A stretch of 33,323 bases of DNA from a virus: positions 1-33,323 of IMG/VR virus record IMGVR_UViG_3300029813_000619. One strand, 5' to 3'. Below are positions 1 to 33,323 of the stretch, in pieces. Under the pieces are notes generated by a model that was given only the letters and a program-made list of their open reading frames with translations, was not told the origin of the DNA and did not search any database. The stretch's first letter is position 1. Every line of letters starts with the position of its first letter. The position numbers were made by a program, and so were the translations under genes.

Positions 1-333
1 TTAAAATTTTTTAGATCTTGCGCAAAAAGCATAAGAAAAGAAATAACGGTCAAGATCTTTAAGCGAACTTTTGTATTCTTTTCCGCCTGTGACAGCATCG
101 CAAAATAATTCTCTAGCACGAGCAATCTCTCTTAAACGTCCTTTCCAACGAGGATCTTTCAATGTTAAATCAAAAAGTTCAAGAGTTCGATTTATTGCGC
201 CTTCAAAATTGTTTTGGTCTTTATCTTGCCAACGAAGCGCTCGATTTACTTCACTACCGATATTTCCAAGCTGTTCACAAAGCGAAAGTTGAAACCATTT
301 TCCTTTAGCTAATTCTTTATGAATAATTTTCAT
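1..333 (-). CDS. Conserved small protein, probable host gene
   Basis: A 110-residue soluble, mainly helical protein with an ATG start and a TAA stop at the very edge of the window. Landmarks are an N-terminal segment reading LGNIGSEVNRALRW, a central LFDLTLKDPRWKGRLREI and a C-terminal YFFSYAFCARS. From memory, this pattern recurs in a family of short proteins common in Patescibacteria and some other bacteria, often beside DUF5674; no function is known to me. It follows the DUF5674 gene by only 3 bp, so the two are probably co-transcribed. A helical RNA-binding or HEPN-like role in a toxin-antitoxin pair is conceivable, but the R-x4-6-H motif of HEPN RNases is not visible. It lies on the host side of the inferred attachment junction. 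Confidence 0.75.
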   Translation of the reverse strand: MKIIHKELAKGKWFQLSLCEQLGNIGSEVNRALRWQDKDQNNFEGAINRTLELFDLTLKDPRWKGRLREIARARELFCDAVTGGKEYKSSLKDLDRYFFSYAFCARSKKF

Positions 334-336
334 ATT

Positions 337-687
337 TCACTCTATAATTAATTTTTTTACAATTCTTTTAATTTCTTCTCTTATCTTCGGATTCTCCACG
401 TCTCGCGAACGATTATTATACGAAGGTTTAATATTAATCATAGAATCAAATTCTATTAATTCTTCCACACTTTTTTCTGGATAAAGATTTATACCCCAAG
501 TATGTTCCCGTTTGGATTCTTCCTCTTCCATTAAAATTACCTCCTCATCTGAATGTAATTCACCGCCTATAGCCATTATTTCTTGTTTAACATCAACAAC
601 CGCTTTGATTAAATTACCAAATTGTTCTTTTGCCAGAGCAATGAGCTCTTTTTTGCTTATTGAATCCTTTATAATTTTTATTTCCAT
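337..687 (-). CDS. DUF5674 family protein, probable host gene
   Basis: A 116-residue protein. The start is placed at the ATG at 687, where the family normally begins (MEIKIIKDSISKKEL), and not at the upstream ATG at 756. Recognisable family segments are AVVDVKQEIMAIGGELHSDE, WGINLYPEKSVEELIEFDSM, INIKPSYNNRSRDVENPKIR and a C-terminal Lys-rich helix. DUF5674 has no established function; I know it mainly from Patescibacteria and related genomes, where it is chromosomal. Its start codon lies in the arm of a 13-bp inverted repeat. With the rpmG fragment upstream and the small gene downstream, it looks like part of a host operon cut by prophage integration. Confidence 0.8.
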   Translation of the reverse strand: MEIKIIKDSISKKELIALAKEQFGNLIKAVVDVKQEIMAIGGELHSDEEVILMEEEESKREHTWGINLYPEKSVEELIEFDSMINIKPSYNNRSRDVENPKIREEIKRIVKKLIIE

Positions 688-718
688 AATTTTAAACTTT
701 AGTGAAAAATTATGGAAA
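681..718 (-). promoter_or_regulatory. Inverted repeat enclosing the DUF5674 start codon
   Basis: Two perfect 13-bp arms (TTTCCATAATTTT at 681-693 and its complement at 706-718) are separated by 12 nt. In the minus-strand RNA the 3' arm contains the ATG of the DUF5674 gene, so folding would hide the start. Regulation at translation or an operator site are both possible. Confidence 0.5.
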
Positions 719-725
719 CAAGGTT

Positions 726-742
726 CTCCGCTGAAAGCGGAG
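726..742 (-). terminator. Short hairpin after the rpmG fragment
   Basis: CTCCGC and GCGGAG form a perfect 6-bp stem around a 5-nt loop, 16 nt after the rpmG stop codon. The following AACCTTGTTT is a poor U-tract, so this is at best a weak terminator inherited from the host rpmG transcript. Confidence 0.3.
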
Positions 743-757
743 GTTCTTATCTCCATT

Positions 758-835
758 TTATTTCTTTATCTCCTTATGCGTTGTATGCTTCCTGCACCAT
801 TTGCAGAATTTCTTCATTTCAATACACGGATTTTT
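758..835 (-). pseudogene. rpmG: 3' fragment of ribosomal protein L33 gene (attachment junction)
   Basis: The minus strand encodes the end of a zinc-type bacterial L33 protein. Reading in frame to the stop at 758-760 gives IEMKKFCKWCRKHTTHKEIK plus a final Lys, which matches the family C-terminus (compare the Thermus ending [21 protein letters not shown]), including the CxxC zinc pair. Homology fades just upstream of the Ile at about 823 and an in-frame stop precedes it, so the 5' two thirds of the gene are missing. The remnant lies between phage integrase-side genes and host-like genes. Tyrosine integrases often target gene 3' ends, so I infer that this is the displaced host end of rpmG, with the intact copy beyond the right end of the prophage. 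A free phage attP carrying the same segment is the alternative. Confidence 0.75.
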
Positions 836-899
836 TAATAAGGTAGCAGTTCCTTAATGAAATTATGTGTGATTAAAATTTTAAGTGGCTTCAATCAAC

Positions 900-927
900 A
901 GAGTATTCTTCCTAAATTATTTGTCAA
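900..927 (-). promoter_or_regulatory. Promoter reading toward the rpmG fragment and host genes
   Basis: Minus strand: perfect -35 TTGACA (922-927), 16-bp spacer, -10 TACTCT (900-905; 4 of 6 matches). It overlaps the 3' end of the HTH/NUMOD3 gene and points out of the prophage toward the rpmG remnant and DUF5674. It shares its -35 and upstream DnaA box with the promoter at 1244-1271. Confidence 0.5.
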
Positions 928-1234
928 GTCCTTTACTGTGGATAACTTTTAGGGCGTGCCTAATTTTCTCTTTGGTCTTTTTGGAATGCTTTCGACCTTT
1001 ATTGGCATCGCTGATTTTTTTCTTGTGCTGGAAGCTTAAACTTTTTCCTTCCCAGTAATCTCTGTCCCCGTAAGGCGGGGTTTTTCCCGTCTTCTGAAGC
1101 TCCCGATAGTATATTTGCTTCGCTCTTGTTTCTGAGATATTAAAAACCCGAGCTAAATTACTGAATGTCATTTTAGTTTTTAGCTCAACTAATTTTCTGT
1201 TTCTTGCATTTTTGGTTTGCGGTGCTTTTGCCAT
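917..1234 (-). CDS. Small HTH protein with NUMOD3-like DNA-binding motif
   Basis: A 105-residue basic protein starting at ATG 1234. Residues about 20-45 (KMTFSNLARVFNISETRAKQ) resemble a helix-turn-helix, and residues about 65-100 (LSFQHKKKISDANKGRKHSK and what follows) resemble the NUMOD3 motif found in the DNA-binding tails of homing endonucleases and related phage regulators. No GIY-YIG or HNH catalytic motif is present, so it is probably a DNA-binding regulator, not a nuclease. It has its own strong promoter with a near-zero leader, and a 14-bp inverted repeat brackets that promoter, suggesting autoregulation. Its last codons are encoded by the downstream copy of a 27-bp direct repeat. 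It lies between the integrase and the att junction, a typical place for an excision or lysogeny regulator. Confidence 0.65.
   Translation of the reverse strand: MAKAPQTKNARNRKLVELKTKMTFSNLARVFNISETRAKQIYYRELQKTGKTPPYGDRDYWEGKSLSFQHKKKISDANKGRKHSKKTKEKIRHALKVIHSKGLDK
922..948 (-). repeat. 27-bp direct repeat, copy 1 (DnaA box plus -35)
   Basis: This copy matches 1266-1292 at 25 of 27 positions. On the minus strand it contains a perfect DnaA box, TTATCCACA (937-945), followed by TTGACA (922-927). It overlaps the C-terminal codons of the HTH/NUMOD3 gene. Confidence 0.85.
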
Positions 1235-1243
1235 ATCACCTTA

Positions 1244-1271
1244 AGTATAATCCAGCCAAATTTTCTGTCAA
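1244..1271 (-). promoter_or_regulatory. Promoter of the HTH/NUMOD3 gene
   Basis: Minus strand: TTGACA (1266-1271), 16-bp spacer, TATACT (1244-1249). Only 9 nt separate the -10 box from the ATG at 1234, so the transcript should be almost leaderless. A DnaA box (1281-1289) lies 9 bp upstream of the -35. Confidence 0.7.
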
Positions 1272-1292
1272 GTGCTTTGCTGTGGATAACTT
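1266..1292 (-). repeat. 27-bp direct repeat, copy 2 (DnaA box plus -35)
   Basis: Upstream copy of the repeat at 922-948, with mismatches only at two positions. It contains the perfect DnaA box TTATCCACA at 1281-1289 and supplies the -35 of the HTH gene promoter. Confidence 0.85.
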
Positions 1293-1357
1293 AAGGTGAT
1301 ATGACAAGCAGAGGCAGGACGGCTGTCGTATCTTCTTTTTCAATCTGTTCATTTGCC

Positions 1358-2266
1358 TCACGACCTTACGACCAATTTTCTGTATTCTCCTTCCAGCTCC
1401 TTGTCGTTCAGCATTGTATAAACATAGGAACTGGTGAGGGCAGAATGTCCGAGTATGTTTGAGATGACGGAATTGTTCGCACCCTTCTTTGCCATCTCAT
1501 GCCCCAGATGGTGTCTGAAGCTGTGGGCATTAACTGTTGGGATTTCCGCTTTTGATGAATAGCGTCTCAGAAAAATAGACACTGCACCGTTGCTCAATCT
1601 CTTTCCTAATTGCCACCTGCAAGCTCCAACGAATAATGCTTCGGGGTCTTGAAATTCTGTTCGCTGGAACAGCTCCTCTCTTTTTTCTATCCATCTGCCG
1701 AGATTCTGGTTTGTGCCTTTTGACCAGAAAAGTTGCCTGAAGGGTTTCATTCCCCTGCTCTTTTCTGTTTTCACTGTTCCTTTCATTACATCTGCCTCTA
1801 TGTCGTCCATGTTAAGTGATACCAATTCACCGACTCTTGCTCCCGTGTCCCACAGCATGTTCACGAGTGCCAAATTGCGGATGTGTCGTGGGTCATTAGA
1901 GTGTTGCGGAATCACGCTCAATAATTTTTCGTATTCTTCTTCTGTGGCTACTCGTGGCGGTTTATACTCTCGTCTCGGAATCGGAATCAGCTGATAGTCC
2001 ACTACTTCGTGTCCCTGTCTCCCATAAAATTGGTAGAGCTTCCTGAGTGCTATGCTTTTCGTAACGAAGCCGTTCCACTTCCAGCCCAGCTCTGCCATCA
2101 GATTGAAATATCCTGTGATGTCTTGCAGTTGCACGCTCTCAATTTCAGGATTTCTCATGTAGAGACAGAAGTTCCTGAGGTCAAGTTCGTATCCCTTTAG
2201 CGTTCCTTTTGAGGAATTTATCTGTCTCCATTCAATGAACTTATTTATTGCTTCTTTAAATTTCAT
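1358..2266 (-). CDS. int: Tyrosine recombinase (phage integrase)
   Basis: A 302-residue site-specific recombinase. An N-terminal SAM-like core-binding domain (about residues 1-100) precedes the catalytic domain. The catalytic residues are visible: Arg144 in TGARVGEL, the HSFR box (His248, Arg251), His274 in ILGHSALTSS and the nucleophile Tyr283 in YVYT; a Lys near 166-169 fits the beta-hairpin lysine. It would join phage and host DNA at the rpmG-derived junction about 0.5 kb beyond its 3' end. The start ATG directly follows a 9-bp hairpin that may limit translation. No SD is obvious apart from GGCAGG inside that hairpin. It is separated from the late genes by a strong terminator, consistent with independent control. 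Confidence 0.95.
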   Translation of the reverse strand: MKFKEAINKFIEWRQINSSKGTLKGYELDLRNFCLYMRNPEIESVQLQDITGYFNLMAELGWKWNGFVTKSIALRKLYQFYGRQGHEVVDYQLIPIPRREYKPPRVATEEEYEKLLSVIPQHSNDPRHIRNLALVNMLWDTGARVGELVSLNMDDIEADVMKGTVKTEKSRGMKPFRQLFWSKGTNQNLGRWIEKREELFQRTEFQDPEALFVGACRWQLGKRLSNGAVSIFLRRYSSKAEIPTVNAHSFRHHLGHEMAKKGANNSVISNILGHSALTSSYVYTMLNDKELEGEYRKLVVRS

Positions 2267-2520
2267 AAAACTGCCTGCCGAGTTTGGGTTCGACAGGCAG
2301 TTCTATAAAGACGAACTGGTCTCCCCTCTATCGCCAAATCCCAAACTCAGGCACTATTATTAGATTGCCCATTGGCGATAGCGACCTTTGTCGCCTTCCA
2401 CATTACCACCAACATTACCGCACCCAAGAAACAAGTCAAGTTTGGGTGAGTGAATAAATGGAAGGTCTTTTTCCTATTTTACTTCGCTATCAATAAATTA
2501 AAAAACAATTTAAATTAAAA
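2267..2520. other. Repeat-rich noncoding region upstream of the integrase
   Basis: I see no gene in about 250 bp, but several overlapping symmetrical elements. CTATCGCCAA (2328-2337) is repeated in inverse at 2372-2381; GCGAC and GTCGC form a 5-bp stem at 2381-2394; GAGTTTGGG occurs at 2280-2288, in inverse at 2340-2348, and as AAGTTTGGG at 2438-2446; CACCCAA (2421-2427) pairs with TTGGGTG (2442-2448). This looks like binding sites for one or more regulators, or an origin-like region. I find no convincing promoter. Confidence 0.6.
2269..2302 (-). promoter_or_regulatory. Hairpin abutting the integrase start codon
   Basis: AACTGCCTG (2269-2277) and CAGGCAGTT (2294-2302) are perfect 9-bp arms around a 16-nt loop. 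The stem ends 2 nt before the ATG and would bury the only purine-rich ribosome-binding candidate, so it may repress integrase translation. Confidence 0.5.
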
Positions 2521-2577
2521 GCTGGGCAACCGTTAGCAGTCCCCAAAGGTCGCAATGGACTGCTCGTATTGCCCAGC
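2521..2577 (-). terminator. Double-stem terminator of the late operon
   Basis: Two perfect nested stems: GCTGGGCAA/TTGCCCAGC (2521-2529 with 2569-2577) and GCAGTCC/GGACTGC (2536-2542 with 2557-2563). On the minus strand they are followed by TTTTAATTTAAATTG. It follows the last lysis-region gene and separates late transcription from the integrase. Confidence 0.85.
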
Positions 2578-2589
2578 CGTGTCAGATGT

Positions 2590-2697
2590 CTACTCCTCTG
2601 ATTTTTCTTCTCCTTCCTCTTTTTCTTCTTCCTCGCCTTCTGGTTCTTCTGGAGTTTCTTTCTCGTCTTCGGCTTGGTTTTTAATTTCTTCAGTCAT
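2590..2697 (-). CDS. Very acidic 35-residue protein
   Basis: The ATG at 2697 opens a 35-codon frame ending in TAG. The product starts MTEEIKNQAEDEKETPEEPE and is mostly Glu with a few Lys and Pro, with no predicted fold. I do not recognise it. Support comes from position: it is the last frame of the late unit, between a copy of the AAGGTCGA motif (55 nt upstream) and the late terminator 12 bp downstream. Low complexity makes a spurious frame possible. Confidence 0.5.
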   Translation of the reverse strand: MTEEIKNQAEDEKETPEEPEGEEEEKEEGEEKSEE

Positions 2698-2752
2698 TTT
2701 AATTGAGCATCTGAATTATGGTTTCTCCAGACGCCTGATTAAATTTTTATTT

Positions 2753-2761
2753 TTCGACCTT
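2753..2761 (-). promoter_or_regulatory. AAGGTCGA motif, copy before the acidic gene
   Basis: Minus strand AAGGTCGAA, 2 nt after the holin-like gene's stop codon and 55 nt before the ATG at 2697, the longest spacing of the nine copies. Confidence 0.6.
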
Positions 2762-2762
2762 G

Positions 2763-2978
2763 TTATGTTGTTTGCGGTTCATTGATTGGCACTGGTTCGC
2801 TCGCTTCGTCTCGCCATTCCCTGAGTGCTTTCAGGACGGCTGCGATGATTCCAATCACTCCTGCTGGAAGCAGGACTTGGAATTCTTGCGAGCTCAAAAG
2901 CCCAATCACTCCTGCTACTACAAAAATCTCTATGAACCGCATCGCTATTCTTTTTGTGGCTGTATTATAAATGCTCAT
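2763..2978 (-). CDS. Putative two-helix holin
   Basis: A 71-residue membrane protein starting at ATG 2978. Two hydrophobic helices are visible: FIEIFVVAGVIGLLSS (about residues 15-30) and VLLPAGVIGIIAAVLKAL (about 35-52), followed by a charged tail EWRDEASEPVPINE. Size, two membrane spans and charged C-terminus fit a class II holin, which would open the inner membrane so that the amidase reaches the wall. Its ATG overlaps the TGA of the amidase gene (ATGA), implying coupled translation. A copy of the AAGGTCGA motif lies 29 nt before the start, inside the amidase frame. No sequence family is recognised; the call rests on topology and position. Confidence 0.65.
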   Translation of the reverse strand: MSIYNTATKRIAMRFIEIFVVAGVIGLLSSQEFQVLLPAGVIGIIAAVLKALREWRDEASEPVPINEPQTT

Positions 2979-3517
2979 GGCAATTTTTGGATTTCGTTTT
3001 TTAATTGCTCGACCTTCTGCTCTATGGATTTGACTAAATCCAAAAGCCCTTGTTTTATGCTTTCTGGTTTCTCTGGTCTTGCTCGGTAGGTTCTTAAATA
3101 AGGAAGGAAGTTTTTGCCTGGACAGAGGGTGGCTGCTCCTTCTGCTTCTCCGTGACCCAGAATGTTCTGTCTGGGTATGCTGTATTTGACTCGCAGGCGG
3201 GCTACGAGGGTTTCCAGCGTGGCTATCTGTTCTCTGCTGGGGTTTTCTGTCTCGAAGTTGCCTGTCAGGACGATTCCCAGCGACCTGAAGTTCATTGAAT
3301 TGCCTCTTGGCGTGTTGCATTGAGCCCCAACCCATTTCTCATCCCTGCCTTTTTTTAATTCTCCCCTGCCGTTAATGAACCAGTGGTATCCAATGTCTGC
3401 CCAGCCCTTCACTTTTGTGTGGTATCTTTTAACTGCTTCAATTGTAGTTCGGTCTCTGCTGGTTGCTGTATGGTGGATGATTAAGTATTCAATTTTTTCT
3501 GGGTCTATTTTTATCAT
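2975..3517 (-). CDS. Endolysin: N-acetylmuramoyl-L-alanine amidase (Amidase_2/PGRP)
   Basis: A 180-residue zinc amidase that cleaves the MurNAc-L-Ala bond of peptidoglycan. The T7-lysozyme-like fold is marked by YLIIHHTATSRD (zinc His near residue 16), DIGYHWFI (Tyr44), FRSLGIVLTGNF, GHGE (His122) and LCPG (Cys132), that is, the His/His/Cys zinc set. The C-terminal 40 residues form a charged helix (IKQGLLDLVKSIEQKVEQLK). There is no signal peptide, as expected for an enzyme released by a holin. An AAGGA element 5 nt before the ATG is one of the few convincing SDs in the window. It is a paralogue of the amidase domain in the virion protein at 14544-16193, so the phage has separate exit and entry amidases. 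Confidence 0.92.
   Translation of the reverse strand: MIKIDPEKIEYLIIHHTATSRDRTTIEAVKRYHTKVKGWADIGYHWFINGRGELKKGRDEKWVGAQCNTPRGNSMNFRSLGIVLTGNFETENPSREQIATLETLVARLRVKYSIPRQNILGHGEAEGAATLCPGKNFLPYLRTYRARPEKPESIKQGLLDLVKSIEQKVEQLKNEIQKLP
3008..3016 (-). promoter_or_regulatory. AAGGTCGA motif inside the amidase frame, before the holin
   Basis: Minus strand AAGGTCGAG, 29 nt before the holin-like ATG at 2978, encoded within the last codons of the amidase. The same spacing as at intergenic copies suggests selection on the DNA or RNA sequence itself. Confidence 0.6.
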
Positions 3518-3529
3518 GGTTTCCTTTTT

Positions 3530-3775
3530 TCATTTTTGACGGTTGTTGTGTTCCAGCCAGCGGATTAGTTGTTCTATCATGTCTGCTAATCTGGTGTGGC
3601 TTTTTTCTAAATGGTTTCTGCTCTCGATGTCGTCGTGCAGATGGTTTGTAATCATCTTGGTGAATTGTTCGTCTTTGTTTTTTATGGAATTCAAAAACGC
3701 CCTGACTATCATCACGATGGCTGCGACGGCTGCGATTCCTACTCCTAATTGTCCGTAGTTTAATAATTCGCTCAT
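3530..3775 (-). CDS. Single-pass membrane protein of the lysis region
   Basis: An 81-residue protein with one N-terminal membrane helix (LGVGIAAVAAIVMIVRAFL, about residues 10-28) and a long charged, probably coiled-coil tail with several His residues (KMITNHLHDDIESRNHLEKS). This topology suits a phage holin of the single-span type or an antiholin/spanin-like partner. It sits 12 bp upstream of the amidase, in the usual holin position, so it competes with the two-helix protein at 2763-2978 for the holin role; one may be an antiholin. No family is recognised and no SD is visible. Confidence 0.7.
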   Translation of the reverse strand: MSELLNYGQLGVGIAAVAAIVMIVRAFLNSIKNKDEQFTKMITNHLHDDIESRNHLEKSHTRLADMIEQLIRWLEHNNRQK

Positions 3776-3814
3776 GGACTTGACTTGGCTTCTTGGTAAG
3801 TTAAACTACCAACG

Positions 3815-3967
3815 ATGAAACCTTTTTGGATTAAATTTTGGCTGGCAGTGGTCATTGTGCTTTTATTGGCTAATCTTTTTGTTGGTCTTTCTTTGGTTTT
3901 TAATTCTCCTGAACTTTCTTTGCCCGATTATTGTATTTCTCATCCCGACGCTTATTGGTGTCAGTAA
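3815..3967 (+). CDS. Possible small membrane protein on the opposite strand
   Basis: The only plausible plus-strand gene. ATG 3815 opens a 50-residue frame: a positive N-terminus (MKPFWIKFW), one strong hydrophobic helix (LAVVIVLLLANLFVGLSLVF) and a short outside tail ending PDYCISHPDAYWCQ with two Cys. It fills a 194-bp gap that has no credible minus-strand gene and ends 2 bp before the convergent stop of the 1813-aa gene. There is no SD; TTGACT lies 25 bp upstream but its -10 is poor. The protein-like topology argues for it, the strand and missing signals against. Confidence 0.4.
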   Translation: MKPFWIKFWLAVVIVLLLANLFVGLSLVFNSPELSLPDYCISHPDAYWCQ

Positions 3968-3969
3968 TT

Positions 3970-6900
3970 TTATCTCCAATAATCAGCAGTTACTTTTCCT
4001 GCTGGTCTGGCTGGAAATATTGCTCCCATTGTTGGCGGTGCTGATTCTGCTCCCCAGTATCCTTTTGTTGGCGTCCCAGATGGCGTCTTTTTTATTTCCT
4101 CAATTTCTTCTTGAACCATCTTTTTTAATCTCTTAATGTCATTGGGCTGGAAGGTCACTTTCTTGGCTATCTTTTCCGCTTCCTTCGGGTCGTCTTCGGC
4201 TATGAATAGAGTGATGTCAGGAATGACCGATTCTGCTTTTCTGTTCCATTCTCTTATTAAGGCATCGGCTGCCTCTGGTCTTCCCTGCTCTATGGCTTTT
4301 TTTGACTGCAATCTGACTGTGTTGTAGCCAATGGTCAGTTCATCCATCAGATTCCACGCTTCGTTTCTTTTTGCTCCGCCCGATGTCCTGTAAAATCTTT
4401 TGACAGTCAAATCTAAAATCTTGAGGGGGTCTAATGCTTCCCTGCCAAACCCGCCCAGCAGTCCGCCTACTCCGTAAGCCAGTTTCATTGGCGAAATTCC
4501 TAATGCTCGCCCTATGGTTATTGCCAATTGAGGCGTTCTCTCATCGTATTGCTCGCTTGGTGCTACTTTTTCCAGCCGTCTTGGCACGATTGGGTAGTCC
4601 ATAAAAAAGCATTCATTGGTTGCTAATTCTATCGGCGTCCTGACTGCTGGTGGCAGTCCGCCTGCCAGAAATGAAGTGGCTGAAGGTTCGCCGTCTCTGG
4701 TAAATGGAATTGGCGAAAGCTGACTGAGCCACTCTAATCCCAATTTAGCCCAGTTCTGCGGTTCGCCTTTTCTCACATACTCCAGTGCGTATTCTATTGG
4801 GTTATAGAAAATTTGCCCGACATCGCCTTTTGGTATTTGAATAATTTTCGGCACTCGGTTTCCTCGCTCATCTATTTCCTCGCCTACGATTAAAATAAAG
4901 TAGGTGTCTTTCGCCCATTGAGGAATGTCATCGTAGAGGTCTGGGTAATTGAGGGTGTTCCAATAGTAAGTGGTTACGCCTGGCATCACAACCAGCCCTG
5001 TGGCTCTGGCTGCTGACCTTGCTGGATGCTCTCTGAATACTCTGGCGGTATTGAGCAGTGCCTGCCATCTGGCATTAACAAAGGGAATCCACATGTTGAT
5101 GATTCTGGCTTCCTGTCCTGCTCTGGCAAAGTCAATGGTCACCCTCCTGGCTTCGTATGCTGCTTCCAGTGCGGTCGCTCCTTTGGCTATTCCTTTTTTA
5201 TAAACTCCTAATCTTGGTGCTAATTCTATTGCCTCTGCGAAGTTGCTGATTAAACTGACAGGATTGATTACCGCTTTTGTTTTTCTCCACCATGATGGTT
5301 CAAACAGGGCTTTTCTTGCTCCGCTTATTGCTCTGGCACTTTGAATGAATCCGCCGTATCCGCCCTGATTTCTCATAAAGTCATTGTAGAGTTTTGATTC
5401 CCAGCCAAATGACCCTTTCAGCCCTGCTCCAAATCCTTTCAGCCAATCTGCTGGGTTGAATCCCCACTTGGAGCAGAGGATTGCCATCTGGGCGTCTCGG
5501 AAGGCATTGGACAGCGAGAATGGAATGTATAGGGTTGTCGCTCCCCTTCTGAATGCTGTCGAGGTAAATCTCAGGAATCCGCCCATTACCCCTGCTTCTA
5601 CTGGGTTCATAGCGTGCATTGCGTGTCCCAAATCCTCTGGCACTGCCCATTTGGTCGCCTTGCCGTTTATGAATACGCTGATTGAATTCCAATCTTTTGG
5701 AGGTCTTAAGTCCCAAATCAACTTTCGTTTTCCTGTTGCTTTATCTATCTGTTTGCTCACTCTGGCTAATGGTTTAATCAGTTCTTTGGCTGCTGGGAAT
5801 TCTTTTCGCAGGGCAATCAGTTTTTTGGCTACTTCGTTTTTCTTTACCAAACTCACCGACTCGCTCAATCTGTCTATGATTGCTTCAAACGGGTCTCGGA
5901 TGGTTTTCTCTGTTCCTTTCAGGGATTTGATGATTCTCTGCTTGCTCACCGAAAATGTCTCGCTTCCTACGGCAATCATGTCGGCTTCGGCTGCGGTTGG
6001 TAGGTAGTCCAGAACTTGGAAAGGCATCCAGTGTTTATTTTTGGTCACTATTGCCTCGTATGCTTTTTTAGAAATGATGCCCGATTTTAATGCTGGTTTT
6101 AGAATTGCTTTGTCTGCCCAATCCTGAATGGCTTTTTCGGTGTTCTCAAATGCCTTGTAAGTTGTCTTTCCTACTTTGGCTCTTATTTCTCCCAATGCTC
6201 TTTTGGCTTGTTCTTCGGTCACTCCTGCTGGATTTTTGAATCCTCTGCTTGCTCTTTCCATTGCTCTTTTTGAGAGGGTGAATCTGGTGAAATCTGCTCG
6301 GTGTTTTCTGAGCGGGCTTAGAATGTTTTGCAGGTCTCGGAGGTTCATTTCTACTGTTCCTATTCTGCCTGCGTAATTTCTGGCTGCTACATAGGAGCTT
6401 GAGTTTATGTCTATTGGTTTGCCTGCCAGTTTGCTGATGTCATCCTCAAATCTTTTCATTGCTGAAAATCTGTCCGTGAATAGCTTTGTGAACCCTTTTG
6501 GCACTCCTTTGAGCCATTCCCAGAGCCGTCTGGGACGGCTGGGCTTTCCTACCATTTTATCTATGGCTTCCAGTCCGCTTCCTTCTGGAGGAGGCGGTGC
6601 TTGAGCTAATGGAATTTCCTCTGGCGGTTTTGGCGGTTTGCCTGGCGGTGCTGGCTTCGCCTCGTCTAATCTCATTTGCTTAGGTGCTATTTCCTTTCCT
6701 GCTTTTCTGACTGGTATTGCTTTTTTATTTATTTCTTCCAGCTCTTTGACTTTTGGTCTGTGTTTCATTCTAATTTGCTCAGCTCTTTCGGCTACAGGTA
6801 TTTTCTTTACTCCCTTTGTTTCTTTAAGCACTGCTTTGATGTCGGCTTCTGTGACTCCCATTATTTTAGCGATTGTTGTCGGAGGATATTGTCCGCCTGC

Positions 6901-9411
6901 TGATGCTGAAACTTCTCTAATCCAATCTTTTTCAAAATCCTCTAATGGTCTGGTTCTTATTTTGTCTGCTACAGGTGCTGGCGGTTTTATTTTCTCTGCT
7001 GGAGGTTTTATTTTAGGCGGTTCTGCTTTTTCCAGTTTAAGGAATTCGTATGCCTTGTCTCGGTTTTTGAAAAATTGCTGTATTCCGTCTGCTCGCTTTG
7101 CCAGAAATCCACCTTTCATTGGAGTAATGCTGGGGACACCTTCCATTGCTTTCTCTGCTGGTGGCTTTGGAATCACTGGTTCTGCCTTTGGCTTTATTGC
7201 CAATGCTTTATTGGCTCTTTTTATGGCTTCTTCTTTGCTTGGGGCTACGGTGTAAGTTCCTTTTACATCTTTGTATTCCCAAAATCTCCCTTGCCCATAC
7301 CCTGAAGCAACTGGTCTTATCTTGTTATTTTTTATTAATTCTTCAGCACTTTTTATCGGTGCTTTCTTTATTCCTGCAAGCCATTCTCCTGCTTGTTTTT
7401 CTGTGGAGAAAAAAGGGCTGATTGATTTTCCTTCTTTAAAGACAGCGAATCCTGGCTTGCCCATCATCGCACCGCTTACCTTTTTAATTTCTGGCACGGC
7501 TCCTGGTGCTTTCTTGACTGCTTCTTTTAATGCATCGGCGATGCGGTGATTGTTCACTTCGTGCAGGTCTCTGATGACCGTCTCTATTTCTTTTTTGCCC
7601 CATGCTTTTGGCAGGATGGTTTCCTTGCCGTATTTGTCCAATGTTTTTAAGAGTTCGTATTTCTCGCCTGGGTATGCTTTTTTATAGAGGGCTTCGAAAT
7701 CCAGTCCTCTTTTCTTTGCCATATCCTTTGCTAAATAAAGGACATTGCCTGTGGTTGAGCCATCGCATCCGTATCCCAGTTTGTATGGTCTGATTGTGTA
7801 AGTGACTTTGATTGCTGGGTGCGGCACGATTTGTGGCTTGTAGCCCAATTCGGCAATCTCTTTTGCTAATTTGATTGTGCCTTCTTTTTTGCCTTGATTT
7901 ATCATTCCGTAGCCGCCCTCTATTTTCATGTAAGGTTCAATTATTTTTGCTATTTCGTTTACGGTTGCTTCTTTTTCGCCTGCTCTTAATGCTGTCTTGC
8001 CTGGGATGACTATCTCCTTTTCTCCCTTCTTTCTCATTATTTTCATTATTTCTGGCTCGGCTATTTTTTTGGCTTTTGCTTTTGGTGCTTCTTCTTTGAA
8101 TAGTTCTGCTACATTGATTTCTGCTGTGGGTGCTTTTGGTTTTACTTTCTTGGCTATCTTTTCGGCTACTTTTTCTACCGCCACTCTTTCTGTGGTTATC
8201 ATTGGCTCAATCCCTTTTAAAGTTCCCATCACTTTTTTGTAGCCCTCGATGTTGTAATCGTGGGCTTTGAACATTGCATAAAGTTTTTTGTATTGCCATC
8301 TGTCCATTGGTCTGCCCTCGTATTTTTTCATCATCGGTGCTAATTCTTTTTTTCCGCCTTCCAGAGTATCTATTATCCAAGCCACCGTTCCTTTGTTTCT
8401 GGTCACATCCTCTGTGAATTTATTCGCCTGTCCATACTGATTTCTCATTGTGTTCCAGAGCATTTTGCTGTGCTTCCAAGTCGGCTTGCCGAGTTTTGGC
8501 ATCAGTTCTGCGGGTAATTCGTAGGTCTCTTTTTTTATTATTTTAACAGCTGGCTTTTCAGCCAGTTCTCTGATGCCTGCTGTCATTCGCATTGTTCTCT
8601 CATAAATGTCTTTGCTAATCGTTTCTCCTCTCACTCCAAGCGTTCCCAGAATTTCCCGCTCTGCTTTTGGCAAATTTTTTATTGTAATTGTGGCTGGTTG
8701 CTTGGCTAATCTTTTTAGGGCTTTGCCTGCTGCCTTCATCATTGGCTTGGTGATTGGTTTCAGGGCAGCTCCTGCTAATGGAAATGCTGCTCCGAATAAT
8801 GCTCCTTGCCACATCGCTTCTTCTCTGGTCTGTCCTTCTGCTGGTTTTTCTAATCCGCTAATGGCTGCGAAGGGCAGAGCTGCTTTGCCCATTCTGGCAA
8901 GCAGCGGTGCTTTTGCTCCTGCCTTTGCTAATTTTGGTATTGCTTTAATTCCTAATTTTCCTGCCCATCCCAGCCCTTTTTGTAATGCACCGAACGGAAT
9001 CAGCCACGATTCCAATTCTCCTATTGGTCTGGTAATTCTGGCTGCTTCTTTTTCTGTCTCGGTCATTTTGAATTTGGGAAACCAATAGCCCAATGTTAAA
9101 CCTTTGGCTATTCCTGTAGCCATTCCTTTTAATGCTCCAGTAGTTGCTTCTGGTATTGGGCTTACTCGTTTCCCGACTCCAAATAATTGAAGTGCAGTTT
9201 CTTTGGCAAGTGATGGCGATTCGTATTCTCTGCGTTCTATTGGTTTGGTTATGTCTTTTATTTTTTCCTCTGCTCTTTTTCTTTCTGCTTCGGTCATTCC
9301 CGCTCCCACTTCAAAAGTCATCGCCTTCTTTTTTGGTTTTTCTTTGAACCACCCGCTTATGGTTTCGCCCGCTTTTTTAAATGGCGATGTAATTGTTTCC
9401 CAAAAATTCAT
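3970..9411 (-). CDS. 1813-residue virion protein with LPD38-like region
   Basis: By far the largest gene. The N-terminus (MNFWETITSPFKKAGETISG) is amphipathic, followed by Ala/Gly-rich hydrophobic stretches. The middle carries several short beta modules of similar pattern, such as PGFAVFKEGKSISPFFSTEK and GGFLAKRADGIQQFFKNRDK, and a Pro-rich linker (APPPPEGSG) near residue 945. The C-terminal half is a continuous globular region; around residues 1230-1480 it reads like the large polyvalent protein associated domain 38 (FLRFTSTAFRRGATTLYIPF, MWIPFVNARWQALLNTARVF). Such proteins are packaged and injected with phage DNA. Position after the fibre and coiled-coil genes matches the ejection-protein slot of podoviruses. 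No enzyme motif could be assigned with confidence. A tape-measure role is less likely because no long-tail genes are present. Confidence 0.75.
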   Translation of the reverse strand: MNFWETITSPFKKAGETISGWFKEKPKKKAMTFEVGAGMTEAERKRAEEKIKDITKPIERREYESPSLAKETALQLFGVGKRVSPIPEATTGALKGMATGIAKGLTLGYWFPKFKMTETEKEAARITRPIGELESWLIPFGALQKGLGWAGKLGIKAIPKLAKAGAKAPLLARMGKAALPFAAISGLEKPAEGQTREEAMWQGALFGAAFPLAGAALKPITKPMMKAAGKALKRLAKQPATITIKNLPKAEREILGTLGVRGETISKDIYERTMRMTAGIRELAEKPAVKIIKKETYELPAELMPKLGKPTWKHSKMLWNTMRNQYGQANKFTEDVTRNKGTVAWIIDTLEGGKKELAPMMKKYEGRPMDRWQYKKLYAMFKAHDYNIEGYKKVMGTLKGIEPMITTERVAVEKVAEKIAKKVKPKAPTAEINVAELFKEEAPKAKAKKIAEPEIMKIMRKKGEKEIVIPGKTALRAGEKEATVNEIAKIIEPYMKIEGGYGMINQGKKEGTIKLAKEIAELGYKPQIVPHPAIKVTYTIRPYKLGYGCDGSTTGNVLYLAKDMAKKRGLDFEALYKKAYPGEKYELLKTLDKYGKETILPKAWGKKEIETVIRDLHEVNNHRIADALKEAVKKAPGAVPEIKKVSGAMMGKPGFAVFKEGKSISPFFSTEKQAGEWLAGIKKAPIKSAEELIKNNKIRPVASGYGQGRFWEYKDVKGTYTVAPSKEEAIKRANKALAIKPKAEPVIPKPPAEKAMEGVPSITPMKGGFLAKRADGIQQFFKNRDKAYEFLKLEKAEPPKIKPPAEKIKPPAPVADKIRTRPLEDFEKDWIREVSASAGGQYPPTTIAKIMGVTEADIKAVLKETKGVKKIPVAERAEQIRMKHRPKVKELEEINKKAIPVRKAGKEIAPKQMRLDEAKPAPPGKPPKPPEEIPLAQAPPPPEGSGLEAIDKMVGKPSRPRRLWEWLKGVPKGFTKLFTDRFSAMKRFEDDISKLAGKPIDINSSSYVAARNYAGRIGTVEMNLRDLQNILSPLRKHRADFTRFTLSKRAMERASRGFKNPAGVTEEQAKRALGEIRAKVGKTTYKAFENTEKAIQDWADKAILKPALKSGIISKKAYEAIVTKNKHWMPFQVLDYLPTAAEADMIAVGSETFSVSKQRIIKSLKGTEKTIRDPFEAIIDRLSESVSLVKKNEVAKKLIALRKEFPAAKELIKPLARVSKQIDKATGKRKLIWDLRPPKDWNSISVFINGKATKWAVPEDLGHAMHAMNPVEAGVMGGFLRFTSTAFRRGATTLYIPFSLSNAFRDAQMAILCSKWGFNPADWLKGFGAGLKGSFGWESKLYNDFMRNQGGYGGFIQSARAISGARKALFEPSWWRKTKAVINPVSLISNFAEAIELAPRLGVYKKGIAKGATALEAAYEARRVTIDFARAGQEARIINMWIPFVNARWQALLNTARVFREHPARSAARATGLVVMPGVTTYYWNTLNYPDLYDDIPQWAKDTYFILIVGEEIDERGNRVPKIIQIPKGDVGQIFYNPIEYALEYVRKGEPQNWAKLGLEWLSQLSPIPFTRDGEPSATSFLAGGLPPAVRTPIELATNECFFMDYPIVPRRLEKVAPSEQYDERTPQLAITIGRALGISPMKLAYGVGGLLGGFGREALDPLKILDLTVKRFYRTSGGAKRNEAWNLMDELTIGYNTVRLQSKKAIEQGRPEAADALIREWNRKAESVIPDITLFIAEDDPKEAEKIAKKVTFQPNDIKRLKKMVQEEIEEIKKTPSGTPTKGYWGAESAPPTMGAIFPARPAGKVTADYWR

Positions 9412-9508
9412 AGCATTAGATGTGTATTAGAGGTCTGCTCGCCTGCCAATCGTGGCACACAGGCGTTCCTGGTGTGTCGTTTTTAGGCGAATTGGCTGAA
9501 ATTGGCTA
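9412..9508 (-). other. Structured leader of the 1813-residue gene
   Basis: A 97-bp gap with nested pairing: GCCAAT (9445-9450) with ATTGGC (9491-9496), and inside it CACACAGG (9456-9463) with CCTGGTGTG (9468-9476), one base bulged, closing a CGTT tetraloop. AATTGGCT also occurs twice in tandem (9490-9507). I see no promoter and no SD before the ATG at 9411. Confidence 0.45.
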
Positions 9509-10624
9509 TTAGTATCCGCCTGGCAGCCATTTCTTGAATTTGCCCCACCAGCTTGTTGGATGGGCTTTTGCCCATTCTTCTTCTACAATTTGAGTTGCTG
9601 TCTTGGTTGATGGCGGTTTAATGGTTACGCTTGCTGTTCCTGGATTATCTCTCATTGCTTCCAGCGATTCTCCTCCCTTGATTTTGTCTGCTACTTTATT
9701 TCTGAAATCTCTTTCTGAAAAAGCCATTGCTGTTGGTGTTGCTGGGGCTGTCGGCATTTCTTCTGGCGTGTAGTAATGCGTTTCGCCTGTATTCGGATTG
9801 AAGTATCCGACCACATTGCCGTAATCATCTTTGATTGACTGCAATGCCTTGTCTGTTCCTGCTCCTGTTTCTTTTTTGGCTGTATACCATCTTCTTTCTT
9901 CTTCCGCTTCCCATCTCTTTCCTGCTTCTTCTGTCTCTTTTCGCAATCGCTCTCGCTCGGTTTCCCATCTCTTTCTTGATTCCTCTATGTCCGCCAATTT
10001 GGTAGCGAAGTTCATCTCCCATTGTTCTTGTTCTTTGGCTCTTGACAATTCTTGGCTTCTTATTGTCTGGTAAGTTGTTAATTGATTGGTCATCCAGTTC
10101 AGGTTGTATCGCAAATCTTCTGTCTCTCTTTCCTTGCTGGCGGTTTCCATTGCTATTTTTTTGGTCACTTCGCCTAATGTGGCATTGTATTGCTCTGCGG
10201 AACTATTTCTCTGGTCTATCAGGTTGTTGATTTCAGCATTGGCTGCTCTTGCAATTTCGTCCGCTTCGCCTGTGATAGTGGCTGCTGAATAGAACGGGTT
10301 TTTTCTGACTTTACTGACGGACACATCTCTCATTGATTTTGCACTTGCAATGTCGCTGTCTATCTTTGCCACCTTGCTTTTGATTGTGCCTAATCCGTAT
10401 TTGCTGTATTCCTCATCGTATCTTTTTGATTGATATCCTTTCAGGGCGTCTTCGGCTGATTTTAATTGGGTTCTGTTTGTTTCTATGTCGGTCTGCAATT
10501 TGGGGATATCATAAGTCCCGCCAGTTACGGATGGCGTTGATGGTGCGGTTGTTCCGCCTTTGATGGTCTTAAATTGTTTTGCGAATGTTTCCCAATCTAT
10601 TCCTGTTGTTGGTTCTGTTGGCAT
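9509..10624 (-). CDS. Coiled-coil internal virion protein (putative ejection protein)
   Basis: A 371-residue protein. After a Thr/Pro-rich N-terminus, residues about 45-265 are predominantly helical with heptad-like charge, becoming a Glu/Arg/Trp-rich coiled coil (ADIEESRKRWETERERLRKE). A small insert near residue 285 reads NPNTGETHYYTPEE, and the protein ends in an aromatic amphipathic tail, WWGKFKKWLPGGY. No family is recognised. Its place between the fibre-region genes and the giant LPD38-like gene resembles the ejection-protein cluster of P22-like phages. The tail could associate with membrane during DNA delivery; that is inference. Confidence 0.6.
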   Translation of the reverse strand: MPTEPTTGIDWETFAKQFKTIKGGTTAPSTPSVTGGTYDIPKLQTDIETNRTQLKSAEDALKGYQSKRYDEEYSKYGLGTIKSKVAKIDSDIASAKSMRDVSVSKVRKNPFYSAATITGEADEIARAANAEINNLIDQRNSSAEQYNATLGEVTKKIAMETASKERETEDLRYNLNWMTNQLTTYQTIRSQELSRAKEQEQWEMNFATKLADIEESRKRWETERERLRKETEEAGKRWEAEEERRWYTAKKETGAGTDKALQSIKDDYGNVVGYFNPNTGETHYYTPEEMPTAPATPTAMAFSERDFRNKVADKIKGGESLEAMRDNPGTASVTIKPPSTKTATQIVEEEWAKAHPTSWWGKFKKWLPGGY

Positions 10625-10629
10625 GGTTT

Positions 10630-10866
10630 TTATTGTCTGGGCATTGGAGGTCTTTGAATTTTGACCTCTTTGATTTTGCCCGTTTTTAATTCTATGTCGT
10701 AGACCTTGTTGCTGTCCATTCCGTATTTAGAATACTTGCTGGAAATAAACATCTGCTTCTGCGTTTCCAGTGCCTGTGCCATCAGTTTTAAGTGCTGGAT
10801 TAATTTTTCCCGCTCTCTTAATTCCTCTAAATCTGTTTTGTCTAATTTTTTTGAAAATAATCTCAT
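10630..10866 (-). CDS. Small helical structural-region protein
   Basis: A 78-residue charged protein starting MRLFSKKLDKTDLEELRERE, with a helical N-terminal half and a beta-like C-terminal part (KVYDIELKTGKIKEVKIQRP). No family is recognised. It lies 4 bp after the preceding basic gene and 5 bp before the coiled-coil gene, so it belongs to the same operon. The AAGGTCGA motif is 27 nt before its start. Confidence 0.7.
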   Translation of the reverse strand: MRLFSKKLDKTDLEELREREKLIQHLKLMAQALETQKQMFISSKYSKYGMDSNKVYDIELKTGKIKEVKIQRPPMPRQ

Positions 10867-10870
10867 GGTC

Positions 10871-11107
10871 TCAATTTTGTTTGGTTCTAAAAACTCGACC
10901 TTTTAAGTGTGGCTGGTAATAATAGCCGTCTTGTCTCTTTTTGAATTTCTCTTTGATGGATTTCAATTTGGAAACTATTCCCTCTCCTTTTTCTGAAGGT
11001 TTCTCGATTACTTTTCTTGGCTCTACTTTGCGAATTTCTTTTGCCAAGCCCTCTTTTTTAATTTTTAGTGATTTGATTTTATACATAAGCGATTTCTTTC
11101 CAGCCAT
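10871..11107 (-). CDS. Small Lys-rich protein of the tail module
   Basis: A 78-residue, strongly basic protein (many Lys; YYYQPHLKGRVFRTKQN at the end). The ATG at 11107 overlaps the fibre gene by 29 bp and has GGGAG 6 nt upstream; the internal ATG at 11086 has GGAAAG upstream and an overlap of 8 bp, so the start is uncertain. No family is recognised. Its last codons contain a copy of the AAGGTCGA motif serving the next gene. Confidence 0.6.
   Translation of the reverse strand: MAGKKSLMYKIKSLKIKKEGLAKEIRKVEPRKVIEKPSEKGEGIVSKLKSIKEKFKKRQDGYYYQPHLKGRVFRTKQN
10894..10902 (-). promoter_or_regulatory. AAGGTCGA motif inside a coding sequence
   Basis: Minus strand AAGGTCGAG within the codons for HLKGRVF of the basic protein, 27 nt before the next ATG at 10866. 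Confidence 0.6.
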
Positions 11108-12485
11108 TGACCGCTCCCAAATAAATGTAGAGATGACCGTCGTTATTAAGGTAGAGTTGTCCTACTTCTGGGTCTGCTGGCTGGTCGTGATTGTAAAAAA
11201 TAATGTCGTTAATCCAGAGGTAGTGCCAGGGATGAGCGTCTCTCCCTAAATCGCAATTGACTACATAAGGTGCGATGGTTTTGCCGAAATCTATTCGGTC
11301 TGCATACCAGTCCATGTCCACTCCCCCGTTCCAGATGATTCGTCCCCCTGTTGACGGGAATTTTATGAAGTGGCAGTAGACATCGTTCCATTGATAACTG
11401 GGCGAACCGCAGTCCATTGCATTGTCTGCCATTGGTGCAAAGTGCGTTCCGCCTACATAGACCGCTCCTTGTCTTAATCCTGCTTGCCCTAAATCAGCCA
11501 GTATTACTTCGGCTGCTGCTTGGTCGGAATCGTATCTGTAAATTTCCATTCCGCCTTGACTATGACCACTTACTCCGTCGTAGGATGCTCCTTGCCATAA
11601 CTCCCCAGCGTTTGCGTTTGAATCTCTCTGAATGATTTTTCCAGTTGAGGTAATCTGGCATCTGACAATTGCACTGGCATCTACGGCTAAGAAGGAATGG
11701 TATTCGGCATCCATTTCTACTCTTTGGTTTCCTTCTGGGAGGGTTCTCACGGTTATCGCTGTCAGAATTCCTGCATTGATTTTGACTGCACTCAAATCGT
11801 TAATCTTGGCATTGGTAACAGCGAGGTCTTGTATTTTTGCTGTGCTTATTGCTGCATTTAGTATCTTGCTGTTTCCTACTGCAAGGTCTCCTATCTTCGC
11901 CCACTCCACTGCGAGGTCTTGAATCTTGCCTGTGCTGACAGCAAGGTTCATTATTTTGCTGTTTCCTACTGCAAGGTCTCCTATCTTCGCCCACTCCACT
12001 GCGAGGTCGTCAATTTTGGCTGTGGTCACCGCAAGGTCGTATATCTTTGCTGTCGTCACTATGGCATTGCCTAAATGGGCATTGAGAATCTGGGCGTTGC
12101 CGATGTGGACTGATTCGATTATTGCGTCCTGTATTTGGGCTGATAGCGTGATAACCGCTCCGCCTGTCCAGATGTGGTCGGCTCTTACTGCCTCGTTTGC
12201 TATTTTCTCCCATTCTACGGCTGCGTCGGCTAACTTATCTTCGGTCACTGCTAATGCTTGAAGGTGCTGTGTCCAGACCGCCTCATCTGCTATCTTGTTT
12301 TTTGTTACTGCTCCGTCTTCTAATGCTAATTCTCCAATCGCTCCTGTTTTAATGTGCGTTTTATCTATTGTCTGAGGTGCAAGGAATGGCGAATTCTCTC
12401 CGTCGTGGGTGTGCAGTGGTATCTCTGGATAGGGCTGGTCTTCTATCTCTTGGTTTTTGAAAATTTTTTTAATGAATTCGGTCAT
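11079..12485 (-). CDS. Tail fibre with repeated beta-helix stalk
   Basis: A 468-residue receptor-binding or fibre protein. The N-terminal 35 residues (including PEIPLHTHDGENSPF) resemble an attachment segment. Residues about 40-230 are a rhythmic run of roughly 10-residue units of the form LAVxxAKIxD, such as LAVEWAKIGDLAVGNSKI, expected to fold as a trimeric beta-helical stalk. The C-terminal region (about 240-468) is globular and rich in Trp, Tyr and Gly (GSPSYQWNDVY, GQLYLNNDGHLYIYLG), probably the tip. Within the stalk a 90-bp unit is duplicated, the two copies sharing 53 identical bases. It follows the propeller-like tail gene by 1 bp. Confidence 0.85.
   Translation of the reverse strand: MTEFIKKIFKNQEIEDQPYPEIPLHTHDGENSPFLAPQTIDKTHIKTGAIGELALEDGAVTKNKIADEAVWTQHLQALAVTEDKLADAAVEWEKIANEAVRADHIWTGGAVITLSAQIQDAIIESVHIGNAQILNAHLGNAIVTTAKIYDLAVTTAKIDDLAVEWAKIGDLAVGNSKIMNLAVSTGKIQDLAVEWAKIGDLAVGNSKILNAAISTAKIQDLAVTNAKINDLSAVKINAGILTAITVRTLPEGNQRVEMDAEYHSFLAVDASAIVRCQITSTGKIIQRDSNANAGELWQGASYDGVSGHSQGGMEIYRYDSDQAAAEVILADLGQAGLRQGAVYVGGTHFAPMADNAMDCGSPSYQWNDVYCHFIKFPSTGGRIIWNGGVDMDWYADRIDFGKTIAPYVVNCDLGRDAHPWHYLWINDIIFYNHDQPADPEVGQLYLNNDGHLYIYLGAVNGWKEIAYV
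11866..12008 (-). repeat. Duplicated 90-bp unit in the fibre stalk
   Basis: 11866-11918 and 11956-12008 are identical over 53 bp with a 90-bp period, equal to 30 residues or three stalk repeats (LAVEWAKIGDLAVGNSKI). Nucleotide identity implies recent duplication or recombination. Confidence 0.85.
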
Positions 12486-12486
12486 A

Positions 12487-13926
12487 TTAGAAAATCTCTG
12501 CTGGCGTGAAGTAGGTGTTGACTGCTATCACTTCTGGAGTGTCGTTTGCGTGGGGATGCAGGTCTAATCTAACCTCGTATGATTCGCCTTTGCCCTTTTC
12601 CTCACCTTCCTCGTCGCCAGTTTCAATTGTAAAAATGGCTTTAGTATTTCCTTCCTTGTCGAACTGCTCTGCTCCGTCTTCCATTGTTGCTTTTTTCCAA
12701 TCTCCCTGTTCGTTCACTCGGTAGTAAATTTCTATGCTGCAATTTTTAGGCAGGGGTTTGGTCAGGAGTTTTATGTGTCGGTATGTCTTTTGAGTGAATG
12801 GTTCTCCGCCGTCAAACACTAATCCTTCGTATCTGGCTTCTGCTTTGTTTTCCCAATCTATGATGTCTATTCCGTAGGTTGCTCCGTCTTTCCATGACAC
12901 GAACAGGTCGTCCTCGAACATGGTCGTCGCTCCTATCTTGACATTCTCCATCTTTCCGTGTGATGGTATGAATTCTAAATTTAGGGCGAGGACATCATTC
13001 TTGTTTAATCTGCCGTAGGAATAAACTCCGCACTTGTCTGTCCCTATCACTCCAAATAATGGAAGCCCTCTCATATTGGTTACTCCGTCTGGATTGACCC
13101 AACCTCCGCCTGGAAATTGTTTGATTCTTATTAAATTTACTAAGTCGCAGAAATAAAGCCCGCCGTTGATTCCTGCCTGCACGATGATTCCTTCGCTGGT
13201 AATCATTGCGTTGATTCCTTTCTCGGCTACCCGCTTTTTAGTGAGCCACGATGGTTTAAGTTTATCCCAAGTCCAGAGCCATCCTTCTTCCACTTTGTCT
13301 CCTCTTGTTGAGCCGATGACTGCCAATTCGCCTGTTTCCAGCAGGCATTTTCCTCTGTTGCCTGGAATTAAATCAAGGGCTTTATTATTAAAGTTTCCTT
13401 CGTAATCTACCATTGCGATGTAATTTCCATCCACTATCTGCAATACTCCGCAGGCGATTCTCATTGTGTGCCACGCTGGGTCGCCGTTCAGGTTTCCCCA
13501 GTTATGCTCTACATCGGTTGCCCAATTGCCATCGATTTTTATCCTGCTCAATTTGGTTTCGGTTGCCCAATAGAGATAGGTTCGGTATGTGCCGCCGCCG
13601 TCATTATTCGTGTATTCGCCTGCTCCCATTATCTTGCCGTTGGTGTCGGTATAGACCAGTTCCCACGCTCCGCCACCGCCTGGCTTTTTGTAAATCTTGC
13701 CTGAATTTCCGAAGCCGTAGAGGTTTCCGTTTGCGGATGGCACGAAGAATAAAATCAAATCGGTTACCACATCGCCTGAATCCTTTTTCAATTTCTGGTT
13801 GCATTTTAAGGTGTCATTGCCTGTGTGAATGTCCAATCCATAGCCGAATGCGAAACTTCCTCGCACTCCTTTATAAACCTCATCTGCTATTCCGCCTTTG
13901 AATTCATTGATTTGATAAGTGTTCAT
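12487..13926 (-). CDS. Propeller-like tail/stabilisation protein
   Basis: A 479-residue, beta-rich protein. Blade-like segments recur: GNLYGFGNSGKIYKK, YRTYLYWATETKLSRIKIDG, EGWLWTWDKLKPSW, NGGLYFCDLVNLIRIKQF, CGVYSYGRLNKNDVLALNL. The N-terminal MNTYQINEFKGGIADE is typical of phage proteins that begin by binding the head connector. In P22-like phages this gene position, directly after the gp4-type adaptor, is held by the gp10 stabilisation protein; I infer an equivalent tail-hub role. The C-terminal 100 residues contain a beta-sandwich-like region (IEIYYRVNEQGDWKKA). Homology itself is not proven. Confidence 0.65.
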   Translation of the reverse strand: MNTYQINEFKGGIADEVYKGVRGSFAFGYGLDIHTGNDTLKCNQKLKKDSGDVVTDLILFFVPSANGNLYGFGNSGKIYKKPGGGGAWELVYTDTNGKIMGAGEYTNNDGGGTYRTYLYWATETKLSRIKIDGNWATDVEHNWGNLNGDPAWHTMRIACGVLQIVDGNYIAMVDYEGNFNNKALDLIPGNRGKCLLETGELAVIGSTRGDKVEEGWLWTWDKLKPSWLTKKRVAEKGINAMITSEGIIVQAGINGGLYFCDLVNLIRIKQFPGGGWVNPDGVTNMRGLPLFGVIGTDKCGVYSYGRLNKNDVLALNLEFIPSHGKMENVKIGATTMFEDDLFVSWKDGATYGIDIIDWENKAEARYEGLVFDGGEPFTQKTYRHIKLLTKPLPKNCSIEIYYRVNEQGDWKKATMEDGAEQFDKEGNTKAIFTIETGDEEGEEKGKGESYEVRLDLHPHANDTPEVIAVNTYFTPAEIF

Positions 13927-13927
13927 T

Positions 13928-14542
13928 TTAGATGTGTCTTGAACTTATTGCCTGCCCCTTGTAGATGCCTGTCTGTTCCTCGTCTTCCCTGTCTTTTATT
14001 TCCTGAAGCATGGCATTGGCTTCCAGAATTTCATCTCTGGCATCTTTTGCCCGTCCTGTCTCTTTTTTCAGGCAGGTTGCCAATGCTAATTTTACGATTG
14101 GCTCGTCCATTTCCTCTGGCGTAATCGGCTCGTCTGTCTCGTCTACCAATGGCACTGGTCTTCTTATGTGATAAATGTCTATAGTTTTGCCGTCCTCTCC
14201 TATGGTTGGATTAATTAAAAATTGGTCTCCGATGATTGTGTGAACTCTTTCCCAGGCATAGTTTCCGCCCTCGTAGTCCTCTGGGTCTGCTGAATGGTAT
14301 TTTTTGCCGTCCACTTTTAAGAAAATCATTGATTTATAATCAAATGGCAGGTAGTATGATTCTTTGTCTTCTTCGGTGTTGATGGTGGAGTGCTTTCTCA
14401 GGAATTTCCATTTGGCGAAATTGCACGCTCTGACAATGGCTTTGTTGAGCCATCTTTTTTTATCTGTTTCACTCCAAAATCCTGTCGTCTTTGAGGCGGA
14501 CATTCTGGCGTTTAGGTCTTGTAAAAATTCTTGAAGTTGCAT
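13928..14542 (-). CDS. Head-tail adaptor (gp4-like)
   Basis: A 204-residue protein. The start is set at ATG 14542 (MQLQEFLQDLNARMSASKTT), 1 bp after the lysin's stop; an upstream extension reads through the lysin gene and is unlikely. The pattern matches phage adaptor proteins that plug the portal: a helical N-terminus ending in WLNKAIVRACNFAKW, then a strand segment with the hallmark YYLPFDYKSMIFLKVDGK, and a C-terminal helix containing EPIVKLALATCLKKETGRAK and DEILEANAMLQEI. It lies directly before the propeller-like tail gene. Confidence 0.7.
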   Translation of the reverse strand: MQLQEFLQDLNARMSASKTTGFWSETDKKRWLNKAIVRACNFAKWKFLRKHSTINTEEDKESYYLPFDYKSMIFLKVDGKKYHSADPEDYEGGNYAWERVHTIIGDQFLINPTIGEDGKTIDIYHIRRPVPLVDETDEPITPEEMDEPIVKLALATCLKKETGRAKDARDEILEANAMLQEIKDREDEEQTGIYKGQAISSRHI

Positions 14543-14543
14543 T

Positions 14544-16193
14544 TTATTGCAGTTTGCCCGTTCTCCTGTAATTTTGGATGTAGGGCAAGAAATTATCGCC
14601 TGGGCAATCGGTTGCTGACTGTGGCACTTCTCCGTGTCCAAACACTTTTTCTTTTGGAATTCCTTTTTCTTTTCTTAAGTCATCCAGTAATTTTTGCAGG
14701 GTTTCTAATTGGGCTTCGGTTGGTTCTTGGTTTCCTGATGTGCTTTGAAAATCTCCAGAGAGACAAATCCCGATGCTTCGGTAGTTCATTTTATTAGATG
14801 GACATTGAGCCCCGACTGCATTCTCTGGTCGTCCCTGAATTAATTTGCCGTCTCCATCCCATCCTGCAATCCATTTGTGATAGCCGATGTCTCCCCAGCC
14901 GATTCCAATGTGGTTGTTTTTAATGGTTTCAAAATGGGTAGTATCTCGGTCTGTGCCTGAATGGTGAACGATGATAAATTCTGGGTAGTTTGCTTTTTCC
15001 CATCTTTTCAGGTCTTTTAATGTGGTCTGAACTGCTCTTTTTCTCTGCCAAGTAATTACTAATAGGGCTGGGAATTCTCCGCTATTTTTTATGTAGTCCC
15101 AGGGCTGTTTGAAATTGCCGTCCCACGATTCCCAATCTTCTAAAACTAATCCTAATTTATTGCTTGCTTCCCATCCTTCCCTGTCTATGATTTCCTGAAT
15201 AATTTCTTTCAGTTCTGGTGATTCATAGACGCTGTTGGCTGACCAATGTTCTCCCACTACTGCCCCTGCTTCGTAGCCCCCAATGAACCAGTCCTTCTGG
15301 GCTGTGGTCTTTGCTCTGGTTGACGGTCTGTTTGAACCGCCTGCCTGGAATGCTGGAGCGTCGTCTTCGGCGAGTCCTTTAATCATTAAGTTTGGGAAGG
15401 CATTGTTTTGAACTGCCTGCGTTAGAAGCAATTTTGCTGAGATGATTTTTGCTCCTTTGGGGATGTTAATTCCACTGAAAATAAACCCAGCGTCGCAAGA
15501 ACCTATGCCGTCGTTTCCTATGGTCAGTGCATTTCCTGAACCGTCTGGCAGCCAATCCGTGTCGTAATCTTCTTCGCCGTCCCTGTCTGTGCCGCCCAAA
15601 TAGCCAATGGTTATCTCCTTGTTATGGTCTATGTAGTAAACTTCTAATTCTGCCCCGTATCCTTCCCCTTTATTTTTATCCCAGCAGGTCTCGGCTTGAT
15701 TTGCTGCCGAGCCGTTGTCTTCAATTACAAAAGCGATGGCGTTTCCTGGCTTCCAGTTGGCTTGGGCAACTATTTCCTCTACGAGCAGATGGAGATTTGG
15801 GGTCTGAACCCATTCGTGAACTTCCCATTTCTTTATAATGTGCCACGCTTTAGTATTTACGGTCTTGGCTCTCTCGCTGGGTCTGCTGCTCTGGCTGAAT
15901 GGCTTTGTGTCTGTTTCTTTAATTCCTTTGATGATTAACTTTACATCTGGGTCTGCTCCATCGGTTGATGCTGGTCTTAATCTTAATCGTGCCAGCACTA
16001 TCCTTGCGTCTTTTGGAATGTTCACATCTCTAAATCTGAATGCTCCATCGTGGATTTCTCCGCCATAATTGCCGAATGTTATGCTGTCTCCTGCGTTGCC
16101 TTCTGAATGCCAGGTCGTGTCATTTACTTCCCTGCCGTCGTCATTATTTTGTCTGATGACGGCTTTGAATTTTGAGACCTGGAGTTTTGGCAT
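14544..16193 (-). CDS. Virion lysin: two beta-sandwich domains plus amidase
   Basis: A 549-residue modular protein. Residues about 1-190 and 190-375 are two related beta-sandwich (DNRLRE/carbohydrate-binding-like) domains, sharing blocks such as GAFRFRDVNIPKDARI/AGFIFSGINIPKGAKI, LIIKGIKETD/LMIKGLAEDD and RPSERAKT/RPSTRAKT. Residues about 395-549 form an Amidase_2/PGRP domain with FIIVHHSGTDRD, GDIGYHKWIAG, YRSIGICLSGDF, GHGEVP and DCPG, giving the complete His/His/Cys zinc set. Located among connector and tail genes, it is probably a tail-associated wall-degrading enzyme used at entry, with the sandwich domains binding surface glycans. The gene just upstream encodes a single copy of the same sandwich domain. 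Confidence 0.88.
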   Translation of the reverse strand: MPKLQVSKFKAVIRQNNDDGREVNDTTWHSEGNAGDSITFGNYGGEIHDGAFRFRDVNIPKDARIVLARLRLRPASTDGADPDVKLIIKGIKETDTKPFSQSSRPSERAKTVNTKAWHIIKKWEVHEWVQTPNLHLLVEEIVAQANWKPGNAIAFVIEDNGSAANQAETCWDKNKGEGYGAELEVYYIDHNKEITIGYLGGTDRDGEEDYDTDWLPDGSGNALTIGNDGIGSCDAGFIFSGINIPKGAKIISAKLLLTQAVQNNAFPNLMIKGLAEDDAPAFQAGGSNRPSTRAKTTAQKDWFIGGYEAGAVVGEHWSANSVYESPELKEIIQEIIDREGWEASNKLGLVLEDWESWDGNFKQPWDYIKNSGEFPALLVITWQRKRAVQTTLKDLKRWEKANYPEFIIVHHSGTDRDTTHFETIKNNHIGIGWGDIGYHKWIAGWDGDGKLIQGRPENAVGAQCPSNKMNYRSIGICLSGDFQSTSGNQEPTEAQLETLQKLLDDLRKEKGIPKEKVFGHGEVPQSATDCPGDNFLPYIQNYRRTGKLQ

Positions 16194-16197
16194 TTTA

Positions 16198-16785
16198 CTA
16201 AATAATTGGCTGTAAGGTCAGAATCAATTGAGCTTCGTATCCTGCTCCTTTGCTTTGGTCGTAGAATATTGCTAATTTATTGTCTGGGCAGTCGGTGTCT
16301 GGTTCAATTACTAAGGCGATTGCTTTGTTGCCGAATTCTGGCTGGTCTATGATTTCCTGGATGATGGTTTTGATATCTGGCGATTCAATCCAGTTTCCGT
16401 CTCCGCCGCCGCCTGCAAAATCCCAGTCCACTTCGGCTGTTGTTTTGGCTCTGGTTGATGGTCTTGTGGCTTGAGAGAATGTGTCTGGGCTGGATTCTTT
16501 AATTCCTTTTATCTTGAGATTGGTTGGATTGCTGAAATTTCCTGCTGCTTGCATTCTTAATACCGCCTTTATGATTTTGGCGTTATTGGGAATCACTGCC
16601 TGCTTGAATCTGAATCCGCCCTCTGCATCGTTCGCTCCATCCTTTCCTATGTAAATTTTATTGCCTGCTGAACCGCTTTCCAGCCAGGTGGCATTGGAAT
16701 CTTCTTCTCCGTCATCGCTGTTTAGCAGAATGCTAAACTTCGGGAATAGCAAATCCATTATTGAAAATGGTTTGAAATCTGCCAT
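16198..16785 (-). CDS. Single beta-sandwich virion protein
   Basis: A 195-residue protein homologous to each sandwich domain of the neighbouring lysin: GGFRFKQAVIPNNAKIIKAV, LKIKGIKESS, RPSTRAKTTAEVDW, DIKTIIQEIIDQPEF, AIALVIEPDTD, IFYDQSKGAGYEAQL. It lacks the amidase. It lies 4 bp from each neighbour, so the pair probably arose by duplication. It is likely a surface or tail decoration protein that binds glycan; this is inferred from the fold pattern. Confidence 0.75.
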   Translation of the reverse strand: MADFKPFSIMDLLFPKFSILLNSDDGEEDSNATWLESGSAGNKIYIGKDGANDAEGGFRFKQAVIPNNAKIIKAVLRMQAAGNFSNPTNLKIKGIKESSPDTFSQATRPSTRAKTTAEVDWDFAGGGGDGNWIESPDIKTIIQEIIDQPEFGNKAIALVIEPDTDCPDNKLAIFYDQSKGAGYEAQLILTLQPII

Positions 16786-16789
16786 AGTT

Positions 16790-17101
16790 TTATAACTCAG
16801 TTATGTATTCCACGCCGTCTTCTGCCACTTCTGCCCCTACCAAAACTTTTTCTAATGAATCCACCCGAAGCCGAACTGGCTCATTTGGCTGCAATGAGAA
16901 TGGGTGAACTTTTGAGGCGTATTCATCGGCTGCTATGTAAATCTTGCCTGTGTTGCTTTTCTTGGCTTTGACTACTAACTCGCATCCTTCTCCTATTCTT
17001 TTGGCTGTTGCTAATGGATAGAAGTGAGACCCGTCCCCAGTTTCTGCGACGGCACAATCCTTCTCGCCTGTAGTAAAATTTGGTCTTGAATCTACTGGCA
17101 T
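16790..17101 (-). CDS. Small structural protein, unrecognised
   Basis: A 103-residue, beta-rich acidic protein starting MPVDSRPNFTTGEKDCAVAE. Segments such as CELVVKAKKSNTGKIYIAAD and PVRLRVDSLEKVLVGAEVAE suggest a compact beta fold of the kind found in phage spike-base or decoration proteins. It lies 4 bp before the sandwich protein. The AAGGTCGA motif is 30 nt before its start, and a terminator-like hairpin separates it from the preceding gene. Confidence 0.7.
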   Translation of the reverse strand: MPVDSRPNFTTGEKDCAVAETGDGSHFYPLATAKRIGEGCELVVKAKKSNTGKIYIAADEYASKVHPFSLQPNEPVRLRVDSLEKVLVGAEVAEDGVEYITEL

Positions 17102-17131
17102 GTTTTTATTCTGCTTAATTAGTTTAATTTG

Positions 17132-17140
17132 CTCGACCTT
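17132..17140 (-). promoter_or_regulatory. AAGGTCGA motif after a terminator-like hairpin
   Basis: Minus strand TTAAAAGGTCGAG, 30 nt before the ATG at 17101 and directly after the hairpin at 17149-17178. Confidence 0.65.
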
Positions 17141-17178
17141 TTAATAAAAAGCCCGTCGTTCATTTAGAACTTGGGCTT
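17141..17178 (-). terminator. Hairpin straddling a stop codon, with U-tract
   Basis: AAGCCC/GGGCTT (17149-17154 with 17173-17178) encloses GTTC/GAAC (17158-17161 with 17067+100 to 17170, that is 17167-17170). The TAA of the preceding gene lies in the loop, and TTTTTATT follows on the minus strand. It has the form of an intrinsic terminator inside the late gene block. Confidence 0.6.
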
Positions 17179-17598
17179 CTCGGTTTTTTTGGTGGATTCA
17201 GTTCCCCGAACCCCTTTGGCGGAAGGTTTTGCTCCTTCCTCGTGTCCTTTCTTTGCCATCTCTTTTTCATCTATTGCTTTCTCTCTGGCTGCCAATTCTT
17301 TTTCTTTTTCCTCTAATGTTTTTTTCTTTTCTTCTAATGTTTTCTGAGCGTCTTCCTTATTCTTTAGTTTATAGAAAACATTGCCATTGTTTGGATGGCT
17401 ATCCAAGAATTTAATCTCATCTGGGTCGCTGGTTTCATACTTCCCGTCGTGGAATTGGATTGACTTTCCTGTTATCACTACTATTCTCCCTTCCACTTCT
17501 TTGGTGTAGGATGATTTGTCTATCAGTTTGAGTTCGGCTACTGTGGAAATGTATCTTGCTTTCTCTGATTTAGTTTTTTTAGTGTCTTTTTTAGGCAT
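17164..17598 (-). CDS. Head-region protein with C-terminal coiled coil
   Basis: A 144-residue protein. A Lys-rich start (MPKKDTKKTKSEKARY) precedes a small beta domain (about 20-85: YTKEVEGRIVVITGKSIQFH) and a charged coiled coil (KTLEEKKKTLEEKEKELAAR), then a disordered Lys/Ser tail. The order beta module then coil suggests a connector-region protein, but I do not recognise the family. It is the first gene after the capsid gene and its structured 3' region, preceded at 27 nt by the AAGGTCGA motif. Confidence 0.75.
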   Translation of the reverse strand: MPKKDTKKTKSEKARYISTVAELKLIDKSSYTKEVEGRIVVITGKSIQFHDGKYETSDPDEIKFLDSHPNNGNVFYKLKNKEDAQKTLEEKKKTLEEKEKELAAREKAIDEKEMAKKGHEEGAKPSAKGVRGTESTKKTEKPKF

Positions 17599-17625
17599 GA
17601 TAATTTTACTTTAATTTAATTGGTT

Positions 17626-17634
17626 CTCGACCTT
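17626..17634 (-). promoter_or_regulatory. AAGGTCGA motif after the capsid 3' structured region
   Basis: Minus strand TTAAAAGGTCGAG, 27 nt before the ATG at 17598 and 13 nt after the last competing stem. Confidence 0.65.
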
Positions 17635-17638
17635 TTAA

Positions 17639-17773
17639 CCTGTGACAGGCACTCCTGCTCGGCTGGTCTGGAGTGCCGTTCCAGCCGAGCATCTTTGCCA
17701 CAAGATTGGCTTTCTCGGTTTCTGTTCACAAGCACCGAGACGGCTCGGATTCTTAATCAGGTTTTAAAGCTAT
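17639..17773 (-). other. Structured region after the capsid gene with competing stems
   Basis: A 135-bp gap in which two strands can each choose between two partners. GCTCGGCTGG (17681-17690 read on minus) pairs perfectly with CCAGCCGAGC (17657-17666), while GGCACTCC in its loop (17670-17677) pairs perfectly with GGAGTGCC (17648-17655). Similarly, 17734-17739 pairs either with 17744-17748 (tetraloop) or with 17714-17719. A GTG-started 40-residue frame crosses the region but looks unconvincing. Confidence 0.65.
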
Positions 17774-18958
17774 TTAGAGGGCTGCGATTGACATTATGGC
17801 TGCTCTCTTTTCCTGCTCCATCTGCAGTCCGACTTCGCTTAAGTATTCGTCTACCCTGGAGTCCTCGCCTGGATTCTGTCTGTTGGTAAGCAATTTGGTG
17901 TCTCGGTTGCTTAGGTGGCGGTAGGTCAGGGTTTCCATGTCCAGCATCACGCCGTAGTTTCCGTATTTCGTTCCAGTTAGCAGTGGGTGTCTTATGAAAT
18001 GAACTAATCCGAATGCTGATTCGTAGTTCAGGATTCTCATTCCAAAGGTCTTTTCAGTCCTGACGAGTTCTAATTTTTTCTTTGCCCAACTGTTAACCAT
18101 TGAAATTACTGCTCCTGCACAGAAGAAGTATTTCTCTAAATTTCCGTGTTTGAATGCTTGAGATTCCAACCACGCTTCGAATTCTGCTTCGGTGTCTACG
18201 CTGGCTGTCTTGTAGGAGCTAATCGTAGGAATAATTCCGCCAGTGAATCTCTTTGGATGAGTTCCGCCAGTATTTTCGTGTCTCTTTCCAAAAAGGAATG
18301 CTCTTTCAATGTCTATCATGTGTTCAATTGCTTTCTTTTTGCTCTGGTAATCAAAATCGTTTTCTTTAGTCCATCCTTTGGTGTTTCTGGCGGTCTCAGT
18401 AATTCCGATTGGAGTTCTGAAAATCTGGCAGTAGTTGTAGGGCTTGGTTACGGTGGTAGCTTTGATTTCTCTTAATCCTGCTCCTTCCTCACTGGCATTG
18501 CCGATTATAGTAACTACGCTACCGTCTATGTCTTCTGCTGCTCCTGACACTCCGCCCAATTCTGCTCCTACGGTTAGCACATCCCCTGCGACTGCTGTCA
18601 CTTCAAAAACCCATCCCTTTGTTTCAATCAAAATCTCGTCTCCTACCTGGAAATAAGCACCTTCGCCTGCTCCTAATGTAATGTCTCCGCCTGCATCTGG
18701 GTCTAAGTTGGCTGTCGCTGCGTCTACTGTTGCTTGCTTTGGCTGGTATTCATCTTCGAACCATTTGAACTCTGGGTCAGTGGTTTCTTTCTTTTTCATT
18801 GCCTTTCCTTGCTTGGTTGCTGGGTCTTTTCCTGCGTTGGTCAGAATTCCTAATAGCGGATAGCGGTTTACATCCAATAGCGAAATCACATCGGCTATGT
18901 CGTATTTCCGAGTTACGCCTAATGAGGCAGTTCCTCTAATTCCTGTTGCTGAAGGCAT
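17774..18958 (-). CDS. Major capsid protein (SU10/DUF5309-like)
   Basis: A 394-residue HK97-fold type coat protein. Family-like segments include the N-terminal RKYDIADVISLLDVNRYPLL, a beta insert at about 85-155 (GDEILIETKGWVFEVTAVAG), CQIFRTPIGITETARNT, KKAIEHMIDIERAFLFGKR, a segment about residue 230 reading FTGGIIPTIS, and the C-terminal LVHFIRHPLL/GVMLDMETLTYRHL/VGLQMEQEKRAAIM. This order is typical of SU10-type (DUF5309) coat proteins. It follows the acidic scaffold gene, as expected for procapsid assembly, and is separated from it by 140 bp. Confidence 0.88.
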   Translation of the reverse strand: MPSATGIRGTASLGVTRKYDIADVISLLDVNRYPLLGILTNAGKDPATKQGKAMKKKETTDPEFKWFEDEYQPKQATVDAATANLDPDAGGDITLGAGEGAYFQVGDEILIETKGWVFEVTAVAGDVLTVGAELGGVSGAAEDIDGSVVTIIGNASEEGAGLREIKATTVTKPYNYCQIFRTPIGITETARNTKGWTKENDFDYQSKKKAIEHMIDIERAFLFGKRHENTGGTHPKRFTGGIIPTISSYKTASVDTEAEFEAWLESQAFKHGNLEKYFFCAGAVISMVNSWAKKKLELVRTEKTFGMRILNYESAFGLVHFIRHPLLTGTKYGNYGVMLDMETLTYRHLSNRDTKLLTNRQNPGEDSRVDEYLSEVGLQMEQEKRAAIMSIAAL

Positions 18959-19098
18959 TGTTGTATATTTTTTTACGGTTTACTTTTGAGAGGTTCGACT
19001 AATTTCTCCCAAGAGTTTTTTAGCACCCACTTGCGGGAACTTTCTGTGAGAATACTCACGGCGTTTCCGATGGGAAGCAGGGCTACTGCTTCTCCCAA
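18959..19098 (-). other. Noncoding leader of the capsid gene with small hairpins
   Basis: A 140-bp gap without a gene. On the minus strand GTGAG and CTCAC form a 5-bp stem around TATT (near 19043-19056), and GGGAGAAGCAG near the scaffold stop can pair with CTGCTTCCC with a 2-nt bulge. There is no clear promoter and no SD before ATG 18958. High capsid expression would suit a stabilising 5' structure. Confidence 0.4.
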
Positions 19099-19947
19099 TT
19101 AAACTCCTAATCCGCCGAGAGGTGACTCGGATTTCCCTGCTCCAAAAATTCCTTCTACTCTTTTTTGCTCTGCGGTCTTTTCTTCTTCTGGAGTTGGGGG
19201 AGCACCTTTGCCGCTCTCTACTTGGGCTTTGGCTTTTTTAAGGCGGGCTTTTTCTTCTTCTGTTGTTCCTTTCTCCCCTTTCTGTTTTCCGATGAAGGCA
19301 TCCACTTTTTTGCATGCTTCCTTTAATGGTATCGCTTGACCTTTTTGGGCTGCGGTGTCTATTAAAGCAAGCACCAATTCTCGGTATTCTGAGCTGTCTT
19401 TTAAGAGAGGATGGTCTTTTCTGGCTTCTGCGATTTCTTTAGTTGCTGCGTCTCTGGCTGAAGTTTTTTCCTCATAGGTTTTGCCCACCCTTTTATCTAT
19501 CTGTTCCAGCATCCATTTGGCGAAATCTTGAGGGGTCATCTTGGCTAATTCCTTATTGCTGGGAATTTCTAATTTCTCCTCGCCTTCCTTGTCCTTATCT
19601 TCTTCGCCTTCGCCTTCTTCTTTCTCTTTGGCTTTGGTTTCTAAATCTTTGGTCTTCTTCTCCTGTTCCTCAAATTCTTTTATGACTTCCTCTCTTGACT
19701 TGCCGTGCCATCTGTCCTTCTCTTTCTCTTTGGAAACCTCGCCTTCTTCGTCCTCACCTTCCCCGCCTTCTTCGTTTTCTTCGTTTTCTTCGTTTTCTTC
19801 GCCTTCCTCGTTCTCGTTTTCTTCCTTATTATTTTCTTCCTTATTTTCTTCCTCGTTCTTATTTTCATTTTCGTTCTTGTTTTCGTCTTCTTCATCATCA
19901 GGTGGAGTGTTGAGAAGAGCGTCGAGCTCCTTGTTTGTTTCTGGCAT
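19099..19947 (-). CDS. Capsid scaffolding protein
   Basis: A 282-residue, extremely acidic protein. Residues about 15-75 are almost only Glu, Asn, Asp, Lys and Gly (ENEENEENEE), encoded by near-repeats of a GAAAACGAA-type unit. A helical, charged centre follows, with a compact segment ELAKMTPQDFAKWMLEQIDK, then ARKDHPLLKDSSEYRELVLA and a Gly-rich end. Acidic, helical and located immediately before the coat gene, it fits a phage scaffold. The C-terminal part probably contacts the coat protein. The length is within the usual scaffold range. Confidence 0.85.
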   Translation of the reverse strand: MPETNKELDALLNTPPDDEEDENKNENENKNEEENKEENNKEENENEEGEENEENEENEEGGEGEDEEGEVSKEKEKDRWHGKSREEVIKEFEEQEKKTKDLETKAKEKEEGEGEEDKDKEGEEKLEIPSNKELAKMTPQDFAKWMLEQIDKRVGKTYEEKTSARDAATKEIAEARKDHPLLKDSSEYRELVLALIDTAAQKGQAIPLKEACKKVDAFIGKQKGEKGTTEEEKARLKKAKAQVESGKGAPPTPEEEKTAEQKRVEGIFGAGKSESPLGGLGV

Positions 19948-19981
19948 AATTAAATAAAATTGATTGATTTGTTTTAATTTT

Positions 19982-19990
19982 CTCGACCTT
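19982..19990 (-). promoter_or_regulatory. AAGGTCGA motif before the scaffold gene
   Basis: Minus strand TTAAAAAGGTCGAG directly after the stop codon of the 71-residue gene, 34 nt before the scaffold ATG at 19947. Confidence 0.65.
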
Positions 19991-19991
19991 T

Positions 19992-20207
19992 TTAATTTAA
20001 CTTCTTTCTAAATTCTTTGCTTCTGGTAATTGACTTCTTGCAGACCTTAATGGCTGCCTGTTTTTTGGTCTCGCCTTTATTCTTTGGCTTGAAGCCAGGG
20101 TCAGCCATTAAATCACTGACGCAATCTTCAATCCTGCTGTCTGTTTCTTTGCCAAGTTTGGTTTTGCTTTCCCATTTTTTAGTTTTTCCTTTGATTCCGA
20201 ATGGCAT
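19992..20207 (-). CDS. Small basic head-region protein
   Basis: A 71-residue basic protein (MPFGIKGKTKKWESKTKLGK). The central part, RIEDCVSDLMADPGFKPKNK followed by KQAAIKVCKKS, resembles a short motif seen at the N-termini of several phage head-maturation or capsid-associated proteins, with two Cys in fixed places. Function is unknown. It lies 4 bp after the preceding small gene, within the head operon. Confidence 0.7.
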   Translation of the reverse strand: MPFGIKGKTKKWESKTKLGKETDSRIEDCVSDLMADPGFKPKNKGETKKQAAIKVCKKSITRSKEFRKKLN

Positions 20208-20211
20208 GGTT

Positions 20212-20466
20212 TTATTTTCCTCTCATGCCTTCTGCTGCTTCCTCTTTTTCCTGAAGGGCAGTTTCAACCTTTGAGAGGATTTTCTTATATGCTCGGATGG
20301 CTTCCCGATGCTGGAGGAACTGGTCTGGCTCGCAATCTAAAATCTCCTGAACCTCTATTTCAATCTCCTGCTCAATTTCTTTCTTGAGGATTTGCCACCC
20401 TTCAGTTTTTGTCATTTCTAAAATGGCTAATCCTCTGTCGAATTTTTCTTGGTCTGTCTCTGCCAT
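20212..20466 (-). CDS. Small helical acidic protein
   Basis: An 84-residue, mainly helical protein (FDRGLAILEMTKTEGWQILK, then EIEQEIEIEVQEILDCEPDQ, then HREAIRAYKKILSKVETALQ). The pattern suggests a helical hairpin or coiled coil. Small helical proteins of this kind are common between portal and scaffold genes, but I cannot assign a function. It starts 3 bp after the preceding gene's stop. Confidence 0.72.
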   Translation of the reverse strand: MAETDQEKFDRGLAILEMTKTEGWQILKKEIEQEIEIEVQEILDCEPDQFLQHREAIRAYKKILSKVETALQEKEEAAEGMRGK

Positions 20467-20469
20467 TTT

Positions 20470-20790
20470 TTATACGGTTTCTTCTTCTGGTGGTGTTCCT
20501 TCTGGTGCTGGTGGTGCTGGAGGCATTCCTAATCCGCCCAATTCTGTTCCCTGAACTCCTGCCATTTCAACTAATGTGTCAGCCAAGCTTTTAATTACAT
20601 CTCCGAAACTTGAACCTGCACGCAAGGCGTCTTTGGCTTTGTCGACTACTGCCTGAATTTGACTGCATTGAGCTTCTGCATCGGGTTCTGGTGCTTCTGG
20701 AGGCGTTAAAGTTGGGGCTTCTGGAAGTAATTCTTCCTCTGCCTCTGGGGCTTCTGGAATTTCCTTTTTGTCTTTTTCTTTTTTAGGCAT
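20470..20790 (-). CDS. Pro/Glu/Ala-rich small protein
   Basis: A 106-residue acidic protein. A Lys-rich start (MPKKEKDKKEIPEAPEAEEE) and low-complexity Pro/Glu/Ala arms flank a short helical core (CSQIQAVVDKAKDALRAGSS, FGDVIKSLADTLVEMAGVQG). It is probably a flexible structural accessory; no family is recognised. The AAGGTCGA motif is 23 nt before the start. Confidence 0.68.
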   Translation of the reverse strand: MPKKEKDKKEIPEAPEAEEELLPEAPTLTPPEAPEPDAEAQCSQIQAVVDKAKDALRAGSSFGDVIKSLADTLVEMAGVQGTELGGLGMPPAPPAPEGTPPEEETV

Positions 20791-20813
20791 GATAATAATT
20801 AATTATTTGATTG

Positions 20814-20822
20814 CTCGACCTT
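20814..20822 (-). promoter_or_regulatory. AAGGTCGA motif before the Pro/Glu-rich gene
   Basis: Minus strand TAAACAAGGTCGAG just after the decoration-like gene's stop, 23 nt before ATG 20790. The end of the upstream gene forms a perfect GATTGGG/CCCAATC hairpin. Confidence 0.65.
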
Positions 20823-20824
20823 GT

Positions 20825-21223
20825 TTATAAGATTGGGAATGGTTTGCCCCAATCGCATAGGATTCCACTGATGTGGACTTCGGCTGATGGAGCTGCTCCG
20901 CCAGCGATTGTCACTACTGCCCGCAGGTATCTTTTCTTTCTTTTAATTTCCATCTTATAAGTATTGTCTGCGGCTACTGTCACTTCTTCTCCGCCTTCTG
21001 CTACGCTGGCTGCCCCAAATGCTGCATCATCGTCTTCCTCAATTTTTACTTTGGTTGAGGTCTGGTCTCCCAAATCACCGATTGCTACTCTGACCAAAGC
21101 GGATGAAAACCTGGATTCGTCAGCCAGACGGGTATCTGTTGCTGCTCCTTCTGCGGTTGCGGTTATCACCTGGATTGGGAGCAACTCCGCTAATTTGATG
21201 TTGTTTTCTAATTCTTTTGGCAT
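20825..21223 (-). CDS. Decoration-like beta-sandwich head protein
   Basis: A 132-residue protein with an all-beta pattern: ALVRVAIGDLGDQTSTKVKI, then EGGEEVTVAADNTYKMEIKR, then YLRAVVTIAGGAAPSAEVHI. Alternating hydrophobic strands, the AIGDLG block and the RYLRAV strand resemble a common class of phage capsid-associated proteins encoded near the coat gene. It is likely a head decoration or accessory protein. It sits between the portal gene and the small head genes; the AAGGTCGA motif is 29 nt before its start. Confidence 0.65.
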   Translation of the reverse strand: MPKELENNIKLAELLPIQVITATAEGAATDTRLADESRFSSALVRVAIGDLGDQTSTKVKIEEDDDAAFGAASVAEGGEEVTVAADNTYKMEIKRKKRYLRAVVTIAGGAAPSAEVHISGILCDWGKPFPIL

Positions 21224-21252
21224 GATTGTATTTGATTTCTTTTAATTAATAG

Positions 21253-21261
21253 CTCGACCTT
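21253..21261 (-). promoter_or_regulatory. AAGGTCGA motif after the portal gene
   Basis: Minus strand TAAAAAGGTCGAGC directly after the portal stop codon, 29 nt before ATG 21223. Confidence 0.65.
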
Positions 21262-21262
21262 T

Positions 21263-23104
21263 TTATTTAAACTTCCGCAGGATTGGAATTTTTGCCATCA
21301 TTCTGCTCATAATTCCTGGCGGAGCTGGCATTGGTGTTGCTCCTGGTAGTGCTGGCGATTTTCCTGCTTCTGTTTTTCTCTCTGGCGGAACTTCCTTTTT
21401 TGGTTTTGGTTCTTCCTCTCCTAACAGCACTTCTTCGTATGCTTCTTTGCCCAGTTCCTCTAAAATCATCTTTTGCAGTTCTCTTTTTCTCTTTTGCCAT
21501 TGCTTTACTTCCTCTGGATTATTCGGGTCTGGCTTATCTTCAGCTACTAATTTGTCGTAGAGCATCAGCACCTGATTTAATCTGGTTTCTTGGTCTGGCG
21601 GAATGATTGGCTCGATTTCTACTAAAGCATCCACTTTCACTTCTTTATCCTCTTTAGTAAATTCTTTGAAGGTTACTTCGTCTCCCACGATTCGGTAGAG
21701 CTTATCTTCATCTATGAACTCCCTGTTTAGCTGAATCAGATTGTTCACTAATTGAGTAAGGGCTTCTGCCACTTGGTCTGCGAGAGTGCTTAATCTCAGA
21801 TTGCCCTGCCCTAACAGCATTGCCACTTTTGATGATGGCTCTTGTTTGCTTTTAGGAACTCCTTGCATGTATTCGCTTAGTGCCAATGTTCTTTCTATCT
21901 CAGTCCTCATCATTGCATCCTCATTGATTCCCATTGGGCTGATGTCTGGCGGTCTTTCCACAACCACATCGTCTATTTTCTTTAGTTCCCATTTTGCTCC
22001 TGGTGCGAAGATAATGTCGTCTTTGGAAATCCCTCTGTCTTTGAGAATTTTCACTACGGGGTCGAGCATCAGGATGACATCGTCCATTCTTTGGTTTCTT
22101 AAATCTGCAATTTCAAGGATGGTTGTTTCGACTGGCTCAATGTGTCCTGTTGCCCAGAATTCCCAGTTGAGCAGGTGGTCTGGCAGGTCTATGAAAATTC
22201 TGCCGTTGTTTATTTTTTGGTAGGGATTGTCATCGTCTCTAATCAGCACTTCCTGATTGGCAATTACTATCAGTTTCTTTTCTTCGTAATCCCAAATCTC
22301 CCAGAGTTCTACCTGCTTTTCCCCTTCTGCTTTTTCTCCGACCTTAATTTCTTCTCCCCCTTCTTCTGATTTTTTCGTCTTGCCTTTTATCTGCGACATT
22401 TTTAATCCATTGATTTCGTATCGCTCTTTTTTCCAGTCCTCTATTTTTTTTGGTTCTGCAAATTCTAAATTCTTATAAAGCTTTGGCAGTTTTGCATCTT
22501 CTCTGGCTTTTTCTTTTCTCTCTATTGATTCCTTTGTTTTTGCTAATCTGCGAATCAGCCAGGGGCAATCCTCTTGAAGGTCTGTGGTCTCTGGTGCTGG
22601 CAGAATGTCCCAGAGGTCTTCAATATTTACAGCTGGGTCATCGTAATCTCCGTCAGTCAGCCAAGTCGTCATTGCTATTCCATTACCGTAGGTCGTTGCC
22701 GCTTTCAGCCATTGCCTCAATTTCTTTTTCAGATTGATAACATCGACGCCGAAGTCGTAGTTGACTAAGTCGTCCCACGAGCCCAGTGCTTTTGATTTCA
22801 CATCCTTTTTTTCTCTGGGCAGAATTCTGGTCTTTCTCTTTGCGGTTGCCAATCTTGAAACCACTGTCTCTACAATTTCAAAAGCGATTGCGGGCATTAG
22901 CCGTGTTTCGTAGGCGTAGTTTTCCTTGTCTTGGTATGCTCGGTAGAGTTTATACATCCGCAACCATTTCGTTTGGAACGGCTTTCGGAATTGCTCTGCT
23001 CTCTTGAATCTCTTTTTCCACTTCTCTATGAGCTTTTCATCCTCTGATGAAGGACTATATTCCGCCTCTGACTTTAATGTTGTTTTTGTTTCTTGTTCTG
23101 GCAT
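21263..23104 (-). CDS. Portal protein (podovirus type)
   Basis: A 613-residue portal that forms the DNA gate at one capsid vertex and docks the terminase. The start is ATG 23104 (MPEQETKTTL); the upstream extension would run through a hairpin. Recognisable portal features are the N-terminal KRAEQFRKPFQTKWLRMYKL, MPAIAFEIVETVVSRL, the central MDDVILMLDPVVKILKDRGI with PGAKWELKKIDD, and the long helix SSKVAMLLGQGNLRLSTLAD that lines the channel. The tail is Pro/Lys-rich and ends KIPILRKFK. The pattern resembles P22-type portals more than long-tail HK97 types. A large hairpin and its own promoter lie immediately upstream. Confidence 0.88.
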   Translation of the reverse strand: MPEQETKTTLKSEAEYSPSSEDEKLIEKWKKRFKRAEQFRKPFQTKWLRMYKLYRAYQDKENYAYETRLMPAIAFEIVETVVSRLATAKRKTRILPREKKDVKSKALGSWDDLVNYDFGVDVINLKKKLRQWLKAATTYGNGIAMTTWLTDGDYDDPAVNIEDLWDILPAPETTDLQEDCPWLIRRLAKTKESIERKEKAREDAKLPKLYKNLEFAEPKKIEDWKKERYEINGLKMSQIKGKTKKSEEGGEEIKVGEKAEGEKQVELWEIWDYEEKKLIVIANQEVLIRDDDNPYQKINNGRIFIDLPDHLLNWEFWATGHIEPVETTILEIADLRNQRMDDVILMLDPVVKILKDRGISKDDIIFAPGAKWELKKIDDVVVERPPDISPMGINEDAMMRTEIERTLALSEYMQGVPKSKQEPSSKVAMLLGQGNLRLSTLADQVAEALTQLVNNLIQLNREFIDEDKLYRIVGDEVTFKEFTKEDKEVKVDALVEIEPIIPPDQETRLNQVLMLYDKLVAEDKPDPNNPEEVKQWQKRKRELQKMILEELGKEAYEEVLLGEEEPKPKKEVPPERKTEAGKSPALPGATPMPAPPGIMSRMMAKIPILRKFK

Positions 23105-23118
23105 GGTTGAAAAAATTT

Positions 23119-23204
23119 CCAAATAAAAAACGGGGTCGCAACTTCCCGTCCTCAAAATTTCACCATTTCAAAAAATGGTTTGAGGACAGAAGTCGCAACC
23201 CCGT
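23119..23204 (-). terminator. Long 26-bp hairpin with U-tract before the portal
   Basis: The arms at 23130-23156 and 23179-23204 pair over 26 bp with one bulge; in the minus-strand RNA three pairs are G-U, so the RNA helix is better than the DNA palindrome. An inner CCATTT/AAATGG stem lies in the loop. TTTTTTATTT follows on the minus strand, 15 nt before the portal ATG. It could terminate restriction-cassette transcripts or act as an attenuator for the portal operon. Confidence 0.75.
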
Positions 23205-23238
23205 GCTTTGCCGTCAGGTTACTTATTCTGCTTTTTTT

Positions 23239-23268
23239 ATTTTAACAAATGTAAAAGGTGCGTGTCAA
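23239..23268 (-). promoter_or_regulatory. Promoter reading into the portal operon
   Basis: Minus strand: perfect -35 TTGACA (23263-23268), 18-bp spacer, -10 TAAAAT (23239-23244; 5 of 6). It begins just after the vsr stop codon. The predicted leader of about 125 nt contains the 26-bp hairpin. Confidence 0.65.
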
Positions 23269-23269
23269 G

Positions 23270-23677
23270 TCACTTCAGGCAACTGCGGATTTTTCTGACC
23301 AGTTTTGTCGGCTGTTCCCCGAACTCATGCTCCCATATTCTGAGCACTTTCCAGCCCTTTGCCCTGTAAAAAGCATTGACCTTGCGGTCTCTTGCCTTGT
23401 TTCTGGCAATTTTTTTGTCCCAGTATTCCCTGTTGCTTTTTGGCATTATGCAATGCTTTTTGCATCCGTGCCAAAAACATCCGTCTGCAAAAACAGCAAG
23501 CTCTGCCTTTGGGAATATAAAGTCAGGGTTGCCGTAATTTTTCCTGCAGTGCCTTCGCCATCCGATGATTTTGTTCCTTCTGAAAAGCGAAGCAAGCTCC
23601 GCCTCTGTTGTCTTGTTGCCTTTGCTTCGGATGGCAGACATGTTTTTGCTTCTTTGTTTTCTGCTGATTCTGTCCAT
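23270..23677 (-). CDS. vsr: Very short patch repair endonuclease (Vsr)
   Basis: A 135-residue Vsr-family endonuclease, which nicks T:G mismatches created by deamination of 5-methylcytosine. The family order is complete: DRISRKQRSKNMSAIRSKG, NPDFIF (catalytic Asp52), AVFADGCFWHGCKKHC (His70, His75 and zinc Cys residues), PKSNREYWDKKIARN and VLRIWEHEF. It follows the restriction gene by 3 bp and closes the cassette, where it would counter mutation at sites methylated by the adjacent cytosine methyltransferase. Some Vsr relatives accompany restriction systems and may cut DNA directly, so a second nuclease role cannot be excluded. Confidence 0.93.
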   Translation of the reverse strand: MDRISRKQRSKNMSAIRSKGNKTTEAELASLFRRNKIIGWRRHCRKNYGNPDFIFPKAELAVFADGCFWHGCKKHCIMPKSNREYWDKKIARNKARDRKVNAFYRAKGWKVLRIWEHEFGEQPTKLVRKIRSCLK

Positions 23678-23680
23678 ACT

Positions 23681-24844
23681 TTAATCTTCTTCCTGCTCTG
23701 TATCCTCGCCGTCTGCTTTCTTCCCGTTTTGAATCATAAATCCTTCGTAAGAGCCGATGCGGGTGAAATCAATGTCGTATGTCTTGCTGTCGATTTTGTA
23801 GACAACCACCGTATCAAGCCCTATCATCTGAAGCTTGTCGTATGTGAGAAGCTCCCGCTCCTTCAGGTTCATAATGTCACGCAGAAGCCATTTGCCGAGT
23901 GCAGAGTTCGGGTTGCTCATAAGTGCCTTGCTGTTGTCCTGGCATACCTTTGCACTCATTGCCGTCCTGTCTGGCAGGGTGAGCTCGAATGCCTCGTCAC
24001 GGGGAGGGAAGAACTTCGGAAACTTTTCGTGAATCCATGCTGGAATAGGAATGTAAATCTCATTCGGGTCACGGGGACGCCCAGACGCATTCCACTGGTT
24101 AAGCCCGCTCTTTTCTGGCACATGCTTCACTCCGCCCCGCATTGAGTAAAGCGGAAGAAAAATGTGGGGCTGAACTTTAATCGGTGCGAATATCAGCTTG
24201 CCTTCTTCGATGAGTTTGTCTATCTGGCTGAACGGGTCTTCGAGAATCCGCACTGGCACTTCGAGCAGGATGTTCCCCGTCACGAATCTCTTGTAGAGAA
24301 CGCTTTTCGAATTGCTGAATGAGTAATCTGCGGAGGGGTCAGAGAACTGAATTGTGTTGCCAGTAGTGCGGATGTTTTTTATTCCGCCGATTTTTATCAG
24401 CGGAGCTGGCGTTTCAAACACTATAATTTTCCCGACTCTGCGGGCTACGCAGTGATAGACGATGTTGTCGAGACCAAAAATTCTTTTTGTTGTTTCAATG
24501 CGTTTGTTTCTGAGTTCGGCAATCTTTTTTATCTTGTCTTCGGTTGCCAGTGCATGAAATACTGCATGGTCGCTGTTGAACTCTGCCACCTTCTGCATTG
24601 ACCTGCCGTTGCCCTCAAGGAAGGTCTTGATTCCGAATCCCATCTTGTTTTTTGAAGCGTCGGCTGATGCATCAGAACGGGACAGGTTCTCGGCTTCAAA
24701 TGCCTTGCAAAACAAATTTTCTGTCGCTCGGTATGCGAGATATGGCTCTGGTGCTTCCGAAAATAATCTTGAAAGCGAGCCGACTGCCTTAAGCAGTCGC
24801 TCATAATAATTCACTTGTTTTTCTGACTGGCTCTCTATAAACAT
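23681..24844 (-). CDS. Type II restriction endonuclease with B3-like recognition domain
   Basis: A 387-residue protein starting at ATG 24844 (MFIESQSEKQ), 8 bp after the methyltransferase. The N-terminal part contains ADASKNKMGFGIKTFLEGNG and QKVAEFN (about residues 60-90), a pattern I associate with restriction enzymes and where the nuclease centre may lie. The C-terminal part (about 245-365) has RPRDPNEIYIPIPAWIHEKF, then FELTLPDRTAMSAKVCQDNS and NPNSALGKWLLRDIM, which resemble the B3-like DNA-recognition domain of NgoFVII/BfiI-type enzymes. The phospholipase-D HxK motif of those enzymes is not seen, so the catalytic domain appears different. Position between a C5 methyltransferase and vsr supports the call. 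Confidence 0.82.
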   Translation of the reverse strand: MFIESQSEKQVNYYERLLKAVGSLSRLFSEAPEPYLAYRATENLFCKAFEAENLSRSDASADASKNKMGFGIKTFLEGNGRSMQKVAEFNSDHAVFHALATEDKIKKIAELRNKRIETTKRIFGLDNIVYHCVARRVGKIIVFETPAPLIKIGGIKNIRTTGNTIQFSDPSADYSFSNSKSVLYKRFVTGNILLEVPVRILEDPFSQIDKLIEEGKLIFAPIKVQPHIFLPLYSMRGGVKHVPEKSGLNQWNASGRPRDPNEIYIPIPAWIHEKFPKFFPPRDEAFELTLPDRTAMSAKVCQDNSKALMSNPNSALGKWLLRDIMNLKERELLTYDKLQMIGLDTVVVYKIDSKTYDIDFTRIGSYEGFMIQNGKKADGEDTEQEED

Positions 24845-24852
24845 AACTCTTT

Positions 24853-25806
24853 TTAATCTAAAGCTTTTCTGACTTGACGGGCTATTCGCCCGATTACGGA
24901 AACCGTCACCGAATTTCCGAACTGCTTGTATAGTTTTGTGTCGGGAATGTCTTTCGGGAGCTTGAATCTTTCGGGGAAGCCCTGCAACCTTGCACATTCT
25001 CTGGGAGTAATTTTTCTGATTCCCTTTCCGTTTCTTATCAGCGGAACATTGTGTCCGCCCGTTCCCATGTTGGCAGTCAGTGTCGGGCACATTCCCTTTT
25101 TGTTTTCCCGCACATAAACTCTCCGCCACTGATAGACAGTGTTGTGCGATTTCATTGCCTTGTTCAGTTTCGTATAATACGGATGGCTTTTCGGATAGTA
25201 ATATCTGTCTTCTACGCCGTCGTCAAGAAGGTCGGCAACGCTCTTTGTCAGCAGAATCGGCTCTGGGAATTCAAACGCATCATGTGCTTTTTTTGTTTTA
25301 AAGCCGACGATATAAATCCTTTCTCTGCTCTGCGGAACATTTCCGTATTTCATGCTGTTGAGCACTTCTGCTTTTACATGGTAGCCCATATCGCTGAGTG
25401 CTTCCGATATGATGCCGAATGTCCTTCCTTTGTCGTGCGACTTCAGATTTTTCACATTCTCAAGAAAAACTGCCTTTGGTTTTTTATCCCGCAAAATTCT
25501 GACAATTTCAAAAAACAAATTTCCCCGACCAGTGTCAAGGAAACCCCTGCGGTATCCCGCAATGGAGAATGGCTGGCATGGAAATCCGCCGAGCAAAATA
25601 TCAAAATTCGGCAAAGACGAGCTTTTTATCTTTGCCACGTCGGCAATCGTCAGCGGGACTTTTTTAAAGTTGAGTTCGTAAGTCGCTTTGCAGTATGGGT
25701 CGAAATCGTTGGCAAAAACGGTTTCAAATCCCGCCCTCTCGAATCCTATCCTGATTCCGCCCACGCCAGCGAAGAGGTCAATTGTGGTTAGTTTTCGAGT
25801 GGACAT
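24853..25806 (-). CDS. DNA (cytosine-5) methyltransferase
   Basis: A 317-residue C5-methyltransferase using S-adenosylmethionine. Motifs in order: I, DLFAGVGG (10-17); IV, GGFPCQPFS with catalytic Cys76; VI, FLENVKNL (Glu115); VIII, QSRERIYIVG (158-167); a target-recognition segment containing CPTLTANMGTGGHNVPLI; IX, RECARLQGFP; X, KQFGNSV. It is complete and probably active. Its recognition sequence should match that of the adjacent restriction enzyme, but I cannot name it from sequence. A promoter with a perfect TATAAT ends 10 nt before the ATG, so the gene is expressed ahead of the nuclease from an almost leaderless mRNA, a sensible order for establishing protection first. Confidence 0.96.
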   Translation of the reverse strand: MSTRKLTTIDLFAGVGGIRIGFERAGFETVFANDFDPYCKATYELNFKKVPLTIADVAKIKSSSLPNFDILLGGFPCQPFSIAGYRRGFLDTGRGNLFFEIVRILRDKKPKAVFLENVKNLKSHDKGRTFGIISEALSDMGYHVKAEVLNSMKYGNVPQSRERIYIVGFKTKKAHDAFEFPEPILLTKSVADLLDDGVEDRYYYPKSHPYYTKLNKAMKSHNTVYQWRRVYVRENKKGMCPTLTANMGTGGHNVPLIRNGKGIRKITPRECARLQGFPERFKLPKDIPDTKLYKQFGNSVTVSVIGRIARQVRKALD

Positions 25807-25816
25807 AATTATTTTA

Positions 25817-25845
25817 ATTATATCAAAAATTTATTAATCGGGCAA
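25817..25845 (-). promoter_or_regulatory. Promoter of the restriction-modification cassette
   Basis: Minus strand: -35 TTGCCC (25840-25845), 17-bp spacer, perfect -10 TATAAT (25817-25822), then 10 nt to the ATG. The -35 overlaps one arm of a 9-bp inverted repeat. Confidence 0.72.
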
Positions 25846-25884
25846 CTTGATGATATCCACACCCCTTCAGAAAAATGCCCGATT
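25836..25884. promoter_or_regulatory. Inverted repeat over the cassette promoter
   Basis: AATCGGGCA at 25836-25844 is perfectly inverted at 25876-25884 with 31 bp between. One arm covers the -35. It may be an operator for autoregulation by the methyltransferase or, in transcripts from the upstream promoter, an RNA hairpin. Confidence 0.55.
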
Positions 25885-25909
25885 CAAAGTTTTCCCGCAT
25901 GCTTATTTT

Positions 25910-25918
25910 ATTATAGCA
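25910..25918 (-). promoter_or_regulatory. Second, extended -10 promoter
   Basis: Minus strand TGCTATAAT is a full extended -10 box. TTGACA occurs at 25941-25946, but at 25 bp it is too far to pair with it. Transcripts would carry a leader of about 95 nt containing the inverted repeat. Confidence 0.5.
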
Positions 25919-25956
25919 TAATTTGTTGCGTCCCGCACGCTGTCAATGGTATTTTT

Positions 25957-26913
25957 TTATTTCAAATAATTTTCAATGTTTTCTTTATGCTCCTCGTAAG
26001 TTTCAGCACAGTGAATTTGTCCTTCGCCGTCGTGCAGATAATAAAAATAATCGCTGGGCTGGTCGTGAACTACTGCTTCAATCGCTGCCAGTCCTGGATT
26101 GCAGATTGGTGCTGGAGGTTTGCCTTCGTGCAGGTAGGTATTGTAAGATGATTCTATTTTGTATTCCTCTGGCGTTACTGGTCTCCACCAATTGCCTGGT
26201 TCTCCCACGATGTATTGAATGCTTGCGTCTACCTGGAGTGGCATCGGCTTGAGCAACCTGTTCCAGATTATTCCCGCTATCAATGGCATTTGTTCTTTGT
26301 CGCCTGCTTCTCTTTGAATGATGGAAGCCAGTATGATTGCCGTGTCATTACGGATGTTTTGTTCTTTGAATTCCTTGAAGATTGCCTGGCATTTTTCATT
26401 GAATTTATCTCTCATTCTTTTTGCTACTTGTTTACCTGTGTAATCTAAATTAAGCAGGTAGGTGTCTGGAAACAGGTATCCTTCTTCGGCATGGCTCAGG
26501 AAGTTTTCTTTTGTGTTTTTATCCCAGCCGAGTTTCTTTTGCATCGCTTCTGCGATTTCTTCTTTCCGCAGTCCTTCTGGTATCACTGCCCATTTCTGGT
26601 AAGGATAATTGACCAGCGTGTCTGCCAATTTCCAGGCATCCATTGCTTTTGAAATCTTGTATCCGCCTGGCTTTATTTTGCCCTGCCATCCTTTCTTTTT
26701 TAGCACATAATTGAATGCCCATTCGCTTCTTATGTAGCCCTGCTCTTTTAGTTTAGGAATGAGTTCTTCTTCTGTTGTGGTCAGATTGACTACGATTCTC
26801 TCTGTCTCTGCTCCTTTTTGCGGTGCTGAGAATTGGGATTGAAATGCGAAGACGGCGATTGCTGTCACCAGAATTATCCCGCTTATAATTGTTATTTTTT
26901 GCTTTCCGCTCAT
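25957..26913 (-). CDS. mltG: Endolytic murein transglycosylase MltG
   Basis: A 318-residue YceG/MltG protein, which cuts nascent glycan strands at the outer face of the membrane. It has an N-terminal anchor (ITIISGIILVTAIAVFAF, residues 8-25), a LysM-like region (about 35-125), the hallmark EEGYLFPDTY (143-152), the catalytic Glu202 in ASIIQREAGD, and the C-terminal signature YNTYLHEGKPPAPICNPGLA with AIEAVV. Nothing essential is missing. MltG is normally chromosomal, so its presence between terminase and portal is unusual. It has its own promoter 7 nt upstream and tandem terminators before it, the organisation of a moron. The start is ATG 26913; an in-frame GTG precedes it. Confidence 0.93.
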   Translation of the reverse strand: MSGKQKITIISGIILVTAIAVFAFQSQFSAPQKGAETERIVVNLTTTEEELIPKLKEQGYIRSEWAFNYVLKKKGWQGKIKPGGYKISKAMDAWKLADTLVNYPYQKWAVIPEGLRKEEIAEAMQKKLGWDKNTKENFLSHAEEGYLFPDTYLLNLDYTGKQVAKRMRDKFNEKCQAIFKEFKEQNIRNDTAIILASIIQREAGDKEQMPLIAGIIWNRLLKPMPLQVDASIQYIVGEPGNWWRPVTPEEYKIESSYNTYLHEGKPPAPICNPGLAAIEAVVHDQPSDYFYYLHDGEGQIHCAETYEEHKENIENYLK

Positions 26914-26920
26914 CACTCTT

Positions 26921-26949
26921 ATTATCTTTTTATATCAAAACAAAGTCAA
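26921..26949 (-). promoter_or_regulatory. Promoter of mltG
   Basis: Minus strand: -35 TTGACT (26944-26949), 17-bp spacer, -10 GATAAT (26921-26926), then 7 nt to ATG 26913, predicting a leaderless mRNA. The -35 lies in the 3' arm of a terminator-like hairpin. Confidence 0.75.
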
Positions 26950-26988
26950 GGGCTTCTGCTCTGGGTTGGCAGAGCTTCCGCCCTTGAC
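26937..26988 (-). terminator. Two-tier hairpin terminator upstream of mltG
   Basis: GTCAAGGGC/GCCCTTGAC (26945-26953 with 26980-26988) encloses GCTCTG/CAGAGC (26958-26963 with 26970-26975), all perfect. TTTGTTTT follows on the minus strand. Confidence 0.75.
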
Positions 26989-27022
26989 CATCTGTTCTGC
27001 CACATTTTATTTATTTTGTCAA

Positions 27023-27070
27023 GACCAAAACAAAAACCTCTGGGATTGGCAGAGATTTTTTTATTGGTTT
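27023..27070 (-). terminator. Terminator after the secreted-protein gene
   Basis: CTCTG/CAGAG (27038-27042 with 27050-27054), flanked by A-rich and T-rich tracts on both sides, followed by GGTTTTTGTTTTGG on the minus strand; the form suits termination in both directions. Its core, CTCTGGGATTGGCAGAG, is nearly the same as that of the hairpin at 26945-26988. Confidence 0.7.
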
Positions 27071-27097
27071 TGTTTGCTTTTTGGTCTCTTATCTGCT

Positions 27098-27691
27098 TTA
27101 ATTTTGCCACTTCACTGCATCGGCATAGGCTTTTCCCTCGCAACAATATCCCCAATCGCATTCCCAGTCACCTGTAGTACAACAGTGTATATGTGAGCAC
27201 TCATCTTCCATATAACAATAATAACTTCCCTGACAATCTGCCATATCTGTTAAAACGACTCTATAATCCTGAGTAAATGAATGATACCATAAATAACCCC
27301 ATCCACTTGTCCCATATTGACTTATTTCCTGATTCGCAAGCTCTTCTTGTTCTGAAGCATCCCATAAAAGATAAAACACTCCATTTGTTTCGTAGTAATC
27401 TGTTGAAGGAATATAGGCATATTGATACCAATTACCAGAAGAAGGACCTTCATCATACCAAGAGGCGTAATCATATCCCCAGTCGTCTTTATACCAACAC
27501 ATTGAGTATGTGTAATAAAGGGCATCACAATACTTATCGCCCAAACCTACGGGACCATACCAATGAGCACCAACGAGACTGGTTGGACAATCCTGGGTAT
27601 AGGTCGTCGCCATCACATTACCTATTCCTATTGTCCCTAATAGAATCATTGACAGCAAACCAATACCAAATATTTTTGTAATTTTTTCCAT
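27098..27691 (-). CDS. Secreted Tyr/Trp/Cys-rich protein
   Basis: A 197-residue protein. The start is ATG 27691; a TTG four codons earlier is less likely. A clear signal peptide (KITKIFGIGLLSMILLGTIG, with probable cleavage after NVMA) leads to a mature part packed with Tyr, Trp and 11 Cys, for example DKYCDALYYTYSMCWYKDDW, SGNWYQYAYIPSTDYYE and a C-terminal Cys cluster (CSHIHCC, GYCCEG). Disulfides outside the membrane are likely. I recognise no family. The base composition is more AT-rich than in the head genes. A cell-surface moron that alters host surface or blocks superinfection is a reasonable guess only. Confidence 0.8.
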   Translation of the reverse strand: MEKITKIFGIGLLSMILLGTIGIGNVMATTYTQDCPTSLVGAHWYGPVGLGDKYCDALYYTYSMCWYKDDWGYDYASWYDEGPSSGNWYQYAYIPSTDYYETNGVFYLLWDASEQEELANQEISQYGTSGWGYLWYHSFTQDYRVVLTDMADCQGSYYCYMEDECSHIHCCTTGDWECDWGYCCEGKAYADAVKWQN

Positions 27692-27692
27692 A

Positions 27693-28586
27693 TTATTTAA
27701 CAAAATTTTGGTATTGAATTACCATTCCTCTTGCTCCTTCAACCGATATCAGAATATCATAGTCACGAAGTTCATCAATGTTAACTTTACTTAAATCCCT
27801 ACCTTCTTTCCAGTAAAAAACTGTAATTCCATCATACAATGCTTTTTCTCCCATTGTCTCTTTTATTGAATTGGCTTTTGCATCCCCTTCTATTTTATTC
27901 AATAACTCAATTGCCTTTGCCTTTTTTTCTGATAAAGTCATCCCTCCCGTAAACCTTCCTTCTGTAGTGAAAATGTCAGTATATAATGTTCTTATCGTTC
28001 CCATATCGTTAATCTGCTTTAAGATGATTTTCCCGTCTTCTACTAAATAAAGAAAACCCTTATCATCTGCATATTCACTTGCCTTGATGTATTTTACTTC
28101 TCTTTCTCCAAATACCTCATTGATTTCTCTTATTGCCTCTTTCTGCTGTTCTGGCGTTTGTTGGACTGATTTCATCTCTGCGAGACGTTTTTCGAGGCGT
28201 TGGATAATTTCTTCTTTCTCTTCTACTCTCGGAGCTGAAATGAAAAGATAATACTTATTATTATCGCTTGCTGTATATTCTTCTATTATTCCATTCGGCT
28301 GTCGAATTAAAAACTGACTTTTCATTCCATTTAAATCCCATTGGTATCTCTCTACTTCTTCTGCAGGAATAATCCGCACCCATCTTTCAGGGTCTACGCT
28401 TTGTTCGTTACCCTCTGTGTTTAGTGGTTCACCTTCTATAACTTCAGGAGGGATATCTTTAACGGGCAATATATTTTCAGCCGATATAGTTTCTTGGTCT
28501 AAACCTTTTGTTAAAACCGTCACTCCGATTGTTAAGCCCAATACCATTACAAGAAAACCCACAAGAATTGTTCTTTTCTTTACCAT
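27693..28586 (-). CDS. Membrane-anchored extracytoplasmic protein, unrecognised
   Basis: A 297-residue protein with an N-terminal anchor (TILVGFLVMVLGLTIGVTVL, residues 6-25). The outside part starts with an acidic linker, then a beta-rich section (FLIRQPNGIIEEYTASDNNK, YLFISA), a coiled coil at about 120-155 (EEKEEIIQRLEKRLAEMKSV) and a mixed C-terminal domain (DGITVFYWKEGRDLSKVNID). It ends 1 bp before the secreted Cys-rich gene begins, so the two are co-expressed and may act together at the cell surface. No homologue is known to me. Confidence 0.8.
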   Translation of the reverse strand: MVKKRTILVGFLVMVLGLTIGVTVLTKGLDQETISAENILPVKDIPPEVIEGEPLNTEGNEQSVDPERWVRIIPAEEVERYQWDLNGMKSQFLIRQPNGIIEEYTASDNNKYYLFISAPRVEEKEEIIQRLEKRLAEMKSVQQTPEQQKEAIREINEVFGEREVKYIKASEYADDKGFLYLVEDGKIILKQINDMGTIRTLYTDIFTTEGRFTGGMTLSEKKAKAIELLNKIEGDAKANSIKETMGEKALYDGITVFYWKEGRDLSKVNIDELRDYDILISVEGARGMVIQYQNFVK

Positions 28587-28618
28587 AATTCTTTTTTTTA
28601 ATCTTTAATTAATTTTTT

Positions 28619-28692
28619 CTATCCTTTCGACCTTTGTCCCTTCACGCTGAAGATTTGAACCAACCTTCAAATTCCAGCAGGACAGAGGATAG
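28619..28692. other. Four-tier nested hairpin at the island boundary
   Basis: Perfect nested arms: CTATCCT/AGGATAG (28619-28625 with 28686-28692), TGTCC/GGACA (28635-28639 with 28680-28684), GCTG/CAGC (28646-28649 with 28675-28678) and ATTTGAA/TTCAAAT (28653-28659 with 28666-28672). The AAGGTCGA motif lies in the only large one-sided bulge. U-rich sequence follows on the plus strand, not on the minus strand. Confidence 0.6.
28626..28634 (-). promoter_or_regulatory. AAGGTCGA motif before the membrane-anchored gene
   Basis: Minus strand ACAAAGGTCGAA, 39 nt before ATG 28586, held in the bulge of the nested hairpin. Confidence 0.6.
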
Positions 28693-28750
28693 TTCTTATT
28701 TTTTACTTTTATCTATTATCGCTCTTTTGAAAATAAAGTCCAGTGGATAA

Positions 28751-28924
28751 CTAATTCATCTCCTTCCCTGTGCTTGATTCCACCGTCTCTATTCTAAATG
28801 CGTAGCCGTCTTGGATGTAGATGACTATTCTGCCAAATTTTAGCTTTCGGGCATCTCGGTATGCCTTCTCAATGATTCGCATTGCTCGTTCTTCTTGTTT
28901 TATTTTTTTAGTTTGCTGGTTCAT
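28751..28924 (-). CDS. Small basic protein following the terminase
   Basis: A 57-residue protein beginning MNQQTKKIKQEERAMRIIEK, with a helical basic first half and a beta-like second half (KFGRIVIYIQDGYAFRIETV). Its ATG overlaps the TGA of terL (ATGA), strong evidence of a real, coupled gene. The compact strand-turn-strand suggests a small nucleic-acid-binding protein, but I do not recognise it. Confidence 0.75.
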   Translation of the reverse strand: MNQQTKKIKQEERAMRIIEKAYRDARKLKFGRIVIYIQDGYAFRIETVESSTGKEMN

Positions 28925-30480
28925 TTATTTTGTTCGTATTTCAACCGCTTTTTTAGGGCGATGTGCCAGTAAATGAGGGCAGTCCAGAAGTGGTCTGCTC
29001 CTAAGTTTGCCCACTCTCTTTTTTCCTGCCCGTGCCTGTCTGTCACGGTTCTGGCGTAGACGGTCTGGGCGTGCCTGATTAGCAGTTGGAATGTTGGGCT
29101 TTCTTTTGGCATTGCGAATGTGATGTCTCCTCTCATTAGAGATGAGATGGTGTCATCGTAGATTCTGTTTCTGGATGTCAGCACTTTTATTTCGTCCTCG
29201 AATTCCTCTGGTTTCTTTTTCTTTTCGTCTCCGAATCTTATCACTTCCAGCATCTTTGGGTCTTCCTTGAAAAAATTAAGGTAGACACGGTATGGGAATT
29301 CCTTTGCCAGTGCCTGAGCGTCTTCGGTGTATGGCAGGGCGTCTACTACTCCTACTTTTACATTGTAAAATTCTATCAGTTCTTCCATTTGCTGCCATCG
29401 GGTTTTGTTCGGCTTGTCCTTCAGCACTCCCATCCAGAAAATTGCTTTTTCGTTTCCGATGATGATGTGGTTCTCGTTGCCTGTATCCGCTCCCATTATA
29501 TTCCACCCGCTTCGGTCTGGCTCTTTGTTGGTCTGGTTTCTGTAGAATAAGCTGGCTTCTACTTTCTGCTCTGCGGTCAGGTAGGGCAATCCCAAGACGA
29601 AGTTGTAGAAGTATTTCAGGTCTTTTCCTTTTATTCCTTCTTCTGCTTCTCTGTATTCTTGAATGATGTGCTTTGCGTCCCAGCACATCATCTGGTTTAT
29701 CCAGTATCCGCTTATCTCGCTGTCTGGGAATCTTGCTTCCCACTCTCCCAATTTTCTTATTTGCTCTGGCGTTATTTCTTTTCGGCATCTGCTGCAGACA
29801 TAGATTTCTCTCTCGTAATCTATGTTTGCGTCCCATTCCATGTGCTGTCTGTATCCGCAGTGCGGGCAGTCAAACCGCCAGTGCTTCTGGTCTGACTGCT
29901 GGAACAGTTTGTCAATCCCGAAGTCAGGAATGGTCGGTGTTGAAATGTAAATCTCCTCGCCTATTTTTGAAGCAGACATTCTGGAAGCGTAATCTCCTAT
30001 GACGCTCATCTTTGATTTGTCAACCTCGTCGTAGGTGTTCCTGTCGCTTGAAATGATGATTGCTGCTTTTTCAGTGAATGTCCCTTTGTAGTAGACGAAT
30101 CCTTTGCCGATTCCTTTTATTTCCGCACTATCTTTGTCTAATTTAATTCTGTTTACTCTTAAAATTTTATCTACTTTAGTCGGCACGAACTCCCAGACAT
30201 CCCTGTCGCTGGGCAGGGTGTGAATTTGGTTAATTCCCAACCTGTCTACCCCGTGTATTTCTTTCAGGATTGCGAAGGTTGATGCTCCTACCTGCGATGA
30301 CTTTCTGATTACTATGACTTTGCTCTGGTCTGTGTAGATGTCCAGCAGAAAAATGTGCTGGTCAAATTCAATCCTTTTTCCTTTTTCGTTTTTTATTTTG
30401 TTTCTTAATATCCAAAACAGGACGCTCTCCTTCTCGCTCTTGCCCAATTTGGCTTCTGATGAATTGTTTGAGTTTTTCAT
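28921..30480 (-). CDS. terL: Terminase large subunit (GpA-like)
   Basis: A 519-residue packaging motor ATPase and nuclease. The ATPase has the lambda-gpA style deviant Walker A RKSSQVGAS, with Lys60 ahead of the loop, Walker B NTYDEVDKS (Asp151, Glu152) and the coupling motif ISTPT (179-183). A zinc ribbon (CPHC at 205-208, CSRC at 229-232), typical of GpA-type subunits, separates the domains. The nuclease part shows GADTGNENH, VVDALP and the C-terminal ADHFWTAL acidic positions. The listed ATG overlaps the small-subunit gene by 113 bp; a start at the TTG at 30447 would shorten that, so the first residues are uncertain. Confidence 0.94.
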   Translation of the reverse strand: MKNSNNSSEAKLGKSEKESVLFWILRNKIKNEKGKRIEFDQHIFLLDIYTDQSKVIVIRKSSQVGASTFAILKEIHGVDRLGINQIHTLPSDRDVWEFVPTKVDKILRVNRIKLDKDSAEIKGIGKGFVYYKGTFTEKAAIIISSDRNTYDEVDKSKMSVIGDYASRMSASKIGEEIYISTPTIPDFGIDKLFQQSDQKHWRFDCPHCGYRQHMEWDANIDYEREIYVCSRCRKEITPEQIRKLGEWEARFPDSEISGYWINQMMCWDAKHIIQEYREAEEGIKGKDLKYFYNFVLGLPYLTAEQKVEASLFYRNQTNKEPDRSGWNIMGADTGNENHIIIGNEKAIFWMGVLKDKPNKTRWQQMEELIEFYNVKVGVVDALPYTEDAQALAKEFPYRVYLNFFKEDPKMLEVIRFGDEKKKKPEEFEDEIKVLTSRNRIYDDTISSLMRGDITFAMPKESPTFQLLIRHAQTVYARTVTDRHGQEKREWANLGADHFWTALIYWHIALKKRLKYEQNK

Positions 30481-30994
30481 CTAATTCTTTGCCCTCTTTT
30501 TTTTCTTCTGGTGTCAGAGGGCTTTGTTCTATTAGTTGAGTTCTGCTGGTTGGCTTTCCTAATTCTACTTGTGCCATTTCCCAGACCTGTTTCCACTCGC
30601 TGATGCTTGGCTCTGCTCCTTCTCTTAATTGTTTTAGGATTTTATTGGCTATTCTTTCAAGTGCTTCAAGGATTTTGTGTTTTTTCTCTCTGGCTATTTT
30701 TTTGCTTTTTTCCCGCAGGGCTTCTAAATCCTCTGCCAGTTTTAGGTCTGTTCTTTTGACCCATTGGTATTTTACTGACCATTGCTCTATATTTCTCCTT
30801 GCCACTGGCTTGCCTAATTTCTCTCTCCATCCTTCTAATTCTGCCGATGTTTTACCGATGCCTTGCCACAGCATTTCCCATTGCCGTAGCAGTTTCCTGA
30901 TGCTTCCTGCTTCGCAGTATAAAAGCCACGCCAAGTATTGCTTCTCGGTTTCTCCTTCCATCTTCGCTGTTTTCAGTTCCTTTGGTTTAGTCAT
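30368..30994 (-). CDS. Terminase small subunit (putative)
   Basis: A 208-residue, mostly helical, basic protein. The N-terminal region resembles the DNA-binding part of small terminases, with KPVARRNIEQWSVKYQWVKR as the most characteristic segment, then a long helix (LEALREKSKKIAREKKHKIL) and a Lys/Arg tail (KKQNKKRKRKKD). It precedes terL and its ATG overlaps the TGA of the methyltransferase-like gene. It would select viral DNA for packaging. Assignment rests on pattern and position because this family diverges strongly. Confidence 0.72.
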   Translation of the reverse strand: MTKPKELKTAKMEGETEKQYLAWLLYCEAGSIRKLLRQWEMLWQGIGKTSAELEGWREKLGKPVARRNIEQWSVKYQWVKRTDLKLAEDLEALREKSKKIAREKKHKILEALERIANKILKQLREGAEPSISEWKQVWEMAQVELGKPTSRTQLIEQSPLTPEEKKEGKELDEKLKQFIRSQIGQEREGERPVLDIKKQNKKRKRKKD

Positions 30995-31554
30995 TGTTTT
31001 ATTTCAACGGTTACGATGGTGTCATTGTGATGTCCGCCGTGTGCTACCAGTAAAATCCTTGTCATTTTAAACCCGTTTGTTTTGCCGATGCCTCCGCTAT
31101 TCCATCCGCAGCAAATCACCTTTGCTCCTTTCTTTGCAATCCTTGCTGTCTCTTTTTTTAATCTGGTATAGAAATCTGCTCTGGTTAGCTTCCCTTTCTG
31201 GGTGTCCATCCCTACTGATTTGTAGCATTCTGCTATCTGTCTTGGACTGTATGGCGGGTCAAACAAAACTCCGCTGATGCTCTTATTCTTAAATCTCTTT
31301 AGGAATTCTATTGCGTCTTCGTGGCAGTCGGTTCTGAATTCTGGGTTCAGGTCATTGGTTATTTTTGCTGGGCTGTTTTTCCCTGCGAACGGGTCTATCC
31401 ATAATCCGCCCGTCAGTTCCTCTTTTAATAATTCCCTGATTGGCTTGATGGTAAATGTTTCCCTGCTCGGCATTGCCCAAGCCCGTGTTATCTTCAGGTG
31501 CAATTGGTCGGCTTGCTTTCCGAAAGCCCCGCACGAGCCGTTCTGTGCGGTCAT
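30991..31554 (-). CDS. Small DNA methyltransferase-like protein
   Basis: A 187-residue protein starting at ATG 31554, whose first bases overlap the TGA of the upstream ParB/methyltransferase gene. It has a motif I-like segment (WIDPFAGKNSPAKITNDLNP, about 53-72) followed by the catalytic FDPPYSPRQIAE (about 98-109) and a C-terminal segment CCGWNSGGIGKTNGF/LVAHGGHHNDT. The order FAG then DPPY is opposite to that of its neighbour. The short length leaves little room for a target-recognition domain, so it may need a partner or be a degenerate adenine/cytosine-N4 methylase. Similar short genes are frequent beside phage terminases. Confidence 0.78.
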   Translation of the reverse strand: MTAQNGSCGAFGKQADQLHLKITRAWAMPSRETFTIKPIRELLKEELTGGLWIDPFAGKNSPAKITNDLNPEFRTDCHEDAIEFLKRFKNKSISGVLFDPPYSPRQIAECYKSVGMDTQKGKLTRADFYTRLKKETARIAKKGAKVICCGWNSGGIGKTNGFKMTRILLVAHGGHHNDTIVTVEIKQ

Positions 31555-32828
31555 TTTTTTGGCAATTGGCTGATTCTTGTCCATCTCTTGCGGATAATGT
31601 CGCAGAAGTGCGGGTCTAATTCCATCATGTAAGCCGTCCTTTCCAGTTTGTGTGTCGCCATCATCGTGCTTCCGCATCCTGCAAATAAATCAGCCACCAA
31701 TTGCCCGACCCTGCTTGAGTTTTTAACGGCTTTCATTATGAGCCACTCTGGCTTCTCTGTCGGGTGGAGCATCTTGGTGATGGTTTTTCTGGGCATTTCC
31801 CAGACATCGCTCTCGTTCAGGTCTCCGTAGAAGTAATGCCTCTGTCCTGATTTCCAGCCGTAGATGATTGGCTGGGCTTTGCTCCTTCCTTTTCCTTTTT
31901 TGCCTTTCATTACCTGCTCGTATTGCTTTTTGTAATCTCCCCAGCCGATTGAGAAGGACGGCTTGACCCAGACGATGGTGGTTGAAAATTCAAATCCTGC
32001 ATTGAGCATCTGGTAATAAAATAAGGGGTAGGATGTGTAGCCAGTGCAGATGTAAATTGATTTTCCTGGCTTTAGTATCTGCCCGCAGTTATTGAAAAAC
32101 TTCCTGCAGAATTCTTGGAACTCCTCTTGGCTCTGCTGGTCTCCCAATATTGTTCCTTTCTCTCTATGGAACTTTCCTGCTTTTGCGTGGCTGATGTGAG
32201 CTACATTGTAGGGCGGGTCGGTAAAGACCATGTCCGCCTGCTCTTTGCCCATCAGTTTTTTTATGTCCTCTGTCTTGGTAGCGTCTCCGCACATCAGTTT
32301 GTGCCTGCCCAACTTGTAAATCTCCCCGTATTTTGACTGCGGGTCTTTTTTTAGCATCTCTTGTTCTGCTTCATATTCGCTCTCTGGTTCTTCTTCGCCT
32401 CGCAGCATCTGGGTATCCAGCAGGTTGCTGATTTCTACTTCATTGAATCCGCTCAAGTTCAGGTCAGCATCTATGTGGCTCAGATTGTAGACCAATTCTG
32501 CCAGTTTGGTTTCGTCCCATTCTCCTTTGATTCTGTTTAATGCTAAATTAAGAAGTTTCTCTTTGTCTTCTGGCAGGTCTACTTTTGTGCAGGGAATTGT
32601 TTTCCAGCCCAGCTCGGTTGCTGCTCTTGCCCTCATGTTTCCGCCGACTACAATTCCTTGCCGTCCTTTGTGCGTGTTCATCACCACTGGCTCTACGCAT
32701 CCGAATTCTTTCATTGATTTTTTGAGCGATTCGTATTCTTTCTCTGGCATCTCTCTGGGATTGTAATAAGCCAGCTTCAGTTTTTTGATTTCTATTTCTG
32801 GGTAGTTTTTCTGAATAGTTTTTGCCAT
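31551..32828 (-). CDS. ParB-like domain fused to DNA methyltransferase
   Basis: A 425-residue fusion, starting at ATG 32828 (MAKTIQKNYPEIEIKKLKLA); the longer upstream frame overlaps the neighbour and is not used. Residues about 10-110 form a ParB-like domain with YYNPREMP and VVGGNMRARAATELG. The linker YKLGRHKLMCGDAT leads to an N4/N6 amino-methyltransferase: TDPPYNV (204-207 for DPPY) comes before the AdoMet site DLFAGCGSTMMA, the beta-class order, with ATTIVWVKPSFSIG-like and HPTEKPEWLI segments between. DPPY favours adenine-N6. Such fusions are common in phages and probably modify viral DNA against host restriction. Confidence 0.92.
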   Translation of the reverse strand: MAKTIQKNYPEIEIKKLKLAYYNPREMPEKEYESLKKSMKEFGCVEPVVMNTHKGRQGIVVGGNMRARAATELGWKTIPCTKVDLPEDKEKLLNLALNRIKGEWDETKLAELVYNLSHIDADLNLSGFNEVEISNLLDTQMLRGEEEPESEYEAEQEMLKKDPQSKYGEIYKLGRHKLMCGDATKTEDIKKLMGKEQADMVFTDPPYNVAHISHAKAGKFHREKGTILGDQQSQEEFQEFCRKFFNNCGQILKPGKSIYICTGYTSYPLFYYQMLNAGFEFSTTIVWVKPSFSIGWGDYKKQYEQVMKGKKGKGRSKAQPIIYGWKSGQRHYFYGDLNESDVWEMPRKTITKMLHPTEKPEWLIMKAVKNSSRVGQLVADLFAGCGSTMMATHKLERTAYMMELDPHFCDIIRKRWTRISQLPKK

Positions 32829-33079
32829 AGTTTTATTAAAAAGTTTTTGATTTTTTGCCAGAGCGAAACCTTGCCGTGTCCTGTAATTGCTTCTTTCATC
32901 ATGTATTCTATCCTTCGCTTCTGGGCTTCTCTTAATAAGGCAGGAGAGATTGGCACTCCGCCAATGTTTTTGGTTCTGTTGTTTCTCTTTGCCCACCAGT
33001 CCTTTTTAGGATTGTTCAGCCCCATTGCCTTTCTTCTTGCCTGTTTTTGTTCTTTAGTTTCCTTTGTCATTTTCTTCAT
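32792..33079 (-). CDS. Small basic protein, unrecognised
   Basis: A 95-residue, strongly basic protein. Features: a Lys/Arg-rich start with KKDWWAKRNN, a GGVPISPALLREAQKRRIEY segment that suggests a short helix pair, and an amphipathic aromatic tail (VSLWQKIKNFLIKLWQKLFR) that could associate with membrane. It overlaps the previous gene by 26 bp and the ParB/methyltransferase gene by 37 bp. An internal ATG at 33070 is an alternative start. No function can be assigned. Confidence 0.65.
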   Translation of the reverse strand: MKKMTKETKEQKQARRKAMGLNNPKKDWWAKRNNRTKNIGGVPISPALLREAQKRRIEYMMKEAITGHGKVSLWQKIKNFLIKLWQKLFRKTTQK

Positions 33080-33323
33080 TGATTAGTTTTTCTATGGTTT
33101 TTAGGGCGTGGTCTCTTTTTGCGATTTCTCCTGTGTAGCGGTTCACGATGTCTTTCTTTGTTATTTTTTCCTGCACCATTCCCATCGGAGTTTTCCTTAT
33201 GAATTCGTCAATCACATCATCGTCCTTGCGGTTATCAAGGTTTCTGATTGCCACTTCCATTCTGATTTTATCTTCCGAGACCGTGTCGTGGATGATTTCT
33301 AAAATTTCTAATCTGGTTTTCAT
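33054..33323 (-). CDS. Small helical protein at the window edge
   Basis: An 89-residue charged helical protein starting exactly at the last base of the window (MKTRLEILEIIHDTVSEDKI). It could extend beyond the edge, though the Met is a plausible start. Segments such as MVQEKITKKDIVNRYTGEIA and KRDHALKTIEKLINEENDKG suggest a helical bundle. It begins the visible operon and overlaps the next gene. Not recognised. Confidence 0.65.
   Translation of the reverse strand: MKTRLEILEIIHDTVSEDKIRMEVAIRNLDNRKDDDVIDEFIRKTPMGMVQEKITKKDIVNRYTGEIAKRDHALKTIEKLINEENDKGN

Follow-up and report, generated by a model that had tools for sequence, protein, structure and literature searches.

The window analyzed here is the whole of IMG/VR virus record IMGVR_UViG_3300029813_000619, 33,323 bases long, in which nearly all genes lie on the minus strand. 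Between the genes for the terminase large subunit (terL) and the portal protein is an island that, read in the direction of transcription from terL to portal, consists of the gene at 27693-28586, the gene at 27098-27703, mltG, and a type II restriction-modification pair. The coding features of this region are as follows.

28921-30480, minus strand: terL, one border of the island (PHROG 675, E 1.4e-88)
27693-28586, minus strand: membrane-anchored, putatively PepSY-type protein (family A), modeled like the YpeB C-terminal domain
27098-27703, minus strand: small secreted or anchored protein (family B), with homologues in related loci L004, L024, and L026
25957-26913, minus strand: mltG, endolytic transglycosylase of the MltG/YceG family, 318 amino acids from the ATG
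26842-26904, minus strand: predicted N-terminal membrane anchor of MltG, a hydrophobic segment from residue 5 on, scoring 1.67 over 19 residues
26308-26310, minus strand: codon of the catalytic Glu203 (GTG numbering), equivalent to Glu218 of Escherichia coli MltG
24853-25806, minus strand: C5-cytosine methyltransferase (Pfam, E 1.9e-92)
23681-25129, minus strand: type II restriction endonuclease of the NgoFVII type (PADLOC PDLC03479, E 1.7e-105)
21263-23155, minus strand: portal protein, the island's second border (SU10-type portal and PHROG 332/156 matches)
1358-2266, minus strand: tyrosine integrase (Pfam, E 3.6e-24), indicating a temperate lifestyle

The mltG ORF spans 25957-26916 on the minus strand if a GTG at 26916 is counted, and the ATG at 26913 is the likelier start. 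Its product matched Pfam YceG (PF02618) with an E value of 1.8e-72 over 271 residues (244.6 bits; cut-off, 32.4) and TIGR00247, "endolytic transglycosylase MltG," with 164.4 bits (cut-off, 103.4); its relatives in the PDB were 4iiw (Listeria Lmo1499), 2r1f, and 8yq7. Alignment with E. coli mltG from MG1655 placed Glu218 on Glu203, and this position was invariant in all 59 aligned MltGs, phage and chromosomal. Two residues before it, Q replaces E in 18 of 18 phage MltGs, and the same change occurs in some chromosomal copies. The first-pass annotation of this DNA had described a complete MltG-type transglycosylase with an anchor and a catalytic Glu, and the PF02618 and TIGR00247 matches, the hydrophobic N-terminus, and Glu203 all bear this out. 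Phage MltG is apparently active and, as a member of its family, would cleave within nascent glycan strands, leaving 1,6-anhydro ends.

Besides the genes listed above, the phage encodes a major head protein, an SU10-type adaptor, terminase subunits, a ParB-methyltransferase, a large polyvalent protein with an LPD38 domain, a tail-fiber-like gene product, and, among the structural genes, an amidase-domain protein. Several related contigs are 33.8 to 34.6 kb long, and the record is therefore probably close to a full genome. Searches with the terminase retrieved related viral contigs and 12 contigs of metagenome-assembled genomes (MAGs), nine of which are titled as Patescibacteria lineages, including Moran-, Gottesman-, Shapiro-, Nomura-, Davies-, and Doudnabacteria; three related terminases are on chromosomal contigs, between 385 kb and 1.1 Mb long. 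Because the terminases of its relatives lie in Patescibacteria genomes, we infer a Patescibacteria host for the window, which is probably the nearly full-length genome of a temperate phage of a Patescibacterium. An MltG match was found in 365 of 380 Patescibacteria genomes. We also considered a host without its own mltG, for which the phage gene would be the only copy, a case that the first-pass annotation had named as refuting its view, and discarded it; the relatives give the opposite picture, with MltG present in 11 of the 12 genomes of related prophages, most of them having two copies, and prophage-bearing relatives mostly keeping a separate housekeeping mltG.

Upstream of mltG we found a predicted promoter and two hairpins.

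26921-26926, minus strand: -10 element GATAAT, 7 nt before the mltG ATG, conserved in L004
26944-26949, minus strand: -35 element TTGACT, 17 nt from the -10 element
26945-26988, minus strand: two-tier terminator-like hairpin, followed by TTTGTTTT
27032-27060, minus strand: another terminator-like hairpin, of 11 pairs, upstream of the two-tier one

The predicted sigma-70 promoter (TTGACT-17-GATAAT, 7 nt, ATG) scores 10 of 12 to consensus. When the 60 nt upstream of the window gene were shuffled 4000 times, 6 shuffles contained an equally good promoter at leaderless distance, and the same test on the upstream region of L004 gave one as good in 9 of 4000. The L004 mltG has identical hexamers, spacer, and ATG distance, so that the earlier claim of an own leaderless promoter holds as a sequence prediction that recurs in a relative. 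The upstream regions of mltG in L002 and L003 contain no comparable promoter, and the L002 gene begins 15 nt after another small ORF; L017, L018, L030, and L037 have a different sigma-70-like mltG promoter, farther from the start. Leaderlessness as such was dismissed as an unusual feature. Among chromosomal loci of Patescibacteria, the bin 5 to 9 nt from the ATG is enriched in -10-like hexamers, with 21 compared with 3 to 10 per bin at distances above 20 nt; leaderless starts thus seem to be nothing out of the ordinary in the hosts.

Two perfect stems make up the hairpin at 26945-26988, an outer one of 9 bp and an inner one of 6 bp, with a 4 × 4 internal loop between them; the z score for folding of the region 26925-27100, -6.2, lies well outside chance expectation. 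TTGAC of the -35 element forms the last part of the 3' arm of this hairpin. The nesting of the -35 element in a perfect two-tier terminator that the first-pass annotation had pointed out was thus seen in the window alone; in L004, the hairpin lies upstream, separate from the promoter. Since the same promoter stands apart from the hairpin there, we regard the nesting as incidental; the idea of a conserved switch was rejected on the L004 arrangement and because the other relatives lack the promoter or the nesting.

A short intergenic element, AAAGGTCGA, precedes many structural genes; the window contains seven exact copies, where 0.35 would be expected.

28627-28635, 21254-21262, 19983-19991, 17627-17635, 17133-17141, 10895-10903, and 992-1000, all minus strand: copies of AAAGGTCGA

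The element is followed by an AATTAA-like sequence and lies mostly 30 to 50 nt ahead of structural-gene ATGs; it was also found in relatives L003, L004, L007, and L026. It may serve this phage lineage as a late promoter or leader. In the window, AAAGGTCGA precedes the gene at 27693-28586 and is not found before mltG or the methyltransferase gene, both of which have start-proximal sigma-70-type promoters (TTGCCC-17-TATAAT, 10 nt from the ATG, for the methyltransferase). Because a sigma-70-type promoter rather than AAAGGTCGA stands before it, mltG does not appear to be coupled to the late genes. By the same pattern, the two island genes upstream of mltG (27693-28586 and 27098-27703) may be late rather than lysogenic, since the first of them has AAAGGTCGA ahead of it. 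The earlier placement of mltG in a structural operon is therefore right as to position, inside the structural gene cluster, but hairpins resembling terminators, together with a promoter of its own, set the gene off from those upstream.

We then examined the neighbors of mltG. The AlphaFold2 model of family A had a mean pLDDT of 71 and was fair beyond residue 63. Alignment of this model with VIA-align gave the YpeB C-terminal domain (5boi) as the best match, with a Z score of 11.7 and 2.8 Å over 124 residues (next best, 6.9); Foldseek and Pfam searches with the same protein gave no significant match. For family B, the AlphaFold model (27098-27703) had a pLDDT of 47, too poor for a fold search. 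The protein is predicted to be secreted, and its relative in L006 weakly matches Golvesin_C (E 2.3e-4, below the cut-off). PDB profile searches with families A and B yielded nothing useful, and a search of a viral fold library returned no significant match.

On the other side of mltG, the restriction-modification pair (23681-25806, minus strand) adjoins it with its own sigma-70-like promoter; the listed endonuclease ORF overlaps the methyltransferase gene, and its true start is therefore probably further in. Other cargo occupies the same slot in relatives, namely an NYN-domain protein (L004:8731-9240), a Gp49/HTH toxin-antitoxin-like pair (L024:16151-16791), and an N6-methyltransferase with an HsdR-type N-terminus (L002:4305-6716). 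The islands of larger relatives contain an ECF-type sigma factor together with a membrane protein that matches the PepSY-like family A profile; the sigma factor is followed by this protein at L016:11878-13307 and also in L017, L018, L030, L032, and L037. Short proteins that resemble only the N-terminal, non-catalytic part of YceG are encoded at L006:9478-10104, L016:15048-15590, and L017:16115-16657, and proteins of this type occur in islands with or without a full mltG.

Across 31 distinct terminase loci, mltG adjoins terL in 18, the island has a short YceG-N-type protein and no full mltG in six, and no island was detected in seven; for several loci only the terL side is established because a portal gene was not seen within 10 kb past terL. 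In L007, L022, L023, and L036, terL and the portal gene are directly adjacent. Families A and B are the recurring partners in the island. An IMG/VR search with the MltG alignment, independent of the terminase search, found 12 contigs, all 12 of which were already in the terminase set. The island may not have been acquired only once: at least four changes are needed to explain its presence on the TerL tree, in which long branches play a part.

Phylogenetic comparison with host chromosomal MltG, the check proposed in the first-pass annotation, put the phage copies outside the housekeeping clade: together with some second chromosomal copies, they are split from it by a branch of 0.91 (support 100/100). 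Within the same genome, phage-type and housekeeping MltG are 28 to 38% identical; in G008, one pair of phage-type copies is 71% identical. The dN/dS ratio between pairs of phage mltG was 0.03 to 0.14, the lower figures being rough because several dS values are near saturation, and sequence comparison places phage mltG under strong purifying selection. The window MltG groups with that of L004, whereas the window terminase groups with that of L003, and the swapped MltG and TerL groupings were rejected (p-AU 0.006 and 3.5e-5). Because the two trees conflict, the promoter and mltG were probably exchanged between phages as a unit. The closest second chromosomal copies are flanked by ordinary chromosomal genes, with neither terL nor portal nearby. 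Such phage-type second MltGs were located at L101:5991-6959, L103:9050-10012, L105:1950-2924, L106:12983-13948, L107:9137-10096, and L115:15165-16142; they are candidates for donors or for domesticated copies.

On balance, we regard mltG as probably an accessory "moron" (lysogenic-conversion) gene of a temperate Patescibacteria phage, acting on the envelope. Set apart from the upstream genes by terminator-like hairpins, mltG would be read leaderless from its own sigma-70-type promoter in the prophage. The anchored phage MltG would cleave glycan strands at the membrane as they are made, beside the host's own MltG, and with its putatively PepSY-type and predicted secreted neighbors would alter the wall and surface of the lysogen; the altered surface could then affect epibiont-host contact, division, or the adsorption of other phages. 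The suggestion in the first-pass annotation that a prophage MltG might remodel the host wall is in part sustained, with a phage-borne and apparently active MltG, its own promoter, and a temperate phage in its favor; we infer the activity of MltG, its expression in the lysogen, and its effect on the wall, and the benefit of the gene is our guess. The lack of a comparable mltG promoter in L002 and L003, the six relatives' islands without a full mltG, the AAAGGTCGA element before the gene at 27693-28586, and the assignment of the window's host through relatives only are points against the moron reading.

The position between terL and the portal gene would suit a role in the lytic cycle, in which MltG trims the wall during virion assembly or aids release and its promoter merely boosts expression within the late region. 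The AAAGGTCGA element that the upstream gene at 27693-28586 shares with structural genes points the same way, as does the L002 mltG, which follows its small ORF so closely with no separate promoter found. However, both in the window and in L004, mltG follows terminator-like hairpins and a sigma-70-type promoter of its own, the structural genes already include an amidase-domain protein, and the island neighbors resemble surface, restriction, and toxin-antitoxin genes rather than lysis genes; we consider a lytic role possible, though rather unlikely. That MltG is a signal-anchor-release endolysin, whose weakly hydrophobic anchor exits the membrane during lysis and so releases the muralytic domain, is improbable. 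MltG does combine a single, modest N-terminal hydrophobic segment with a muralytic domain, but its full-length architecture is like that of housekeeping MltG, the phage encodes a separate amidase, and MltG is absent next to terL in the four loci with adjacent terL and portal genes, with others having only the YceG-N-type protein.

Given that almost all Patescibacteria have an MltG (365 of 380 genomes matched) and that phage-type second chromosomal copies exist, a host mltG might also have been picked up recently by chance, without a phage function. This explanation is contradicted by selection and synteny, with dN/dS far below 1, low identity to the housekeeping copies in relatives' hosts (30 to 38%), and retention beside terL across the lineage, and we give it very little credence. 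Finally, the window is a metagenomic contig, onto which a chromosomal mltG could have been joined in assembly; the same arrangement in many independent contigs, including MAG contigs of up to 1.1 Mb, refutes this, and the chance of such an artifact is negligible.

An elaboration of the moron reading, which we offer only tentatively and regard as doubtful, is that the YpeB-like PepSY protein restrains or stabilizes phage MltG and that the larger relatives add a dedicated phage ECF-type sigma factor with the membrane protein that bears the same PepSY-type domain as its likely anti-sigma factor. The prophage would then sense the envelope and tune the peptidoglycan and surface of the episymbiont, and in this way influence how the episymbiont attaches to its own host or how susceptible it is to other phages. 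The pairing of family A with MltG as regulator and enzyme is a guess from the modeled fold, and it is weakened because some phages have family A without a full MltG.

Patescibacteria are a large group of mostly uncultured, host-dependent, ultra-small bacteria, for which the surface decides attachment and living. Phage MltG is recurrent in one lineage of their temperate phages, and this suggests that resident phages may remodel the surface of episymbiotic Patescibacteria. If mltG is expressed in lysogens, prophages would directly set the glycan length and surface properties of epibionts. In groundwater, Patescibacteriota phages were found to be mostly temperate, with genes for which effects on the surface and adhesion of the host were proposed (PMC12911398, 2025); the main text of that study does not mention MltG, transglycosylase, or cell wall. 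The literature searched gave no description of a phage-borne MltG, and PHROGs gave no match to phage MltG. MltG in cultured phages was considered and set aside: the 16 tblastn matches were all below 60% identity and 14 were in unannotated records, and two "Acinetobacter phage" matches are probably bacterial fragments because they are annotated with yceG and a putative thymidylate kinase.

In Bacillus spores, the cortex-lytic enzyme SleB needs YpeB in order to be stably incorporated (PMC6660665). As in the YpeB-SleB system, a membrane-anchored protein modeled as PepSY-type is encoded here near a peptidoglycan-cleaving enzyme; unlike that system, the enzyme is MltG, not SleB, and PepSY-type homologues also occur without a full MltG. 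Phage morons, or lysogenic-conversion genes, such as those of lambdoid phages, are accessory genes with their own promoter and terminator. Like them, phage mltG lies between core genes, has its own predicted promoter and terminator-like hairpins, is patchily distributed, and has probably been exchanged between phages. It differs from them in that its cargo is a core enzyme of cell-wall biogenesis instead of a toxin, antigen-modifying, or exclusion gene, and in that it is recurrent across one terminase lineage. With E. coli MltG (YceG) and Listeria Lmo1499 (2r1f and 4iiw), phage MltG shares the domain architecture, the anchor, and the catalytic Glu with its surrounding motif, whereas here the enzyme is phage-encoded in a terL-portal island; compared with the housekeeping MltG of Patescibacteria, it forms a separate subfamily. 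MltG is a known enzyme family; as the cargo of a moron-type cassette, it is unusual.
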